From: Clostridiaceae bacterium JG1575
GTDB taxonomy: Bacteria; Bacillota; Clostridia; Clostridiales; Clostridiaceae
Direction: 5' to 3'
DNA length: 61,679 bases
Assembly (NCBI GenBank): GCA_002838815.1
Contig: LQGW01000001.1
Coordinates: 1-61,679, forward strand
The first letter of the stretch is position 1. Each line of letters starts with the position of its first letter. The translations under genes and the position numbers were made by a program. Below the pieces are notes generated by a model, which ran no database searches, was not told the DNA's origin, and saw nothing but the letters and a program-made list of their open reading frames with translations. Below are positions 1 to 61,679 of this stretch, one piece after another.

Positions 1-1
1 G

Positions 2-619
2 ACCTTTTATACTTTTACACAATTATATGGACTTTATCATATTTACCTATTCACCGGGGTGACCTCCATTCGCAGCGACGCGTCAAACCTTGGATTCTAT
101 TTCGTGAACCTGCGCACCAAGCAAGCGAAGTTCTTCTCAGTGCCGTCCGCGGATGAAAAGTCCGCCATGGCCTCAGCCAAAGGACAAATTCAAGAGAAAA
201 ACTACACGCCGACCTTCCCGGTGCTCTTGAACATCAAGGATCGGCCGGTCTATCTCATCGGACTGAAGGACGGTTCGGGCTTAGCCAAAATGTTTGCGTT
301 GGTGGATGCGCAAAATTATCAGCAGGTCATCGTGGGCAGCACGGTGCAGGAAGTGATGAATCAGTACAATTTACGCACCGACTCCTCCAACGAGCCCGGC
401 GCGAGCTCTGTGGAAAAAACCATCACCGTGGAAGAGATTCAAAGCGTCGTCATCGATGGCAATACGGTCTTTTTTGTCCGGGCCAAAGGCGACCCCCTCG
501 TTTATGTGGGAACGGCCAAGCGCTTGGGCTCAAAGCTTATTTTTGCAAAACCGGGAGACGTGTTGAAGGTCTTTGGCAACCCGAAGGAAAAACAGTTTGA
601 TCTTTTAGAACTGCGCTAA
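2..619 (+). CDS. C-terminal part of an unrecognised protein, cut by the window edge
   Basis: The reading frame is open without a stop from base 2, so the GTG at 59 is probably not the true start and the gene continues outside the window. About 205 residues are visible. The first ~20 (ending LYGLYHIYLFTG) are aromatic and hydrophobic and may be the end of a membrane segment. The rest is soluble and alternates short beta-like stretches (LGFYFVNLRTKQAKFF, FPVLLNIKDRPVYLIGLKD), with a second small domain from about residue 138. I do not recognise the family and assign no function. It is followed by a good intrinsic terminator, so it is the last gene of its operon. Confidence 0.75.
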   Translation, partial: TFYTFTQLYGLYHIYLFTGVTSIRSDASNLGFYFVNLRTKQAKFFSVPSADEKSAMASAKGQIQEKNYTPTFPVLLNIKDRPVYLIGLKDGSGLAKMFALVDAQNYQQVIVGSTVQEVMNQYNLRTDSSNEPGASSVEKTITVEEIQSVVIDGNTVFFVRAKGDPLVYVGTAKRLGSKLIFAKPGDVLKVFGNPKEKQFDLLELR

Positions 620-666
620 GACCTGGGACGATAGGATCCTCCCCTGTGATTCTTGCTGCGCGATGG

Positions 667-705
667 GAGCCTCTTAGCTTTTCTTAAGAGGCTCTTTGTT
701 TTTTT
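667..705 (+). terminator. Intrinsic terminator after the first gene
   Basis: Stem GAGCCTCTTA / TAAGAGGCTC with a short loop is followed by TTTGTTTTTTT. It closes the operon that enters from the left edge. Confidence 0.85.
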
Positions 706-716
706 AAAAGGTCCGA

Positions 717-746
717 TTGTCAAGACCTGTGCTTTTTGGATATACT
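717..746 (+). promoter_or_regulatory. Sigma-A type promoter of the WYL regulator
   Basis: TTGTCA at 717-722 and TATACT at 741-746 are separated by 18 bases, leaving an untranslated leader of about 105 bases before the ATG at 857. Confidence 0.65.
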
Positions 747-856
747 AATTTTATCTGAGTATGTTTTTGAAACGGGCACTCGGGACCGCTTTTTATGAGA
801 AGCTGTTTTTCTTTTGGCCCAAGGGCGGACTTCATGAGAGGGAAGGAGACCAAAGC

Positions 857-1894
857 ATGGCGACGAATAAACCCAGTAAGTTGGATCGAATCTTAAGCAT
901 CTATACCGCGCTGCTCTCGGGAGAGACGCTGACGCTGGAGGAAATAGCCGAGCGCTTTGCCTGTGATCCCAAAACGGTTCGCAGGGAGTTTACCGCCATT
1001 GAGGATTTTTTAGCGGACCATAACTTGGAAGAGGGGGGAGGGTATGAGATTGTTAATGTCTCCTCGTCGCGATCTGAAAAAGGAGCCTATCGGCTTTTGC
1101 GGCGGGACGGCAAGGTCTTCTCCCGGGGAGAAATCATGGCAATCTCCAAAATCCTCATGGATTCCCGAGCCCTGACCGGGGAAGAAATGAAGCCGATTTT
1201 GAACCGTCTGGTGGCGGCCATGGTGCTGCCTAAGGACCAACAATTTGTCAAAGAGTTGCTGCGCAATGAATGGTTCCACTACATTTCTCCAAGCCATGGA
1301 AAGCCCCTGATCCCTCTTTTGCTGGAGCTTGCCGCAGCCATTAAGCAGGCGCGGACCATCCGGATTACCTATGTTAAGGGCAATGGGGAGACGGTGGGGC
1401 GTATTTTGGAACCCTTGGGCATCATCTTCTCAGAATATTATTTTTATTTGGCGGGGAACATCAAAAACATCGATAAAGAAAAATACTTCCAGGTCAAAGG
1501 GGATGAAAACCCCACCATGTACCGCGTGGACCGAATTGAGAGCGTGGAGCTTCTTGATGAGCGCTACACGGTGCAGGAAGCCAAGCGCTTCAAGGAAGGG
1601 GAGTACCGCCAACGCATTCAGTTTATGTTCGGGGGGCCCTTGCATCATCTAAAGCTCTTGGTCAAGGAATTTGCGTTGCAGTCGATCAAGGATCATTTGC
1701 CCACGGCCAAGGTCTCTCCCTTTCAAGGACCGGAGTATGATTATTTGGTGGAAGCGGAGCTCTTTGGCGATGGAATCCTCATCTGGCTCATGGGCCAAGG
1801 GGATGGCGTCAAGCTCGTGGACCCGCCGGAGCTTGTGGAAAAATTAAAACGAAAGGCGCGCCATTTGCTGGACCTCTACCAATTGGAGGAGTAA
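857..1894 (+). CDS. WYL-domain transcriptional regulator with N-terminal HTH
   Basis: This 345-residue protein has an N-terminal winged helix-turn-helix (LDRILSIYTALLSGETLTL, then IAERFACDPKTVRREF as the recognition region) followed by a WYL ligand-binding domain around residues 140-270 and a C-terminal WCX-like tail. WYL regulators bind nucleotides or nucleic-acid ligands and control varied stress or metabolic genes. The ATG at 857 has GGAAGGAG seven to eight bases upstream; the frame is open further to 761, but no ribosome site supports that. The gene has its own promoter and a possible terminator, so it seems monocistronic. Its target is unknown; the neighbouring amylase is one guess by proximity only. 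Confidence 0.85.
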   Translation: MATNKPSKLDRILSIYTALLSGETLTLEEIAERFACDPKTVRREFTAIEDFLADHNLEEGGGYEIVNVSSSRSEKGAYRLLRRDGKVFSRGEIMAISKILMDSRALTGEEMKPILNRLVAAMVLPKDQQFVKELLRNEWFHYISPSHGKPLIPLLLELAAAIKQARTIRITYVKGNGETVGRILEPLGIIFSEYYFYLAGNIKNIDKEKYFQVKGDENPTMYRVDRIESVELLDERYTVQEAKRFKEGEYRQRIQFMFGGPLHHLKLLVKEFALQSIKDHLPTAKVSPFQGPEYDYLVEAELFGDGILIWLMGQGDGVKLVDPPELVEKLKRKARHLLDLYQLEE

Positions 1895-1918
1895 GGGAAG
1901 CCTTCTTTGTGACCCCAC

Positions 1919-1951
1919 CGGGTAATTTCTGCAAGGGATTGCCCGTTTTTT
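1919..1951 (+). terminator. Probable intrinsic terminator after the WYL regulator
   Basis: A seven-pair stem (CGGGTAA with TTGCCCG, one G-U pair) has a 13-base loop and is followed by six T. The stem is moderate in strength. Confidence 0.5.
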
Positions 1952-2055
1952 ATGGCACCGCACTTAGGGAACCCTAAAGAGGGCATTCCTGGAGAACGCC
2001 ATGGGGGCTCAACACACACCAAACCCTAAGGTCACGCCTTAGGAGCTAAGGAGAA

Positions 2056-3525
2056 ATGATGAGAAAAAATGGAACGTTGTTTCAATACTTTGAGTGGTAT
2101 ATGGATCTGCAAAACGATCTTTGGCGAAGGCTCAAAGACGATGCGCAGCATCTTAAGCAGCTCGGCATTACGGGAGTTTGGATTCCCCCGGCCTGCAAGG
2201 CCACGTCCCCCGGGGATACGGGGTATGGCGTTTATGATCTGTACGATTTGGGCGAATTCGACCAAAAAGGCAGCATCAAAACCAAGTATGGCTCTCGCGA
2301 GGAGCTGATTGAGTGCATCGCTCATTTGAAAGAAACCGGCATCGATGTCTACGCCGATGCGGTGCTCAACCACAAGGCGGCTGGAGATGAAAAAGAACCT
2401 TTTTGGGTGGTGGCCGTGGATCCCACCGACCGCAATCGCGTGATCTCCGAACCCTTTGAAATGGAGGGATGGACGCGCTTTACCTTTCCCGGTCGCGGCG
2501 CCAAATATTCAGACTTTCAGTGGAACCACACGCATTTTACCGGGACGGACTTCAACGCAGCCACCGGGGAGCGCGGCATCTTTCGCATTGAAGGAGAAGG
2601 CAAAGGTTGGGCCATGGGGGTGGATGCCGATCAGGGAAATTTTGACTATCTGATGTTTAACGATCTGGATGTACGCCACCCCGAAGTGGTGCGGGATTTG
2701 TACCAATGGGCGCATTGGTTTGTGGAGACGACCGGGGTCTCGGGCATGCGTTTTGATGCGGTGAAGCACATCAACGACCAGTTCATCCGGGATCTTGCGA
2801 AGGATCTTAAAGAGCATTTCGGCGATGATTTTTATACTTTTGGTGAGTATTGGACTGCCGATGCCTCGGTCCTTGAGCACTACCTCACGCAGGTGGACTA
2901 TACTTTGGACTTGTTTGATGTCGCGCTCCACTTTCATTTTTACGAGGCTTCCCGAGCCAAAGAGCAATACGACTTACGAACGATCTTTGATGGGACCCTC
3001 GTGCAAAGTCATCCCGAGCTCGCAGTGACCTTTGTGGACAATCACGACTCGCAGCCCGGCCAGTCTCTGGAGTCCTTTGTAGCACCTTGGTTCAAGCCCT
3101 TGGCCTATGCACTGATTCTTTTGCGCGCCGATGGCTACCCTACGATCTTTTACGGCGATTACTACGGCATTTCCTCTGAGGAGCCCATTGAAGGCCACGC
3201 CGAGGTCATCGATCGCCTGCTCCATGCCCGCTCTCAAAGAGCATACGGAGAACAGGTGGAGTATCCCATGGACGCCACACGGATCGGCTTTGCCCGCTTG
3301 GGGGATGCTGAGCACCCCGATGGATTAGCCGTGGTCATGAGTTCGGGCGAGGGTGGGTCCATTGAGATGGCGATGGGCGAACTTCACGCCCATGAGCGTT
3401 TTGTGGATTGGATGGGTCACTGGGATGAACCCGTGGTGTTGGATGAGCGGGGCGTCGGGTGTTTTCCTTGTCCCAAAGAATCGCTCTGCGTTTGGTCGAA
3501 AGAATATCAGGAGGTGGAGGCTTGA
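2056..3525 (+). CDS. Cytoplasmic alpha-amylase (GH13, subfamily 5 type)
   Basis: This 489-residue protein hydrolyses alpha-1,4 bonds of starch, glycogen or maltodextrins. All GH13 signature regions are present: DAVLNH (region I), GMRFDAVKHI with the nucleophile Asp (region II), TFGEYW with the acid/base Glu (region III) and FVDNHDSQ with the third Asp (region IV). The length fits the GH13_5 family of AmyS enzymes. There is no signal peptide, so the enzyme should act inside the cell, perhaps on stored glycogen. The ATG at 2056 (or the next codon, also ATG) follows AGGAG. A short hairpin (CCTAAGG/CCTTAGG, 2025-2043) lies directly before the ribosome site. The stop codon overlaps the start of the next gene. 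Confidence 0.95.
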   Translation: MMRKNGTLFQYFEWYMDLQNDLWRRLKDDAQHLKQLGITGVWIPPACKATSPGDTGYGVYDLYDLGEFDQKGSIKTKYGSREELIECIAHLKETGIDVYADAVLNHKAAGDEKEPFWVVAVDPTDRNRVISEPFEMEGWTRFTFPGRGAKYSDFQWNHTHFTGTDFNAATGERGIFRIEGEGKGWAMGVDADQGNFDYLMFNDLDVRHPEVVRDLYQWAHWFVETTGVSGMRFDAVKHINDQFIRDLAKDLKEHFGDDFYTFGEYWTADASVLEHYLTQVDYTLDLFDVALHFHFYEASRAKEQYDLRTIFDGTLVQSHPELAVTFVDNHDSQPGQSLESFVAPWFKPLAYALILLRADGYPTIFYGDYYGISSEEPIEGHAEVIDRLLHARSQRAYGEQVEYPMDATRIGFARLGDAEHPDGLAVVMSSGEGGSIEMAMGELHAHERFVDWMGHWDEPVVLDERGVGCFPCPKESLCVWSKEYQEVEA

Positions 3526-5366
3526 AGATCAAGTCATTCTTTTTTCGCGCAGCCAGCATGCTTCGCGGCTTTTGGGGGGTAGCTCCCCAGTTTTTCAAAT
3601 ATCAGATCGTCACAAAGCTTCTTTTGACGCTGCTTATTTTGCCCCTATTCAGCCTCGCCACCTCACTATTGATGGCGAGCCGTGGCGTTGCGGCGGTCAG
3701 CAACAGCGATTTATTCCAGTTCCTCTTGTCCCCTCAGGGCATTGCTTTTGGTCTCTTGGGGTTGTTGTTGATTTTTCTTGTGCTCTTACTGGAGGTGTTC
3801 GGATTCATCACCATCAGTGCCCGGGCCTTCTATGGCCTCCCGGAGGCTTCCTATCGAGAGCTCGTGCGCTACAACCTGCGCTTTTTTAAAAAGCTGAAGG
3901 ATCCCCACTGCATTCTTTTACTATTGTATGTAGCAGTACTGGCACCCCTCACCGGGATTTTACCCACCTTAAGCTTTTTGAACGCCGTGCGAATTCCTAA
4001 TTTTATCTCCAGCGTCATTTTCGACAATCCGTTGTATCTTTCCTTGACGGCGCTGGCGTTTGCGGTGATGATTTATTTTTCCATTCGCTGGATTTATGTG
4101 TTCCATTTTATGGTGCTGGGGGATGAGGCTCCGGGCAAGGCCCTCAAGAACAGCGGAAAGACCATGCGAGCCTCCTTTGGCTTTTTCCTGGTCCGCTTTG
4201 GCCTGACCACCCTCGTCATCTTCCTCGGCGCGGCGTTGGTGACCTTTCTTTGGGCATTTTTCCTCGCTTTTTTGGCACAGATGCTGAATTTATCCTCCAG
4301 TGGGGGACGGGTGATGATGTTTGTTCTGCTCTTTCTTCAAACCATCGTGATTACCCTGGCAACCTTTATGTATGTGCCTCTTGAAATATATCTTCTGACG
4401 CGAGTCTTCTACAGCGCCGTTGCGAAAAATACCGACAACCGTACCCTTTTGCAAAAACCGCCTCAGCTGCAAGGAAAAACCAAGCCTTCGCTCTTGGATC
4501 GGGTGCTTTCGAGGAAAAAGACCCTGGTGACGCTGGGAATTGCGGTCATTTTGGCCATGGCCATTCCCATGGGGATTTTCTTCAATGAACTCATCGAAAC
4601 GCCTCGGGACATCGCTGTGGTGGGTCACCGCGGCGGAGCTGGCATCGGGGCTCCGGAAAACTGCCTGCCGGCGGTGGATGTGGCGCTGAAAAATGGCGCC
4701 GCGTATGTGGAGGTGGATGTGCAACGGACCTTAGACGGAGCGTATATCCTAAACCACGATAAAAATTTCGCCCGCGTGGCCAATGATCCCCGTACGGCTC
4801 AGGAAATGACCTTAAAGCAAATCAAGGAGCTCAACGTGGGGCGTGGCCGAAAAGGAGCCTTCTTGAACGCCAAAGTGCCTACGGCCGAAGAGCTCATGGA
4901 TCACTGTAAGGGGCACATCGGCATCTACCTAGAGCTCAAGGGAGTGAGTGCGGATCGCAAGATGGCGGACGACATGGTCCGACTGATCCGCGCCCACAAC
5001 ATGCAAAAAGAGGTGGTGGTCATGAGTCTGGATTATGAGCTCATTTCCTATGTGGCGAAGACCTATCCGGACATTACCACGGGCTTTGTGTATTTTCTGG
5101 CCTTTGGTCGCATCGATGAGTTTGTTACGGATGTCCTGATTTTGGAGGAGGACGCGGCAACCGAAGCCAACTTGGATCGCATTCACGCTGCGGGCAAAAA
5201 AGCCGTGGTTTGGACGGTCAACACGCCGGAGTCCATGGAAAAATTCTCGGGCTTGGAAGTCGACGGCATCATCACCGACGACACAGAAGGGATGCAGCAA
5301 GTGCTCAAGGCGCGAGAAAACCGCAGCGAGCAGGAGATCCTCTTTAGTGAATTCTTCGCCAAATAA
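3522..5366 (+). CDS. Membrane-anchored glycerophosphodiester phosphodiesterase (GDPD)
   Basis: The 614-residue protein has an N-terminal membrane domain of about 340 residues with six or more hydrophobic helices (the GDPD-associated membrane domain), one more transmembrane segment near residue 350, then a GDPD TIM-barrel domain to the end. The catalytic signature is clear: VGHRGGAGIGAPENCLP, then YVEVDVQRTLDG and a following HD pair. Family members hydrolyse glycerophosphodiesters from deacylated lipids or lipoteichoic acid. The TTG at 3522 is chosen because AGGAGGTGGAGG precedes it and it overlaps the TGA of the amylase gene (TTGA), which implies translational coupling. The ATG at 3588 is an alternative but lacks an equally good site. 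Confidence 0.88.
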   Translation: MKIKSFFFRAASMLRGFWGVAPQFFKYQIVTKLLLTLLILPLFSLATSLLMASRGVAAVSNSDLFQFLLSPQGIAFGLLGLLLIFLVLLLEVFGFITISARAFYGLPEASYRELVRYNLRFFKKLKDPHCILLLLYVAVLAPLTGILPTLSFLNAVRIPNFISSVIFDNPLYLSLTALAFAVMIYFSIRWIYVFHFMVLGDEAPGKALKNSGKTMRASFGFFLVRFGLTTLVIFLGAALVTFLWAFFLAFLAQMLNLSSSGGRVMMFVLLFLQTIVITLATFMYVPLEIYLLTRVFYSAVAKNTDNRTLLQKPPQLQGKTKPSLLDRVLSRKKTLVTLGIAVILAMAIPMGIFFNELIETPRDIAVVGHRGGAGIGAPENCLPAVDVALKNGAAYVEVDVQRTLDGAYILNHDKNFARVANDPRTAQEMTLKQIKELNVGRGRKGAFLNAKVPTAEELMDHCKGHIGIYLELKGVSADRKMADDMVRLIRAHNMQKEVVVMSLDYELISYVAKTYPDITTGFVYFLAFGRIDEFVTDVLILEEDAATEANLDRIHAAGKKAVVWTVNTPESMEKFSGLEVDGIITDDTEGMQQVLKARENRSEQEILFSEFFAK

Positions 5367-5445
5367 CCCGAGCGCTATGCGTCCAAAGAAAGAGCGCTGG
5401 GGGAGGTTCTTGAACCGCTTTGGATTTTATGGGATGGGGGGAACG

Positions 5446-5454
5446 TGCTATAAT
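5446..5454 (+). promoter_or_regulatory. Extended -10 promoter element
   Basis: TGC followed by TATAAT lies about 75 bases before the small membrane protein gene. No convincing -35 box is visible at the right distance. Confidence 0.55.
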
Positions 5455-5544
5455 GTGGTTTGGAAAAAAGCGCCCGAACCATTTTCATTCGGTTCGTGAC
5501 GCGTTGGTTTCAATGGATTCTACAGCCAGGGAGGCGACCGATTG

Positions 5545-5844
5545 ATGAACAACCCACCGATTCGCAAACGCATGAGTCAAATCGCTCTGAACGGTTTGGT
5601 CATCTATGTTCTTGTGATGTTTTTGCTGCAAAAAAATCTGATTCAGGCCCTGATGGTGCGCTGGGCCTTTGGGTCCCTGTTCTTGTATTTTCTGTCCGTG
5701 TATGTGCGCTATCTTCGGGATTATGTTGTTCCTCAAAAGCCGCGCAACGCCTACGATTATTGGATGATTACCATCGGACCGGTGATTTTGCTTGCCTACG
5801 CTGTAGGCATCTTGGGCTATTTTGTGGGCATTCCCCTCTCCTAA
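5545..5844 (+). CDS. Small integral membrane protein, unknown function
   Basis: This 99-residue protein has about three hydrophobic segments: near 13-28 (ALNGLVIYVLVMFLLQ), 35-55, and 75-97 (TIGPVILLAYAVGILGYFVG). The segments are joined by a short basic loop (RYLRDYVVPQKPRNA). AGGGAGG at 5528-5534 serves either the TTG at 5542 or the ATG at 5545. The gene sits alone between two promoters. I do not recognise the family; a small membrane chaperone or transport accessory role is possible but unsupported. Confidence 0.7.
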   Translation: MNNPPIRKRMSQIALNGLVIYVLVMFLLQKNLIQALMVRWAFGSLFLYFLSVYVRYLRDYVVPQKPRNAYDYWMITIGPVILLAYAVGILGYFVGIPLS

Positions 5845-5859
5845 GTCTAAAATAAGGAC

Positions 5860-5888
5860 TTGTCATAGGCGCGATAGTAGGCTATAAT
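5860..5888 (+). promoter_or_regulatory. Strong promoter of the DEAD-box helicase
   Basis: TTGTCA (5860-5865) and TATAAT (5883-5888) are spaced by exactly 17 bases. The gene starts at 6032, so the transcript has a leader of about 135 bases. Confidence 0.85.
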
Positions 5889-5946
5889 AAGCTGTGGTAT
5901 TTTGTTCAATGAATTGAATGCCAGGCAAATCAGTGGATTAACCAAA

Positions 5947-5978
5947 GACTCCCGAGGTGCTCGCGGAGTCTTTTTTTT
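5947..5978 (+). promoter_or_regulatory. Attenuator-like terminator hairpin in the helicase leader
   Basis: GACTCCCGAG / CTCGCGGAGTC forms a strong hairpin with a three-base loop and is followed directly by eight T. It lies between the promoter and the helicase gene, so full expression needs readthrough. Such leader terminators are known for regulation of RNA-binding proteins. No antiterminator was worked out here. Confidence 0.7.
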
Positions 5979-6031
5979 CCCTTGCTTTCCCGAAGAAAGC
6001 TATGGGCTCAATCATCAAAAGGTAGGTAAGA

Positions 6032-7804
6032 ATGAAGGAAACGAACGAAACATTGAATCAAAAACGAACCGAGGGCTCTTTGGAGCTTTGCCTCACGGAA
6101 ACCATTCCGGGGACCGAACGGATTCCGTTGGTGGTGGACGGCATTGAAGAGGCGCCGTCTCGGCGCTTTGAAGATCTGGGACTTTCCCCGGCCGTCCTCG
6201 AAGCCATTGCGGAAATGGGGTTTGAAGAACCCTCGCAAATCCAAGATCAGATCATTCCCGTGCTCTTGGCGGGCGGAGATGCCATTGGCCAGGCGCAGAC
6301 CGGGACGGGGAAAACCCTGGCGTTCGGGGCCCCCATGATCTCTCTTTTGGATCGCCCCAAGGGTTCTGTATCGGGTTTGGTGCTCGCCCCTACTCGGGAG
6401 CTTGCGGTTCAAGTCTCGGACGAACTGACCCGCATTGCGGCGAAGACTCGCTTAAAGATCCTTCCCGTATTTGGCGGCGCACCCATTGATCGCCAAATGA
6501 AAGCCCTGCGTGACGGGGTGGACATCGTCGTGGGTACCCCTGGCCGCGTCATGGATCTGATTCACCGGGGCAAGCTGGATCTTTCGGAAATTTCCTTCTT
6601 TGTTTTGGATGAAGCCGACGAAATGCTCAATATGGGCTTTATTGAGCCTGTGGAAGAAATTTTGGAGCACGCCTCCAGCGAGCGCCAAACGCTCTTATTC
6701 TCGGCGACCATGCCCGATCCCATCAAAAAGCTTTCCCAACGCTTCATGGCCTCAGACGCCCGTCACATCACCATCGAGAAGGTTAGCCTCACGGTGGATT
6801 TGGTGGAGCAGTATTATTTTGAAATCAAGCACCGGGATCGCTTTGAGAGCTTGTGCCGCATTCTAGATGCCACGAGCCATTCCACCGTCATCATCTTTTG
6901 CAACACCAAGCGCAACGTGGATGCGTTGACGGAGCACCTCAAGGGGCGCGGCTACAACGTCGAGGGTATGCATGGCGACATCAGTCAAGTCATGCGGCTT
7001 CGGACCTTGAACAAATTCCGGGAAGGCAACATTGAATTCCTTGTGGCTACAGACGTTGCGGCCCGAGGCATCGATGTGGAGAATATCTCTCATGTGATCA
7101 ACTACGATCTGCCCCAGGACCTGGAAGCCTACGTACACCGCATTGGCCGGACCGGCCGGGCGGGCCGCACCGGCACGGCCTTTAGTCTTGTCACTCCCAG
7201 AGAGTATATGGACATCAAGCGCATTGAAAAGATGACGCATTCCCACATCCGCCGAAAGGACATTCCGACGGTGGAGGATATTTTCCAATCCAAGTACCAG
7301 GGAATTTTGGAAGAAGTACGTCAGGAACTGCAACAGGACGAATTCCGAAAATTCTTGCCCCAGGTGATGGAGTTGGATGAGGAATACAACCTAGCGGAGC
7401 TCTCCGCGGCCCTGATGATGCTTCGTTATCGAGAAGAAGTCTCCTTTGACTACACCAAGAACAAGCTGGAAGAAGCCGACCGATATGCCCGGATTTTCAT
7501 CACCGTGGGGCGCATGGACGGGCTCAACCCCATCAAGCTTCTGAAGTTTTTGCAAGGGCAGATGAAGATCGATCCGCGGGCCTTCGGTCAAATTGAGATT
7601 GAAGAAAAATTCAGCTTCTTTGAAGTGCGAGAAGAGTCTGCGCAGGAGCTCATGGAGCTTTGCCGTGGCAAAAAATTCCTCGGTCGAAAGGTCGCCATGG
7701 AGCTTGCGGAAAAGAAAAAGCGCAAGGGGCGTATGGATCGGGAGACGATCAAGGACCTACGAGCGCGCTCCAGTCGCAAAAAAAAGAAAAAATACTTGGA
7801 CTAG
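6032..7804 (+). CDS. DEAD-box ATP-dependent RNA helicase with DbpA-type C-terminal RNA-binding domain
   Basis: This 590-residue protein unwinds short RNA duplexes in ribosome assembly, mRNA decay or cold adaptation. About 45 extra N-terminal residues precede the core. Then come the Q motif (FEEPSQIQDQ), motif I AQTGTGKT, motif Ia PTRELA, motif II DEAD, motif III SAT, motif V ARGID and motif VI HRIGRTGRAGR. A linker and a DbpA-like RNA-binding domain (about 480-560, ITVGRMDGLNPIKLLKFL) follow, then a basic tail ending in RSSRKKKKKYLD. The architecture matches CshA/DeaD-type proteins. The ATG at 6032 has a modest ribosome site (GGTAGGTAAG). The leader hairpin suggests transcription attenuation. 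Confidence 0.93.
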   Translation: MKETNETLNQKRTEGSLELCLTETIPGTERIPLVVDGIEEAPSRRFEDLGLSPAVLEAIAEMGFEEPSQIQDQIIPVLLAGGDAIGQAQTGTGKTLAFGAPMISLLDRPKGSVSGLVLAPTRELAVQVSDELTRIAAKTRLKILPVFGGAPIDRQMKALRDGVDIVVGTPGRVMDLIHRGKLDLSEISFFVLDEADEMLNMGFIEPVEEILEHASSERQTLLFSATMPDPIKKLSQRFMASDARHITIEKVSLTVDLVEQYYFEIKHRDRFESLCRILDATSHSTVIIFCNTKRNVDALTEHLKGRGYNVEGMHGDISQVMRLRTLNKFREGNIEFLVATDVAARGIDVENISHVINYDLPQDLEAYVHRIGRTGRAGRTGTAFSLVTPREYMDIKRIEKMTHSHIRRKDIPTVEDIFQSKYQGILEEVRQELQQDEFRKFLPQVMELDEEYNLAELSAALMMLRYREEVSFDYTKNKLEEADRYARIFITVGRMDGLNPIKLLKFLQGQMKIDPRAFGQIEIEEKFSFFEVREESAQELMELCRGKKFLGRKVAMELAEKKKRKGRMDRETIKDLRARSSRKKKKKYLD

Positions 7805-7839
7805 ACTTGTTTCCCCCAAGCCGCCTGGCTGAAGGGAAA

Positions 7840-7874
7840 GGCTCCCTTTTGAATTTCAAAAGGGAGCCTTTTTT
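7840..7874 (+). terminator. Intrinsic terminator of the helicase gene
   Basis: GGCTCCCTTTTGAA pairs with TTCAAAAGGGAGCC and is followed by a run of T. It is a very strong hairpin. Confidence 0.9.
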
Positions 7875-7911
7875 ATGGGTCGGTTTTTAAGAGCTCAACG
7901 GGCCGCCCATC

Positions 7912-8582
7912 CTAGGGACTCTTTGGCGCCTCTTCGCCCAAGAGGGCGCGAAATTCCCGGGAACGCTCAAGAAGCTCTTTGGGCGTTTCCAAGGCGCCAA
8001 CGGCGCCGTCCTTCAACACGAGCACTCGATCGGCCAAAGACAGGCAAAAAGGTCGGGTGGAAACGACGAGGCGAGTTTTATCATGGGCGGCCAGAGCGCG
8101 CCAAAGGGCTTTTTCGGTATCCACATCCAAAGCGGAGGAAACGTCATCCAAGACGCACAGCTCAGCCTCATCCCCTTCGGGCCACTGGGCCAAATCCTTT
8201 TGCAAGAAGACATCGCAATAAACGGCCGCCAAGTCGACTTTGGAGGGCCTTTGCCCTAAGAGCACATTGTCTCGAATCGTCTGGGTGAAAAGCGCAGGTG
8301 ATTGGTGGTGCGCCAACCGATGTTCTGCGTCCAAAGGGCGCAAAGCACCTGGATGCCTTCCCAGGCTAGGCTCAGAAAAAGAAATAGTTTAGCCAGGGCG
8401 TAGAGGCCCCCATGGGCAAGCTCCCGCACACTTCGTTGAGAAAAAGCCCCCAGCACGGCCGGACCCAAAAGCTGCAAGATCACGTTGAGCAGGCAAAGAA
8501 AAAACAAAAAGGCGAGGCCCTTTTTTTCTTTTTTAAGGGAGGTGTTTAATAGGCCAAGATCGGCCCTTAGATTCATCTTCAA
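7912..8582 (-). pseudogene. Gutted ABC exporter (transmembrane start joined to nucleotide-binding end)
   Basis: The minus strand keeps two pieces of one ABC half-exporter. The first, 8582 down to about 8300, is an N-terminal transmembrane part (GLAFLFFLCLLNVILQLLGPAVLG). The second, about 8330 down to 7912 in another frame, starts just at the Q-loop (QSPALFTQTIRDNVLLG) and runs through Walker B and D-loop (LCVLDDVSSALDVD) to the C-terminus. The Walker A half and most membrane helices are missing. The ABC signature is also missing between DLAQWPEGDEAE and LCVLDD, so two separate internal deletions seem to have occurred. The remnant cannot encode a working transporter. Confidence 0.8.
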
Positions 8583-9082
8583 AAAAAGTCCCTTTCAATG
8601 GTCGGATGGCGTATGAAAGGTGCATGATTGCAAGATTCCCCCTTGAATGGGGGCGCAAAAAAAGACGCTCCGCTGCCACTTCGACCGTAGGATGAATTCA
8701 CCAATGGATTTTTTGCAGGCTAAAAAGGCCTCAGAACGACTACTCTGAGTCGTATTTAGTCCAGCGACTTCATTGAGGGGGTGTTCATCCTAGTCATCGT
8801 CATTTGCGGGCATCCTCCTTAGGATTCAACAATACAACCCCTGAACAATATCATGGTGCGACCGACTTATAAAGGAGTTCAATGCGCCAACGATCCCATG
8901 AAGGTCCTGAATCGGTGAAACCCATGGGGAAAAAGGAACCTGGGGGATAAAGGGAGGTTCGCGTCCCGAGAAAAAAGGGTACAGATCCGCTGGGATCAAA
9001 GAACAAAACCGATGGGAAAATGGGCAGGGATCGCCAATCCTTGGGCTATACTAAGGAGCAAGAGAAGAAACAGGAGGCAATT
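8583..9082. other. 500-base gap between the dead ABC gene and the amidohydrolase
   Basis: No supported gene, RNA or clear riboswitch was found. A TATACT at about 9047 just before the ribosome site of the next gene could be a -10 box, but it lacks a good -35. Decay of flanking sequence together with the ABC pseudogene is a reasonable explanation. Confidence 0.4.
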
Positions 9083-10294
9083 ATGAAACGATTGATCGAC
9101 AATGCGACGGTATATCCCATGGACCAAGATCCCATATTGGGGGGCTGGATCCTTTTGGACGAAGATCGCATCGCTGCCTTGGGCACCAAAGAACAAGCCC
9201 CCCCCGAGTGGGAGGAGCGCCTGGACGCGAAGGGCGCCTGGGTGTTGCCCGGATTCATTGACGGACACACCCACCTTGGCATGCACGAGGCCGCTTTGGG
9301 CTTTGAGGGTAACGACACCAATGAAGCCTCGGATCCCCTGACCCCTCAAGTGCGTGCCATCGATGGATGCAATCCAAGAGACGTCGGGTTCGCTAAGGCG
9401 CGCTCTGCGGGAGTGACCCTTGTCATGGCCGGCCCCGGATCGGCCAACGTCGTGGGTGGCACCTTCATGACGATCAGAACCTATGGGGAATGCATTGATG
9501 ACATGGTCCTGCCGCAATCTACGGCCATGAAGTGCGCATTTGGCGAAAACCCCAAGCGCTTTTATGGGAAAAACGGCAAGATGCCCATCACCCGTATGGG
9601 CACCGCTTCGCTTTTGAGAAAAACCCTGCAGGAAGCTAAAAACTACCAAGAAAAGAAAGCAAGGGCCCTGGAGAAGGGAGACTATTTTGAAGAGCAGCTG
9701 GGCATGGAAGCCATGCTGAAGGTCTTAAATCAAGAGATGCCGTTAAAGGCGCACGCCCATCGGGCGGATGATATCTTGACGGCGCTGCGCATTGCCCGGG
9801 AATTTAAGGTAGACATCACCTTGGATCATTGTACGGAAGGACACCTCATTAAGGAGAGCCTTAAAGGACAAAAAGCCTTCGTGGGGCCTACTTTTCTGCC
9901 GGCCTCCAAGGTGGAGTTGCAAAACAAGGGTTTTGAAACCGTGGTCGAATTGATGCATTCTGGCGTGCTCTGCGCCATTACCACCGATCATCCCGTGATT
10001 TCATTGGAGCTTTTGCCGGTCTGCGCGGGTCTTGCTATGAAGGCGGGTCTTACGGAACAGGAAGCGTTGTCGTCCATCACCATAAACCCAGCCAAGATTT
10101 TGGGCATCGATTCGGAATACGGCACCTTAACGGTGGGCAAAAAGGCGAATCTGACCCTCTATGATGCCACCCCGTTATCGAATCTTTCCCAGTGCCTCAT
10201 GACCATCGCCGATGGCCAGGTCGTGTACGCCCATGAAAAAGCGCCCAAGGCAGAAATCCGGGAGCGCTCAAAGGCCAGAGGGGTAATCTTATAA
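9083..10294 (+). CDS. Amidohydrolase superfamily protein (imidazolonepropionase/dihydroorotase-like fold)
   Basis: This 403-residue metal-dependent hydrolase has a small N-terminal beta domain, the metal motif GFIDGHTHLGMHE around residue 57, further metal ligands at KAHAHRADD and LDHCTEGH, and the catalytic Asp in ITTDHP. The C-terminus closes the beta domain (GTLTVGKKANLTLYD). These features fit a cytoplasmic cyclic-amidase or deaminase type enzyme, but the substrate cannot be told. AGGAGG lies seven bases before the ATG at 9083, so the longer frame from 9020 is not used. It stands alone with its own terminator. Confidence 0.88.
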   Translation: MKRLIDNATVYPMDQDPILGGWILLDEDRIAALGTKEQAPPEWEERLDAKGAWVLPGFIDGHTHLGMHEAALGFEGNDTNEASDPLTPQVRAIDGCNPRDVGFAKARSAGVTLVMAGPGSANVVGGTFMTIRTYGECIDDMVLPQSTAMKCAFGENPKRFYGKNGKMPITRMGTASLLRKTLQEAKNYQEKKARALEKGDYFEEQLGMEAMLKVLNQEMPLKAHAHRADDILTALRIAREFKVDITLDHCTEGHLIKESLKGQKAFVGPTFLPASKVELQNKGFETVVELMHSGVLCAITTDHPVISLELLPVCAGLAMKAGLTEQEALSSITINPAKILGIDSEYGTLTVGKKANLTLYDATPLSNLSQCLMTIADGQVVYAHEKAPKAEIRERSKARGVIL

Positions 10295-10312
10295 AATAAA
10301 AAGATACAACAA

Positions 10313-10350
10313 AAAGACTTCACCGAAACCTGGGCTTCGGTGAAGTCTTT
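10313..10350. terminator. Terminator between convergent genes
   Basis: AAAGACTTCACCGAA pairs with TTCGGTGAAGTCTTT around an eight-base loop. T-rich sequence follows on the plus strand and A-rich sequence precedes it, so it may work in both directions for the amidohydrolase and the FMN-binding lipoprotein. Confidence 0.85.
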
Positions 10351-10415
10351 TGTTGCTTTTGCGAAAGCGCCTGCCCGTCAAATCCCTTGGAGGGCGTCCG
10401 AAACGAGGAGGGTGT

Positions 10416-10772
10416 TTATTTGAACTTCGAAACGTCGAAGCCCATTTCCTGAAGGGCGGTTTCTACAGCCTTCTTGATGGCATCGGAGGTTACAGTGGCT
10501 CCGGCTTCTCCATCCACGGTGGTCTTGTTGTTTTTCACGATCTTCTCGGGAACGTTTTTTAACGCTTTTGCCGCGATGTCGGGGGTCTCCTTGTTTTCAA
10601 CAATCTCGACTTTCTCGATCTTTTCCTTGGTCGCGGTGACCTTGACCTTCAGGCCTTCGTGCATTCCCTTAACGGTAACTTCCTTGGTCTGAGATCCTGC
10701 TTGGGTTCCGCCGCATGCTGTAATGGTGAGCATGGCTCCGACCATCAATGCGCTCAAAATTTTCTTTGTCAT
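10416..10772 (-). CDS. FMN-binding domain lipoprotein
   Basis: This 118-residue protein starts with a lipoprotein signal (KILSALMVGAMLTITAC, cysteine near residue 20) and continues with a single FMN-binding domain. The motif DGEAGATVTSDAIKKAV matches the site where FMN is attached covalently to a threonine in RnfG/NqrC and extracellular electron-transfer proteins. The protein should sit on the outer face of the membrane and carry electrons. GGAGG precedes the ATG. No flavin transferase (ApbE) or Rnf genes are in the window, so its electron partner is unknown. Confidence 0.9.
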   Translation of the reverse strand: MTKKILSALMVGAMLTITACGGTQAGSQTKEVTVKGMHEGLKVKVTATKEKIEKVEIVENKETPDIAAKALKNVPEKIVKNNKTTVDGEAGATVTSDAIKKAVETALQEMGFDVSKFK

Positions 10773-10814
10773 TGTCTTTCTACCTCCAGATGGATTCTGA
10801 GATTGGATATGGTC

Positions 10815-10843
10815 ATTTTATCAGGTTCTTTAATTGAGCGCAA
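10815..10843 (-). promoter_or_regulatory. Promoter of the FMN-binding lipoprotein
   Basis: Read on the minus strand, TTGCGC (10843-10838) and TAAAAT (10820-10815) are 17 bases apart, about 45 bases before the start codon. Confidence 0.6.
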
Positions 10844-10998
10844 TTTGATTTAAACGAAGACAACGGTCTTTGTTCAAATGATTCACAATTAGTCGCTCGC
10901 TCCAATCTTTTTTTGCGGCACCTTTTTTTTAGAAAAAATGAGGCATCCGGTGGCGCGTCCCTTGAGTAGGCGGTGGCGAAGATCCGCTCCAGGGGTTC

Positions 10999-11029
10999 TT
11001 GTCGTCTTGGGCTTGAAATTTGGTACAAT
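10999..11029 (+). promoter_or_regulatory. Promoter of the two-component/ABC operon
   Basis: An extended -10 (TGG then TACAAT, 11021-11029) is preceded by TTGTCG at 10999-11004 with a 19-base spacer. Confidence 0.55.
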
Positions 11030-11099
11030 GAATGCAGGCAAGCAATGGACGTTAAGCACCCCCAAACAAGGCATTGGGGGACTGGAAAGGGGGAGGCGC

Positions 11100-11777
11100 A
11101 TGCATCGAATTTTGATTGTGGAGGATGATCCGACCATTGCCCGTGAGCTCAAGGAAGAATTGACCCATTGGGGGTTTGAGGTACTAGTGATCCAGGAGTT
11201 TCATGACGTTTTGAAAGAAGTTCAGGCCGCAAAACCTCAACTGGTCCTGATGGATATCAAGCTTCCCGTACACAACGGCTTTCATTGGACTCAGGAGATC
11301 CGAAAGAGCTCCCAGGTCCCCATATTGTTTTTGTCCTCCCGCAGCGACAACATCGACATCGTTACGGCCATCCAAATGGGGGCGGATGATTTTATCCCCA
11401 AGCCCTTTTCCATGAGTGTGGCCGTAGCAAAAATTCAAGCGATTCTTCGTCGAACCTACGATTTTGGCCAACAGGAGCTTCGCTATACCTATGGTGGCGT
11501 CACGCTTCGGCCGGAGGAAATGGTGGTGGACTATGAAGGAGCGCGGGAGGCGCTGACGCGCACGGAATGCCGCATCCTCTTGTCCCTTTTTGAACATAAA
11601 GGCACTTGGGTGAGCCGGGAGACCCTTTGCATGAACCTTTGGGACTCGGATGAATTCATTGATGACAACACCCTTTCGGTGAACCTCTCACGCCTTCGGC
11701 GAAAGCTCCTCAATTTAGGACTCGAAGGCTTTATCGACACCAAAAAAGGAGTGGGCTATGGCATCGGCCTGGAATGA
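11100..11777 (+). CDS. OmpR-family response regulator, BceR-like
   Basis: This 225-residue protein has an N-terminal receiver domain with the acidic pair (VEDD), the phospho-acceptor Asp in LVLMDIKLP near residue 53, and the conserved Lys in DDFIPKPF, followed by a winged-helix DNA-binding domain (LSVNLSRLRRKL). It should bind the promoter of antimicrobial-peptide response genes once phosphorylated. GGGGGAGG precedes the ATG at 11100, so the much longer open frame from 10938 is not used. The gene overlaps the histidine kinase by 20 bases, which marks an operon with the kinase and an ABC ATPase. Confidence 0.92.
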   Translation: MHRILIVEDDPTIARELKEELTHWGFEVLVIQEFHDVLKEVQAAKPQLVLMDIKLPVHNGFHWTQEIRKSSQVPILFLSSRSDNIDIVTAIQMGADDFIPKPFSMSVAVAKIQAILRRTYDFGQQELRYTYGGVTLRPEEMVVDYEGAREALTRTECRILLSLFEHKGTWVSRETLCMNLWDSDEFIDDNTLSVNLSRLRRKLLNLGLEGFIDTKKGVGYGIGLE

Positions 11778-12834
11778 CCGTCCGATAAAGGCGACGCACC
11801 CTAAAGAGGAGCAGGCGCTATTTCGGCGGATGATGGCAGCCAAGAGTGCGCCCTTGGTGGTGTTGTGGTTTTGGTGTTTTTTGGTCTTCGCCCTAGTGGC
11901 GTTTCTCTCAGGCACTCCCTGGGCGCACTTGTTGTATGCTGCTTTTTTGTCCTTCATCGGTGTTCTTTTTTTTGTGTTCCGCATGCTCCATGCAGAAAAG
12001 CAAAAAAAAGCCCTTTTGGAGCGGGTGAGCGCCGAGGACGTGCAGGTCCTCAAAAAATGGCCCGGCGAGGGGGAGGGACTGCTCATTAAAAAGCTGCAAG
12101 AGATGGAGCGGCAACATCGTGCCTATAAAAATGAAGTGCAAATCCAAAGCCAGGAGACAAAAGACTATTTTACTCTGTGGGTGCATCAAATCAAAACCCC
12201 CATCAGCGCCATGACGTTGATTTTGGAAAAGCAGGGAGCGCTGCCTCAGGCGGTGGAACTCTCCCACGAACTGTTGCGCATCGAAGACTATACAAGCCTT
12301 GCGTTATCTTATGTGAAGCTCGATGAGCGTTCCACGGATCTTGATTTTTCAACGATCTGTGTGGATGAGGTGCTTCGGCGGGTCATCAAGCGCTATAAAA
12401 CCCTCTTCATCCATGGGCAAATCCGGCTGGAGTTTGAACCCACCCCAGTCCAAGTCGTCACGGACGGCTGGTGGCTGGGCATTCTCTTTGAACAGCTTTT
12501 GGGCAATGCCTTGAAGTATACCCCGCCCGGCGGGACCATTTCCATCACGCCGGGGCCCAAAGACGGAACGCTTTTTATCAAGGATACGGGCATCGGCATT
12601 CCCAGTGAAGATCTGCCCAGAATCTTTGAGGGGGGCTTTTCGGGGCTCAATGGACGCCTTAGTGAAAAATCCACGGGCCTTGGTCTTTTTTTGGTGAGAC
12701 AGATCCTGCGGCGCTTGGGTCATGAGATTCGCATTACGTCCCCAAAGGAAGGAGGGACCACCGTATTCTTGGATTTATCCCGCAGCGCAGAGCAAGGAGA
12801 AGAAACGAATGTTTTTAGAGGTTCAAAATCTTGA
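11758..12834 (+). CDS. Intramembrane-sensing histidine kinase, BceS-like
   Basis: This 358-residue kinase has two transmembrane helices (about 31-51 and 58-78) separated by only about six residues, the hallmark of intramembrane-sensing kinases that detect peptide antibiotics through a partner ABC transporter. The H box is WVHQIKTPISAM, the N box NALKYTPPGG, and the G boxes DTGIGIP and STGLGLFL. AGGAG lies six bases before the ATG. Known BceS proteins have no ligand loop and rely on the BceB permease for sensing, yet no permease gene is seen here. The gene overlaps both neighbours. Confidence 0.92.
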   Translation: MASAWNDRPIKATHPKEEQALFRRMMAAKSAPLVVLWFWCFLVFALVAFLSGTPWAHLLYAAFLSFIGVLFFVFRMLHAEKQKKALLERVSAEDVQVLKKWPGEGEGLLIKKLQEMERQHRAYKNEVQIQSQETKDYFTLWVHQIKTPISAMTLILEKQGALPQAVELSHELLRIEDYTSLALSYVKLDERSTDLDFSTICVDEVLRRVIKRYKTLFIHGQIRLEFEPTPVQVVTDGWWLGILFEQLLGNALKYTPPGGTISITPGPKDGTLFIKDTGIGIPSEDLPRIFEGGFSGLNGRLSEKSTGLGLFLVRQILRRLGHEIRITSPKEGGTTVFLDLSRSAEQGEETNVFRGSKS

Positions 12835-13567
12835 AAAAATCTATTTGGAAGAGCGCACTGGTCGGCCCACCCGCGCACTGCAAAAGGTTACGTTTTCTGT
12901 AAAACGGGGGGAATTCATTGCCGTCATGGGGGAATCGGGTTCTGGGAAGACCACCTTGTTGAATCTATTGGCCACATTGGATGAGCCCACCGCCGGACAT
13001 ATTTATCTTGAGGGCGAGGAGGTATCGAGATTGGATCCCGGGCAAAAGGAGCGCTTTCGGCGAACTCAGTTGGGGTTTGTCTTTCAAGAACACGCCCTTT
13101 TGGATACGTGCTCGGTTAAGGACAACATCGCCCTGCCCTTGGTGCTGGAGCACGAGAGCTTAGGGCGCATTGAACGCCGGATTCAAGAAGTTGCTCAGCA
13201 AACCAATACCACTTCGCTGCTGACGCGTTCCATCCATGAACTCTCGGGCGGAGAGCGAGCCCGCGTTGCCCTAGCCCGGGCGTTGAGTCCCATCCCAGCG
13301 CTTATTTTGGCGGATGAGCCCACGGGGGCTTTGGATTCCGCCGCAAGCGCAGCTCTTTTGGATCTTTTGGAGCAGTGCCATCGCCTCGGGCAAACTCTTT
13401 TGATGGTGACCCACTCGGCCTTGGCCGCCTCCCGGGCGAGTCGCGTGCTTTTTATTCGGGACGGCATGCTCTTTCATGAGATCTACCGCGGGGAGAGTTC
13501 CTCTTTTGAGTTCGTTCGGCGCATTCACGAGAGCTTATCGGTGCTTTTCTCCCGTTCCCAAAGCTAA
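12809..13567 (+). CDS. ABC transporter ATPase, BceA/MacB-like, without a permease gene
   Basis: The 252-residue ATPase has Walker A GESGSGKTT, a Q-loop in FVFQEHALLD, signature LSGGERARVALARAL and Walker B LILADEPTGALD. It matches the BceA/LolD/MacB group, which drives removal of peptide antibiotics from their lipid targets. AAGGAG precedes the ATG at 12809 and the gene overlaps the kinase by 26 bases. The cognate BceB-type permease (about 650 residues, ten helices) would normally follow directly, but the next gene is an unrelated hydrolase with its own promoter. The ATPase itself looks intact. Either the permease is elsewhere or it has been lost. Confidence 0.9.
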   Translation: MFLEVQNLEKIYLEERTGRPTRALQKVTFSVKRGEFIAVMGESGSGKTTLLNLLATLDEPTAGHIYLEGEEVSRLDPGQKERFRRTQLGFVFQEHALLDTCSVKDNIALPLVLEHESLGRIERRIQEVAQQTNTTSLLTRSIHELSGGERARVALARALSPIPALILADEPTGALDSAASAALLDLLEQCHRLGQTLLMVTHSALAASRASRVLFIRDGMLFHEIYRGESSSFEFVRRIHESLSVLFSRSQS

Positions 13568-13602
13568 AAAGCAATACAGAAGTTACAAACACCCAAACAC
13601 CT

Positions 13603-13633
13603 TTGTAAATTCGTTACATCTTCATCGTATAAT
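13603..13633 (+). promoter_or_regulatory. Promoter of the lysophospholipase gene pair
   Basis: TTGTAA at 13603-13608 and a perfect TATAAT at 13628-13633 have a 19-base spacer. Transcription should start near 13640, so the leader is extremely short. Confidence 0.6.
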
Positions 13634-13652
13634 GAAGTCGGGAGTGATGAAT

Positions 13653-14570
13653 TTGAAGATGAAAACCATCCAAATGGGGCAGTTGGATCTGGCCCTAGCC
13701 CATTGGGCCTTTAATGGAACGGGAACGCCTCGCGCCATCGTTCAATTGGTTCACGGGATTTCCGAACACATCGGACGATATGATGAATTTGCTCAATTTT
13801 TAAATGATAATGGATTTGAAGTATACGGTCACGATCATCCCGGCCACGGACAAACGGGTCCCATATTGGGGGAATGCCCCGGGGATGCCATGAGCACCCT
13901 CACGGCCGGCATTCGAGCGGTCCGTGAGGTGATCGCTCAAGAGCACCCGGAGCGTCCGGTGGTGCTTTTTGGGCATTCCATGGGCTCTTTTTTGTCGCTT
14001 CGTTCCTGCGAATTGGACAAAGAAAGCTGGGATGCCCTCATTCTATGTGGAACCAACGGCCGAAATTCTTGGACCACGGAGCGCATCGCTCTGACGGGCG
14101 GCCGCTTCTTTTGCTGGCGCGATGCCGATAAAGAACATAGGGTCCGACTCAATCAGTTGCTGTTTATGGATATGAATCGAGCCATCCCCTCCCCGCGAAC
14201 TCCCTTTGACTGGCTCAATCGGGTGGATCAGGAGGTGGATCGTTATCTTATGGATCCTTTGTGCGGCCACCCCATGAAGGATGAATTCCTGTACAGCCTC
14301 ATTAAAGGCCTCAGCGTATGGTACCGGAAAGAGGAACTTGCGCGCCTTTCCAAAAATCTGCCCATTTTGATTCTCTCTGGCACGATGGACCCCGTGGGCC
14401 AACACGGCAGAGGCGCCGCAAAGCTTGCCCGCTCTTTGACGGAATCAGGGGTTCGGCAGGTGTATCTTCGCTTTTATGAGGGCGCTCGCCATGAACTACT
14501 CTTAGAAGAGTCCCGGTATGAAATGATGAACGACATTCTCGATTTTCTCAATCTGGTTTTAAAGGAGTAA
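13653..14570 (+). CDS. Alpha/beta hydrolase, monoacylglycerol lipase / lysophospholipase type
   Basis: This roughly 305-residue enzyme is of the PldB/MGL family. It has the oxyanion motif LVHGISEHIGRYDEF, nucleophile elbow GHSMGSFLS, acid in ILSGTMDPVG and histidine in YEGARHELL, giving a complete Ser-Asp-His triad. No signal peptide is seen. The start is uncertain: GGGAG at 13640-13644 best fits the TTG at 13653, but the ATGs at 13647 and 13659 are also in frame, and the promoter -10 overlaps the ATG at 13632. It is followed after two bases by the next gene, so the two are co-translated. It probably releases fatty acids from monoacyl lipids. Confidence 0.88.
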   Translation: MKMKTIQMGQLDLALAHWAFNGTGTPRAIVQLVHGISEHIGRYDEFAQFLNDNGFEVYGHDHPGHGQTGPILGECPGDAMSTLTAGIRAVREVIAQEHPERPVVLFGHSMGSFLSLRSCELDKESWDALILCGTNGRNSWTTERIALTGGRFFCWRDADKEHRVRLNQLLFMDMNRAIPSPRTPFDWLNRVDQEVDRYLMDPLCGHPMKDEFLYSLIKGLSVWYRKEELARLSKNLPILILSGTMDPVGQHGRGAAKLARSLTESGVRQVYLRFYEGARHELLLEESRYEMMNDILDFLNLVLKE

Positions 14571-14572
14571 CT

Positions 14573-14932
14573 ATGCCCTTCACCATCTCTGAACTCGCCC
14601 AAGCTCTTTTGGACGCCTTGGGCGGTGCGCTCAACGTCCAAAACCTCTCCTTGAATCAGGAGCGGATGCGTTTTCGGCTCCAGAACGATTCACTCTTGCG
14701 CCAGGATCAAATCAAGCGTATGAAGGGGATTGTCGGCACCATTGAAGCCGACGGCTATTTCTTTGTCGTGCCGCAAAAGGCCATTGCAGAAGCTTTATAT
14801 AAGGCGCTGCAGCAACAGATGGGTCCGCAGGTTCCCCCAGCAAAGACCCCAAAGGCAGGAGTTGGCCGCCGCCTTCGAACGTGGTTTTTCGGCGTCATGA
14901 AGAAAAGAACGCCCAGTGATTCGGGGGCCTAA
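14573..14932 (+). CDS. EIIB-like domain protein lacking the phosphorylation cysteine
   Basis: Residues 1-80 of this 119-residue protein follow the pattern of a glucose-type PTS EIIB domain: an N-terminal helix (AQALLDALGGALNVQNL), then a strand where CATRLR is expected, here replaced by QERMRFRL, then LQNDSLLRQDQIKRMKG and the domain-end VVPQKAIAEALYKAL. The phospho-acceptor cysteine is absent, so it cannot act as a PTS phospho-carrier. The tail is proline-rich then basic (RRLRTWFFGVMKKR), perhaps touching the membrane. AGGAG overlaps the stop region of the lipase gene and the start lies two bases after its stop, implying a linked role. The domain match is by eye only. Confidence 0.65.
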   Translation: MPFTISELAQALLDALGGALNVQNLSLNQERMRFRLQNDSLLRQDQIKRMKGIVGTIEADGYFFVVPQKAIAEALYKALQQQMGPQVPPAKTPKAGVGRRLRTWFFGVMKKRTPSDSGA

Positions 14933-14966
14933 CCGTAAGCGGTGCCGCCTCTTTCCCAAACGTCGA

Positions 14967-15008
14967 AAAAAACGATGGCTCCCCGAGGGAGGACCATCGT
15001 TTTTCTTT
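14967..15008. terminator. Bidirectional terminator
   Basis: AAAAACGATGG pairs with CCATCGTTTTT around a 15-base loop, with T-runs on the 3' side of either strand. It separates convergent transcription of the lipase pair and psd. Confidence 0.85.
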
Positions 15009-15022
15009 TGAGCCGCTTTGGG

Positions 15023-15967
15023 TCAAGCTTTTTTTGAGGCTTGATCGGTGGTTTCTTCATCTAAGGGACTTCTTGCCAACAGATCCTCCATCAGGGATTC
15101 GCCTTGACGAAGTCGGACTTCGAGTCCCTTGGCGGAAAGCAGGAGGAGATCCTCACGGATGGCCCATCCAGGACTGGGCGGCGTCAACACAAGCAACGTG
15201 GATCCCCCGAAGGCAAAGTAGCCCTTTTCCTCACCAATCCTTGCAGGACCCGCGCCGCGGCGGTGGTGGATGCTGCCCACGGAGGTTGCGCCCACCTGCA
15301 CCAAGGCTATGGGGCCCAAAGAGGGATGGCGAAGGTAGGTTACGACGCGCTTGTTTTTTAAATACAGCTCGGGAATGCGTTGGAGGGCCAAGGGGTTGAC
15401 GGAATAGTAAGCTCCTGGAAAATGCGCAGAACCCAAGTCCATACAGGAGATGGGGTAGTGGAAGCGGTGATAATCGGTGGGGTTTAGGCGCAGGGTGAAG
15501 AGCGTGCCGCCCTCAAAGGGCTCCGCCAAGGAGGCGTCCCCCAAAAGCTCCGCCAAGTGGTAGGGGTGCCCCTTGGCCTGCAGCGCAGCATCTATGGCAA
15601 GATCAGTCGCGACACGGACCCGGGCATCCGCGGGGGAAACCAAGTGGCAGCCCTTGGCGGGCAGAGGGCGCGCGCCAGGACGCAAGGCTCGTGTGAAGAA
15701 TTCGTTGAAGGTGCGAAACCCCCCGGGGGGGATCACGGCCTCGGCCATGGGGATGCCGTAGTCCTCAATAAACGGCTTGATGCGCGACACTGAGAAGGGA
15801 CTGTCGCAGTAGGCCCCGGCAAACAGCTGCACGGCCTTACGCTTGATGAGGCCGTTGAGGAGCAGGGTCCCGGGAGCGGTCCCATACAAAACCTTTAGGA
15901 TGCCTTCTCCGGCAACTTGCTCTTTTTCAAAGCGTTTTGTATGGGGATCATAAACGATTAGGGACAT
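15023..15967 (-). CDS. psd: Phosphatidylserine decarboxylase proenzyme
   Basis: This 314-residue membrane-associated enzyme makes phosphatidylethanolamine. It self-cleaves at the GST motif in YFAFGGSTLLVL (about residue 255), turning the serine into the pyruvoyl cofactor. The Asp in LVSPADAR and the His in TDYHRFHYP complete the processing triad. The length fits the long proenzyme form known from clostridia. GGGAGG is seven bases before the ATG, which lies inside the end of tadA (10-base overlap), so both are translated from one message. Confidence 0.93.
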   Translation of the reverse strand: MSLIVYDPHTKRFEKEQVAGEGILKVLYGTAPGTLLLNGLIKRKAVQLFAGAYCDSPFSVSRIKPFIEDYGIPMAEAVIPPGGFRTFNEFFTRALRPGARPLPAKGCHLVSPADARVRVATDLAIDAALQAKGHPYHLAELLGDASLAEPFEGGTLFTLRLNPTDYHRFHYPISCMDLGSAHFPGAYYSVNPLALQRIPELYLKNKRVVTYLRHPSLGPIALVQVGATSVGSIHHRRGAGPARIGEEKGYFAFGGSTLLVLTPPSPGWAIREDLLLLSAKGLEVRLRQGESLMEDLLARSPLDEETTDQASKKA

Positions 15968-16464
15968 GAGGGGGCCTCCCGTTTGCTTTTTAATTGGTCA
16001 AAAAAGGCGGACAAAAGCTCCTGGGCCTCTTTGCGGTAATCCCAATGAACCGTAAGTTCGATCTTATTGAGGGGATCCCGGGTCAAATCGAGCACCGTCC
16101 CCATGGCTCCCGATTGGACCTCGTGCAGGGCTACCGTCACCTCACGGATGCGGCTTTGGGTAATTAAGGAGGTGCACATGGGGCAGGGCTCTAGGGTCAC
16201 ATAAAGCTGGCACCCCGTGAGTCGCCAGTTCTTCAAGGTTTGGGCGGCTTGCTGAATGGCTAGTACCTCGGCGTGGGCGCAAGGGTCCAAGCGCCGCTCT
16301 TTTTCATTGTGGCCGCGGCCGATGATTCGCCCTTCGTGGACGACGACGCAACCCACGGGGATTTCGCCCATAGCCAAGGCTTTGCGGGCCTCGAGGAGCG
16401 CCTCGGCCATAAAATCGGGAGCGCTTGGCAAAGAATCGTGGGAAGGGGAGGGAGAAGAAACCAT
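15958..16464 (-). CDS. tadA: tRNA-specific adenosine deaminase
   Basis: This 168-residue enzyme converts A34 to inosine in the anticodon of tRNA-Arg(ACG). The zinc and catalytic motifs are complete: CAHAEVLAI (HAE) and TLEPCPMC (PCxxC). The start at 16464 is chosen because GGAGGTG lies five bases upstream; the frame is open to 16503, but nothing supports starting there. An N-terminal tail of about 18 Ser/Pro-rich residues precedes the deaminase fold. It overlaps psd by 10 bases. Confidence 0.93.
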   Translation of the reverse strand: MVSSPSPSHDSLPSAPDFMAEALLEARKALAMGEIPVGCVVVHEGRIIGRGHNEKERRLDPCAHAEVLAIQQAAQTLKNWRLTGCQLYVTLEPCPMCTSLITQSRIREVTVALHEVQSGAMGTVLDLTRDPLNKIELTVHWDYRKEAQELLSAFFDQLKSKREAPSCP

Positions 16465-16514
16465 AGACACCTCCGAGGGGGAGCGGCGGATCGTGGCCGC
16501 CACTCAATAAGAAA

Positions 16515-16536
16515 GGGGCCCGCTGGTGGGGGCCCC
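16515..16536 (-). terminator. Possible terminator after the CorC-like gene
   Basis: A GC-rich hairpin (GGGGCCC / GGGCCCC) is followed on the minus strand by TTTCTTATT. The U-tract is short, so some readthrough into tadA is likely. Confidence 0.5.
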
Positions 16537-16543
16537 GGGGAAG

Positions 16544-17899
16544 CTACAGGGTATGTTCTGCTTTTTCGGACTTAGGGTCCGATGGGTGGGGCAGGATGCG
16601 GATGCGGACCTTTTGAATGCGGTTTTTCTCGGTCTCCAGCACCTCAAACTCTAGGTTCTGCCAGGGAATGATCTGGCCGTCCTCCGGGAAGGTGCCTAGG
16701 CGCTCAATGAGAAAGCCGCCGATGGTGTCCACGTCCTCAGACTCAATGCCCAGATCCAGTTCGTCCGCAAGATCGGTAAGCTTTGTGGCGCCATCCATCT
16801 CGTAGAGGCCTTCATCCACACGTTCAATGGGGGTTTCGGGCTCATCGTCGTATTCATCATCGATGTCCCCGACGATGGCTTCTAAAAAGTCTTCGATGGT
16901 GACAAGGCCCACCGTTCCACCGTACTCATCGAGAACAATGGCCAAATGGGAGCGTTCTCGGCGCATTTCGCGGAAGAGATCTTGCACCAACTTGAATTCA
17001 TAAGTGAAGAAGGCCGGCCGTACATAATCCATCAGGCTGAAATCGGGGCTGTCCGTTGTGGCAATGAGATCCTTGACGTTGAGGATCCCCACCACATCGT
17101 CCGTGGTGTCCCGATAGACGGGCATACGGGAATATTTCTCCCGAGCAATAACTTCTAACACTTCGGAGTAGGGGGCATCCACCGAAAGCGCCACCATATC
17201 GTAGCGCTGGGTCATCACGTCATCCACGCGCAGGGCCCCGAATTCGGTGACGTTTTCGATGATCTCGCGCTCTTCTTGATCCAAGAGCCCGTCTTCCACG
17301 GATCCGTCCACAATGTTTTTGAATTCTTCCTTGGTCATCAAGGGTTCCTGTGCGGCTTTGCGGACGCCAAACAGGCGCAAGATCAACGAACTGATGCCGT
17401 AAAAAAGCAACACGAAGGGCCGTAGAAGAACCAAGAGGGCACGGGTAGGAGTTAAAAAAAGGAGGGAGACTTTCTCAGGATTTTTTCGCCCAAGGGTCTC
17501 CGGGATGATCTCACCAAAGATCAGGACCATCACCGTCATGATCGCTATGGCAATCAAGAGATCCAACAGGCGATCCGTCAGCGGCAGGTGATTCACGATC
17601 CAATAGGTTCCCAGAGCGGCTGCCGCCACATTCATTAGGGAATTGCCCACGGTCATGGTTCGGTAAATGCTTTCTTGGTCCTCCAAGAGGGCGTTAAGGC
17701 GCTCGGCCTTGGGGACGTGTTCCTCCAAAAGAAAGCGGAGCTTTCCCTTGGACATATTCAAAAAAGCAGTCTCCGCCACGGAAATAAAGGCAGAAACAAG
17801 GATCAGTAAAAGCACCACGATGAGAACAATCGTTCCTCGGGAGCCGACCGGTACTGCAGCAAGCGTCAAGGCTTGCCCAGAACTACTGGGGTCCAACAA
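16544..17899 (-). CDS. CNNM/CorC-family membrane protein with CBS domains
   Basis: This 451-residue protein has an N-terminal DUF21 membrane domain (about 20-190, four hydrophobic segments, with the EIIPETLGRKNPEKV motif), a pair of CBS domains (about 215-340) that usually bind adenine nucleotides, and a C-terminal CorC/HlyC domain (about 360-440). Such proteins export or exchange magnesium, or protect against excess divalent cations. The TTG at 17899 follows AGGAG at a ten-base spacing. An extended -10 promoter lies about 60 bases upstream. Haemolysin is an old database name and is not meant here. Confidence 0.9.
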   Translation of the reverse strand: MLDPSSSGQALTLAAVPVGSRGTIVLIVVLLLILVSAFISVAETAFLNMSKGKLRFLLEEHVPKAERLNALLEDQESIYRTMTVGNSLMNVAAAALGTYWIVNHLPLTDRLLDLLIAIAIMTVMVLIFGEIIPETLGRKNPEKVSLLFLTPTRALLVLLRPFVLLFYGISSLILRLFGVRKAAQEPLMTKEEFKNIVDGSVEDGLLDQEEREIIENVTEFGALRVDDVMTQRYDMVALSVDAPYSEVLEVIAREKYSRMPVYRDTTDDVVGILNVKDLIATTDSPDFSLMDYVRPAFFTYEFKLVQDLFREMRRERSHLAIVLDEYGGTVGLVTIEDFLEAIVGDIDDEYDDEPETPIERVDEGLYEMDGATKLTDLADELDLGIESEDVDTIGGFLIERLGTFPEDGQIIPWQNLEFEVLETEKNRIQKVRIRILPHPSDPKSEKAEHTL

Positions 17900-17955
17900 T
17901 CATCAACTCCTGTGTTATCCAAAGACTTGCCCGTCCGGGCATTTATACAGAAAAC

Positions 17956-17964
17956 ATTATATCA
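17956..17964 (-). promoter_or_regulatory. Extended -10 promoter of the CorC-like gene
   Basis: On the minus strand TGA is followed by TATAAT. No good -35 box is seen, as expected for an extended -10 promoter. Confidence 0.6.
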
Positions 17965-18095
17965 TATTTCAATCCATGCCTTCGTCGTTCAAGGCGTCGT
18001 GGCTCAAAGGAAGAAGCAGGGCCCCCCTACGCCCTGGGTTCCTTGTATAATGAGGGAAACATCCCCCATTTTTTGCGAGAAAGAGAGGATTGCAC

Positions 18096-18674
18096 ATGAT
18101 TGTCATCATCAACGGGCCCTCCGGGTCCGGGAAAACCACATTGGGAGAATATTTCAAAACCTTGGGCATGCAAGAGATTGTCTCCACCACCACGCGGAAG
18201 ATGCGCCCAGGGGAGGTGCAGGGCGTCAGCTATTATTTTGTCGAGGAGGAAGCGTTTTTTCAAAAAGAGCGCATTGAAGAATCGGAATACGCCGGGCACT
18301 ATTACGCAGTGACCAAAGAAGAAGTGGAGGCCAAGCGAGCCTTGGGCGTTCCCCTGTTCGCTTCTTTGGACATTCGTGGGGTAAAGGCCATGAAGGCGCT
18401 GTACGGACCGGAGGTGCTGGTGGTGTACCTCAAGCTCTCCCGCACCAAGCTCAAGGAACGTATGGCCAAGCGCGGCGATTCCATTGCAAGCATCCGCTCG
18501 CGCCTGGCCCATCACCGGGCCACCCGGGAAGATCTCAACGAGCAGTATGCCGACTACGTGCTTTGGAACAATGGGTCCCCTCAAAAGCTTTATCGACAGG
18601 CGCGAAGAATCTTGGAGCAAGAAGGGATTGTAACATCAAGCCAGGGAATAGCGCCCCGCAGTTCAAAATCGTAA
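18096..18674 (+). CDS. Guanylate kinase
   Basis: This 192-residue P-loop kinase phosphorylates GMP to GDP. Walker A is NGPSGSGKTT. The GMP-binding segment STTTRKMRPGEVQGVSYYFV is typical of Gmk. The next conserved segment reads AGHYYAVTKEEVE, where most enzymes have YGT, so this residue pair has changed. The later motif SLDIRGVKAMK is kept. GAGAGG lies seven bases before the ATG at 18096. A TATAAT at 18046-18051 is a likely -10. The usual neighbours rpoZ and priA are absent, so this could be a second Gmk-like kinase. Confidence 0.85.
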   Translation: MIVIINGPSGSGKTTLGEYFKTLGMQEIVSTTTRKMRPGEVQGVSYYFVEEEAFFQKERIEESEYAGHYYAVTKEEVEAKRALGVPLFASLDIRGVKAMKALYGPEVLVVYLKLSRTKLKERMAKRGDSIASIRSRLAHHRATREDLNEQYADYVLWNNGSPQKLYRQARRILEQEGIVTSSQGIAPRSSKS

Positions 18675-18843
18675 CGACCTGTTGAAAAACTTTTACGAAA
18701 TGGACCCACTCTGGTTCCAGTTCATTTACCGTTGCGTCACGGAACGCACATCCGACCCTCTTATAATGGGATCAACGAACAACGAGGCGTTTTTGTTTTA
18801 AAGCGTCCTCCATATCATTCCATCGGGAAAGGGGGAATGGCTG

Positions 18844-19032
18844 TTGAACCGTCATTCAAGGCAGGTGCTGGGCATAATTCTCACCTTGTTGCTCTTCATC
18901 TGCTTGGGCATCGCCTTGCGAGTAGGACGTAAAGAGTTCAGCATTTATGTTCTGGCAGCCGTCATCACCTTGGCCCTTCTAGGCCTTGTGGTGCTAATTT
19001 CTCGCAAGAAAAATCATCGGGATCCCAGGTGA
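18844..19032 (+). CDS. Small two-helix membrane protein, unknown
   Basis: The 62-residue protein has two transmembrane helices (about 8-27 and 33-53) joined by a short RVGRKEFS loop and ends with the basic tail SRKKNHRDPR. The TTG start has AAAGGGGGA eight bases upstream, and a TATAAT (18762-18767) lies further upstream. A terminator follows. It has no recognised family and could be a small membrane regulator. Confidence 0.6.
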   Translation: MNRHSRQVLGIILTLLLFICLGIALRVGRKEFSIYVLAAVITLALLGLVVLISRKKNHRDPR

Positions 19033-19051
19033 GGGATTCCTTTTAGAGAGG

Positions 19052-19078
19052 ATCTGCCTTTTTGGGGCAGATTTTTTC
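19052..19078 (+). terminator. Intrinsic terminator
   Basis: ATCTGCC pairs with GGCAGAT and is followed by TTTTTCTTT. Confidence 0.8.
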
Positions 19079-19171
19079 TTTGAGTCTAAACTCGGGAGGA
19101 TGTTTTTAGCGGGGAGGCTGCGAATTTTTCTATGGGAAGCGTTCTTCGGGCGTTGGGTCCCCCCCCGTCGG

Positions 19172-19200
19172 TTGTACATTTTGATGGTTTGTACCATAAT
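19172..19200 (+). promoter_or_regulatory. Promoter of the cysteine desulfidase gene
   Basis: TTGTAC (19172-19177) and CATAAT (19195-19200) have a 17-base spacer, 30 bases before the ATG. Confidence 0.7.
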
Positions 19201-19230
19201 GGGATGAGAAAGAAGGGGAGAAGAAATACA

Positions 19231-20505
19231 ATGCATAACTATTCAAAAATTTTAAAAGAAGAACTCATCTGCGCCCTAGGTTGTACTGAGCCCATCGCCG
19301 TGGCCTTGGCGGGTGCCAAAGCCAAAGAGGTGCTGGGCACGAGGCCAACGAAGGTCGATGCGTACTGCAGCGGCAACATTATCAAGAACGTCAAAGGCGT
19401 GACGGTACCCAATTCCGATGGAATGAAGGGCATTGACTCCGCCGTGGCTCTTGGGATTGTCGGGGGTGACGCTTCGAAGGACTTGGAGGTTCTCACGGGG
19501 GTGACCCCCGAAGACATTGCCGAGGCTCGTCGCATGTTGCAAGACGGGCGGGTGGAGGTTCACCTGAAAAAGGGCGTGCCCAATCTCGACATTGAAATCC
19601 ATTTAAAGGATGATCAAGGCAATGAAGTCCTGGTGGAAATCCTCAACAAGCACAACAACGTGGTGCGGATTTGCCGCAACGGAGAGGAAGTGCTGCCCCA
19701 AGAGGAACTGAGCCAAACGGTGGATGAGGATCTTTATCAAGGCATGAGCTTGGAGTCTATTTTGGACTACGCCGATCAAGTGGATTTATCGGAAGTGCGC
19801 AGCGAGCTGCAAAACCAGATGGACCTCAATCGCGCCATCTCCGAGGAAGGGCTCGACACCATCTATGGGTCGGCCATCGGTCAAATTCTACTCATCGGTG
19901 ATGATGCGCTAAGAACCAGAGCCCGGGCCAAGGCGGCCGCAGGCTCCGATGCACGGATGAGCGGGTGTGCCCTGCCTGTGGTCATTAACGCAGGCTCGGG
20001 CAACCAAGGCATCACCTGTTCGGTGCCCGTCATGGAATATGCAAAAGAGATGGGCAAATCCGAAAAGGAGATCATGCGGGCGCTGCTCGTATCCAACCTC
20101 ACGGCGCTGCACATCAAGCGCTACATCGGTCGACTCTCTGCATTTTGTGGAGTGACCAGCGCGGGGGCCGCCGCTGGGGCGGGCATTGCGTATCTGGCCG
20201 ATCCCAAAAATCGAGAGCAGGTCTATCAAACGGTGGGCAACGCCCTAATGATTACTTCGGGGATGGTCTGTGATGGGGCGAAGCCTTCCTGCGCCGCTAA
20301 GATCGCCGCGGCGGTGGATGCCGGCATTACAGGCTATGAGATGGCTCGCACCCACCGCAGTTTTGAACCTGGGGATGGACTGATGCGCAGAGACATTGAA
20401 GAGACGATCCGCAACATCGGACACTTGGGCGCTGAGGGCATGAAGGAAACGGATCTTGAGATTCTGCACCTCATGTTGCAAAAGGATCCCGGCCCCTCGA
20501 AGTAG
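19231..20505 (+). CDS. L-cysteine desulfidase / serine dehydratase-alpha-like iron-sulfur protein (CyuA family)
   Basis: This 424-residue cytoplasmic enzyme belongs to the UPF0597 family. Its characterised members use a [4Fe-4S] cluster to break L-cysteine into pyruvate, ammonia and sulfide. The conserved cysteine sites are CALGCTEPIA near residue 12, SGCALPVVINAGSGNQGITC near 250, and DGAKPSCAAKIA near 350. The ATG at 19231 follows GAAGGGGAG, and the upstream extension to 19132 lies over the promoter. A role in cysteine detoxification or sulfide supply is inferred from the family. No cysteine transporter is adjacent; the next gene has its own promoter. Confidence 0.88.
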   Translation: MHNYSKILKEELICALGCTEPIAVALAGAKAKEVLGTRPTKVDAYCSGNIIKNVKGVTVPNSDGMKGIDSAVALGIVGGDASKDLEVLTGVTPEDIAEARRMLQDGRVEVHLKKGVPNLDIEIHLKDDQGNEVLVEILNKHNNVVRICRNGEEVLPQEELSQTVDEDLYQGMSLESILDYADQVDLSEVRSELQNQMDLNRAISEEGLDTIYGSAIGQILLIGDDALRTRARAKAAAGSDARMSGCALPVVINAGSGNQGITCSVPVMEYAKEMGKSEKEIMRALLVSNLTALHIKRYIGRLSAFCGVTSAGAAAGAGIAYLADPKNREQVYQTVGNALMITSGMVCDGAKPSCAAKIAAAVDAGITGYEMARTHRSFEPGDGLMRRDIEETIRNIGHLGAEGMKETDLEILHLMLQKDPGPSK

Positions 20506-20533
20506 AAACCAATACAGTTCTTGATAAAAATCG

Positions 20534-20562
20534 TTTCAAAGCCTCCTTTGTACTGCTACAAT
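20534..20562 (+). promoter_or_regulatory. Promoter of the ECF S-component gene
   Basis: TTTCAA (20534-20539) and TACAAT (20557-20562) are spaced by 17 bases. Confidence 0.6.
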
Positions 20563-20598
20563 TATTTGTAGCATTTGTACCAGGGAGGTTCTTTTTAT

Positions 20599-21096
20599 AT
20601 GAACGATAAAAGCATTCTGCGAATGACCCAAGCGGGTGTTGTGGGCGCGTTGGTCTTTGTGGCCACTTATTTCATCAAGGTGCCCATGATTCTTGGATAC
20701 ATCCATTTGGGGGATGGACTTATTTTGGCGGGGGCAGCCCTTTTAGGCCCCATCGTTTGGCTCCCGGCCGCCATCGGATCCTCTCTTGCGGATTTTATGG
20801 GGGGATACAGCTTATTCATCCTTCCCACCTTCCTCATTAAAGGGGCGGTCGGGTATTTGGCGGGACGTCTCTTGCAAAAGGGACACGAGGCGCCCAGGGT
20901 TCTCCTAAGCTTTATCTTTTGTGAGCTGGTCATGGTGTTGGGCTATTTCATTACAGAGATCTTTCTTTATTCCTTTGCAGGCGCTGTGGCCTCCATTGCC
21001 GGGAACCTCGTGCAGGGATTGTCGGGGGTGGTCATTGGCTTGATCCTGATGCCGGCAATGGCCACCCTGGGCCGCAAACCCGCGTTTCATTCCTAA
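20599..21096 (+). CDS. ECF transporter substrate-binding (S) component
   Basis: This 165-residue integral membrane protein has about five to six helices. Motifs typical of S-components are MILGYIHLGDGLILAGAALL, LGPIVWLPAAIGSSLADF and FLIKGAVGYLAGRLL. It would pair with a shared EcfA-EcfA'-EcfT module, not present here, to import a vitamin or similar compound. The substrate cannot be told; no riboswitch is seen in the short leader. GGGAGG lies ten bases before the ATG at 20599. A terminator follows the gene. Confidence 0.85.
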   Translation: MNDKSILRMTQAGVVGALVFVATYFIKVPMILGYIHLGDGLILAGAALLGPIVWLPAAIGSSLADFMGGYSLFILPTFLIKGAVGYLAGRLLQKGHEAPRVLLSFIFCELVMVLGYFITEIFLYSFAGAVASIAGNLVQGLSGVVIGLILMPAMATLGRKPAFHS

Positions 21097-21126
21097 AGCC
21101 ATCGTCGAAGAAGGCCCTTTTTAAGC

Positions 21127-21166
21127 ATCCGCAGACCGTATCACCAGCGGTCCGCGGATTTTTTTG
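21127..21166 (+). terminator. Intrinsic terminator of the ECF gene
   Basis: ATCCGCAGACCG pairs with CGGTCCGCGGAT (one mismatch) and is followed by six T. Confidence 0.85.
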
Positions 21167-21614
21167 ATTTTTGGCGCCTTTTGATGCGAACAGGGTGCGG
21201 GGTCTTTTTCGGGAGGCGCGAAAAATTTTCCTTGAATGACGGGGGAAAATAGGAATCATTCATTTGCGTCTTGGAAATCTCAAAGTCAAGTGTTGATTTA
21301 GTGTGGACAGATAAGGGGCAATGTCCGCCCTATATAAACCATGATAAGAATTTGACAAGAAACAAACCGGGGAAAAAGCCGGGATATCTTTCGAATCTCG
21401 TGATGAAATGGGATAATGATGCGCGGATCCAAAACCAGATCGCCCGATTGATGATAAAACGGAAAATTTTAATGGGTCTTTTCCTGAAATCGTTCCCTAG
21501 GGTGAATCACAGCCCAAAGATAGGATATAATCAAAACGGTATCAGGGCCCTTGGATGCAAGGGTACTATTTCTTCCTGTCACAAAGCACATGGAAATCAA
21601 AAGGAGTTCAATCA
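21167..21614. other. 450-base gap before the serine operon
   Basis: No supported gene is present. A TATAAT at 21526-21531 is the likely -10 of the serC operon with only a weak -35 (TGAATC, 21503-21508). I looked for a T-box and saw no GGTGG-ACCGCG motif. The long leader-like stretch is unexplained. Confidence 0.45.
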
Positions 21615-22709
21615 ATGGAAAACAAACGAATTTTCAACTTCTCCGCCGGCCCCTCGGAATTGCCCTTGGCGGTTCTGGAAAAAGCAGCGGAACAGATGAC
21701 GAATTATGAAGGTTCCGGCATGGGCGTCATGGAGATGTCGCATCGTTCCAAGGTCTATGATGGCATCATCAAAGACACCGAAGCTCGGCTGCGCCGCGTG
21801 ATGAATATCCCAGACAATTACAAGGTTTTGTTCCTTCAAGGAGGCGCAACCCTTCAATTCTCCATGGTTCCCATGAACCTGATGACGAAAAGCGGCAAGG
21901 CCGATTACGTAGTTACGGGATCCTTTGCCAGCAAGGCGCAAAAAGAAGCCGCTAAATACGGCGACGTGGGCGTCGCCTTCTCGGGAAAATCCGAGGGCTT
22001 CGTGCGCATTCCCCGCCAAGACGAACTCACATTACGGGCAGATGCTGATTATGTCCATATCTGCGAGAACAACACCATCGTCGGCACCAAGTGGAACTAT
22101 GTGCCCGATACGGCCGGCGTGCCCTTAGTCAGCGACATGTCCTCGTGCATTCTCTCTGAGCCGGTGGATGTTTCCCGCTATGGCGTCATCTATGCCGGCG
22201 CTCAAAAGAACATGGGACCGGCCGGACTGGCCGTCGTCATCATCCGCGAGGACCTTTTGGGCGAGGCGCAGAAAGCGACCCCCGTATTGATGGAGTATAA
22301 AACCAATGCAGAGAATGATTCCATGTACAACACCCCCAATACTTGGGCCATCTACGTTTTGGGCTTGGTGTTGGAATGGGTGGAAGCCAACGGCGGAACC
22401 CAGGGGATGCAGGAATTGGCGCAGCGCCGCTCCGGACTCCTCTATGATTTCATCGATGGATCCAATGGCTACTACAAGAACCCCAACGACAAGGCCAGCC
22501 GCTCCAAGATGAACGTCGTCTTCCGTCTGCCCAATGAGGAGCTGGAAGCGAAGTTCGTGAAGGAAAGCGTGGCGCAAGGCATGTCGAATCTTAAAGGACA
22601 TCGTTCCGTGGGCGGCATCCGTGCCTCCATCTACAATGCCATGCCCGTGGAAGGCGTGGAGCATTTGGTGGCGTTCATGAAGCGCTTCATGGAAGAAAAT
22701 CCCATCTAG
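21615..22709 (+). CDS. serC: Phosphoserine aminotransferase
   Basis: This 364-residue class-V PLP enzyme converts 3-phosphohydroxypyruvate to O-phosphoserine with glutamate. It opens with FNFSAGPSELP, typical of SerC, and has the PLP lysine in YAGAQKNMGPAG. The C-terminal GHRSVGGIRASIYNAMP, which contacts the phosphate, is present. The length is normal. The ATG at 21615 has AAAAGGAG at a good distance. It is the first gene of a serC-serA-DUF1015 operon. Confidence 0.97.
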   Translation: MENKRIFNFSAGPSELPLAVLEKAAEQMTNYEGSGMGVMEMSHRSKVYDGIIKDTEARLRRVMNIPDNYKVLFLQGGATLQFSMVPMNLMTKSGKADYVVTGSFASKAQKEAAKYGDVGVAFSGKSEGFVRIPRQDELTLRADADYVHICENNTIVGTKWNYVPDTAGVPLVSDMSSCILSEPVDVSRYGVIYAGAQKNMGPAGLAVVIIREDLLGEAQKATPVLMEYKTNAENDSMYNTPNTWAIYVLGLVLEWVEANGGTQGMQELAQRRSGLLYDFIDGSNGYYKNPNDKASRSKMNVVFRLPNEELEAKFVKESVAQGMSNLKGHRSVGGIRASIYNAMPVEGVEHLVAFMKRFMEENPI

Positions 22710-22787
22710 CCCCTCTTTTTATTGAAACCTGGGCCGGGCGTGTTCCCGGCCTGCCTTGGACACCCTATTTTTTGGAGGTATATTGAT

Positions 22788-23711
22788 ATGATCAGAATTC
22801 TTGCCACGGACGGCATGGATGCATCCGCCGTTGATAAATTAACGTCCCTGGGCTTTGAGGTGGTGGAGCAGTTCTTCCCCCCCGAGCAACTCAAGGAAGC
22901 CGTCAAGGAGTTTGACGCCATGGTGGTTCGTTCCGCCACAAAGGTTCGAAAGGACATTCTCGATGCCGCCCTTGAGACCGGCCGCTTAAAACTCGTGATC
23001 CGAGGCGGTGTAGGCATTGACAACATCGACAGCGCCTACGCCAAAGAGCACGGAATCACCGTGAACAACACCCCGGCGGCTAGTTCCGCATCGGTGGCGG
23101 AACTGGCCATTGGCCACATGTTCTCCATGGCCCGCAACATCGGCATCGCCAACGCCACCATGCGCAACGGCGAGTGGAATAAGAAAAAATACGAAGGCAT
23201 TGAGCTTTCGGGAAAAACCTTGGGCCTCATTGGCTTTGGCCGGATTGCCAAAGAAACGGCAAAAAAAGCTGAAGTGTTGGGTATGAACGTCCTCTACACC
23301 CGTCGCTCCGGCGAAGATGCCCAAGAAGAGACTGCGAAGTTTGTGGATCTTGACACCCTCATCAAGGAGGCGGATTTCATCTCCCTGCACATCCCCAAAC
23401 AGGCGGATCGGGACTATGTCATCGGAAAAGAAGAGATTGCCGCCATGAAGGACGGGGTGTTCCTGATCAATACCGCCCGCGGCGGACTCATTGAAGAGGA
23501 CGCTCTTTGCGATGCGTTGGATGCTGGAAAGGTCAGCGCAGCGGCTTTGGACGTGTTCCGGGAAGAGCCCTGTAAAAACGAGCGCATCCTTCATCATCCC
23601 AAGATTTCCATGACGCCCCACATCGGCGCCGCCACCAAGGAAGCCCAGATGCGCATCGGCGGGGAAATCGTACAAATTATTGAAGCCTTTTTTGGCGAAC
23701 ACAACGAGTAG
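22788..23711 (+). CDS. serA: D-3-phosphoglycerate dehydrogenase, short form
   Basis: The 307-residue enzyme makes 3-phosphohydroxypyruvate, the first step of serine synthesis. The NAD-binding loop is GLIGFGRIAKE, and the catalytic Arg (NTARGG), Glu (REEP) and His (HIGAAT) are all present. It lacks the C-terminal regulatory ACT/ASB domains, so it is the short type, which is usually not inhibited by serine through an ACT domain. GGAGG precedes the ATG at 22788. It lies 78 bases after serC and 11 bases before the DUF1015 gene. Confidence 0.95.
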   Translation: MIRILATDGMDASAVDKLTSLGFEVVEQFFPPEQLKEAVKEFDAMVVRSATKVRKDILDAALETGRLKLVIRGGVGIDNIDSAYAKEHGITVNNTPAASSASVAELAIGHMFSMARNIGIANATMRNGEWNKKKYEGIELSGKTLGLIGFGRIAKETAKKAEVLGMNVLYTRRSGEDAQEETAKFVDLDTLIKEADFISLHIPKQADRDYVIGKEEIAAMKDGVFLINTARGGLIEEDALCDALDAGKVSAAALDVFREEPCKNERILHHPKISMTPHIGAATKEAQMRIGGEIVQIIEAFFGEHNE

Positions 23712-23722
23712 TAGGAGGCGCC

Positions 23723-24967
23723 ATGATCGTTAAACCATTCAAGGCCGTACGGCCGTCCAAGGAGCGGGCGCAACAAGTGGCCGCGCTGCCTTATGATGTC
23801 ATGAATTCCGAAGAAGCTCGGGAGATGGTTGCGGACAATCCGTATTCGTTCCTCCATGTGGATAAAGCGGAAATCAATTTGCCCAAAGACGTGGATCTCT
23901 ACGATGATCGGGTCTACGCCAAGGCTCGGGAGAATATGGAACGCTTCTTGGAGGAAGGGACCTTTATTCGGGATGCGGCGCCGCATTTTTACATCTACCG
24001 GCTCATCATGGGCGACGTCGTCCAGACGGGCATCGTTGGAGCCGCTTCCGTGGAGGATTACCTGGAAAACCGCATCAAAAAGCACGAATTTACGAGAGAA
24101 GCTAAGGAACAGGACCGCATCCGCCACGTGGATGCCTGCAACGCCAACACCGGCCCGATCTTTTTGACCCATCCGGCCAATGAGGCGCTGTCCGCCCTCG
24201 TGGATCGCTGGGTCCAGGAGCGCCCAGAATATGACTTTACCGCTGAGGATGGCGTGCAGCATACCGTTTGGGTCATCCGGGACGCCAAAGACAATGCGGC
24301 TATTGAAAAAGCCTTTCAAGGCATCGAAGCCCTCTATATCGCCGACGGACATCATCGGGCCGCTTCCGCTGTGAAGGTGGGCCAGATGCGCCGCCGCGAA
24401 CAGCCGAACTTTGACGGCAGCGAGGAGTTCAATTTCTTCCTCAGCGTGATCTTCCCCGCCGATCAGCTGAAAATTATGGATTACAATCGCCTCATCAAGG
24501 ATCTCAACGGCTTGACGAAAGAGGCATTCCTCGAAGCGCTTGGCGAAAATTTTGACGTGAGCCTTTGGACCCAGGAGGGACCTTGCCGCCCCACTCAGAA
24601 GCATTCCTTCGGCCTGTATCTTCCCGGCCAATGGTATCTTTTGAAGGCGAAGCCCGACATCGTCAAAGATCCGGATCCTCTGGCCTGCTTGGATGTCACG
24701 ATCCTTTCCCAATACGTCATCGATCCCATTCTCGACATTAAAGATCAGCGGACCTCAGAGCGCATCGACTTTGTCGGAGGCATCCGGGGCCTTAGCGAAT
24801 TGGAAAAGCGGGTCGATGGGGACGGCTGGGCGGCGGCGTTGGCGCTGTTCCCAACAGCCATTGAGGATTTGATGAAAATTGCCGATTCCAATCGGGTCAT
24901 GCCGCCCAAATCCACGTGGTTTGAGCCTAAGTTGCGTTCTGGACTTTTCATCCACGAATTGGAGTAA
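23723..24967 (+). CDS. DUF1015 family protein of the serine operon
   Basis: This 414-residue cytoplasmic protein starts with IVKPFKAVRPSKERAQQVAA and YDVMNSEEAREM, hallmarks of DUF1015, and has a conserved central motif YIADGHHRAASAVK near residue 210. The DGHHR motif resembles the active-site strand of the ParB/sulfiredoxin fold used by free-serine kinases (SerK/SbnI); this is a comparison by eye. AGGAGG precedes the ATG and the gene follows serA by 11 bases, so a role in serine or phosphoserine metabolism is likely. No phosphoserine phosphatase (serB) is nearby. The function is not known. Confidence 0.9.
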   Translation: MIVKPFKAVRPSKERAQQVAALPYDVMNSEEAREMVADNPYSFLHVDKAEINLPKDVDLYDDRVYAKARENMERFLEEGTFIRDAAPHFYIYRLIMGDVVQTGIVGAASVEDYLENRIKKHEFTREAKEQDRIRHVDACNANTGPIFLTHPANEALSALVDRWVQERPEYDFTAEDGVQHTVWVIRDAKDNAAIEKAFQGIEALYIADGHHRAASAVKVGQMRRREQPNFDGSEEFNFFLSVIFPADQLKIMDYNRLIKDLNGLTKEAFLEALGENFDVSLWTQEGPCRPTQKHSFGLYLPGQWYLLKAKPDIVKDPDPLACLDVTILSQYVIDPILDIKDQRTSERIDFVGGIRGLSELEKRVDGDGWAAALALFPTAIEDLMKIADSNRVMPPKSTWFEPKLRSGLFIHELE

Positions 24968-25051
24968 CCTAAGCCCAAAGACGAAAAAATCCGTTAAGGC
25001 TTTCGAGGTCTTATGGGCTGCAAAAACTCGCAGCAATAGAATCAACGAAAA

Positions 25052-25081
25052 AAGAAGGCAAGCGGACTGCTTGCCTTCTTT
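25052..25081. terminator. Terminator between convergent serine operon and MarR gene
   Basis: AGAAGGCAAGC pairs with GCTTGCCTTCT around a five-base loop, with a short T-run and A-rich flank on either side. Confidence 0.8.
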
Positions 25082-25099
25082 GACTGCACAAGAACATTC

Positions 25100-25567
25100 T
25101 TAGGGGCGATGGGGGCCCCTCAAAAGGGGCGACACGGTGCCAAGAATCTGCAAAAGGGCTTCAGAATGATGGTTTAGGGCATCCCACTGCTCCTCGGGCA
25201 AGTCCATGAAGAGAGTTTCTACGCTGCGCTGGTTGGCGCGCTTCAAAACCTCGTAGAAGGTTCGACCTTCTTCGGTAATGAGGAGGTGGATGACGCGCCG
25301 ATCCTGCGTGTCGCGCTCTCGTACGATATAGCCCATTTCGCTCAGGGAATCCAAAACAGGAGTCATGTTGGGCTTGGAGATGTGCAGGTATTCGGCGACT
25401 TCCGTCACCGAGGAGCGATCGCGATGCATGAGGTAGTACAAAATGGAAATTTGAGCCGGAGTCAGATTGACGGTTTTGGAGATGGCGAGGGGGTTGAAAA
25501 TCCGCTTGTGCAAAATCACCATGAGATCAAAGAGTTGAGCGGTTATTTTTTCGTCATGATAGATCAT
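25100..25567 (-). CDS. MarR-family transcriptional regulator
   Basis: This 155-residue protein has the MarR winged helix: LTPAQISILYYLMHRDRSSV, recognition region VAEYLHISKPNMTPVLDSL, and the wing RERDTQDRRVIHLLIT. It is divergent from two ABC half-exporters, a common layout in which MarR represses the exporters and itself until a drug binds. AAGGAG precedes the ATG. The intergenic region holds a near-perfect promoter for marR and an AT-rich partly symmetrical stretch (about 25590-25620) that could be the operator. Confidence 0.92.
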   Translation of the reverse strand: MIYHDEKITAQLFDLMVILHKRIFNPLAISKTVNLTPAQISILYYLMHRDRSSVTEVAEYLHISKPNMTPVLDSLSEMGYIVRERDTQDRRVIHLLITEEGRTFYEVLKRANQRSVETLFMDLPEEQWDALNHHSEALLQILGTVSPLLRGPHRP

Positions 25568-25620
25568 AAGAGGCTCCTTTGTTGAAAATGATTAACCATA
25601 ATATATATTTCCATAGAATT

Positions 25621-25648
25621 ATTATACGCTGGGCGAAGACCTTGTCAA
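25621..25648 (-). promoter_or_regulatory. Near-consensus promoter of the MarR gene
   Basis: On the minus strand TTGACA (25648-25643) and TATAAT (25626-25621) are both perfect, with a 16-base spacer. A TATAAT on the plus strand at 25673-25678 may serve the exporter operon. Confidence 0.8.
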
Positions 25649-25731
25649 CTACCATTTCATGAGGCGTCCGATTATAATTAAAGAAGTTGCCTCCAATTGA
25701 TCGGCGGCAATCCTATGGGAGGAAGCATTGA

Positions 25732-27942
25732 ATGAAACTATTGTTGTCGGAAATGAAGCGATACTGGGTGCTGGTGCTTTGCATCCTGGCGGCCCTTTTT
25801 GTCCAGGCCTATTCGGAGCTCTCACTACCGGATTACATGGCTCGCATCGTCAACGTGGGCATTTCACAAAATGGGTTGGAAAAAGGTTCACCCCTGGCTT
25901 TGTCGGAAAAGACGCTGACTCACATGCGTCTGGTGGTCCCTGAAAACGAAGCCAAGACCCTTGAAGGCGCCTATCTAAAGGATGCAAAACTGCTCAAGGC
26001 CCTTCGCCAACGAAAGGGGTTTTCAAGCTTGCAAGAAGACGCTTTGGTGCTGGATCCTATGAAGGCTCAGGATGAGGCGTTGAGCGTCCTCACGCAAAAA
26101 AGCCTGATGCTCGTTGCCGCTCTTTCCATGCCCGCCGAACCCAAGGGGCCGGGTGGGGGCCTGCTGCCGGCTCCCCTTCCCCGGGGCGATGCCGCCTTCC
26201 AAGCCCTTGCCCAAATGCCCCCCGCGCAGAAGAAGGCGTTGTTGGAGCGCTTGGAAAAAACCTTTGAAAGCCTCCCCGAATCCATGTGCACGGCGGGGGC
26301 CATGACGCTCTTGGGGCGGGAATATCAGGCTTTGGGCGTAGATCAAGGCAAGCTGCAAAACGACTATATCTTTGGCGTGGGCCTCAGGATGCTGGGCATT
26401 GCTTTTTTGGCCCTTTTGGCCTCGCTCATCGTAGGGTTTATCGCCTCCCGAATCGCAGCGGATGTGGGGCGGTCCTTACGCAACCGCTTCTTTCAAAAGG
26501 TGCTCTCCTTTTCGGGTGCTGAGCTGGACCGTTTCTCCACGGCGTCGCTCATTACTCGCAGCAACAACGACATTCAGCAGGTTCAAAACATGCTCGTCAT
26601 GCTCCTTCGCATGCTCTTTTTTGCGCCCATCATGGGCATCGGCGGTCTCATCAAGGCGCTGTCCACCAACGCCTCCATGGCTTGGATCATCGCTCTTGCG
26701 GTCCTTGTGATCCTCATCGTCGTAATCACCGTGTTTTCTCTCGCCATGCCGCTGTTTCAACGGGTGCAAAAGCAGCTGGATGGCCTCAACAAGATTACCC
26801 GCGAGATCCTCAACGGTCTTTTGGTGATCCGCGCCTTTGTCACGGGGCGTCATGAGGAAAAGCGGTTCGACCGGGCCAACGAGCGCTTGACAAAGACCAA
26901 TCAGCGCATCGCCACCATCATGATCAGCCTCAATCCGTTGTTGCTGCTGATGCTCAACGGCGTCATGATTCTCATCGTTTGGGTGGGCGCGCATCAAATC
27001 AGCCAGGGCACCATGCAGGTGGGCGATATGATGGCCTTTATGCAGTATGCGATGCTGATCATCATGTCCTTTTTAATGATCAGCATGGTGTCCATCCTGT
27101 TGCCTCGGGCGCAGATCTCCCTCAAGCGTCTCGAGGAAGTCCTGAACACCGACGCTTCTTTAGTGGATGCGCCGGATGCGACCCCTTTGCCCCAAGAGAT
27201 CGAAGGGACCGTGGAATTCCATGACGTCTCCTTCCGCTTTCACGACGCCCCGGCGGATGTGGTGGAACACATCTGCTTGAAGATTCCCGCAGGAAAAACC
27301 ACAGCCATCGTCGGATCCACAGGCTCGGGCAAATCCACCCTCGTGAATCTTATTCCACGGTTTTACGATGTTACGGCCGGCGCCATCACCATCGACGGCC
27401 GGGACATCCGACACTTGCCCATGGCGGATTTGCGCCGACACATCGGCTTCATTCCTCAGACCGCGAGCCTTTTTTCCGGAACCATCGCATCCAACTTGCG
27501 CATCGGCAAAAATGCAGATCTTTCGGAAAACGCGTTGGAAGAGGCGTTGCAGGTGGCCCAGGCCAAGTCCTTTGTGGCGGAGCTCCCCTTAGGCCTGCAA
27601 GCGCCCACCACTCAAGGGGGGACGAACTTATCCGGCGGTCAAAAACAGCGGCTCTCCATTGCGCGGGCCATTGCAGGACCCGCAGAAATCCTGATTTTTG
27701 ACGATTCGTTCTCCGCATTGGATTTTCAGACGGATCTTGCGCTGCGGCGGGCCTTAGCCCAGCGAGCCAAGGCGGCCACCATCATCGTCGTGGCGCAGCG
27801 CATCGGAACCATCATCAACGCCGACAACATCGTCGTGCTGGATCAGGGTCGGTTGATCTGTCAGGGCACGCACAAGGAATTGATGGAAGGGTGCGAAATC
27901 TATCAGCAGATCGCAGCCTCCCAGATTCGGACCCAGGCATGA
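25732..27942 (+). CDS. ABC exporter half-transporter with large extracytoplasmic insertion
   Basis: This 736-residue protein has a first transmembrane helix (YWVLVLCILAALFVQAY), then about 175 residues of mostly soluble sequence before the second helix (near residue 215), then the remaining helices and an ATPase domain. Walker A is GSTGSGKST, the signature LSGGQKQRLSIARAI and Walker B ILIFDDSFSALDF, where Asp replaces the usual catalytic Glu. The long insertion after helix 1 is common in clostridial pairs of this type. It pairs with the next gene as a heterodimeric exporter of drugs or peptides, probably under MarR control. GGGAGG precedes the ATG. Confidence 0.92.
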   Translation: MKLLLSEMKRYWVLVLCILAALFVQAYSELSLPDYMARIVNVGISQNGLEKGSPLALSEKTLTHMRLVVPENEAKTLEGAYLKDAKLLKALRQRKGFSSLQEDALVLDPMKAQDEALSVLTQKSLMLVAALSMPAEPKGPGGGLLPAPLPRGDAAFQALAQMPPAQKKALLERLEKTFESLPESMCTAGAMTLLGREYQALGVDQGKLQNDYIFGVGLRMLGIAFLALLASLIVGFIASRIAADVGRSLRNRFFQKVLSFSGAELDRFSTASLITRSNNDIQQVQNMLVMLLRMLFFAPIMGIGGLIKALSTNASMAWIIALAVLVILIVVITVFSLAMPLFQRVQKQLDGLNKITREILNGLLVIRAFVTGRHEEKRFDRANERLTKTNQRIATIMISLNPLLLLMLNGVMILIVWVGAHQISQGTMQVGDMMAFMQYAMLIIMSFLMISMVSILLPRAQISLKRLEEVLNTDASLVDAPDATPLPQEIEGTVEFHDVSFRFHDAPADVVEHICLKIPAGKTTAIVGSTGSGKSTLVNLIPRFYDVTAGAITIDGRDIRHLPMADLRRHIGFIPQTASLFSGTIASNLRIGKNADLSENALEEALQVAQAKSFVAELPLGLQAPTTQGGTNLSGGQKQRLSIARAIAGPAEILIFDDSFSALDFQTDLALRRALAQRAKAATIIVVAQRIGTIINADNIVVLDQGRLICQGTHKELMEGCEIYQQIAASQIRTQA

Positions 27943-27962
27943 GGAATCCAAAGGAGAAGCAA

Positions 27963-29921
27963 ATGATGGATAACAATAAGAATCATAAAGACCCTCAAAG
28001 GGTCCCGGACCAAGAGGCCTTGGATCAGAAGCTGAGAGGGAAAATTGACGAACAAATTGCCCAGCGGCAAGCCTTGGAGGGGACGGATTCCTCCGAGGAA
28101 TCCACGAGGGAACCCGAGAGCGGCGTGCGCGGCAGTAAGGCCACGGAAAAGCCCAAGGATTTTCAGGGCAGCTTGAGAAAGCTTTTGGCCTACCTGCGGG
28201 ACTATCGGGGACCGCTGCTGTTGGTGATTTTATTTACGGTGGGCGCCTCCGTCTTTGCCGTTTTGGGTCCTCGGATTCTCGGTGGCGCGGTCACCAAAGT
28301 CTATGAAGGCATTCTTCGAAACCTTTCGGGGGATCCTCGGGGCTTTGATTTTGAAGCCATCGGGAAAACCCTCTTGTTCCTTTTGGGCCTTTACGGCGTT
28401 TCAGCCTTCTTGTCGTGGCTGCAAGGATACATTGTTTCCCGCATCGCTCAGCGCCTGGGCTACCGAATGAGGCGAGATCTTTCCTTAAAGCTGGATCGGT
28501 TGCCCTTGGCCTACTTTGATGAAAAAACCCATGGAGAGTTGCTCTCCCGCATCATCAACGATGTGGATACGGTGGCCATGACCGTCAACCAAAGCGTCTC
28601 TCAGATCATTGGCAGCATCGCCGCCATCTTGGGCTCCCTCATCATGATGCTGTGGATTTCCCCCGTCATGACTTTGGCCGCGCTCCTGATTTTGCCCCTT
28701 TCCGCGGGCATTGTCATGACGCTTGTGAAGCGCTCTCAAAAATACTTCAAGGCCAATTCTCGGCTCATCGGCCGGGTCAACAGCCACGTGGAGGAGTCCT
28801 TCGCAGGCTTTGGCATCATCAAGGCCTTCAATGGGGAAGAAGAAGCCACCCAGACCTTTTCCGACATCAATGAGGACCTTTATTCCAGCGCTTGGAAGTC
28901 GCAGTTCCTTTCCTCTATGATGATGCCGCTGATGAACTTCGTGGGCAATCTCGGCTACGTCTTTGTTTCGATCTTAGGCGGCTACCTGGCCGTCCGAAAG
29001 ACCATTCAGGTGGGGGATATCGTCTCCTTCATCCAATACATCCGAAACTTCACCCAGCCTATGGCCCAGGTCGCTCAGATCTCCTCTGTGGTTCAAACGT
29101 CCCTGGCCTCTGCCGAACGGATTTTTGAAGTCTTGGACGCTGAGGAAGAAGTTCAAACGGGAACCAAACGATTGGATCCGGCAACCGTGAAGGGACACAT
29201 CCGCTTCGAGCACGTACGCTTTGGGTATACGAAAGAGAAAACCATCATCAAGGATTTCTCTGCGGACATTACGCCGGGCATGCGTGTGGCCATCGTCGGC
29301 CCCACGGGCGCGGGCAAAACCACCCTTGTGAAGCTGCTCATGCGTTTCTACGAACTCGACGGCGGGCGCATCACTTTGGATGGAGTGGACCTCAAAGAAT
29401 ACGAGCGAGGCTCGCTGCGTAACGTCTTTGGTATGGTCTTGCAGGATACTTGGCTCTTCTCAGGCACGCTTCGAGAAAACATCGGCTATGGCGATCTTGA
29501 AAAGCAGGAAGAAGAGATCTTAAAAGCTTCGGAGCTGGCCCGCAGCCATCACTTTATTATGACGCAGCCGGGCGGCTACGATCTGATGGTCAATGAAGAG
29601 GCCAACAACATATCTCAAGGGCAAAAGCAGCTGATGACCATTGCGCGAGCGATTCTTTCCGATCCGGAAATTTTGATTTTGGATGAGGCCACTTCCTCCG
29701 TGGATACGCGTACGGAGCAGCTCATTCAAGAGGCCATGGAAAACCTCATGCAGGGGCGCACCTCCTTCATCATTGCGCACCGTTTGTCCACCATCGTTGA
29801 TGCGGACCTCATCTTGGTGCTGCGCGAGGGGGACATTGTGGCGCAGGGCACCCACGAGCAGCTTCTCGCGCAAGGAGGCTTCTACGCGAAGCTTTACGGC
29901 GCTCAGTTTGATCCGGTGTAA
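27963..29921 (+). CDS. ABC exporter half-transporter, partner of the upstream gene
   Basis: This 652-residue half-exporter has a charged N-terminal extension of about 70 residues, six transmembrane helices and an ATPase domain with Walker A GPTGAGKTT, Walker B ILILDEATSSVD and H-loop AHRLS. The signature reads NISQGQKQLM rather than LSGGQ. Its catalytic Glu is normal, while the partner has Asp there, so only one of the two ATP sites is likely to be fully active, as in known heterodimeric exporters. AAAGGAG precedes the ATG at 27963, 20 bases after the upstream stop. Confidence 0.92.
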   Translation: MMDNNKNHKDPQRVPDQEALDQKLRGKIDEQIAQRQALEGTDSSEESTREPESGVRGSKATEKPKDFQGSLRKLLAYLRDYRGPLLLVILFTVGASVFAVLGPRILGGAVTKVYEGILRNLSGDPRGFDFEAIGKTLLFLLGLYGVSAFLSWLQGYIVSRIAQRLGYRMRRDLSLKLDRLPLAYFDEKTHGELLSRIINDVDTVAMTVNQSVSQIIGSIAAILGSLIMMLWISPVMTLAALLILPLSAGIVMTLVKRSQKYFKANSRLIGRVNSHVEESFAGFGIIKAFNGEEEATQTFSDINEDLYSSAWKSQFLSSMMMPLMNFVGNLGYVFVSILGGYLAVRKTIQVGDIVSFIQYIRNFTQPMAQVAQISSVVQTSLASAERIFEVLDAEEEVQTGTKRLDPATVKGHIRFEHVRFGYTKEKTIIKDFSADITPGMRVAIVGPTGAGKTTLVKLLMRFYELDGGRITLDGVDLKEYERGSLRNVFGMVLQDTWLFSGTLRENIGYGDLEKQEEEILKASELARSHHFIMTQPGGYDLMVNEEANNISQGQKQLMTIARAILSDPEILILDEATSSVDTRTEQLIQEAMENLMQGRTSFIIAHRLSTIVDADLILVLREGDIVAQGTHEQLLAQGGFYAKLYGAQFDPV

Positions 29922-30013
29922 CCAAGCACTTACAGTTTCGCCACGAAGTGTTCAAAACCCTTTGATACGCTTGGATCAGATGAAACAACGTGAAAAAGAG
30001 AGGAGATCGCCCC

Positions 30014-30226
30014 GTGGAAAAAGAACGAAACGATCGCACCATTATTGAACGAAACGATGGACCGCAGCCGGAAATCCCGCATCCCATGGATCCCGAGCAG
30101 CAAAAAAAGAATGAGCTCGGGGAGGCGATCCCTCGTCCCGACGAGGTTCGGCCTTCGAAAGAACCCCCCAGGGATTCTCCTGGGGATCCGAAGGGCACCG
30201 CCCGCTCCATAAAATGGCGGAAATGA
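30014..30226 (+). CDS. Small charged, proline-rich protein downstream of the ABC exporters
   Basis: This 70-residue protein is almost wholly hydrophilic (EKERNDRTIIERNDGPQPE, then many Pro, Glu, Lys and Arg) with no membrane segment or fold that I recognise; it is probably disordered. The GTG at 30014 has AGGAG eight bases upstream; a GTG at 29990 in the same frame is less well placed. A hairpin follows. It may be the third gene of the exporter operon, but its reality rests only on the ribosome site and position. Confidence 0.45.
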   Translation: MEKERNDRTIIERNDGPQPEIPHPMDPEQQKKNELGEAIPRPDEVRPSKEPPRDSPGDPKGTARSIKWRK

Positions 30227-30245
30227 AGCCTCAGTAGTTGAACTT

Positions 30246-30271
30246 AAGGGTCCTCCCATGGGAGGACCCTT
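30246..30271. terminator. Perfect 26-base palindrome, probable terminator
   Basis: AAGGGTCCTCCCA is followed at once by its exact reverse complement. It lies at the end of the exporter operon. There is no T-run, so termination could be weak or it may have another role. Confidence 0.5.
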
Positions 30272-30297
30272 GCCTGCGTGCCGGGCCGTGCTATACT
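30270..30297 (+). promoter_or_regulatory. Promoter of the lipoprotein gene
   Basis: TTGCCT (30270-30275) and TATACT (30292-30297), with TGC in front of the -10, have a 16-base spacer. Confidence 0.65.
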
Positions 30298-30342
30298 TAA
30301 AAAAAGTCCAACCATGGACCCATTGAGTAAGGGAGAGAGCGA

Positions 30343-31209
30343 ATGAAGGATCGATGCATCAATAGAAGGCTCAAATGCTGGGCCGCTGCCGGGCTCCTTA
30401 TAGGCAGCATCGGACTGGCTGGTTGCGCCCCCAATCCGATGAAAAATTTGCCCAGCAACGCAAGTGCCCTGCGCAGCAGCAACACCTCTCGGCCCGACAA
30501 TCTGAGCGTGCCTTTGGCCTCAGGGGTTGTGGACGATGCTGAAAAAGCCCTGGACGTTTACGAAAAGGCGCAGAAAAATCTGCAGTCTTTTAAACGGGTT
30601 CACCTTTGGCGAGTGGAATCCGACCTCCCGCTAAAAACCGGGGAGGAAACCGCTTGGATTGAACTTGATGAAACCGGAAAAACCCGCTCGGGAAAGGGCT
30701 ACCATAAAGAGAATTATGCGCTGGAGCAGACCGCCAACGCTTGGGTGCGCACCCCCAAAGAGCTGACCTTGTCCTCGGGCGGAACCCTCACGAAATATCC
30801 CATGAGTGAATTAAAAGAGCACGAATCCTATGCGGTGGAAGCTCTGATGCGTCTTTTACTAAAGGAGTACCCATGGGATCGCGAAGGAGCCGCCTACCGC
30901 GTCAAGGTAAACAGCCAAAGTGGCGAGCGCAATCAAGCGATTTTAAAGGCCTTGGGGTATCAAAAAAAGCACGCCAAGGACTATGAGGGAACCCTTTACC
31001 TGGAAGCGCGCATAGATGGGACTTCGGGGTACTTGACCCAGATTCAGTATGCCTTTGATCATCGCGTCTTTGGGGTAACCGATAAAGGAACGCTGACCTT
31101 CAGCCAATGGAATCAGCCCGTGGACTTGACGATGCCCAAAGAAGGCAGCGCATCTACCCCTGCGCCACAGCCCTCCAAAGACTCTCTGCCGGCCCCAGAT
31201 CAGCCCTAG
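30343..31209 (+). CDS. Lipoprotein, possibly LolA/LppX-like fold
   Basis: This 288-residue exported lipoprotein has the lipobox GSIGLAGC near residue 28. The mature part starts with a Ser/Asn-rich linker, then a domain of about 190 residues with alternating beta-strands (HLWRVESDLPLKTGEETAWI, NYALEQTANAWVRT, GTLYLEARIDGTSGYLTQI, KGTLTFSQWNQPVDL). It ends in a Pro/Ser tail. The beta pattern recalls the DUF6612 or LppX-type lipoproteins, but this is only a resemblance. It has its own promoter and lies just before an S41 peptidase lipoprotein, so the two may work together at the cell surface. Confidence 0.8.
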   Translation: MKDRCINRRLKCWAAAGLLIGSIGLAGCAPNPMKNLPSNASALRSSNTSRPDNLSVPLASGVVDDAEKALDVYEKAQKNLQSFKRVHLWRVESDLPLKTGEETAWIELDETGKTRSGKGYHKENYALEQTANAWVRTPKELTLSSGGTLTKYPMSELKEHESYAVEALMRLLLKEYPWDREGAAYRVKVNSQSGERNQAILKALGYQKKHAKDYEGTLYLEARIDGTSGYLTQIQYAFDHRVFGVTDKGTLTFSQWNQPVDLTMPKEGSASTPAPQPSKDSLPAPDQP

Positions 31210-31276
31210 GATCCTCCAGCGGGCGGCTTTTGCACGGCCCGAGCGTTCCCATTTCTTTTGCCAGGGAGGTGTGACG

Positions 31277-32761
31277 ATGAATAAGCCCCATCAACGATGC
31301 CGAGGAAGGATTCTTCTTTTAATCCCTCTTTTTTTGCTCACGGCTTGCAAGGGGCCGCAGCGCACCGATGCTTCTTGGCCGGGGCAAGGGGATTCCGCGG
31401 CGGTTTTTGAGACCATGAAAAGCCGTACGGCTCACGGGGCAACGTATCGGTCGCTGCGCCCGGATCCCACGGTCCTCTCCAAAGAGGAAATGAAAGAAGA
31501 AATTGCGTATCTTTTGATGATCCTAGAATCCTTTGGCACGGACGTTGTAGTCAACAATCGTCTCTATGGATTTGTACCCACCTTGGATCAAGAGCAATGG
31601 CTCCATCGGGTGGATGCTTTGGAAAGCTTCGCCGATTATTATCACCTCTTGTTGGACATCAGCAAGCACTATGAAGGGCTTCGAACCCGCCTGCTCCACC
31701 CTGAGGAGGCGCTTTTGGGCTTGCCGGAATTCAAGACGCTCCAAGGGGCCAAAGAGTATGCAGCGACGCTAAAGGCCACGCAAATTTCTCTTGCGCAGAC
31801 CGAATATCAAAAGGATGCTCAGGTGTTGTGGAACAATACGCAGATGAAAAAAGTCCTCCAAGAGGAGCCCAAGGGGCCGAGGAATCAGACGCCCGAAGAA
31901 GCGATCCATACCGGGGTGACGGAGGATGGAAAAACCGCGTATCTCCAGCTGGAGACCTTCTATCTCAAGGGACGGGCGGCGGATGGCAGCCTTCTTGGCA
32001 TCGGAAATTTTCTCGATCATCTCAACAACTACGAGACCCTCATCTTGGACCTTCGAGGCAATCCCGGCGGCCAAATGCGCCCCTGGCGTGAAGAACTCTT
32101 GCCTCGTCTGATCGAAAAAACACGCTTTGTGGACTGCTATGTGGCGGCCCGGGACACGCCCGCAGGGAAGCGGGTGCGACAGGATCTTTTGGATCGCCTG
32201 CAAAGTGAGCAAGGCCGATTGCTTTACGATAAAACCTTGAACCAGGACCCCATGGCCGTGTCGAAGCGATTTGAATCTCAAGAGCACCTTCCCAGCCTGA
32301 TGGGGTCCCCGAATCTGCAGGACGCCCCCTACTTAGGGCCTCCGCTGCGCATTCGGGACACCCTGGAGCCGAAAAAGCCCATCCATTTCAAAGGAAAGAT
32401 CTATCTTCTCGCAGATGTCCAGGTGACGGGCAGCTCCGACACCCTTACGCACTACCTGAAAAGCTTGGGGATTGTGACGGTGGTCGGCAAGCCGTCCAAA
32501 GGGGATGGCGTGGCACAGGATTTTGGCATCCATCGTATGGTGCTGCCTCATACGGGCCTGATCTTTCAGGTTCAAACGCTTTATGGATACAATCTCGACG
32601 GCAGTTCCAACTACGAGCGAGGCAATGCCGTCGATGATTTTCAGGAAAACGGCGTAGAGCTCGATCACGTTCTAAACCTCATTCGCAAGGAGCGGGGAGA
32701 GGCGCCCAAAAAGACCAAAGAGCGTCTAAAAGAGGCTTGGCACCAGCCTGCGAATCCGTAA
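31277..32761 (+). CDS. S41-family (tail-specific type) peptidase lipoprotein
   Basis: This 494-residue lipoprotein has the lipobox LFLLTACK near residue 20. The S41 core is in the second half: AYLQLETFYLKG, YETLILDLRGNPGG (substrate loop), KGKIYLLADVQVTGSSDTLT with the probable nucleophile serine, and VGKPSKGDGVAQDFG. No PDZ domain is seen, unlike CtpA, so it resembles the PDZ-less S41 lipoproteins of Firmicutes. A matching catalytic Lys was not placed. GGAGGT lies six bases before the ATG at 31277. A large terminator follows. Confidence 0.87.
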   Translation: MNKPHQRCRGRILLLIPLFLLTACKGPQRTDASWPGQGDSAAVFETMKSRTAHGATYRSLRPDPTVLSKEEMKEEIAYLLMILESFGTDVVVNNRLYGFVPTLDQEQWLHRVDALESFADYYHLLLDISKHYEGLRTRLLHPEEALLGLPEFKTLQGAKEYAATLKATQISLAQTEYQKDAQVLWNNTQMKKVLQEEPKGPRNQTPEEAIHTGVTEDGKTAYLQLETFYLKGRAADGSLLGIGNFLDHLNNYETLILDLRGNPGGQMRPWREELLPRLIEKTRFVDCYVAARDTPAGKRVRQDLLDRLQSEQGRLLYDKTLNQDPMAVSKRFESQEHLPSLMGSPNLQDAPYLGPPLRIRDTLEPKKPIHFKGKIYLLADVQVTGSSDTLTHYLKSLGIVTVVGKPSKGDGVAQDFGIHRMVLPHTGLIFQVQTLYGYNLDGSSNYERGNAVDDFQENGVELDHVLNLIRKERGEAPKKTKERLKEAWHQPANP

Positions 32762-32842
32762 GGTGCGGCCCCTGCAAAAAAGCGCCAGGGATCAAACGAG
32801 GAGTACGCATCAAAAACAGCAAGAGCCACTGAAGATGCAAAA

Positions 32843-32905
32843 AAAGACAGGGTCTATGCTACCGCTTGGGCAAAAGCATAGACTCTGTCTTTTTTGTGGT
32901 TATCG
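32843..32905 (+). terminator. Large intrinsic terminator of the S41 gene
   Basis: AAAGACAGGGTCTATGC pairs with GCATAGACTCTGTCTTT (one mismatch) around a 16-base loop and runs into T6. Confidence 0.9.
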
Positions 32906-32932
32906 AGGGCGTAGCAAAGCAGAGTAAGACTT

Positions 32933-32959
32933 GACCCGGTTTGTGGGTCCAACCGGGTC
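32933..32959. terminator. Hairpin at the 3' side of telA
   Basis: GACCCGGTT pairs with AACCGGGTC around a nine-base loop. It could terminate the minus-strand telA transcript, though a U-tract is lacking. Confidence 0.4.
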
Positions 32960-33028
32960 CTTTGGGGTCTGGAGCGTTTGAATCCAGCGATCTTAGAAAA
33001 GGGCTGTGGGGAAAGGGGGATGCAGCAG

Positions 33029-34318
33029 CTATTCGTTGATGGTGGCGTCCACCACTTTTTTGTGCAGCAGCGATTCGATGTTTTGAGCCCGGGGATCCTC
33101 CTCGGGCGGCGCAGCGTAATTGCCCTGTTTGGTGTTTTGAGCGGTGCCTTGGGCCGACCCTTCCGAGGGAACAGGACCCGCGCCTACGGATTTCAAGAGG
33201 CTTTGTTTTAAAGTATCCTCGATCTTTAGGAGCTCTTGCTCCGCGGCCAGACGCTTTGTTTGGCCCTCCCGCTGGATCTTGATGGTCTCTTCAATGGTGG
33301 AGATGAGGTCGTCGTTCACTTTTTTGAGGGTATCGAGTTCCACAATGCCTCGCTCGGATTCCTTAGCCACTTCCAGCGTATTGCTCTTGAGCAGTTCCGA
33401 ATTACGCCGCAACAAGTCGTTGGTGGTGTCGGATACGCTGCGCTGCATCTCCAGGCCGGCTTTTTGCTTGGAGAGGGACAGGGCAATGACCACTTGGGAT
33501 TTCCAAAGCGGAATGGTGTTGAGGACGGCGGTTTGGATTTTATCCACCAAGGACTTATCGTTGTTTTGGATGAGTTTAATTTGGGGCGCGGTCTGGATGG
33601 CCAAAGTTTTGGAGAGCTTCAGATCGTGCACCTTTTTCTCAAAGCGGTTCACGGTGTTCTCAAAGTCGTTGACCAGCTGGCTGGCCATGGGATCGTTGGA
33701 GTCCAGGGCTTCCTGGCGCAGGCGAGGCAGCGTATTCTTGCGCAACTCCTCAATCTTTTCTTCGCCCGCCAAAATATAAAGTTGGAGATCGTTGAAATAA
33801 TCGACGTTCTTTTGGTAGAGGTTATCCAAAACGCCAATGTCTTTCAACAGGCCCATGCGGGCTTTGTCCAGCTCGGATTCGATCTTGTCGATCTGAGTCT
33901 CAAGGTTTTGGAATCTTGCCATGTACTTCTCGGAGGACTGAGCGAACTTGCCAAAAAAGGGGATCTTTCGTAAAAATCCTTCGTCTTCCTGGGAATCCAT
34001 GCCGCTGTCCTTGACCTTCGTCATGAGATCCGTCATGATCTCGCCCACGTATCCGGCATCTTTGCTTTTGATTTGGGAGAGAATGGTCTCTGAGAAGGCA
34101 GCGATGTTCTTTTGGGCGCCTACGCCAAACTGTTCCGTCATTTGGGAATCCATGAGGTCGATGGTTTCTTTGATCTCATCGATTCGCTGGCGTTCGGCCG
34201 GGGAGATGGTCTCCACCTGACGGGTGATTTTGGCGATTTCCTGTTCCTTTTCTTCTTGTGCGGTTTGGGCCAGCTGGCTGGTTCGGGCGAGATTTTTCAA
34301 CGTGATTTCTTCAGGCAT
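33029..34318 (-). CDS. TelA-family toxic anion resistance protein (YaaN-like)
   Basis: This 429-residue cytoplasmic protein is mostly long alpha-helical. The TelA hallmarks are present: VNRFEKKVHDLKLSKTLAIQ, TAPQIKLIQNNDKSLVDKIQ and NTIPLWKSQVVIALSLSKQK. Members have been linked to tellurite and antibiotic tolerance and usually sit beside XpaC. The second ATG, at 34318, is chosen because AAGGAG lies eight bases before it, inside the open frame from 34336. It follows the xpaC-like gene by about 60 bases, so the two form an operon. Confidence 0.92.
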   Translation of the reverse strand: MPEEITLKNLARTSQLAQTAQEEKEQEIAKITRQVETISPAERQRIDEIKETIDLMDSQMTEQFGVGAQKNIAAFSETILSQIKSKDAGYVGEIMTDLMTKVKDSGMDSQEDEGFLRKIPFFGKFAQSSEKYMARFQNLETQIDKIESELDKARMGLLKDIGVLDNLYQKNVDYFNDLQLYILAGEEKIEELRKNTLPRLRQEALDSNDPMASQLVNDFENTVNRFEKKVHDLKLSKTLAIQTAPQIKLIQNNDKSLVDKIQTAVLNTIPLWKSQVVIALSLSKQKAGLEMQRSVSDTTNDLLRRNSELLKSNTLEVAKESERGIVELDTLKKVNDDLISTIEETIKIQREGQTKRLAAEQELLKIEDTLKQSLLKSVGAGPVPSEGSAQGTAQNTKQGNYAAPPEEDPRAQNIESLLHKKVVDATINE

Positions 34319-34379
34319 GAATTGGTACTCCTTCATTTTTTATGGATGAACGGGCGCCCGGCATCGAGTCGGGCAATGA

Positions 34380-34988
34380 TTATTCAGTGCGGTTGGTTTT
34401 CTCCAGCAGGTCGATGTCGGCTTCCATATCCAAAATTTCATGGGTGGCCAAATGGACGTATTGCTTACGGAAGGCGTCTTGCAGGGTGCGCAGCGCGTCG
34501 GCAGTCTTTTGAGCGAGCTCCTCGACTTCCTGAGATTGGATGCCGGTGCGCTCGAATTCGGCATATTTTTTTAAAAGGTCCTCCGCGGTGGTGAGGTAAT
34601 ATCCGAAAAAGCGGCGGGCCTTGGTGATTTTATGGGGATTGCGTCGCAGGTAGTCCATGATTTTCTCCCCCAGGCGGGTGAGGTTTTGGGATTCCTCGGA
34701 AATGGTGCGGTGTTTTACGCTTTGAGACATGGCTTGAAGGTGATCCAGGCGTCCTTGGGCTTCGCGCATCAGATCTTTTAGTTCTTGATCCAAAGAAGCA
34801 TCCAGCAGCGAGAGGTCTCGAGGGGCAGAGGGTTTGGGGCGCACAAGCAACCACCCGAAAATAAATCCCGTCACGGCCAGTAAAAGGGAACTGTAGACGT
34901 CGATGCGGATCAAAAAGAACATCAAGACAAAGAGGGCAAGGGATCCTAGGAAGGCCTTCACGAGCGAGCTGAATGTTTGCTTCTTCAT
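34380..34988 (-). CDS. XpaC-like membrane protein
   Basis: This 202-residue protein has two N-terminal transmembrane helices (FLGSLALFVLMFFLI and SSLLLAVTGFIFGWLLV) and a helical cytoplasmic domain (HKITKARRFFGYYLTTAEDLLKKY is typical of XpaC). The family is named for 5-bromo-4-chloroindolyl phosphate hydrolysis, but the real role is unknown. TTGGAGG precedes the ATG at 34988. It pairs with TelA. Confidence 0.88.
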   Translation of the reverse strand: MKKQTFSSLVKAFLGSLALFVLMFFLIRIDVYSSLLLAVTGFIFGWLLVRPKPSAPRDLSLLDASLDQELKDLMREAQGRLDHLQAMSQSVKHRTISEESQNLTRLGEKIMDYLRRNPHKITKARRFFGYYLTTAEDLLKKYAEFERTGIQSQEVEELAQKTADALRTLQDAFRKQYVHLATHEILDMEADIDLLEKTNRTE

Positions 34989-35047
34989 CCAAAAATCCTC
35001 CAAAGAGCAGAATGCGTCGAGGGATTTACCCCCTGTTCGTTAGGTTC

Positions 35048-35056
35048 ATTCTAACA
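35048..35056 (-). promoter_or_regulatory. Extended -10 promoter of the xpaC-telA operon
   Basis: On the minus strand TGT is followed by TAGAAT, about 60 bases upstream of the start codon. Confidence 0.45.
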
Positions 35057-35568
35057 TAATATGCCAAGGGATAGCATCCTGCTCCCCCTTGGGCGTCCAA
35101 GGCTCCAAGGGTTCCATGAGAAAGGATGAAAAGAGCAAAACCTGCCGACCGATGGATCGTTAAAGATGCGCCGGATCATTCTTCCTCGCTGTGGGCGACT
35201 CCACGTCCAATGCCCGAAAGACAAACCCTCAGAATTTGATGGTCGGACGCGAGCCAGTGGCAATTACGATCCTTTGCTGAGCCTTAGGCGGTAGAAAGAG
35301 CCTCCGCCGAAGCCTCAATGGTCCTGGTACACGCCAAGGAGCCTCCCCCTTTTTTCTTTATTCTTTTGAGCTCCTTCGAGGCGGCGGCGGCAAAGGCATC
35401 CGCAAAATAGGGTCTAATGGCGCGAGGCGCACCGGCCCAATCACCGGGCCTTTTGATCCGGGTCGGGGTCACGAACCGCTCATGCGGAGCAACGAAGGGG
35501 TCATTGAGCGTATTTTGGGGAATCATCGGATTAAAGTTTCATGAAAAAGAACGCATGTTCTAAAAAAC
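35057..35568. other. 510-base divergent gap between xpaC and clpB
   Basis: An 80-codon minus-strand frame (35284-35526) has no ribosome site or recognisable family and is not called. I see no CIRCE element and no CtsR heptad repeats upstream of clpB. The stretch is otherwise unexplained. Confidence 0.4.
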
Positions 35569-35577
35569 TGGTATAAT
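35569..35577 (+). promoter_or_regulatory. Extended -10 promoter of clpB
   Basis: TGG followed by TATAAT lies 72 bases before the ATG. A hairpin (GCGCAT...ATGCGC, 35603-35623) lies in the leader. Confidence 0.55.
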
Positions 35578-35648
35578 ATAAAAGAAGAAATAAGTTCATT
35601 CAGCGCATGGGGATCCTATGCGCAAGTTTAAGTGAGGTGAAGTAGTGT

Positions 35649-38252
35649 ATGGACTATGAGAAAATGACGAAAAACAGCGTGGGCGCGGTCAATGACGCGC
35701 TGAATATCTGTGTGAGCCGAGGCAATGCCCAAATCGAGGACATCCATCTGCTTTACGGATTGGTGAAAGATGAAGATGGGCTCATCTGCAATATTTTACG
35801 CAAAAGCGGACTCTCCTCCAAAGCGTTCCGCGAGGATGTGTTGTCGGCCATCGATCGCAAACCGAAGGTCTCTGGCAGCACGCAGACGGGTCTGTCCCAG
35901 GCCACCAACCGTGTGCTCATGGAAGCTGAGGACATCGCCCAAAAGATGGGCGACCAATACGTTAGCGTAGAGCATTTGCTGCTGGCGCTCTTTGGGACCG
36001 CGTCCCCGGAGGTACGGGCTCTTTTTACCAAATACAGCCTAAGAAAAGACGCGTTCATGATGCATTTAAAAGAAATCCGAGGCAGTCAACGCGTGACCTC
36101 GGACTCGCCCGAGGCAACCTATGAAGCCCTGGCCCGGTTCTCCACGGACCTCACCGAGCTGGCCCGGGAAAATAAGCTCGACCCCGTCATTGGCCGGGAC
36201 GAGGAAATTCGACACGCCATCCGCATTCTGTCGCGAAAAACCAAGAACAATCCCGTGCTCATTGGCGAGCCGGGCGTCGGAAAAACCGCCGTGGTGGAAG
36301 GAATGGCGCAGCGCATCGTCAAAGGCGATGTGCCAGAGAACCTCAAGAACGTTAAAATCTGTTCGCTGAATATGGGGAGCCTTTTGGCAGGGTCCAAATA
36401 TCGCGGGGAATTTGAAGAGCGCTTGAAAGCGATCTTGGATGAAGTCAAAGCCGCCCAAGGGGGGATCATCCTCTTTGTGGATGAAATTCACAACATCGTG
36501 GGCGCGGGAAAAACCGAAGGCTCCATGGACGCCGGAAACATGCTCAAGCCCATGTTGGCCCGGGGAGAACTGCGCTGCATCGGCGCCACGACCCTGGATG
36601 AATATCGGGAATACATCGAGAAGGACTCCGCCTTGGAGCGGCGCTTCCAGCCGGTTTTGGTGGATGAGCCTACGGTGGAGGAGACCATCGCCATATTGCG
36701 TGGGCTCAAGGAACGCTATGAAATTTATCACGGCGTAACCATCATGGACTCGGCCCTCATTGAGGCCGCCGTCCTTTCAGACCGCTACATCAGCGACCGC
36801 TTCCTGCCCGATAAGGCCATTGATCTTGTGGATGAGGCCTGTGCCCTGATTAAGACGGAGCTTAACTCCATGCCTACGGAGCTGGATTCCATTCGCAGAG
36901 AGATCATGGTGCTGGAAATTGAAGCCGCTTCGGTGACGAAAGAAACCGATGAGGCATCGCGCCATCGCCTGGAGGAACTGCAAAAGGATATTGCCGGGCG
37001 CAAAGATGAATTTCATCGATTGAAGGCCAAATGGGAGGAGGAGAAATCCGCCATCGGCCAGGTCAATGAACTGAAAGAGCAGATTGAAACCCTCAATTTT
37101 GAAATCAGTGAGGCGGAGCGCCAATACGATTTGAATCGGGCGGCAGAACTGAAATACGGCAAACTCCCAGAAGCGCTCAAAAAGCTTGAAGCCGTTCAAG
37201 AAGAGGCCCAAACCAAGGAAGCGGCGACGCTTCTACGGGAAAAAGTCACTCCTGAAGAAATCGCCAAAATTGTCTCCCGCTGGACCGGCATTCCCGTATC
37301 GCGCATGCTCGAAGGAGAACGCCAGAAGCTCTTGCAACTGGAGGACGTGCTCCATAGGCGCGTCATCGGCCAGGATGAAGCCGTGACCAAGGTCACCGAG
37401 GCCATTCTTCGCTCTCGCGCCGGGATCAAGGATCCCAACCGACCCATTGGATCCTTCCTCTTCTTGGGTCCTACGGGCGTTGGCAAAACGGAGTTGGCCA
37501 AAACCCTCGCCGAGGTGCTCTTTGATTCTGAGCAGAACATGGTGCGCATCGACATGAGTGAATATATGGAAAAGCATACGGTAGCCCGACTGATCGGGGC
37601 GCCTCCTGGATACATCGGCTATGAAGAAGGCGGGCAGCTCACTGAAGCGGTGCGAAGAAAGCCCTATAGCGTGATTTTGTTCGATGAAATCGAAAAAGCG
37701 CACCGCGACGTCTTCAACATCCTCTTGCAGGTCTTGGACGACGGCCGGATTACGGATTCCCAAGGGCGCACCGTGGACTTTAAAAACACGGTGATCATCT
37801 TAACCTCGAACATTGGCTCTCAATACCTCATTGAGGGAATGGACCGGGAGGGACATCTTTCGGATGCCGCGGTGCAAAACGTCATGCTGGAACTTCGGGC
37901 GGCCTTCCGACCGGAATTCTTGAACCGCTTGGACGAAATCGTCATGTATAAGCCCTTGACCCGGGAAGAAATCAAGAAGATTTTGGACTTGATGCTGCAG
38001 GGCATCGGTCGGCGGCTGGCCGATAAAAACATCACCCTAGTTTTGGATGATGCGGCCAAGGATTTTGTGGTCCAAGAAGGGTACAATCCCATTTATGGCG
38101 CTCGGCCCCTTCGCCGGTACCTCCAAAGCTCAGTGGAAACCTTACTGGCTCGGGGCATCATTCAGGGCGACATCGATCAAGGCCAGACGGTGACTTTCAC
38201 CGTCCAAAATGGAGCCTTGGCGATTAAAGCCAACCCACCCGAGGCCTCTTAG
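35649..38252 (+). CDS. clpB: ATP-dependent disaggregase ClpB
   Basis: This 867-residue Hsp100 chaperone works with DnaK to dissolve aggregates. It has the N-domain repeats (1-145), AAA1 with Walker [10 protein letters not shown] near residue 206 and the DEIHN Walker B, the long coiled-coil middle domain (about 405-525) that marks ClpB rather than ClpC or ClpA, then AAA2 with Walker [10 protein letters not shown] near 607 and the [11 protein letters not shown] Walker B. The pore loop reads [12 protein letters not shown] in AAA1. The ATG at 35649 follows GAGGTGAAG. No CtsR or HrcA site was recognised upstream. Confidence 0.95.
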
Positions 38253-38306
38253 GATCCGTCAGCCATCCAAGGGCTCGTTTTCTAAGCCGTGTGTCCGTAC
38301 AACGCC

Positions 38307-38334
38307 AAAGGGCCCCTCACGGGGGCCCTTTTTA
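38307..38334. terminator. Bidirectional terminator between clpB and the PfkB kinase
   Basis: AAAGGGCCCC pairs with GGGGCCCTTT around a short loop with T5 following. Confidence 0.85.
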
Positions 38335-38372
38335 GTGCAAGGAACGAAGACACATGCTTGGTTTGGAGAACG

Positions 38373-39248
38373 TTAGAGGATGCCGCGGGCCAAAAGGGTG
38401 GTTTCTACAAGGTCCAGCGTCAGTTCTTTAGGAACTAAAGCCTGGGTTTCAATGGCCAGACCCCCACAGACCGAAGCGGTCATCAAGCTGCGCTCCAAGT
38501 GCTGTTTTTTGGCGTATTCAATGAGAAATCCAGCAAAATAATTGTCTCCGGCCCCTACGGAATCCACGAGGTTGAAATTGTGCGCGCTTTGTTCGTAAAA
38601 GCGCCCCTCTTGATAGGCGGTGGAGCCTTCCTTCCCGTGGGTGGCGATGACCAGGCGCCGGCTCGTGCCCAAAGCCCTCAAGGTGGCTCGAGCATCGGTG
38701 AGGCGATCCGAAGATAAAAACAAGACATCGCTGGCTCGGACAAAAGAAAGGTTGGGGTCCGTTTGGGGATCGTAGTCGGATAAATCGGTCCAAACGGGCT
38801 TTTGCGGCAGGGCGCACAGCAGGGGCTCTAAATAGGGCAAGGGATGGAGGACGATGATCTCGGCCCAGTCCATGGCTTCCCGGAGCGCCTCCTCGGGCAG
38901 GCGCTCCGCAAAGGTGCAAGGGTTCATGCAAAGGGTCATGCAGTCTCCTGCTTCATCCAAGAGTCGTATTTCCAGGGGGGTGCCGTTGTGTGCCTGGGTG
39001 CAGGTGGCCTCAACCCGGGCCTCTTCCAGTTCACGAAGTACGAGGGTTCCTGCTTCATCGGACCCCAACGGGGCAAAAAGACGAACCTTCGCGCCTAAGC
39101 GAGAGAGGGCGATGGCTTTAGCGGTGCCGTGGCCGCCGCTGCGCCGATACACCTCTTGGGCGGCGTAATCTCCGGGGGTGCAGGGAAGTTTTTGGAATTT
39201 TAAGATAGTGTCATAGGATACGGCGCCAAGGACCAGTACGTTGGGCAT
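38373..39248 (-). CDS. PfkB/ribokinase-family sugar kinase
   Basis: This 291-residue kinase has the PfkB N-terminal signature (GGHGTAKAIALSRLGAKV, equivalent to the GG motif) and the C-terminal signature DSVGAGDNYFAGFL with the catalytic Asp and the anion hole GAGD. Ribokinases usually have GGKGANQA at the first site, so the altered GGHGTAKA suggests another sugar or nucleoside. AAAGGAGG lies a few bases before the ATG. A Crp/Fnr-like regulator lies 50 bases upstream on the same strand, possibly in the same operon. Confidence 0.88.
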   Translation of the reverse strand: MPNVLVLGAVSYDTILKFQKLPCTPGDYAAQEVYRRSGGHGTAKAIALSRLGAKVRLFAPLGSDEAGTLVLRELEEARVEATCTQAHNGTPLEIRLLDEAGDCMTLCMNPCTFAERLPEEALREAMDWAEIIVLHPLPYLEPLLCALPQKPVWTDLSDYDPQTDPNLSFVRASDVLFLSSDRLTDARATLRALGTSRRLVIATHGKEGSTAYQEGRFYEQSAHNFNLVDSVGAGDNYFAGFLIEYAKKQHLERSLMTASVCGGLAIETQALVPKELTLDLVETTLLARGIL

Positions 39249-39298
39249 CTTTCATCCTCCTTTGATCAATGATCCGCAAAAAGCCGCCGCTTGGGCCG

Positions 39299-39976
39299 CT
39301 ATTGTTCCGCCAGATCCTCCAGGCGCTTGGCATCGAGAATCGTGATGCGGTCACGGGCCACAAGGATGGCCCCCAAATCTTCCATGCGCCGCAGTTCCCG
39401 CTGTAGGGAAGGGCGCTGAACCCCCAATTCTTCCGCCCAAGCTTTTTTGGTGAAGGGCAGGGTGATGGTGTCTAGTCCTTGAGCTTCTTTGGCTTGCAGC
39501 AAAAATCGGCTGAGGTTCTGTTTTAAGGTTTGAATGGTCACCTCATCCAAACGCCGGGTCAGCATAAAGGCTTTGCTGGAGGCGATGCGTAAGAGGCTCT
39601 CGAGGAAATGTACGTTGACTTGGCACAGTTTCAATACCAATTCTTTGGATAAGGAAAGCAGCGTCACCTCGCTCAGGGCCATGGTGGATAAGGGGTAGGT
39701 GGAGTGTAGGGAGAAGAGCACATTGGGGCCCATCATTTCCCCCACATGGGCATCCCCCACATTGAAATAGCGTCCGGAGGAGTCGATTTTTTGAATCCGC
39801 ACGGATCCCTCGAGGATGATGAAAATGCTTGTGCATGCTTCGCCTTCGTTGAAGATGACCGCGCCTTGGGGATATTTGGTGATACTATAGGAATAGAGCG
39901 TCAAATAACTGCGCAGAGCATCCTTGGTAAAGGTTGAAAATAGGGGCAAGGCCGTCATGGCCTCCAAGTAATCCAA
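39299..39976 (-). CDS. Crp/Fnr-family transcriptional regulator
   Basis: The protein has an N-terminal cyclic-nucleotide-binding-like domain (YPQGAVIFNEGEACTSIFII, EGSVRI) and a C-terminal Crp-type helix-turn-helix (KKAWAEELGVQRPSLQRELRRMEDLGAI). The recognition helix is that of YeiL/ArcR-like regulators rather than FNR. I see no four-cysteine iron-sulfur motif, so it is not an oxygen-sensing FNR. The TTG at 39976 is proposed because AAAGGAGGA lies ten bases upstream; the ATG at 40012 has no ribosome site. It would then have 225 residues. Its ligand is unknown. Confidence 0.85.
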   Translation of the reverse strand: MDYLEAMTALPLFSTFTKDALRSYLTLYSYSITKYPQGAVIFNEGEACTSIFIILEGSVRIQKIDSSGRYFNVGDAHVGEMMGPNVLFSLHSTYPLSTMALSEVTLLSLSKELVLKLCQVNVHFLESLLRIASSKAFMLTRRLDEVTIQTLKQNLSRFLLQAKEAQGLDTITLPFTKKAWAEELGVQRPSLQRELRRMEDLGAILVARDRITILDAKRLEDLAEQ

Positions 39977-40217
39977 AATTGCGGCATCCTCCTTTGATGA
40001 TCTTTCGTTCATTGTATCAGATCGGTGTAAATGAAAGAGTATATATAGAAGGATTTTTGGCCAGGATTCTCCTCAAACCCAGGGTCAATTTACCCATCCC
40101 TGGGGACCATTTGCAAAGACTCGTTTATACGGAACGAGAGAGGCTCTAATTATGAACAATATAAGAACGAAAACCGCAAAATGTTAACAGAACATCCATC
40201 TATATAAAGGAGCAGTC

Positions 40218-40994
40218 ATGAAAATCTTTGATACGCATGCGCATTATGACGATGAACAATACGATGAGGATCGCGAAGAAACCCTACGACTTTTAAACCA
40301 AGGGGGCGTCACCCACGTGGTGAATTGCGCTTCGAATGAAAAAAGCCTGCAGACGACCTTGGACCTGGCGCACCATCATGGCTTCGTCTACGCCGCCTTG
40401 GGCATTCACCCCAGTGATGCGGATGAATATACGCCTGCGGTGGAGGAGCGACTCCGGCGTTTGCTCAAGGACCCCAAAGTCCTGGCGGTGGGAGAAATCG
40501 GTCTGGATTATTACTGGGCAGAGAATCCCCCAAAGGAGCAGCAACAGCAAGTGCTCCTGCGCCAGTTGGAGTTGGCGCGAGAGGTGAAAAAGCCCGTAAT
40601 CCTGCATGTCCGCGAAGCCTACGGCGATATGCTCACGGTGTTGAAAAGCCAACAAGACGTCCCCGGCGTGCTTCATAGTTTCTCGGGGTCTCCACAAATC
40701 GCCCAAGAGGTATTGGCCATGGGGTATTACTTGGGCATCGGTGGCGTCGCCACCTTCAAAAATGCGAAAAAGCTTCCCGAGGTCATTCGCCAAGCGCCCT
40801 TGGATCGCCTGCTCTCCGAGACGGATGCCCCCTACCTAACGCCGGTGCCTCATCGAGGCCAGCGCAATCGAAGCGACTATATTGCCTGGATTATTCGGGC
40901 CATCGCGGCCTTTCGGGAGGAAGAAGAAGAAGCAGTTGCAAAGGCGCTTTATGCAAACGCTTTGCGTTTTTTCGGCTTGCCTCAAGAGTTGTAA
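40218..40994 (+). CDS. tatD: TatD-family metal-dependent hydrolase
   Basis: This 258-residue cytoplasmic TIM-barrel nuclease has the metal ligands DTHAHYDD, the Glu in VGEIGLDYYW, VILHVREA, VLHSFSG and the last Asp in LLSETDAPYL. TatD proteins act as 3'-5' DNA exonucleases or deacylases. AAAGGAG precedes the ATG. Its position before a YabE-like protein, rnmV and rsmA matches the classic Bacillus and Clostridium order (tatD-yabE-rnmV-rsmA), although each here has its own promoter or terminator. Confidence 0.93.
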   Translation: MKIFDTHAHYDDEQYDEDREETLRLLNQGGVTHVVNCASNEKSLQTTLDLAHHHGFVYAALGIHPSDADEYTPAVEERLRRLLKDPKVLAVGEIGLDYYWAENPPKEQQQQVLLRQLELAREVKKPVILHVREAYGDMLTVLKSQQDVPGVLHSFSGSPQIAQEVLAMGYYLGIGGVATFKNAKKLPEVIRQAPLDRLLSETDAPYLTPVPHRGQRNRSDYIAWIIRAIAAFREEEEEAVAKALYANALRFFGLPQEL

Positions 40995-41041
40995 ATCCCA
41001 ACTTGAAATCTTGTTAATAAGTTGTTCATAATTATAGGGAA

Positions 41042-41083
41042 AACCCCGCGGGATCCCTTGAGCCATGCGGGGTTCGTTCTTTT
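41042..41083 (+). terminator. Intrinsic terminator of tatD
   Basis: AACCCCGC pairs with GCGGGGTT around a 17-base loop, followed by CGTTC and seven T. Confidence 0.75.
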
Positions 41084-41223
41084 TTTGACGAAACTTCCAA
41101 AAATGAGATACGATCTGTCTTGGCAAGACGAGCAACGATGAGAGACCGCTTGCCCCCTTGAGGATCTTTGGACCACAGAAAATGCGTCCAGGCTCCCGCA
41201 AACAAACAGCCACTCAAATTCTT

Positions 41224-41251
41224 TTGGGAAAGGCCGGGGCATTGCTAGACT
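41224..41251 (+). promoter_or_regulatory. Promoter of the YabE-like gene
   Basis: TTGGGA (41224-41229) and TAGACT (41246-41251) have a 16-base spacer, with TGC before the -10. Confidence 0.5.
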
Positions 41252-41269
41252 GCTCTCGACGGAGGAACC

Positions 41270-42355
41270 ATGAACAATCTTACCAAAACATTCGCCAGCG
41301 TATCCTTGGCCGGCTTAGTGATGCTGGGATCCAGCCTCACGCCGTATCAGCCGGTACACACCGTATCGATCAACATCGATCAAGTGGAACGCACCCAAAA
41401 AACGAAACACACCCTCGTGGAGGATGTCCTGCGAGAAGCCGGCGTGATCCTGCGGGCAGAAGATGAAGTCAATAAGGACCCAAAGGCGGCCATTGTCTCG
41501 GGCGATCGTTTGATCGTTAAGCGGGCCGTGCCCATCCATGTGGTGGATTCAGGCACCAGAAAAACCATGTACACCACGCAAAAGACCGTACGGGAAGCGC
41601 TCGCAAAAGCCGGCATCCATAGAGAACGAGCCGATCGGTTAAACCTGCCTGAAAACACCCCCGTGCGCGCGGAGCAAACCATTTTGATTTCAAGGGTCAC
41701 TTATCGGGAAGAAACCAAACGGGAAAAGATCCCTTTTGACGTCATTCAAAAAGAAGATAAAGATCTCTTAAAGGGAACCAAGCGCTTGGCTCAGCCTGGA
41801 CGGGATGGGGAACTAAAGGTGACGCGCCGCATCACCCTTGTGGACGGCAAAGAGGAAGCCTCAGAAGTGATTCAAAGCGAAGTCACTCGGGCCATGCACC
41901 ATGAGATCACCAAGGTAGGCACTAAAGTTGAGGCGCCCAAGCCGATCCCCGTTGCCAAGGAAAAGACGACCTCCCGGGCTAAGCCGGTCCGCACTTCCGA
42001 ACAAGATCGGCCGGCGGTTTCGTCCTCAAAAGCAGAATCCCAAGGGAGCTTTCAAAAAACCTTCACCTTGTCCTTTTATACGGATCTGCCGGAAGAAAAC
42101 GGCGGGTGGTCCATCACGGCCACGGGAGAACGCCTGCGTTATGGCATGGTGGCCTCCAACTACTACGCCATCGGCACCACCATCCATTTGGAAGGGTGGG
42201 GCGACTTCGTGGTCAAAGACCGTGGCGGCTCCAACTTCAACAACTCCTACCGCCTAGATGTATTCATTCCGCGGCGCTCAGGAGAAAGCAGCAGCGCTTA
42301 TCTGCGCCGGGTTAACAACATGGGAATGCCTCGCGTTCGAGGATCGGTTTATTAA
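41270..42355 (+). CDS. YabE-like secreted protein with DUF348, G5 and 3D domains
   Basis: The 361-residue exported protein has an N-terminal signal segment (SVSLAGLVMLGSSLTP), two DUF348 repeats (about 30-85 and 86-140), a G5 domain (about 141-220, KRIAQPG-like KGTKRLAQPGRDGELKVT), a low-complexity linker, and a C-terminal 3D domain with three Asp (FVVKDRGGSNFNNSYRLDVFIP) of the kind that cuts peptidoglycan in YocH/RpfB relatives. It probably remodels the cell wall during growth or spore outgrowth. GGAGG lies before the ATG. Confidence 0.9.
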   Translation: MNNLTKTFASVSLAGLVMLGSSLTPYQPVHTVSINIDQVERTQKTKHTLVEDVLREAGVILRAEDEVNKDPKAAIVSGDRLIVKRAVPIHVVDSGTRKTMYTTQKTVREALAKAGIHRERADRLNLPENTPVRAEQTILISRVTYREETKREKIPFDVIQKEDKDLLKGTKRLAQPGRDGELKVTRRITLVDGKEEASEVIQSEVTRAMHHEITKVGTKVEAPKPIPVAKEKTTSRAKPVRTSEQDRPAVSSSKAESQGSFQKTFTLSFYTDLPEENGGWSITATGERLRYGMVASNYYAIGTTIHLEGWGDFVVKDRGGSNFNNSYRLDVFIPRRSGESSSAYLRRVNNMGMPRVRGSVY

Positions 42356-42370
42356 CCGAAAAGCCCCTTT

Positions 42371-42405
42371 AAAAAGCGTCCTTGGAAAAACCAAGGGCGC
42401 TTTTT
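42371..42405 (+). terminator. Intrinsic terminator of the YabE-like gene
   Basis: AAAAAGCGTCCTTGG pairs with CCAAGGGCGCTTTTT around five bases. Confidence 0.85.
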
Positions 42406-42444
42406 GCATGGAAGCCATCGGGATTGGCTCAGCGCAAGTTTTTT

Positions 42445-42474
42445 TTGTCTTCTAAGGCGGATTCGGCTTATAAT
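42445..42474 (+). promoter_or_regulatory. Promoter of the rnmV-rsmA operon
   Basis: TTGTCT (42445-42450) and TATAAT (42469-42474) have an 18-base spacer. Confidence 0.7.
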
Positions 42475-42525
42475 GAGAGGTGACCATCCCAAGGGATTGG
42501 TCCTTTTGGAGAAGGAGGCCCTCCC

Positions 42526-43089
42526 ATGGAAAAAACGCAAGCAATGATTGAAGAAATCATCGTCGTGGAAGGCCGAGATGACGTGACGGCAGTCAAGCGG
42601 GCAGTGAACGCCGAGGTGATTGCGGTTCATGGATTTGGCATTACCGAAGAACACTTTTGCCGCATTGAGCGGGCGGCCCAAAATAGAGGAGTCATCGTCC
42701 TGACGGACCCGGATTTTGCAGGGGAAACCATTCGGCGGCGCATTGAAGCGCGCATTCCCACGGTCCGCCATGCCTACATCAGCCGGGACGAAGGGACCAA
42801 GGGCGAGGACGTCGGAGTGGAGAATGCCTCCCCTGCGGCCATTATCGGCGCCTTGGAAAAGGCCCATGCCAAAACGACCCAAGCTCGGGCAGAATTTGGC
42901 CCCGAGGATCTCATGGCGGCAGACCTTTTGGGGCACGACCAAGCCAAAGCGCGTCGGGCGCTCTTGGGGGCGGCTCTTGGCATCGGCTACGGCAACGCCC
43001 GACAGATGCTCTCCCGCCTCAACCACTACGGCATCTCAAGAGCGGCTTTTGATGCCGCCGTGGCCACGCTGGATCCCCCTAAGAAATGA
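42526..43089 (+). CDS. rnmV: Ribonuclease M5
   Basis: This 187-residue Toprim nuclease performs the last maturation step of 5S rRNA. The Toprim motifs IIVVEGRDDVTAVKRAV (catalytic Glu) and VLTDPDFAGETIRRRI (DxD region) are clear, and the C-terminal DUF4093 part follows (LLGAALGIGYGNARQMLSRLN). AAGGAGG precedes the ATG. The gap to rsmA is seven bases. Confidence 0.95.
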   Translation: MEKTQAMIEEIIVVEGRDDVTAVKRAVNAEVIAVHGFGITEEHFCRIERAAQNRGVIVLTDPDFAGETIRRRIEARIPTVRHAYISRDEGTKGEDVGVENASPAAIIGALEKAHAKTTQARAEFGPEDLMAADLLGHDQAKARRALLGAALGIGYGNARQMLSRLNHYGISRAAFDAAVATLDPPKK

Positions 43090-43096
43090 GGACAAC

Positions 43097-43930
43097 ATGC
43101 ATTTAAATACTAGAGAGCTCGTTAAAAAATACAATTTCAACTTTACCAAGTCCTTGGGGCAAAACTTCCTTGTGGACGAGGCGGTGGTGTCGGACATCAT
43201 TGAGGGTTCCGGCATTGGGCCCGAGGATCATGTCTTAGAAATCGGACCGGGGGTCGGCAGCTTGACGCGCGCCTTGGTGGGCAAAGCCGGCAAGGTGACG
43301 GCCATCGAGATTGACGATCGGCTGATTCCCATCCTTCGAGAGCAGTTTCAAGCATCCCCCCACTTTGAAGTGATTCAAGGGGACGTCTTAAAGCAGGATT
43401 TAAACAAGCTTTTGGGGAGCGAGCCCATCCATGTGGTGGCCAACTTGCCCTATTATGTGACCACGCCCATTTTGCTGCGCCTGTTGTCGCAAGGGATCAA
43501 CTGGCGCTCCATCACCATCATGATTCAAAAGGAAGTGGCCGAGCGTCTTACGGCAATGCCCGGCACCAAAGAGTACGGCGCGTTGACCCTTTTGGTGGAA
43601 TATTACGCCCAAGCGGTACCGGTTCGTTTGGTGTCTCCGGGTTGCTTTATTCCCCGACCCAAGGTGGAGTCCATGGTGATTCGCTTGGATCGGCGTCCTG
43701 AGCCTTTGGTTTCGCCGAAAAACGAAGCGTTCTTTTTCAAGGTGGTGCGTCAAAGCTTTGCCATGCGCCGCAAAACCTTGAACAATACCCTAAAGCCCTT
43801 GGGGCTGACCAAAGAAGCCATGGAACGAGGGTTTTCGGCCGCAGGCATCGATCCCGCCCGGCGGGGAGAAACCTTGACCATTGACGAATTCTGTGCCTTG
43901 GCCGATGCCCTTTATGAGGTGGACGCATGA
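43097..43930 (+). CDS. rsmA: 16S rRNA dimethyladenosine transferase
   Basis: This 277-residue SAM-dependent enzyme dimethylates A1518 and A1519 of 16S rRNA. Motifs are SLGQNFLVDE, the SAM loop LEIGPGVGSLT, and the catalytic NLPYYVTTPIL. The ATG at 43097 with a nearby GAGGA is preferred to the long upstream frame that overlaps rnmV. Its last four bases overlap the next start (ATGA), so a lipoprotein gene is translationally coupled to it. Confidence 0.96.
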   Translation: MHLNTRELVKKYNFNFTKSLGQNFLVDEAVVSDIIEGSGIGPEDHVLEIGPGVGSLTRALVGKAGKVTAIEIDDRLIPILREQFQASPHFEVIQGDVLKQDLNKLLGSEPIHVVANLPYYVTTPILLRLLSQGINWRSITIMIQKEVAERLTAMPGTKEYGALTLLVEYYAQAVPVRLVSPGCFIPRPKVESMVIRLDRRPEPLVSPKNEAFFFKVVRQSFAMRRKTLNNTLKPLGLTKEAMERGFSAAGIDPARRGETLTIDEFCALADALYEVDA

Positions 43931-44736
43931 ACACGCGAAAACGCGGGACGCTTTTGTTGCTGGTGCTTTGCGCCCTTTTGGTTCTTCCGGGGTGTCAGAG
44001 CCTGTTGCGGCTGACCTACCGCAACGAGGATTTTAAATGGGTGGAGCCCAAGGATTTGGCCAAGATCATCATCCAAAGTACAAGGGATGTGGGGTTTCGC
44101 TTCGTGGTGACGGATAAGGAGACCATGGGCGAGCTGCGGGAATCCCTGTCCACGGCGCTGCCCGTAGAGGAGCGCAATTCCTTAGCGCCCGACTACATCT
44201 TTGAATTTCATACCTACGACAATCGGATCATCAAATATTATTACACGACGGGGACCGTCAATGAGGATCACAAAGGCAATTTTTACAACGACACCAAGCA
44301 GTATGTGGTCCTAAACCGCATCGACAACCAACTGATCCGCAACCTATTTGCGCTGCGAAAGCCCCAATCCTTTTATGAGGGGTATTACGGCTCCGTGTTG
44401 CAAGCGCTTAAAACCATTGCCGCCGATCATGAAGGCGTACCTTTAGCGGTGCTCATCGGAGAGGATAAGGAAATGCTGAAGTTCCAGATGTCTTATGAAA
44501 TCTTGGACTTCAATGTGATGCTTTCCGAACGAGGCATGCGTCCCGTGCAAAAAGACCGGGACGGCGATGTGGTGGTGATTGTAAACACGGTGGGCTATAA
44601 AACAAATCTTTATAAGGCCATCTTAAAGGTGCAGGACAACACGCATCGAAAAACCACACGCTACTATGTGGTGAGTCATTTCAACGGGGGAAAGTGGACC
44701 ACCACCGTAACCCAGAAAGCGCCGGAAGGCTTTTAG
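43927..44736 (+). CDS. Lipoprotein of unknown function, coupled to rsmA
   Basis: The 269-residue protein has a lipoprotein signal (LLLLVLCALLVLPGC, cysteine near residue 23). The mature part is mixed alpha/beta with no motif that I recognise (DYIFEFHTYDNRIIKYYYTT, YVVLNRIDNQLIRNLFALRK, YEILDFNVMLSERG). The pattern with YIFEFHTYDNRIIKYYY resembles small outer-face lipoproteins that appear near rsmA in Peptoniphilus-like genomes, but this is an impression only. It starts inside the end of rsmA. Its function is unknown. Confidence 0.8.
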   Translation: MNTRKRGTLLLLVLCALLVLPGCQSLLRLTYRNEDFKWVEPKDLAKIIIQSTRDVGFRFVVTDKETMGELRESLSTALPVEERNSLAPDYIFEFHTYDNRIIKYYYTTGTVNEDHKGNFYNDTKQYVVLNRIDNQLIRNLFALRKPQSFYEGYYGSVLQALKTIAADHEGVPLAVLIGEDKEMLKFQMSYEILDFNVMLSERGMRPVQKDRDGDVVVIVNTVGYKTNLYKAILKVQDNTHRKTTRYYVVSHFNGGKWTTTVTQKAPEGF

Positions 44737-44849
44737 ACCAGAAGTTTTCGCTGATGCGGGGTCCTATGGGACTTCGGGGGGAAAGCGCAGTAAAATCATA
44801 TACGCGGAAGGAGCCCAAGGGGCATCCTTCGATCAGAGGAGATGAAAAA

Positions 44850-45755
44850 ATGGCAACCACTTGCAATGCTTGTGCCATGAAACCAAACTGCAGAAAGGAC
44901 AAACCCTGCGAATTGATCAAACCATTCTACGGGAAAATCCATCATGTGGTGGGCGTGGTCTCAGGCAAGGGAGGCGTTGGAAAATCCAGCGTCACGGGGG
45001 CTCTGGCGGTGACGCTGCAAAAATTAGGGAAAAAAGTAGGGGTTTTGGATGCGGACATTACGGGGCCGTCCATGCCGCGTTTTTTTGGCCTTGAGAGCGG
45101 GCGAAGCGGCTATTTGCCTTCTCCGGAGGATCCGGAAAAAATGATGATGGTGCCCATGGTTTCGGCTCGGGGCATTAAGGTTCAATCCATGAATTTTCTC
45201 ATCGACGAAGAGCAACCGGTCATGTGGCGGGGGCCCATTCTTTCCAATGCGCTAAAGCAGCTGTTTCAGGAAACCGAATGGGGAGATCTCGACTATCTAC
45301 TCATCGATATGCCGCCGGGTACCGGGGATGTGGCCATTACCTTGATGACGCAGTTCCCCGTGGATTATTTTGTGGTGGTGTCCACGCCACAGAACATGGT
45401 GACGATGATCGTCAATAAAATCGTCCACATGATCGATACGGTGAACATCCCCATCAAGGGCGTCATTGAAAACATGGCGTATTTCCCCTGCGATGCCTGC
45501 GGCAAAAAGCACTACATCTTCAGCCGGACGCCTTCGGCCCAGGTGGCCGAGCAAATGAAGCTGCCCTTGCTTTGCGAATTGCCGTTGGATCCCGCATTTA
45601 CGGAGCATCTGGAGGATGGATTGGCCGAGGAGTACGCCGCCAAATCCAAAAGCTTTGAGGGATTGCTGGAGGCCTTTCGAAACGATGAGGAAGAAATTGC
45701 CCGGCGCAATCAACAGCAAAAGAAAAAGAGCATTCCGCTCTTGGGCATGAACTAA
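44850..45755 (+). CDS. Mrp/Nbp35-family iron-sulfur carrier ATPase
   Basis: This 301-residue cytoplasmic P-loop protein has the deviant Walker A SGKGGVGKSSV near residue 39 and the C-terminal CxxC FPCDACGKKH that binds a bridging [4Fe-4S] cluster in the homodimer. It also has a four-cysteine N-terminal motif (Cys5, Cys8, Cys14, Cys20) like that of eukaryotic Nbp35, which binds a second cluster. It should carry iron-sulfur clusters to target proteins. AGAGGAG precedes the ATG at 44850, and the longer frame from 44694 is not supported. Confidence 0.92.
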   Translation: MATTCNACAMKPNCRKDKPCELIKPFYGKIHHVVGVVSGKGGVGKSSVTGALAVTLQKLGKKVGVLDADITGPSMPRFFGLESGRSGYLPSPEDPEKMMMVPMVSARGIKVQSMNFLIDEEQPVMWRGPILSNALKQLFQETEWGDLDYLLIDMPPGTGDVAITLMTQFPVDYFVVVSTPQNMVTMIVNKIVHMIDTVNIPIKGVIENMAYFPCDACGKKHYIFSRTPSAQVAEQMKLPLLCELPLDPAFTEHLEDGLAEEYAAKSKSFEGLLEAFRNDEEEIARRNQQQKKKSIPLLGMN

Positions 45756-45815
45756 CGCCCCCCAAGGTGGGTCCGCTAGGGACCGACGAGGGGAATGAAA
45801 AAAGGAGTCGTTGTT

Positions 45816-47051
45816 ATGGATCAACAAAAATTAGCGCAGTATGCCAAGGTTATCGCCAAGGTGGGCGTAAACGCCCAGCCCGGAGACGGATTTTTCATCA
45901 CGTTCAATGCGGATGGGCTGCCCTTGGTGCGCCTAGTTGCCAAAGAGCTCTACTCGTTGGGCGCGAAAAATGTCGTGCTGCGTTTTCAGGACAATGAGGT
46001 CACTTTGGCCCGCTTTACCCAGGGACGGGACGAGATTTTTGACGAATACCCGGCCTTTGAGGTGGACTACTTGGAAGCCATGTATCAAGAGAATTACCAC
46101 CGCATCGCCATCGTCTCGCCGGATCCCGAACTGATGAAGGACGTGGATCGGGACCGCGCCCGCCGCGCTCAAACGGCAGCTCTTGATGCGACGGAGCGCC
46201 TGGATAAGTATATGGATTCGGGCCGCCTTAAGTGGGTGGTGGCGGCCTGTCCCTCACCCCAGTGGGCGCGGATCGTTTTCCCAGACCTCTCGGTGGAGGA
46301 AGCCATGGAGGCCCTTTGGGAGAAGATATTCCAAGCGACTTATATGAATGCCAAGGACCCGGTCCAAGTGTGGACGGATCACGAAAAAGATTTAAAGCAA
46401 AAGGAACAGTGGCTGGACGCTCAGCAGTTTGAATCGTTGCATTACGAGGGGCCGGGCACGGACTTCACCGTGCATCTGGCCCAGGATCATAAGTGGGTGG
46501 GCGGCGCTTCGGTGACCCCCGACGGCGTGAGTTATATGGCCAACATCCCCACGGAAGAGATTTTCACCACGCCCCACAAAACCAAGGCGGACGGAACGCT
46601 CCGGGCCACCAAGCCCTTGGCCGTTCAAGGACACATCGTCGAGGACTTCTCCTTTGTGTTTCAAGACGGCAAAGTGGTGGGTTTTGAGGCGGCTAAAAAC
46701 GCAGACATCTTGGAACAGATGATGGATATGGACGAGGGGGGACGCTATTTGGGGGAAGTGGCCTTGGTCAGCCATTCCTCCCCCATCTCTCAATCGGGCA
46801 TCTTGTTTTCCAACACGCTGTTTGATGAGAATGCCTCCTGCCATTTTGCGTTGGGCAACTCCTATGCCGAAACGCTCATCAATGGGGAGCGCCTCAGCCA
46901 GGAGGAGCGCACGCTCCTTGGCGCCAACCACTCGCGCATCCACATTGACTTCATGGTGGGCGGTCCCAGCCTGAACGTTACAGGACGGCGCGCCGACGGC
47001 ACCCTAGTTCCAATCTTAGAAGGCGGCGAGTGGTCCAGCCAGATCCGCTGA
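45816..47051 (+). CDS. M29-family aminopeptidase (AmpS/PepS type)
   Basis: This 411-residue metallo-aminopeptidase has the M29 regions YHRIAIVSPDPEL, KWVVAACPSPQWA, the metal-binding EVALVSHSSPISQ, LFDENASCHFALGNSY and the C-terminal HIDFMVG. The length is typical. AAAAGGAG lies within a short frame and six bases before the ATG at 45816, so this is preferred to the ATG at 45795. It removes N-terminal residues from peptides in the cytoplasm. A strong terminator follows. Confidence 0.92.
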   Translation: MDQQKLAQYAKVIAKVGVNAQPGDGFFITFNADGLPLVRLVAKELYSLGAKNVVLRFQDNEVTLARFTQGRDEIFDEYPAFEVDYLEAMYQENYHRIAIVSPDPELMKDVDRDRARRAQTAALDATERLDKYMDSGRLKWVVAACPSPQWARIVFPDLSVEEAMEALWEKIFQATYMNAKDPVQVWTDHEKDLKQKEQWLDAQQFESLHYEGPGTDFTVHLAQDHKWVGGASVTPDGVSYMANIPTEEIFTTPHKTKADGTLRATKPLAVQGHIVEDFSFVFQDGKVVGFEAAKNADILEQMMDMDEGGRYLGEVALVSHSSPISQSGILFSNTLFDENASCHFALGNSYAETLINGERLSQEERTLLGANHSRIHIDFMVGGPSLNVTGRRADGTLVPILEGGEWSSQIR

Positions 47052-47105
47052 GTCTCGTCCATCGCCCGGCTTTAAACCGAAAAAGCAAAGAAGAAAAAGA
47101 AAAAA

Positions 47106-47150
47106 GAAAGCACCGGCTCCGAAGGATTTTCGGGGCCGGTGCTTTCTTAA
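47106..47150 (+). terminator. Intrinsic terminator of the M29 gene
   Basis: AAAGCACCGGC pairs with GCCGGTGCTTT around a loop, with TTAA after it. It also marks the left border of the mobile-element island. Confidence 0.75.
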
Positions 47151-47199
47151 GCCGAATCTAGGGTTCTCTAAAAAAAAGAAGACGTCATCCTTTTTTGAA

Positions 47200-47590
47200 A
47201 AAATCGTTCGAAGGATCATGAGCGAGGAGGGACTGACGATCCAGCAAAAAACGTCGCGCCCCTATTGTTCGTATAAGGGTGAAAGCACACCATCGGTTCC
47301 TAACGGGATCCAGAGGGGCTTCCATGCCCTATATCCTAACGAGCAGTGGCTGACCGATATCACCGAATTTGCGATACCTGCCGGGCAGGTCTACCGGTCT
47401 CCCAGGTAGACGGTATTGATGGACTGCTACCTTCATGGGCGATCAGTACCGCACCAAATGCCAGGCTCGTCAATAGGGTGCTGGAGGAGGCTTTTGACGA
47501 TGTGACACAGGTTCTGCGCCTGCCCATGGCCATCCGTAGGAGGCCTGTTCCTGCTGCTGGCTCTACCAACTCAAGTGCTGCTTAATATAC
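47200..47590 (+). pseudogene. IS3-family transposase (OrfB) fragment, frameshifted
   Basis: The piece reads IMSEEGLTIQQKTSRPYCSY, FHALYPNEQWLTDITEF and AIPAGQVYRSP, which is typical of the DDE transposase of IS3 elements (IS150 group). After a one-base frameshift near 47400 it continues as VDGIDGLLPSWAISTAPNAR and NRVLEEAFDDV. It then loses similarity. The first catalytic Asp region (TDITEF) is present, but the C-terminus with the last Glu is gone. The start of OrfB and all of OrfA are missing. Confidence 0.8.
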
Positions 47591-47657
47591 CAGTGTCGAT
47601 GTTACACAAATAGGGACTTGACTCTTGGAAGTCAATCTACTAATAAATATTATATTA

Positions 47658-48212
47658 TTAACCATCTTTCTGTAATTTTTCGAATCTTTCTCTAGGCATT
47701 TCATATAATACTGCTGATTGTAATGCTCCGTTTTGATCTTCCCAAGCATCTTTTTCAACCTTAACTCTTATTGCATGTACCTTATCTTCATATACTTTTT
47801 GAGCTCTTTTATTATTTAGATTCGTATCCCAGACAATTTTTTCTATAGTAACTGCTTTATTTATTTTCTGGTCATTAAAGATAAATTCAAAGGTTTTATT
47901 TATTATTTTTGGCCCGAGGCCTTTATTTTGAAAATTTTCATCGCATAGTTTCCAGCCAACTTCTGCAAAGCCATCTCCAATTCCATAACTCATTTCCCCA
48001 ATTGGAATAGTATCAATTTCTATAATACAAAGTTTACTTAATTTTCCTTCATAAGATTTAATTTGTTGTTCTACTTCTTTAATGTTCGTCCCTAATCCCC
48101 TTGGAAATCCAGCATGAGCCATTACTTTCCCATCATTCCACCAATTAGTTAATGTTTTAGCATCAGAAATTTCAGCTGTTCTTATTTTTATATTCTCAAA
48201 TGTAATATTCAT
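47658..48212 (-). CDS. AT-rich GNAT-family N-acetyltransferase, probably transferred
   Basis: This 184-residue protein is a GNAT of the RimJ/RimL type: IKIRTAEISDAKTLTNWWND, an acetyl-CoA loop around FAEVGWKLCDENFQNKGLGP, and WDTNLNNKRAQKVYE. The gene is far richer in A and T than all its neighbours and uses Lys AAA, Asn AAT and Ile ATT/ATA codons heavily. It lies between IS3 and IS256 remnants. These signs point to transfer from a low-GC donor as an IS passenger. The ATG at 48212 with AGGTGA upstream is chosen over the GTG at 48221. The reading frame is intact. The substrate is unknown. Confidence 0.85.
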   Translation of the reverse strand: MNITFENIKIRTAEISDAKTLTNWWNDGKVMAHAGFPRGLGTNIKEVEQQIKSYEGKLSKLCIIEIDTIPIGEMSYGIGDGFAEVGWKLCDENFQNKGLGPKIINKTFEFIFNDQKINKAVTIEKIVWDTNLNNKRAQKVYEDKVHAIRVKVEKDAWEDQNGALQSAVLYEMPRERFEKLQKDG

Positions 48213-48352
48213 TTTCTTCACCTAAGAAAATTCTAATTTTTATCACAAGTATTGTTTAGGAGGAAATCTATAATTTTCAACCTAAAAAACAGGTAGTGTA
48301 AAGAGTTTTGCGCAACCATTCTTGTACGGTGAACAGTTTCAAAAGACAATGA

Positions 48353-49288
48353 TCAAAACGATGATCCAGGAGTAAACAGTTCATGTAGCCCAAAGGTCAC
48401 TCCAATCCATTCACGATGTTTGCGACCCTCCCATTTTTCATTGAGTTCTAAGAAATTCATGCAAACCGTTCTCTCTAGGGCAGCCTCGTTTGGGAATTGC
48501 TCCTTGCTCTTTGTCACACGCTTGAGCCTCCTATTTAGGCTTTCTAAGAGATTATTCGTGGAAAGGGATCGTCGGATGGGTTGGGGGAAAACATAGTAGG
48601 AAAAGAGATTGTCTTTTCCCTCAAACATCTTGGCAAGCTTGGGATAGCGTCCTCGCCACTCACCTAAGAATTAATTTAAGCGCTCCTGAGCCTTTGCAAG
48701 GGAATTGGACTGATGAACACGGCGCAGTGCAGCCGTAACAGGTGCAGCAGTTGCCGGACGTACCTTGCGCATCGCGCTTCGTTACAGAGGGGGCCAGTAA
48801 CGTTGATGGCGCTCGCTTGGAAATACATCCGTCATGGCCTTGGGTAGTCCCACCAGGCCATCCGAAACAAACGGGAGAACTTCCTCAAGCCCGCGCTCTC
48901 GAAGGGATAACAGCATCTCTTTGTAACCCTGTGCCGACTCCGTGGGATAAAGCGCGTAGTCTAAGACCTCTTTATAACCTTCGGCATCGATGCCCATCAG
49001 TACGTGCAACGCTTCCTTCGTTACGGGATCTCTTCGGACATTCAGGTAGGTCGCATCGCAGTAAATCGCAACGTATCGAGACTTCACTCGTCGTGCATGG
49101 AAGGCTTGTACGGCTTTATCCAGAAGTTTCGCGATGTCCGAGATGGGGGTCGCCGAATAATAATGGCCATACATTTTCTCGATGAGAGGAGTATTCTCTC
49201 GGGGGGTAATGCCCTTTTGATAGAGCTGAATGACTGTGCGTTCCAAACAGTACCAATTGGTGTAAGAATCAACCTCTAGTAGGATCAC
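48353..49288 (-). pseudogene. IS256-family (mutator type) transposase remnant
   Basis: Two pieces in the same direction belong to one transposase. The first (49288 to 48782) begins mid-protein with TNWYCLERTVIQLYQKGIT and has LIEKMYGHYYSATPISDIAK, the first catalytic Asp in VAIYCDATYLNVRRD and the next in FVSDGLVGLPKAM. The second (48628 to 48353) is the C-terminus with SLSTNNLLESLNRRLKRVTK, containing the final Glu. Between them about 150 bases are scrambled, and the N-terminal ~90 residues are missing. The GTG at 49288 is not a true start. A possible terminal repeat (AGGTAGTGTAAAGAG) lies at 48291-48305. Confidence 0.85.
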
Positions 49289-49307
49289 AAATGTTGTGAT
49301 CCTACTA
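49277..49307. repeat. 14-base perfect inverted repeat with 3-base loop
   Basis: TAGTAGGATCACAA, then ATG, then TTGTGATCCTACTA. It sits exactly at the broken upstream end of the IS256 transposase fragment and may be a separate small mobile-element end or a hairpin that limits readthrough. Confidence 0.8.
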
Positions 49308-49366
49308 ATAAACCTTTCTGTCCTTATGCTGTATTTTACTAAATGCTCTGTGCCATAATCCGGACA

Positions 49367-49578
49367 TCAGTCTTTGGTATCCTCGATAGTCTCCATAATG
49401 TCTGACACATCACTGTTTAGGGCTTTGCAAATTCTAAGCAGCACTTCCATCGTCACATTCTCACGCTTACCGAGCTTTGCGAGTGAGGATGAACTAATCC
49501 CGGCTGATTTCCTGAGGTCTGATTCGTCATTTCTTTGTCAATCAGCAGTTTCCAAAGTTTTCTATAGCTCATCTTCAT
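49367..49578 (-). pseudogene. Small XRE-family regulator with a one-base frameshift
   Basis: On the minus strand the gene begins MKMSYRKLWKLLIDKEMTNQ and, after loss of one base at about 49520, continues in another frame as DLRKSAGISSSSLAKLGKRE, then NVTMEVLLRICKALNSDVSD and IMETIEDTKD to the stop at 49367. Together these make a typical 70-residue Cro/CI helix-turn-helix protein of the kind linked to plasmids and transposons. The single missing base is the only defect seen, so decay is recent or it is a sequencing error. Confidence 0.75.
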
Positions 49579-49694
49579 TTTGTGACTCATCTTCATTCCA
49601 TGGCTTTCTATAAAGCTCGCAGTTACCGTCCGATAACTTTAATATCGTGTTATCTGCCAGTATTTTTTGTGTATCCGGAAGATTTGGATTAAGG
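49562..49694 (-). pseudogene. C-terminal fragment of a gene cut by the IS3 remnant
   Basis: An open frame (LPDTQKILADNTILKLSDGN, then CELYRKPWNEDESQNEDEL and stop at 49562) ends 17 bases inside the XRE pseudogene, as overlapping genes of one operon do. It begins abruptly next to the end of the IS3 element at 49697, so the element probably inserted in it. The family is not recognised. Confidence 0.4.
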
Positions 49695-49696
49695 GG

Positions 49697-50178
49697 TGCG
49701 GACAATTTCTTGGACTTAATAAGCAGTCAATCCAAGGGATCGTCTGTACTCGAGTGGACTCAAGTAATTTAATGAGGTCTTTATTCGCTTGTTATTATAC
49801 CAAACCAAGTATTCATTCAGCCTTTGAACAAACGTTTCAATAGATACTCCCGTTCAATTCTGATTGTAGAACATCTCGTTTTTGATTCGCCCAAACAAGC
49901 CCTCACAAGCGGAATTATCTGGGAACAGCCCTTCTTGGACATGGAACGGGTCAGCTCTGCGTGTTCCATTCGCTCAATCCATCCCGGCCAGCGGTAATGA
50001 CATCCTCTGTCTGTGTGAATCACGAGATGCTCATCCGGGGATAACCCAACCGCCGAATCGTCCCGTGATGGATTGACACTTTTGGTATCGCCTGAGGGCT
50101 GCTCGTTTTTGTTTAGAAGAGTACATCTATTATACTGCTCCTTTCAGACTCTTCTTTAAGTCCAGATTTTTGTCCGCC
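49697..50178 (-). mobile_element. IS3-family element with both ends but an internal deletion
   Basis: Imperfect terminal repeats are visible: TGCGGACAATTTCTTGGACTT at 49697-49717 and AAGTCCAGATTTTTGTCCGCC at 50158-50178. Only about 480 bases lie between them, against about 1.3-1.5 kb for a full element. On the minus strand the transposase end remains: LSPDEHLVIHTDRGCHYRWP, a frameshift, then DNSACEGLFGRIKNEMFYNQ, an in-frame stop, then SIETFVQRLNEYLVWYNNKR and LNYLSPLEYRRSLGLTAY. OrfA and the first part of OrfB are deleted. It cannot move by itself. Confidence 0.82.
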
Positions 50179-50298
50179 CTCTTAGGCCCCGTGGGACGTT
50201 CCGAACCTATGCGGTAAGTCCATGGAGCTTGAAACGGAAAGCCAAAGGTTTGGCGATGAGATAACGTTGCTTGTTCGGGTTATTATCCTAATAATTAG

Positions 50299-50353
50299 AC
50301 AAGCTGAACCTCTCATGTGAGACATCCCCTAATGGGGTTGAGGTTCAGCTTGT
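50299..50353. repeat. Long inverted repeat folding as a three-way junction
   Basis: The arms ACAAGCTGAACCTC and GAGGTTCAGCTTGT are perfect 14-base complements. The 27-base middle contains two more small hairpins, TCTCATGTGAGA and CCCCTAATGGGG. The structure lies between the IS3 remnant and padR and could be a terminator for padR-degV on the minus strand or a small mobile-element remnant. Confidence 0.75.
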
Positions 50354-50403
50354 TTGCTAGGGGGTTTTTATTTTGCGCTCACCGAGGGGCTCTTTGGGAA
50401 TAA

Positions 50404-50865
50404 CTAGTTGCCGCTGGGTGTTTTCAGGGGCATTTCTCCATAGATTTCATAAGAGATCAGCAAAAAGACATCCAGCGCTTCCATAATTTTATCGTGAAGG
50501 AGCTCTTTTTTTCGGTCGAATTCCTCGAGACCTTCAGCCGTGAGGCTGTAGATCTTTTGCAGGCGGCCTTCCTCAGAGACGGTCCCCAGGACATAGCCCT
50601 GCTTTTCCATCTTTTTGAGCAAAGGATAGATGCCCCCCGTCGAAGGACTCCATTTTCCATCCGTATGTTCGGTGATTTGGGTCGCGATGTCGTTGCCGTT
50701 GGCGGGGCCTAAGGAAAGAATATAAAAAACATAGAGGGGAAGGATGCCCTTGGTGAACACTTGGCCGACGGCTTCCTTCTCTTCCTTGACCTTTTTCAAT
50801 AGACTGAGCTTTCGTTTGTATTCCTCTTGAAGCGCCCGCTCCATTTCTTTATAGGACGGGTCCAT
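50404..50865 (-). CDS. PadR-family transcriptional regulator
   Basis: This 153-residue protein has a PadR winged helix (TKGILPLYVFYILSLGPANG, then GGIYPLLKKMEKQGYV and the wing SEEGRLQKIYSLTAEG) with about 40 charged helical residues in front and a short C-terminal helix. It starts three bases after the degV stop on the same strand, with GAGAGGAT as its ribosome site, so it is cotranscribed with degV and could repress the operon through the inverted repeat at 51755-51776. Confidence 0.9.
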   Translation of the reverse strand: MDPSYKEMERALQEEYKRKLSLLKKVKEEKEAVGQVFTKGILPLYVFYILSLGPANGNDIATQITEHTDGKWSPSTGGIYPLLKKMEKQGYVLGTVSEEGRLQKIYSLTAEGLEEFDRKKELLHDKIMEALDVFLLISYEIYGEMPLKTPSGN

Positions 50866-50868
50866 AGG

Positions 50869-51717
50869 CTAAATCCTCTCGACGATCAGCCCCAGCAGTC
50901 CTTTGCCGGTATGAACGCCAAGGGAGGGGGTGATTTGATCGGTATAGGAGTCTTGGACTCCGGGCAAGGCTCGAATCTGGGCCAAGACGTCCCGGCCTTC
51001 CTCGGGGTTGCCGCCGTGCATGGGATAGACGTTGCAATCGCCTTTGGCCAGGTGTTTGTTTTTTAGAAGGGCCAAGAGCTTGGAGAGTGCCTGCTTTTTG
51101 CCGCGGGCTTTTTCCACGGAATGATAAACGCCTTCCTCGTTGATGTGGATGATGGGTTTAATGTTTAAAAGCTGACCGATGGTTCCGGAGACTTTGCCGA
51201 TGCGGCCGCCTTTGATCAGGTACTCCAAGGTATCTAAGACGAAATAAACGTCGATGCGTTTGATTTTTTCATGAACGGCCTGAATGACTTCTTCGGTGGT
51301 GTGACCTTGTTTGATCTTTTGCTGCGCCTCAAGCACCAATAAGCCTTCCCCTAAGGATAAGGAGAGGGAATCAATGCAGTAAACGGAGAGATCCTTTGCG
51401 TATTCTTGGGCAAAATGCCGGAAGGCATTGAAGGTTCCAGAGAGTCCTGAGGAGAGGAAGATGCCTAAAATGTGCGTGACGCCCCGCTGGCGAAAATAGT
51501 CCAAGGCGCGTTCCATGTCTTTGCCGTCGGGGAGGCTGGTTTTAGGGATTTCCTGATCCATCCGGCGGTAGGTCTCTTCCGCAGAAATGGTGACGCCATC
51601 TTTGTACTCTCCGTCTGAAAAAAGAATTTTTAACGGAAGGACTTGGACGAGCTCGGGATCCAGCTGATCTTTTCGCAAATCGCAGGCGCTGTCGGTAATA
51701 ATTCCTATTTTTTCCAT
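50869..51717 (-). CDS. DegV-family fatty-acid-binding protein (FakB-like), copy 1
   Basis: This 282-residue two-domain protein binds one fatty acid and presents it to the FakA kinase for acyl-phosphate formation. Key motifs are GIITDSACDLRKDQ, TSLPDGKDME (the T-S-x-P lipid-head motif), FLSSGLSGTFN, and GRIGKVSGTIGQLLNIKPI. GGGAGAGAGAAC precedes the ATG. It forms an operon with padR. A second, divergent copy lies at 55523-56359. Confidence 0.92.
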   Translation of the reverse strand: MEKIGIITDSACDLRKDQLDPELVQVLPLKILFSDGEYKDGVTISAEETYRRMDQEIPKTSLPDGKDMERALDYFRQRGVTHILGIFLSSGLSGTFNAFRHFAQEYAKDLSVYCIDSLSLSLGEGLLVLEAQQKIKQGHTTEEVIQAVHEKIKRIDVYFVLDTLEYLIKGGRIGKVSGTIGQLLNIKPIIHINEEGVYHSVEKARGKKQALSKLLALLKNKHLAKGDCNVYPMHGGNPEEGRDVLAQIRALPGVQDSYTDQITPSLGVHTGKGLLGLIVERI

Positions 51718-51754
51718 GGGTTCTCTCTCCCTTATCTTCGAATGAATGGAGGGC

Positions 51755-51776
51755 TTGATAGCAAGAGTGCTACCAA
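51755..51776. promoter_or_regulatory. Inverted repeat, candidate PadR operator
   Basis: TTGATAGCA, four bases, TGCTACCAA (one mismatch) lies between the degV-padR promoter and the degV start. Confidence 0.5.
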
Positions 51777-51805
51777 ACGCTAATGAGATGTATCATTCCT
51801 CATCT

Positions 51806-51837
51806 ATTATAGTAGTGCAGGAAGGCCCATTCGTCAA
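51806..51837 (-). promoter_or_regulatory. Candidate promoter of degV-padR
   Basis: On the minus strand TTGACG (51837-51832) and TATAAT (51811-51806) have a 20-base spacer, which is long; the -10 is perfect. Confidence 0.4.
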
Positions 51838-51939
51838 AGGCTAAACTGTAAAATTTCAGCCCGGGGGAGCCGCCTTTTTTGGGGGGGTCAAAAGCCAGGC
51901 CGCGGGGGGCGCTTTCCCTTGGCCCCAAGGGCTCTTTGA

Positions 51940-51968
51940 TTGGCAAACTTCTGGGAAACGTCTATACT
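51940..51968 (+). promoter_or_regulatory. Promoter of the leucyl aminopeptidase gene
   Basis: TTGGCA (51940-51945) and TATACT (51963-51968) are 17 bases apart. Confidence 0.7.
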
Positions 51969-52032
51969 GGAGTGGGAGGCGGCAGCTTTTTTTGCGCCCC
52001 CCACCACGAACCATAAAAAAGTGAGGTGCAGT

Positions 52033-53496
52033 ATGAAATTTAGTGTTGGAGTAGCAGGAGATGTGACCATCCTTCCTGTTTTGAAAGATCAAGTCCCCGA
52101 AGGGCACGAAGAGCTTTTGGCCTTTTTAAAGCAAGAGAAGCTCTTTTGTGGCGCGAAGGGAGAAGTGTACGCAGATTTGGGCTTCCGTGCCAGCAAGACC
52201 ATCTGGGTTGGGCTGGGCGAAAAGGGCTCTGTGGATGCAGAATCCTTGAAAAAGTCCTTTTTTAAGGTGGGAAAAGAGCTTTCGGCGCGTAAGGTCCAGC
52301 GGGCAAACATCCGTCTTCCCAAGGTTCCTGAAATCTGCTATAAGCGGGCTGCCATGGCTTGTGTGGAAGGCCTTGTGAATTCGGCCTACGTATTCGACAA
52401 GTACGTCACCGATGAGTCAAAGAAGGAAAAGAATCGGTGCGTGCTCGAAGAAGTGACCTTTGACGTTTTGGAAGGCAAAGAAGACAAGATCCGGGAAGCC
52501 CTGGCTGAAATCTCCGGCGTCATGGACGGCATTGGGCTCACTCGCGAGCTCGTGGAAGAGCCAGCGGAGGTTATGGATCCCCAAATGCTCGCCCGCCGTG
52601 CCAAAGAGGCCTTGGAGCCCTTGGGGGTCGAGGTGGAAATTAAGGGGCAAAAAGAGATTGAAGCCCTTGGCATGACTGCCTTCTTGGCGGTCGCCCGCGG
52701 GTCCAGCAAGGAACCTCAGCTCATCATCATGCGCTGGAAGGGAGCTCCCGAAACCGAGGATGTGGTAGGACTTGTGGGGAAGGGACTCACCTATGATTCC
52801 GGCGGCTACGCCATCAAGCCCGCCGCGGGCATGGTGACGATGCATACCGATATGGGCGGCGCAGGGTCTGTGATCGGCGCCATGGCCGCCATTGCTGGCA
52901 ATAAGGTTCATCGCAACGTCACCGCTGTGGTGGCCGCTTGCGAGAATATGATTTCCGGAGGCGCCTATAAAAATGGCGACATCATCCCGACGATGTCTGG
53001 CAAGACCATCGAAGTCATCAATACCGACGCCGAGGGACGGGTTACCTTGGCCGACTCCATCTTCTACACCGCCACGAAGGAAAACGTCAGCTGCCTCATT
53101 GATGTCGCTACGTTGACGGGCGCGGTCGTGGTGGCCCTGGGACACCATTATGTGGGGGCCGTCACCAACGATGCTGAGATGATGAGTCAGGTGCTTCGCG
53201 CCGCAGAGCTTGGCGGCGATAAGATCTGGGAGTTGCCCGCCACCGAAGAATATAAGGAAATGGTCAAGGGAGAGCGGTCGGATCTTTTGAACTCCGTTAA
53301 GGGCGGAGCGGGTTCCATTACCGCAGGCATGTTCCTGGAACACTTCGTGAACGATAAAAAATGGGTTCACTTGGATATTGCAGGGACCGCGACCAATGAA
53401 GCCAACTGCAAATGGTTGCCCAAGGGAGCCACGGGCATTCCCGTCAAGACCCTGTACTATTTCTGCAAGAACGAATTGGACAAACACTGCTGCTAG
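52033..53496 (+). CDS. Leucyl aminopeptidase (M17 family)
   Basis: This 487-residue two-metal peptidase has the M17 signature NTDAEGRVTLADS near residue 337 and the metal-binding GKGLTYDSGGYAIKP near 250 with the catalytic Lys. The N-terminal M17 domain (1-160) is present. GAGGTG lies six bases before the ATG at 52033; the longer frame from 51940 runs over the promoter. It acts in the cytoplasm on peptides, as does the M29 enzyme at 45816. Confidence 0.95.
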   Translation: MKFSVGVAGDVTILPVLKDQVPEGHEELLAFLKQEKLFCGAKGEVYADLGFRASKTIWVGLGEKGSVDAESLKKSFFKVGKELSARKVQRANIRLPKVPEICYKRAAMACVEGLVNSAYVFDKYVTDESKKEKNRCVLEEVTFDVLEGKEDKIREALAEISGVMDGIGLTRELVEEPAEVMDPQMLARRAKEALEPLGVEVEIKGQKEIEALGMTAFLAVARGSSKEPQLIIMRWKGAPETEDVVGLVGKGLTYDSGGYAIKPAAGMVTMHTDMGGAGSVIGAMAAIAGNKVHRNVTAVVAACENMISGGAYKNGDIIPTMSGKTIEVINTDAEGRVTLADSIFYTATKENVSCLIDVATLTGAVVVALGHHYVGAVTNDAEMMSQVLRAAELGGDKIWELPATEEYKEMVKGERSDLLNSVKGGAGSITAGMFLEHFVNDKKWVHLDIAGTATNEANCKWLPKGATGIPVKTLYYFCKNELDKHCC

Positions 53497-53549
53497 TTTT
53501 TGACCGCATATACAGGGGATTCGCTGGGATAAGCGCGTTCCCAAAGAGC

Positions 53550-53585
53550 CGAGACGCTGCCCTTTTTGGCGAGGGCAGCGTCTCG
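53550..53585 (+). terminator. Terminator hairpin of the M17 gene
   Basis: CGAGACGCTGCCC pairs perfectly with GGGCAGCGTCTCG around ten bases. The T-tract is poor (GTATTTAT). Confidence 0.7.
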
Positions 53586-53588
53586 GTA

Positions 53589-53634
53589 TTTATCCTTTGA
53601 ATTTAGTAAATATTTACTAAATTCAAAGGATAAA
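53589..53634. repeat. 46-base perfect palindrome without loop
   Basis: The sequence TTTATCCTTTGAATTTAGTA continues to a centre at 53611/53612 and is mirrored exactly as its reverse complement. It is AT-rich, unlike its surroundings, and starts four bases after the previous hairpin. It could be an insertion scar, a mobile-element end pair or a protein-binding cruciform. Confidence 0.9.
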
Positions 53635-54081
53635 GCAGCGCCATTCGTTGCCGATCCACGAGGTAAAATCGAAACCTATAGAATAAATTTGTAAATTTTA
53701 CCCGGGAAGGGACAGCAAGCTGTTCGAAAAAACAGGCAACAAAGCTTAACTGATAAGGAGTGGCTTTTCGCGGAGAAAGAAGTTGGGCAAGCGGGTTTGG
53801 CGCGGAATATGGGATTGGCAAAAGGGATGGGGATATCTCGGAAAACCGCTGATAAAAGAACAAAAATGCCGGAATGAGTTTATGGATTCGTAATAATTTC
53901 GAGGTTGAGCCGAAAGTACTTTTAACAAGGTATAATTTAATTATTACTAATAAAAAATAGCAAACCAAGAAAAAGGCCGAAGAAAGGAAGAATCCTTTGC
54001 AAATGCAGGATCTTCGGAGTCTGCTCCTCCAGGCATAGGAGAGCGTTGATTCGAGCCCTTCGCGCCTAAGGAGGTTCTAAT
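53635..54081. other. 450-base gap before the unknown 193-residue protein
   Basis: Both strands have open frames here (for example minus 53968-53603), but none has a ribosome site or a known family. A TATAAT at 53931-53936 with TTGAGC 20 bases upstream may be the promoter of the next gene, leaving a leader of about 145 bases. Confidence 0.4.
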
Positions 54082-54663
54082 ATGGAAAAAATGATGTCCT
54101 TAGTGCTCAGTAAAGGCATGGTGGAGTCGCGCTTGGATCGAGAGGAGGTGCCCTCGCCTTCCTGGATTTCCAAGGTCATGGAAGCCGATGAGGTGTTGGC
54201 GGCCAAACGCGCCCCCGCCACCATCGCTTTTTCTCAATCCGACCCCAAGAAGGACAAGAATTGTCGGACCTTTTTTGGCGAGGGCTTTTCCATTTCGCAC
54301 CCCGAGCGCATGATCCCCTCCATTGGCGCCTTTGGGGAGAAGATCCTCATCGATCCCCAAGGCCCCATGCAGATCATTGCCAAAGTATGCCCTAAAACCG
54401 ATAATGCCCCTTTGGAAAAGGGGCAGATGCCCACCCTGGCCCAAGGCTCAGCGTTAAAAAAAGAGAACGTCGTCTTAGGGGGACACCCCGGCGTATGCTT
54501 GCGCTATGAAGACAGCTTAGGACCCAACGTGATCTATCTTTTGGAGAAAGAACCCGACACGCTGCTTTTTTTGAATTTTTGCACCTTGGAAGGTCAACCG
54601 GTGCTCGGAGATTTTGACGCCCTTCCAGGGATTGCTGAAGTATTGGAAGGCGTGTGTTTCTAA
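54082..54663 (+). CDS. Unrecognised 193-residue cytoplasmic protein
   Basis: The ATG has AAGGAGG at a good distance, and a strong terminator follows, so the gene is real. The sequence shows no signal peptide or membrane segment. It seems to be an alpha/beta protein: an N-terminal helical part (EVPSPSWISKVMEADEVLAA), a glycine/proline-rich middle (GEGFSISHPERMIPSIGAFG) and a C-terminal part with VCLRYEDSLGPNVIYLLEKE and LLFLNFCTLEG. I know no family for it and give no function. Confidence 0.75.
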   Translation: MEKMMSLVLSKGMVESRLDREEVPSPSWISKVMEADEVLAAKRAPATIAFSQSDPKKDKNCRTFFGEGFSISHPERMIPSIGAFGEKILIDPQGPMQIIAKVCPKTDNAPLEKGQMPTLAQGSALKKENVVLGGHPGVCLRYEDSLGPNVIYLLEKEPDTLLFLNFCTLEGQPVLGDFDALPGIAEVLEGVCF

Positions 54664-54677
54664 ACCGCGAATAAGGC

Positions 54678-54729
54678 AAAGCCGCCGAAACGAGCGCCCG
54701 TTGCGGGCCTTCGTTTCGGCGGCTTTTTT
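54678..54729. terminator. Strong bidirectional terminator
   Basis: AAAGCCGCCGAAACGA pairs with TCGTTTCGGCGGCTTT, with a small GC hairpin in the loop, then a T-run. It separates the convergent unknown gene and tetR. Confidence 0.9.
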
Positions 54730-54738
54730 CCATGTACA

Positions 54739-55341
54739 TTAAAAGGGCACCCCGCTGTTTTTTAACGGTGCCTTGGACTTTGGCAGCAGATGTTGCGCCA
54801 CCAGTAGGGAGCGATAGTGGTCCGTGATGGTGCAAATGGTGTGCGTCAGGGCCTCGATCACCGCCTGGGGATCCTGGAATTCCTCATACAAAGTCACATC
54901 CATCATGCCCCGCAGGAAAAAGGTCAATACGATGATCATTTCCTCGTTGAAGGGCACGTGAGGGTTTTCTTCCAGGATTTGCTGGCGAAAGGCCGACACG
55001 AGCTTGCTTTGCAACGAAGGGGTGCGGCCGTTGTGGTATAAGAGCAACAGCAGCGCCTGGCGATCCAAAAGATTTTTGGCAAAGCGACGGAAAAATCGGT
55101 CGGCGTCTTGGAACATGCAGTCCACAGAGCCCATGGCTCCGACAATTTGTAGGATGAGTTCCTCTTCGAGCTCCTCCAAAAGGTCCAATAAGTCGCGGTA
55201 GTGTAGATAGAAGGTGGATTTGTTGATGGCCGCCCGTTCGGAGAGTTCCGTTACGGTGATGCGGGCCACGTTTTTTTCAGCGATGAGTTCTAAAAAAGCG
55301 GCGCGAATGGCGGCGCGTGTTTTGCGTTTTCTAAGGTCCAT
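54739..55341 (-). CDS. TetR-family transcriptional regulator
   Basis: This 200-residue protein has the TetR N-terminal helix-turn-helix (TRAAIRAAFLELIAEKNVAR, ITVTELSERAAINKSTFYLH) and an all-helical ligand domain with a C-terminal TetR_C motif (FFLRGMMDVTLYEEFQDPQA). It has the look of the FadR/DhaS-like group. The second Met, at 55341, is chosen because GGGAG precedes it. It is divergent from a DegV gene, and a large palindrome between them is a likely operator, so it probably senses an acyl compound and controls degV. Confidence 0.88.
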   Translation of the reverse strand: MDLRKRKTRAAIRAAFLELIAEKNVARITVTELSERAAINKSTFYLHYRDLLDLLEELEEELILQIVGAMGSVDCMFQDADRFFRRFAKNLLDRQALLLLLYHNGRTPSLQSKLVSAFRQQILEENPHVPFNEEMIIVLTFFLRGMMDVTLYEEFQDPQAVIEALTHTICTITDHYRSLLVAQHLLPKSKAPLKNSGVPF

Positions 55342-55387
55342 GGAGTCTCCCTTCAAGGGCAAAGCCATCCGAGCAGAAAAAAAACAA

Positions 55388-55432
55388 CAATTCTCGACGA
55401 AACGTCGTTTAAACGACGAAGGACGAGAATTG
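55388..55432. promoter_or_regulatory. Large palindrome between tetR and degV, likely TetR operator
   Basis: CAATTCTCG (55388-55396) is mirrored by CGAGAATTG (55424-55432), and in the centre lies the perfect 16-base palindrome CGTCGTTTAAACGACG (55403-55418). Nested dyads of this size are typical TetR-family sites. Confidence 0.7.
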
Positions 55433-55522
55433 AGGATGGAATCTGCGCAGGGATTGCCTCTATACTAGAGTATATTCTATTTTACGACACCCGTCGATTA
55501 TTTTTGGCGGGAAAGGAGTTCC

Positions 55523-56359
55523 ATGTTTGCCATTATTACGGATTCAGGATCCGATCTGCGAGAAGAGCAAGCCCAAGCAATGGGCGTGCATCTTGCTCAT
55601 TTAACGATTCACTTTGAGGATGAAACCTTGGTGCAGCGAACGAACGAGGACGTCCTGCGCTTTTATGAAAAACTGAAAGCCTCTCGCCATCTGCCCCGCA
55701 CCAGTCAACCGTCCCCTCAAGATTTTTTGACGCTTTATGAAGCCCATCCGGAAGAAGAGATTTTGGTCTTAACCCTCTCTTCGCGCCTGTCGGGAACCTA
55801 CAATTCAGCAGTGCTGGCCCAGTCGATGCTGAAAGATCCGCAGCGCATTCTGATTTTGGACACGCAACAGGCCACCATGAGCCTGGCGCTTTTGGTGCAA
55901 GAAGCCGTGAGGCAGCGCGCAAAGGGGCGCTCGGCGCAGGAGGTGTTTCGCCACTTGCAGCAACTCTCGCAACAGGGCGTGGTGTTTGGCCTCGTGGATA
56001 CGTTGAAATACCTTAAAAAAGGCGGGCGCATCCCGCCGTCCTTGGCCGCCCTGGGCACCCTTTTGCACGTAAAGCCGCTCCTTGAGCTCAAAGAGGGAGC
56101 CCTCATTCCCAAATCCAAAGCCCGCGGCAAAAAGGCCGGACGCAACAGCCTCTTGGCAGCGGTTCAGGAGCGATCCCCGGATCCAAACTACCCCATCATC
56201 ATCGGGACTACGGGTCCATTGGAAGAGGCGCTCGTCTTGCAAGAGGCGTTGCAAGAGCGCTTCGCGCACCATGAGCTGAAGCTTTTGCGGATTGGAGGCA
56301 TCATCGGGACCCATGTGGGCCCAGGGTGCTTTGGGGTTGGCTTTATTGCCCGCACGTAG
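55523..56359 (+). CDS. DegV-family fatty-acid-binding protein (FakB-like), copy 2
   Basis: This 278-residue protein has FAIITDSGSDLREEQAQ, TSQPSPQDFLTLY, LTLSSRLSGTYNSAV and GGRIPPSLAALGTLLHVKPL. Compared with copy 1 it is divergent in most positions, so it may prefer another fatty acid. AAAGGAG precedes the ATG. It is transcribed away from the TetR regulator. Confidence 0.92.
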   Translation: MFAIITDSGSDLREEQAQAMGVHLAHLTIHFEDETLVQRTNEDVLRFYEKLKASRHLPRTSQPSPQDFLTLYEAHPEEEILVLTLSSRLSGTYNSAVLAQSMLKDPQRILILDTQQATMSLALLVQEAVRQRAKGRSAQEVFRHLQQLSQQGVVFGLVDTLKYLKKGGRIPPSLAALGTLLHVKPLLELKEGALIPKSKARGKKAGRNSLLAAVQERSPDPNYPIIIGTTGPLEEALVLQEALQERFAHHELKLLRIGGIIGTHVGPGCFGVGFIART

Positions 56360-56371
56360 ACCCAAGACGAA

Positions 56372-56409
56372 TCCCCCCAAGACGATCCTCAGGGATCCAC
56401 TTGGGGGGA
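56372..56409. terminator. Hairpin between convergent degV and asnS
   Basis: ATCCCCCCAAG is mirrored by CTTGGGGGGA, with an inner hairpin GATCCTCAGGGATC. The T-tract is weak on either side. Confidence 0.6.
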
Positions 56410-56422
56410 GGATTGTTGGCTC

Positions 56423-57808
56423 TTAGAAGGCGCAAGAACCCGTTGTGCGAGGGAAGGGGAGGACGTCCCGGATGTTGGTCATGCCAGTCACGTACATGAT
56501 AAAGCGCTCAAAGCCAAGGCCAAAGCCTGCGTGCTTGGCACAGCCGTATTTGCGAAGGTCCATATACCACCAGTAATCCTCGGGATCCAGCCCTAGTTCT
56601 TGAATGCGAGCCAATAAGACCTCCTCGCGCTCCTCGCGCTGGGAGCCGCCGATGATTTCGCCGATGCCTGGGACCAAGCAGTCCATGGCAGCCACGGTTT
56701 TTCCATCCTCGTTCTGGCGCATGTAGAAGGCCTTGATGTCTTTGGGGTAGTTGGTCACAAAGATGGGCCCTTTGAAGATTTCTTCCGTGAGGTAGCGCTC
56801 GTGCTCCGTTTGCAGATCCTCGCCCCATTTCACCGGGAATTCAAAGGTTTTGCCCGAGGAGAGCAAAAGCGCCACGGCTTCGGTGTAGGTGACTTCCTTA
56901 AAGGAGGAGGCCACGAGGGCATTGAGGCGTTCCAATAAGCCATGATCCATGAATTGGTTGAAGAAGGCCATTTCCTCCGGCGCGTGATCCAAGAGGTACT
57001 GGATGCAGTATTTTAGCATGTCTTCGGCAAGCTGCATATCGTCCTTGAGATCGGCAAACGCAATTTCCGGCTCAATCATCCAAAATTCTGCGGCGTGCCG
57101 AGTGGTGTTGGAGTTTTCCGCCCGGAAGGTGGGTCCGAAGGTATAGATGTTTCGAAAGGCCAAGGCATACGCCTCTCCTTGAAGTTGGCCCGAGACGGTG
57201 AGGTTTGTGGGCTGTCCGAAGAAGTCTTGGCGAAAATCCACAGCGCCTTGGTCGTCCTTTGGGATGTCTTTTAAATCCAAGGTCGTGACTTGGAACATTT
57301 CCCCGGCGCCTTCCGCGTCAGAACCCGAAATAATGGGGGTGTGGACGTAGACAAAGCCTCGCTCATTGAAAAAGCGGTGGATGGCATAGGAGGCAAGGCT
57401 TCGTACCCGAAATACTGCATTAAAGGTGTTGCCCCGGGGTCTTAGATGACTGATGGTGCGCAGGTATTCAAAGCTGTGGCGTTTTTTTTGCAGGGGATAG
57501 TCCGATTGGGAGGGGGCCTCCAAATGAATGCGCGTGGCTCTCAATTCAAAGGGTTGCTTGGAACCGGGCGTTTCCACGAGCATTCCTTCTACGCGAAGGG
57601 CTGAGGCGATGGGGTAGTGACTGACTTCATCAAAATTCCCGACCCCTTCATCAAAGACAATTTGGAGATTTTGAAAGAAGGTTCCGTCGTTGAGTTCAAT
57701 GAATCCGAAATTTTTGGAGGTCCGCATGGTCCGGATCCAGCCGGAGACGGTGATGGGTTCTGTGAGGTAGCGTTGGGGTTCTCTAAAAAGAGACTTGACG
57801 GTGGGCAT
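56423..57808 (-). CDS. asnS: Asparaginyl-tRNA synthetase
   Basis: This 461-residue class-II synthetase has the OB-fold anticodon domain (1-110) and the catalytic core. Motif 2 is [20 protein letters not shown], and motif 3 is [16 protein letters not shown], followed by [17 protein letters not shown], typical of AsnRS rather than AspRS. AAGGAGG precedes the ATG. Expression should be controlled by the T-box leader upstream. Confidence 0.97.
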
Positions 57809-57892
57809 AATGATTCCTCCTTGCAGGGTCTGGGGTTATTTTAAAGACGGAAGAGGGCACATCTTCCGGGGCGTCGGCCGAAGGCTTTGGTT

Positions 57893-58165
57893 CATAAAAA
57901 AAAGCCGCCCCTAAAAAGGGACGAAGCTTGATTCTCCGTGGTACCACCCAAATGAAATGGCAAAGCCATTCCGCTCGACATCGTAACGTGATGAACGTCC
58001 CGACCTACTCTTGGTTCAGCGGGGCTGCTCCCGGGCGTTGCGCGTATTGCAAGGGCTTCCCGTCGGACTTACACCATCTTCCGACTCGCTGAGGGACCCT
58101 TTTGCAGGCGGTTCCGTTCGTTGCAGTTTAGGATGCCCGGGGCGAAGAGGCCTCGGGATTTGTTC
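57893..58165 (-). ncRNA. T-box riboswitch leader of asnS
   Basis: On the minus strand, the T-box sequence GGGTGGTACCACGG (about 57937-57950) is followed by a terminator stem. Upstream are stem I features, including AGCGAG and GGTGTAAG (K-turn and AG-bulge like) and a GAACC segment that may be the specifier loop with AAC (58016-58014). Uncharged tRNA-Asn should stabilise the antiterminator and let asnS be transcribed. The specifier placement is tentative. Confidence 0.88.
57896..57925 (-). terminator. Regulated terminator of the T-box
   Basis: CGTCCC pairs with GGGGCG across TTTTTA and is followed by a run of T on the minus strand. Its 5' arm would compete with the T-box antiterminator. Confidence 0.8.
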
Positions 58166-58169
58166 TCTT

Positions 58170-58198
58170 AGGATACCAAGAAGCCGCAGCATTTACAA
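58170..58198 (-). promoter_or_regulatory. Promoter of the T-box/asnS transcript
   Basis: TTGTAA (58198-58193) and TATCCT (58175-58170) have a 17-base spacer. Confidence 0.55.
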
Positions 58199-58382
58199 GG
58201 GGGGTTCTATTGTCGGAGGGCCCCTTCAAGAGAACCTAAGAATCCTAAGGTTTGCGCATCATTTCATTGGTCCATAGCGTCGCAAGATTCACCGCCCCTC
58301 GAAAGCCAACCAATGGAGGCTCGTACGCATGTCGCCACAGATGATCCGGGCCTTCAATTTGAAGGCTTTGAGATCTCTTTGC

Positions 58383-59469
58383 TCAGTGCAGCAATTCCCC
58401 GCTGCCCATTAAAAACCCTTTTGGATCGGCGGCTAAGGTTTGTTTGAGTTGATCGGTCAGGGGCTCCATGTCGATGTCACCAAGGCTACTGCAACTGCCT
58501 ACGCAAAAGATGTCCTCAAACTCGAAGCTCTCTTTTGCGTAGGCAGCAATTCCCAAGAGAACATCCCGGTGTCCTGCGAGAACGAGTTTCGACTCTTCTT
58601 TATGAGCGCGCAGGAACCTGGACAACACGACCTGCATGGGTTGTATTTGGCGGTTTAGGACGTCGATCTCTCGATGAATGAACGCTGAGTCGAGGGGGAG
58701 TGCGAAAAATTGTTCCAGCCTCTCCAGCCAATCCACGGTTCCCCGAATCCCATAGGGACGCGCCATAAGATAAGGTGTTTTATACCGCTCCTTTAGATAT
58801 TTTGCCGCCGCCTCCCCCTCGCGCCGAATGACAAGATTCACCCGCGCCCCCCCCCATTTGTTCCACCTGGGCCACGGTAGTGTCAGAGGACAGGATGCAA
58901 AGGGGCGTTGCCCCAAAGGCTCCCTTAACCAACCGCGTCAGTTCCGCTGCGTCTGGATGAAAGGCATATAAGTCGGGACAGGACCCTATGATGTTAAAGA
59001 GTCGATGCTCTTTGGGGCAAGGATCCTTTGAGAGCACCTTCACCAGATGCAACAGGGTGTTCTCCACGCCCTGTTGGCGATCTTTGTCAAACCCGCCAAC
59101 GGGTAAAGGAATCACTCGAGTATTCGGGAGCTCTAGGGAGAGCTCCGTGGCGATGGCGTCCCAATCCATCCCAATGACCTCCGGCACTGAGGAGGGAAGA
59201 AGAAAAATGGTGGAAATCCCCTCGGTTTGAGAAACTTGCTGTACCGCACGTGTGAGGCGATGGGTATCCCCCATGGCAATATCGGTTTCCCCAAGATGGG
59301 TAGAATAAAGCTTCGCGGCATTGGAGCCCATGCGGTGGAGGAACGTTCTCCCATAGGCCATATGCCCCATGCAGCCATATTCAAGGACGGCGGCGTCTTG
59401 AATCCCCGAAACGCACCAAAGCGCGGCCATGCGTGCCGATATTGGCGGTGTTGTTTTATAAAGCCCCAT
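58383..59469 (-). CDS. NifK-like component 1 subunit, split by a G9 tract
   Basis: If one G is removed from the nine-G run at 58855-58847, a single protein of about 362 residues results. It is a nitrogenase component-1 type oxidoreductase: an N-terminal cysteine pair (ALWCVSGIQ, EYGCMGHMAYGRTF, Cys19 and Cys33), the core GTVDWLERL and RFLRAHKEESKLVLAG and the C-terminal CVGSCSSLGD. In the given sequence the upstream frame ends in a short wrong tail. It starts 14 bases inside the NifD-like gene. The short length, about 362 against 450-520 for NifK, fits nitrogenase-like rather than true nitrogenase subunits. Confidence 0.75.
58847..58855 (-). repeat. Nine-G homopolymer that splits the NifK-like frame
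   Basis: The nine C on the plus strand encode nine G on the coding strand. With eight G the frame is QMGGARVNL and continues to the end; with nine it runs out as QMGGGAGES and stops about 60 bases later. Such tracts slip in replication and are also prone to base-calling errors. Confidence 0.85.
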
Positions 59470-60739
59470 AAGCGCTCAGCTCCTTTTGCCCGGAACAACC
59501 CTTCCCCAGGCGACTCAATAAGGTGAGGGTGCGTTCATACCCCACCTGTCCGTATAGATCCAAAACGGGAACCGTTGGGGGATGGTTGAGGGCCCGGCCG
59601 CCCCAATCCCCTAGCACCACATCGGGAGCCAATGCCTCAACAATGGCGGCGTCTGCTTGCTCGTTTCGCATCTGGCCGATAATGGGGTTTTGATCCTGCC
59701 GGATCAGTTGTTGCCGCCAATGCCCATCGGAGGGATAAAACTCCTCCATGTGAATCATGATCGCTCTCATGCCAAGCTCTGTTAGGTAAACGGAGAGTGG
59801 CAGGGGCTGGAGTGCCCCGACATGGGCACTGATATACTGCCTGTTTTTTAAACATTGGGCGGCCATGCGTTGCACTTTTTTTGCGGTCGTTTGTTGGGAC
59901 AGAAAATGCTGGCGGATCTTCACTTGCAGCAGGTTCTCGAGGAATAAATAGGCGGCGTCTATCTCCTTGATGCTGTAGACATCCTGCAAACTGACCAAGG
60001 GGATGTGGTGCTCTTTTGCCAGATACTCCCCCAACGGATTCATAAACGGAGAAAGACTAATGCTCAACATCGCATCCCCGGCTGAAATAAAATCCTCCAA
60101 GGTGGACTCCGGAGCAAGATAGCGCAGCGTTATCTTCTCTTGTTCCAAAAGAGGAAGGATCATCGGCGCGGGAATGTGATCTTCTTTGGGGCTACGACCC
60201 AGGATGTTGACCACATTTGGTTTTTTGGTTGCTTTTTCGATCACTCGACCCAAGGCCAAGAGCGTTTTCCAGTAGCCCGGTTGGTACCCACCGCATTTGA
60301 AATAACCAAGGGAAATGGGCAGGAGCACTGCACCTACCTCGGACTGGAGCTCAAAGCACAGACGGTCCATATCCTCGCCCATTAACACGGGAACACAGGT
60401 GGTAAGGAGCAAAATGACCTTTGCTCCGGCTTGATCCATTTCCTTGATTGCCTGGATCAAGCCTTTGCGAAAGCCAAACACCACTTCCTTGCTGTCTAAA
60501 AGATAAGTCCAGTGCAGTCCATCCGTCCCGGCGGGGGAGAAAAGGGGGATGTTGCGGCTATAGTAGGCGCATTCTGCGGTGCCGATGACCAGCGTTGAGA
60601 CCCCTTTGATTCGTACGCCTAAAGACAAAGCGGTGTGCATGGGGCAGTGGGTTCCAGGGGAGGCAGCAGCGCAAAGCCCCTGGACTTGGTTCATTGATTT
60701 TACAGTAGAAAGACACTTCAAATGAGGGATACGGGTCAT
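59456..60739 (-). CDS. NifD-like component 1 subunit of a nitrogenase-like complex
   Basis: This 427-residue oxidoreductase is of the NifD/NifE/BchN superfamily. The conserved cysteines that hold the P-cluster-like cluster can be matched: Cys23/Cys32 (GLCAAASPGTHCPMH), Cys57 (VIGTAECAYYS) and Cys115 (LLTTCVPVLMGED). The stretch DSKEVVFGFRKGLIQAI is the typical D-VFG-L-AI region. At its usual place I see no clear homocitrate/FeMo-cofactor cysteine-histidine pair, so no Mo nitrogenase role is claimed. It overlaps both the NifH-like gene (ATGA) and the NifK-like gene. Confidence 0.85.
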   Translation of the reverse strand: MTRIPHLKCLSTVKSMNQVQGLCAAASPGTHCPMHTALSLGVRIKGVSTLVIGTAECAYYSRNIPLFSPAGTDGLHWTYLLDSKEVVFGFRKGLIQAIKEMDQAGAKVILLLTTCVPVLMGEDMDRLCFELQSEVGAVLLPISLGYFKCGGYQPGYWKTLLALGRVIEKATKKPNVVNILGRSPKEDHIPAPMILPLLEQEKITLRYLAPESTLEDFISAGDAMLSISLSPFMNPLGEYLAKEHHIPLVSLQDVYSIKEIDAAYLFLENLLQVKIRQHFLSQQTTAKKVQRMAAQCLKNRQYISAHVGALQPLPLSVYLTELGMRAIMIHMEEFYPSDGHWRQQLIRQDQNPIIGQMRNEQADAAIVEALAPDVVLGDWGGRALNHPPTVPVLDLYGQVGYERTLTLLSRLGKGCSGQKELSAYGAL

Positions 60740-61488
60740 GCGGGGTCTTCCTCCAGCAGCATCCGAGCAAGGGCTTGATAATGACGAGTCATTTCGCTGT
60801 CGGGGAACGCTTCCACTACTGTTTTTCCTTGTTCTTCAGCCCTTTGCACATGAGCATCTCTGGGAAGATGAAAAAGCACCAGGGTGTTGTTTTCGTCGGC
60901 GGCTTTTTCGACCAAAGCCTCCTCCCCCTCAAAGTTTTTGGCATTAAAAATAAAGCCTCGCAGGCGAGCGTAGCCTCTGGAGCCAAACCCTTGGATCGCA
61001 TGCGCAATGTTGGAGGCGGCATAAAGGCTCATCATTTCACCGGAGGTGACAATGCAGACTTCATCGGCGTACCCGCTACGAATGGGCATCGCAAAGCCCC
61101 CGCATACAACATCTCCCAGGACATCGTAGAGCACTACATCGGGAGAATACACCTGGTAGGCATCCAATTCCTCCAGCTTTTCAAATGCCGTGATGATGCC
61201 GCGTCCAGCGCAGCCGACCCCGGGAATTGGACCGCCCGATTCCACACAAAGCACTCCCGTGGTGCTTAGGTACACGATATCTGATAGGGCCACCTCTCCT
61301 TTGTCTCTAAGGGTATCCAATACAGTGGGAATGGTCGTTCCCCCCGTCAGATTGCGGGTGGAGTCCGCTTTGGGGTCACACCCGATTTGCAACACCGTCA
61401 GTCCCATGGCGGCCATGGCCGCCGCAATATTCGAAACGGTTGTTGATTTTCCAATGCCGCCTTTTCCATAAATTGCGATTCGCTTCAT
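60736..61488 (-). CDS. NifH/BchL-like iron-protein reductase
   Basis: The 250-residue ATPase has the deviant Walker A YGKGGIGKST (8-16), the IGCDPKADST switch, and both cluster cysteines, Cys93 (GVGCAGRG) and Cys129 (DVVCGGFAMP), so it should form a dimer bridged by a [4Fe-4S] cluster and pass electrons to the two downstream subunits with ATP hydrolysis. Arg96 matches the arginine that is ADP-ribosylated in NifH. It is shorter than NifH (about 290), as nitrogenase-like reductases often are. GGAGG is six to eight bases before the ATG. It starts the operon seen here. Confidence 0.92.
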   Translation of the reverse strand: MKRIAIYGKGGIGKSTTVSNIAAAMAAMGLTVLQIGCDPKADSTRNLTGGTTIPTVLDTLRDKGEVALSDIVYLSTTGVLCVESGGPIPGVGCAGRGIITAFEKLEELDAYQVYSPDVVLYDVLGDVVCGGFAMPIRSGYADEVCIVTSGEMMSLYAASNIAHAIQGFGSRGYARLRGFIFNAKNFEGEEALVEKAADENNTLVLFHLPRDAHVQRAEEQGKTVVEAFPDSEMTRHYQALARMLLEEDPA

Positions 61489-61506
61489 GAATGTATCCTC
61501 CTGATC

Positions 61507-61679
61507 TACTGGACCAAATGGTAGGCGATGCAGGCGGGTCTTCCCCGGCGAGGATCGACTCCCAGCGCTGCATCAAGGGGTAATGGTTCTCATGGGGGCG
61601 GGGGGGGGGGGTAGTATCCCGGCCGTTATGCAGAACAACCCCTGGTCGGCGCTCCAGAATGCGCCCGGCAGTGTTAAGG
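61507..61679 (-). pseudogene. 3' end of an upstream gene, disrupted at a 12-base homopolymer, cut by the window edge
   Basis: A minus-strand frame ending at the TAG at 61507-61509 reads PLDAALGVDPRRGRPACIAY, HLVQ, stop. It resembles the C-terminus of iron-complex (FepC-type) ABC ATPases with their VDP-GRP pattern, but this is a guess from 25 residues. The same frame has a TGA just after the C12 run, and the open frame before the run reads GRILERRPGVVLHNGRD. A length change in the run could join a different frame. Confidence 0.3.
61600..61611. repeat. Twelve-G homopolymer near the window end
   Basis: Twelve consecutive G on the plus strand (preceded by GGGGGC) form the longest homopolymer noticed here. 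It lies just upstream of the NifH-like gene and inside the end of the previous frame. Confidence 0.9.

Follow-up and report, generated by a model that had tools for sequence, protein, structure and literature searches.

The window, by which we mean the whole stretch of 61,679 nucleotides that was analysed, ends with genes for a nitrogenase-like reductase (H, D and K). We put at about even chances the reading that they are an inactivated or mis-assembled copy of a reductase belonging to an operon for iron-chelate uptake, and that this enzyme would reduce the imported chelate to free iron. This reading draws on the gene order, the association with transporter genes, the type of binding protein, the D cysteines, the missing cofactor cysteine and the broken K, all of which were observed; from these we infer the cluster type, the substrate and the site of reduction. 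The family most likely consists of ATP-driven, low-potential, DPOR-like reductases that would free iron from ferric siderophores in clade A, to which the window belongs, or from heme in clade B. More tentatively, at a little under even chances, we propose that it forms a branch of its own within the nitrogenase superfamily and serves as an anaerobic iron-release enzyme for siderophores (A) and heme (B).

H and D are intact and K is broken in the window

57914..58130, minus strand: T-box leader of asnS (RF00230, 87.9 bits, gathering 93, E 1.1e-19)
58245..59469, minus strand: K, second component-1 subunit, broken by a frame break and an in-frame stop (PF00148 in two pieces, three-frame translation)
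58383..58385, minus strand: in-frame TGA in K
58847..58855, minus strand: nine-base C run at the change of frame in K
59456..60739, minus strand: D, component-1 subunit, intact, 427 aa (PF00148, 190 bits, cut-off 28.6)
60736..61488, minus strand: H, intact NifH-like reductase of 250 aa, a [4Fe-4S] ATPase (ORF)
61512..61574, minus strand: C-terminal remnant of a FecE-type ABC ATPase gene (66.7% over 21 residues to the F. contorta ATPase)
61600..61611, minus strand: homopolymer of twelve bases within the ATPase remnant; no G/C run in the window is longer

H matched PF00142 with 308 bits (cut-off 25), and its P-loop and both cluster cysteines are readable, bearing out the reductase with two [4Fe-4S] cysteines of the preliminary description. 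The D cysteines Cys32, Cys57 and Cys115 are conserved in the cysteine columns of the alignments. Compared with Faecalicatena contorta, the values are 83% for H and 58% for D. The PF00148 matches in the window scored 190, 102-104 and 44-52 bits and, together with the PF00142 match, place the genes in the nitrogenase superfamily. H and D overlap by 4 bases, and D also overlaps K. The tight overlaps described earlier are present, as are the lengths of 250 (H) and 427 (D) residues; the length of about 362 residues for K, and its treatment as one frame, have to be given up because K lies in two frames.

K is made up of a 229-aa ORF (59469-58780) and an ORF in another frame (58916-58383), which cover Pfam positions 2-193 and 190-398 of PF00148. 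In tblastn, F. contorta K matched the window in two frames, to 58251, and three-frame translation carried the homology past 58383 to a C-terminus at about 58245; intact K in relatives is about 407 aa. At the site of the TGA, six aligned clade A relatives have Met (3) or Trp (3). Barring a mistake in the assembly at this place, the reductase copy of the window appears to be inactivated. Errors of assembly or sequencing, or homopolymer slippage, could account for the damage to K and to the ATPase remnant and leave a working copy, which we consider unlikely. The frame break falls exactly on the nine-base run and the remnant contains the twelve-base run, these being the longest two of four G/C runs of at least 8 bases in 61.7 kb, and H and D are intact. 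However, the in-frame TGA is outside any homopolymer, and the remnant differs from an intact copy on another contig of the same genome (C34) at several residues, beyond what frame alone would give. Such an error would bear on the window copy only. In a comparison of F. contorta with a Ruminococcus MAG, dN/dS was 0.003/0.26 for H, 0.046/0.26 for D and 0.023/0.17 for K, revealing strong constraint on all three. Between the window and F. contorta it was saturated and is no measure of relaxed selection on the window copy, and for the C-terminal part of K it was not computable because of the in-frame stop. An operon broken in all related strains had been named beforehand as grounds for doubting the system; it is broken in the window but intact in most of the relatives seen.

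The window is the entire contig and the assembly has nothing beyond 61679, so there is no right side outside the window as had been supposed. Its final ~170 bases appear to be the degraded end of an ABC ATPase gene, and a FecE-type ATPase gene precedes H in several relatives. On C34, the transporter is intact without H-D-K (the TGA in its permease gene is that gene's own stop codon) while K of the window is broken, so the transporter does not need the window copy. On the other side, the asnS T-box marks the next transcription unit, outside the H-D-K system; an Rfam scan of the window at gathering scores gave no match. The genome is 97% complete. In it, nifB (TIGR01290) had 0 matches, PF00148 matched solely the D and K pieces of the window, and there was no further strong homologue of H, D or K, which extends the earlier statement that no nifB, nifE or nifN is in view to the genome at this completeness.

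The family is separate from the named families tested

None of the NCBIfam models for nitrogenase, DPOR, COR and CfbCD reached its cut-off. H scored 327.5 of 402 with CfbC, 325 of 394 with nifH and 192 of 331 with BchX. D was far under cut-off with BchN (23 of 420) and BchY (17 of 425), and the CfbD model gave 14.3 of its 268.4 cut-off. For the intact K of F. contorta, BchB was the best model (78 of 490 bits), with BchZ at 62 of 529. The nifD, nifK, vnf and anf models were far under cut-off for H, D and the K pieces of the window and for F. contorta K.

A phylogeny of D and K had been proposed as a check. In our trees, which contain no MarD, IsrD or CfbD sequences, both subunits branch apart from the references for Nif, Vnf and Bch. 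Placement was taken from the joint tree of D and K, whose branch with the 15 D rows of the family (100/100) includes three unassigned rows as well, at an open fork. It was not taken from the D-only tree, in which the long Nif rows and the unassigned rows are placed, weakly, within clade B. In the H tree, clade A alone is resolved. In the D tree, clades A and B join with support of just 93/75, and their D proteins are only ~25% identical; the two clades may differ in substrate. The D trees left out the D of locus G322 (two ORFs) and locus G198 (contig starts inside D); the D of G874 is cut by a contig end, and that of G674, with two TAA at its 3' end, has an ORF open for 418 aa. The broken K of the window was left out of the K tree and of the K cysteine counts.

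Membership of a known family (methylthio-alkane reductase, isethionate reductase or CfbCD), with the transporter importing its substrate, would fit the overall H-D-K layout and the H scores near the CfbC and nifH models. We regard it as highly improbable, as the CfbD and Bch models are far under cut-off, the genome has no nifB and, in the available text of PMC11423573, a single one of the three D cysteines remains in IsrD, against three in IsrK, the reverse of what is seen here. The earlier view of a nitrogenase-like enzyme other than a Mo nitrogenase is in keeping with these results: H-D-K lies outside the named families tested, and no cofactor-assembly genes were found with it.

Cysteine columns suggest a DPOR-like cluster

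Cys32 and Cys57 were present in 25/25 D rows and Cys115 in 26/26; locus G621, whose D start was placed too late and has gaps there, was left out of the first count, and the first NifD cysteine, one column off in the 26-row alignment, was aligned in a separate alignment. The D cofactor cysteine is absent in the window and in 25 of the 26 D rows, G525 having a Cys there. At the three NifK cysteine columns, no cysteine was found in any of the 26 K proteins of relatives; clade A K has a Cys three residues ahead of one of these columns. P-cluster-type cysteines had been ascribed to both subunits: the three of D hold, but those of K do not, going by the same columns in the 26 relatives, the window K being outside that count.

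With the cofactor cysteine missing and the D cysteines DPOR-like, the cavity would have room for a large substrate. This favours an alternative in which the enzyme attacks the organic moiety of what is imported and iron is freed by destruction of the ligand: clade B would reduce or open the heme porphyrin, and in clade A the compound reduced would be a siderophore or some other imported tetrapyrrole or corrinoid. The rank of BchB as top model for the intact K of F. contorta points the same way, as does the action of DPOR, COR and CfbCD on tetrapyrrole rings, yielding chlorophylls and F430, in the parts of PMC11423573 consulted. Taken with the binding proteins described below, we consider ligand destruction somewhat unlikely.

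Iron-complex transporter genes accompany H-D-K in most relatives

At 22 of 26 related loci (clade A, 7/11; clade B, 13/13; outliers, 2/2), genes of an iron-complex ABC transporter lie within the operon or next to it. This tally, which draws in part on a survey of ORFs within 8.5 kb of D, counts the window apart, leaves out G198 and includes some close relatives of each other. In a control with 1.5-kb flanks, a permease or binding protein was present at 1/40 other PF00148 loci compared to 12/24 family loci, 11 of the 12 being clade B. Four clade A loci have no transporter in the operon (G033, G711, G797 and G525; three of them form one sub-branch), and because of these a transporter in the operon is not obligatory for H-D-K. 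G711 has a transporter set 2.4 kb off on the opposite strand, which was not counted. The preliminary advice to look for ABC transporter neighbours was well placed, and the context it had left blank is filled in by most relatives, which lie within or next to uptake operons of the ferric-siderophore or the heme type.

In intact clade A relatives, H-D-K is accompanied by genes for an AraC regulator, a binding protein of siderophore type, a pair of FecCD-type permeases and a FecE-type ATPase. Against the PDB, the F. contorta binding protein matched FhuD (E 3e-15) and FepB (2e-14), compared to 0.0088 for the best heme-binding protein. FepB was the best model for seven of 8 clade A-type binding proteins scanned and FecB for one, all below every equivalog cut-off (FepB 45-86 of 205), and the enterochelin esterase model gave 32 of its 222 cut-off; these siderophore-model scores are too far below cut-off to put a name to the clade A chelate. 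A Sporomusa locus has a TonB siderophore receptor over cut-off (TIGR01783, 340 of 223.5), a second TonB receptor under the cut-offs of the CfrA-, CirA- and FepA-type models, and an Esterase-family gene. The binding proteins of clade A, like the first Sporomusa receptor, look to be of siderophore type and not of heme or B12 type, which argues against destruction of the ligand.

In clade B, IsdE was the best model for 12/12 binding proteins scanned (84-358 bits); the binding-protein scans left out that of G298, which is cut by a contig end. One of the 12, that of G621, passed the cut-off (357.7 of 298.65) and occurs with NEAT and Shr-like domains; the other 11 scored 84-269 bits, under the cut-off. 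Isd-type heme uptake, defined as IsdE over cut-off plus NEAT, was found at that one locus. NEAT proteins were present at G363, G621 and G642 and sortase at G363 and G642. Downstream of K, five clade B-type loci have a Flavodoxin_3 gene. The G363 flavodoxin matched heme-bound FldH (8G64) at E 2e-20, compared to 7e-4 for the next flavodoxin, and the His aligned with the FldH heme ligand is kept in 5/5. NEAT and flavodoxin genes occur at a minority of clade B loci. FldH-like flavodoxins of the anaerobilin-reducing type, as described in the available part of PMC10404700, would again suit an attack on the ligand.

The reductase might also make a metallophore or a modified tetrapyrrole for the uptake system and not act on the imported chelate. 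Two outliers (G280 and G530) have methyltransferase genes beside H-D-K and the transporter, and ABC transporter genes of another type near G402 and G642 could serve export. However, inspection by eye revealed no siderophore synthetase gene beside the clade A and B operons, and the usual partner is an importer; we rate this biosynthetic role as quite improbable.

Proposed release of iron from imported chelates

In the favoured reading, reductive release of iron, the clade A transporter set would import a ferric chelate on which H, D and K then act in the cytoplasm. H would spend ATP to deliver electrons of low potential to a [4Fe-4S] cluster between D and K, whose ligands, as in DPOR, would be the three cysteines of D plus one K residue other than the cysteines of NifK. 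The electrons would go on to the imported compound, bound in the cavity equivalent to the FeMo-co site of nitrogenase, and reducing either the iron, to Fe(II), or the ligand would release the iron without oxygen. Clade A would act in this way on ferric siderophores and clade B, in Isd-like operons, on heme.

Fe-protein potentials with ATP are about -0.4 to -0.5 V. By itself, such a potential is short of the most negative catecholates, which counts against siderophore reduction. Ferric siderophores lie at -350 to -750 mV, out of NAD(P)H reach, in the accessible text of PMC9727729.

If true, the family would be an oxygen-free counterpart of heme oxygenase and of ferric-siderophore reductase in Gram-positive and other anaerobes. 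In our reading, little is known of how strict anaerobes release iron from very stable ferric siderophores, or of how clostridia, without oxygen, obtain it from heme. With a nitrogenase-like answer, an unassigned part of group IV would gain a function, and one knockout in a culturable host could test it. In the open literature, searched by titles and the starts of abstracts, we found no link of a nitrogenase-like H-D-K to siderophore or heme uptake; the nitrogenase-like proteins in the available portion of PMC9431491 are NifB/IssA-like, with NifH for F430.

Comparison with known systems

DPOR (BchL-BchN-BchB) is likewise a three-subunit, ATP-dependent reductase of the nitrogenase superfamily, with three N/D cysteines, a non-cysteine at the NifK Cys95 column of B/K and no cofactor cysteine. 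In contrast to K of the relatives, BchB has a Cys at the NifK Cys153 column; DPOR is also apart in the tree and belongs to photosynthesis rather than iron uptake. CfbCD is a group IV relative, and CfbC is the top-scoring model for H, but Cfb has no K subunit in the available text of PMC11423573, whereas K is present here, though broken in the window.

MarHDK and IsrHDK are group IV H-D-K operons for non-nitrogen substrates, as far as the parts of PMC12552129 and PMC11423573 at hand describe them. Mar binds an [Fe8S9C] cluster via Cys270 and His429 in the former source; family D lacks Cys at the NifD-equivalent cofactor column, and Mar, compared by that description, has its His in another loop. 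Isr has one D cysteine, three K cysteines and an IsrB partner in the latter source, a cysteine pattern reversed here. Both systems have a radical SAM partner gene in these texts, and none was seen by eye in the clade A and B operons.

Anaerobic heme use by ChuW/HutW/HmuW with HmuF/FldH, or by HmuS, shares the task proposed for clade B and the FldH-like flavodoxin, but depends, in the descriptions available, on radical SAM methyltransferases or the de-chelatase HmuS and not on an ATP-driven nitrogenase-like enzyme. FhuF, the flavin SIPs and the Fes-type esterases resemble the proposed system in releasing iron from an imported siderophore in the cytoplasm. They are unrelated proteins, driven by NAD(P)H or ferredoxin, or hydrolytic.

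An interrupted H-D-K operon at the contig end

The window is the entire contig C1. At its end, the minus strand carries the H, D and K genes, encoding a NifH-like reductase and two component-1 subunits. The features of this region are as follows.

57914-58130, left of H-D-K: T-box leader of asnS, scoring 87.9, just below the Rfam gathering score of 93
58383-58385, minus strand: in-frame TGA in K, downstream of the frame switch
58847-58855, minus strand: nine-base C run, site of the K frame switch
59456-60739, minus strand: D, intact ORF, PF00148 (component-1) 190 bits
60736-61488, minus strand: H, intact ORF, PF00142 (NifH) 308 bits
61512-61574: apparent remnant of an iron-type ABC ATPase gene, covering the C-terminus (67% to Faecalicatena contorta across 21 residues)
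61600-61611: twelve-base run adjoining the ATPase remnant

The preliminary description had reported three genes here, with K ending at 58383. H and D are intact as described, with strong Pfam matches, but K is broken by a frame switch and a TGA. The N-terminal half of K keeps to a single frame as far as ~58850, after which the C-terminal half occupies a different one; homology extends beyond the TGA to ~58245, so that the proposed end was premature. At the TGA site, clade A relatives (those grouping with the window) have Met in three cases and Trp in three; the K of F. contorta has 407 residues. This copy of H-D-K is probably dead. What remains of an iron-type ABC ATPase gene, apparently its decayed C-terminal end, lies in the last bases of the window. 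Four G/C runs of at least eight bases occur in the window, the longest two being those in K and beside this remnant. An intact homologous transporter, without H-D-K alongside, is present on C34, another contig of the same genome; its binding protein, two permeases and ATPase show 62, 65, 68 and 78% to F. contorta. Elsewhere in this genome (97% complete) PF00148 gave no match and PF00142 one weak match only (33 bits), nor was nifB found, extending the absence noted earlier.

D and K separate from the Nif, Vnf and Bch references

No NCBIfam cut-off was reached by H, D or the K pieces. The same holds for the K of F. contorta, which is intact and scored best on BchB (78 vs 490 bits). Family members were sought with a D profile (A1), and a score gap sets them off from other matches. 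Of the 398 genomes in the phylum sample, 25, counting that of the window, matched at E 1e-25. Only ten others scored at least 199 bits; G198, a member whose locus is cut by a contig edge, scored 108 bits, and the remaining 13 matches at most 113 bits (of five scanned, three were nifE and two had no assignment). A sample of 58 relatives contributed members G033 and G019; it also included two further genomes from the window's genus (one 87% complete), neither of which matched. The class sample gave 11/391 at E 1e-40, window included; one sampled order gave 2/73, one of them new; one genome-contig scan gave two member loci; and a Sporomusa termitida plasmid carries a further member.

In a joint tree, 14 K rows formed one clade (99/98) and 15 D rows fell on one branch (100/100), shared with three homologues without assignment that form an open fork within it (G006, G010 and G435). 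Clades A and B grouped together (93/75), with clade A at 100/100 (99/100 in a D-only tree) and clade B at 98/95. Outside lay every NifD/E/K/N, Vnf and BchN/B reference, together with the remaining unassigned rows. The assigned nitrogenase-like enzymes named in the literature consulted (PMC11423573, PMC12552129, PMC10418091) are Isr, Mar, Cfb, DPOR and COR.

Other component-1 groups were also observed. Two genomes of the window's family, G031 and G017 (loci L010, L012, L025 and L026), have 16 and 19 component-1-type matches to the D query; two of these proteins were scanned and reached no NCBIfam cut-off. To our knowledge, no known pathway needs nearly as many component-1 genes. Loci L009, L013, L015 and L060, from four genomes, form a separate group without assignment, with N-termini alike by eye ('LIYSSPATLSFNSPGA'-type); the two scanned had no NCBIfam match near cut-off. 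A plasmid record of the gut anaerobe Subdoligranulum variabile (OY725846.1, 318958-319686) contains a NifH/BchL-family gene, 34% to H, with no gene annotated beneath the match.

H-D-K are associated with iron-type transporters

Overall, transporter genes accompany H-D-K at 22 of 26 related loci, some of them close relatives of one another, bearing out the suggestion that ABC transporter neighbours be sought. Within 1.5-kb flanks, a permease or binding-protein gene was found at 1/40 other PF00148 loci vs 12/24 family loci; 11 of these 12 were clade B, because clade A permeases sit further from D.

Clade A comprises the window, F. contorta, a Ruminococcus MAG, Sporomusa, G264, G402, G674, G874, G033, G711, G797 and G525. 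Its typical order is AraC regulator, siderophore-type binding protein, two permeases, ATPase, H, D and K, and transporter genes are in the operon at 7/11 loci, window excluded. In G402 another ABC gene interrupts the series of H-D-K, ATPase, permeases and binding protein, and in G674 no ATPase is visible at the locus. No transporter set was seen at the G033, G797 and G525 loci; that of G711 is only 2.4 kb off on the opposite strand and was excluded from the count. At L039 and L040 (35-2367), SufD-, SufS- and SufU-like iron-sulfur assembly genes, named by eye, lie directly 5' of the operon's AraC regulator.

The typical clade B order is H, IsdE-like binding protein, permease, ATPase, D and K. 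All three transporter genes are present at 13/13 loci (G198, whose locus begins at the contig edge, was excluded), in another order in G621 and G642. At both outlier loci, L078 of G280 and L110 of G530, H-D-K lie near an iron-type ABC transporter and methyltransferases.

Binding proteins suggest siderophore-type and heme-type cargo

The nearest PDB structures to the F. contorta binding protein were FhuD, FepB and other siderophore receptors, the best heme-binding match having only E 0.0088. Among eight clade A-type binding proteins, from seven loci (one of two at G264) and C34, the best model was FepB in seven and FecB in one, all below cut-off. A pair of TonB receptors and one putative esterase are also encoded at the Sporomusa locus. 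In clade B, IsdE was the best model for all 12 proteins scanned of the 13 (84 to 358 bits), its cut-off being exceeded in G621 only; the closest structures to the G019 protein were Lmo2184 and IsdE. NEAT proteins occur at G363, G621 and G642, among the subset of loci scanned. A Flavodoxin_3 protein follows K at G363, G198, G642, G676 and G472; that of G363 matched heme-bound FldH (8G64) far above any other flavodoxin, and the His aligned with the FldH heme ligand is kept in all five. The outlier binding proteins match neither siderophore-type nor heme-type models well, and these loci perhaps serve a third cargo. We found no paper in our literature search that connects nitrogenase-like genes with the uptake of siderophores or heme, and the main text of a 2025 bacterial heme review does not use the word nitrogenase (PMC12670364).

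A possible reductive role and candidate cluster ligands

H, D and K are under strong purifying selection in a comparison of F. contorta with the Ruminococcus MAG. In these two the system therefore probably works, although the copy in the window may not. Ferric siderophore potentials are given as -350 to -750 mV at pH 7, out of NAD(P)H's reach (PMC9727729), and an ATP-gated low-potential donor would therefore be a sensible tool, perhaps not for those of lowest potential.

D keeps three cysteines at the NifD, NifE and BchN cluster-ligand positions, and the NifD cofactor cysteine is absent in 25/26 D rows. K lacks NifK's three cysteines; the Cys95 column holds His in clade A, where a Cys also lies three residues earlier, and Thr in clade B and the outliers. 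From sequence, we infer that D-K may bind a [4Fe-4S] cluster in the manner of DPOR and have a cavity left open, which would accommodate an imported compound. BchB likewise departs from NifK at the Cys95 column, where it has an Asp that is a cluster ligand, yet unlike the K family it retains a Cys at the Cys153 column.
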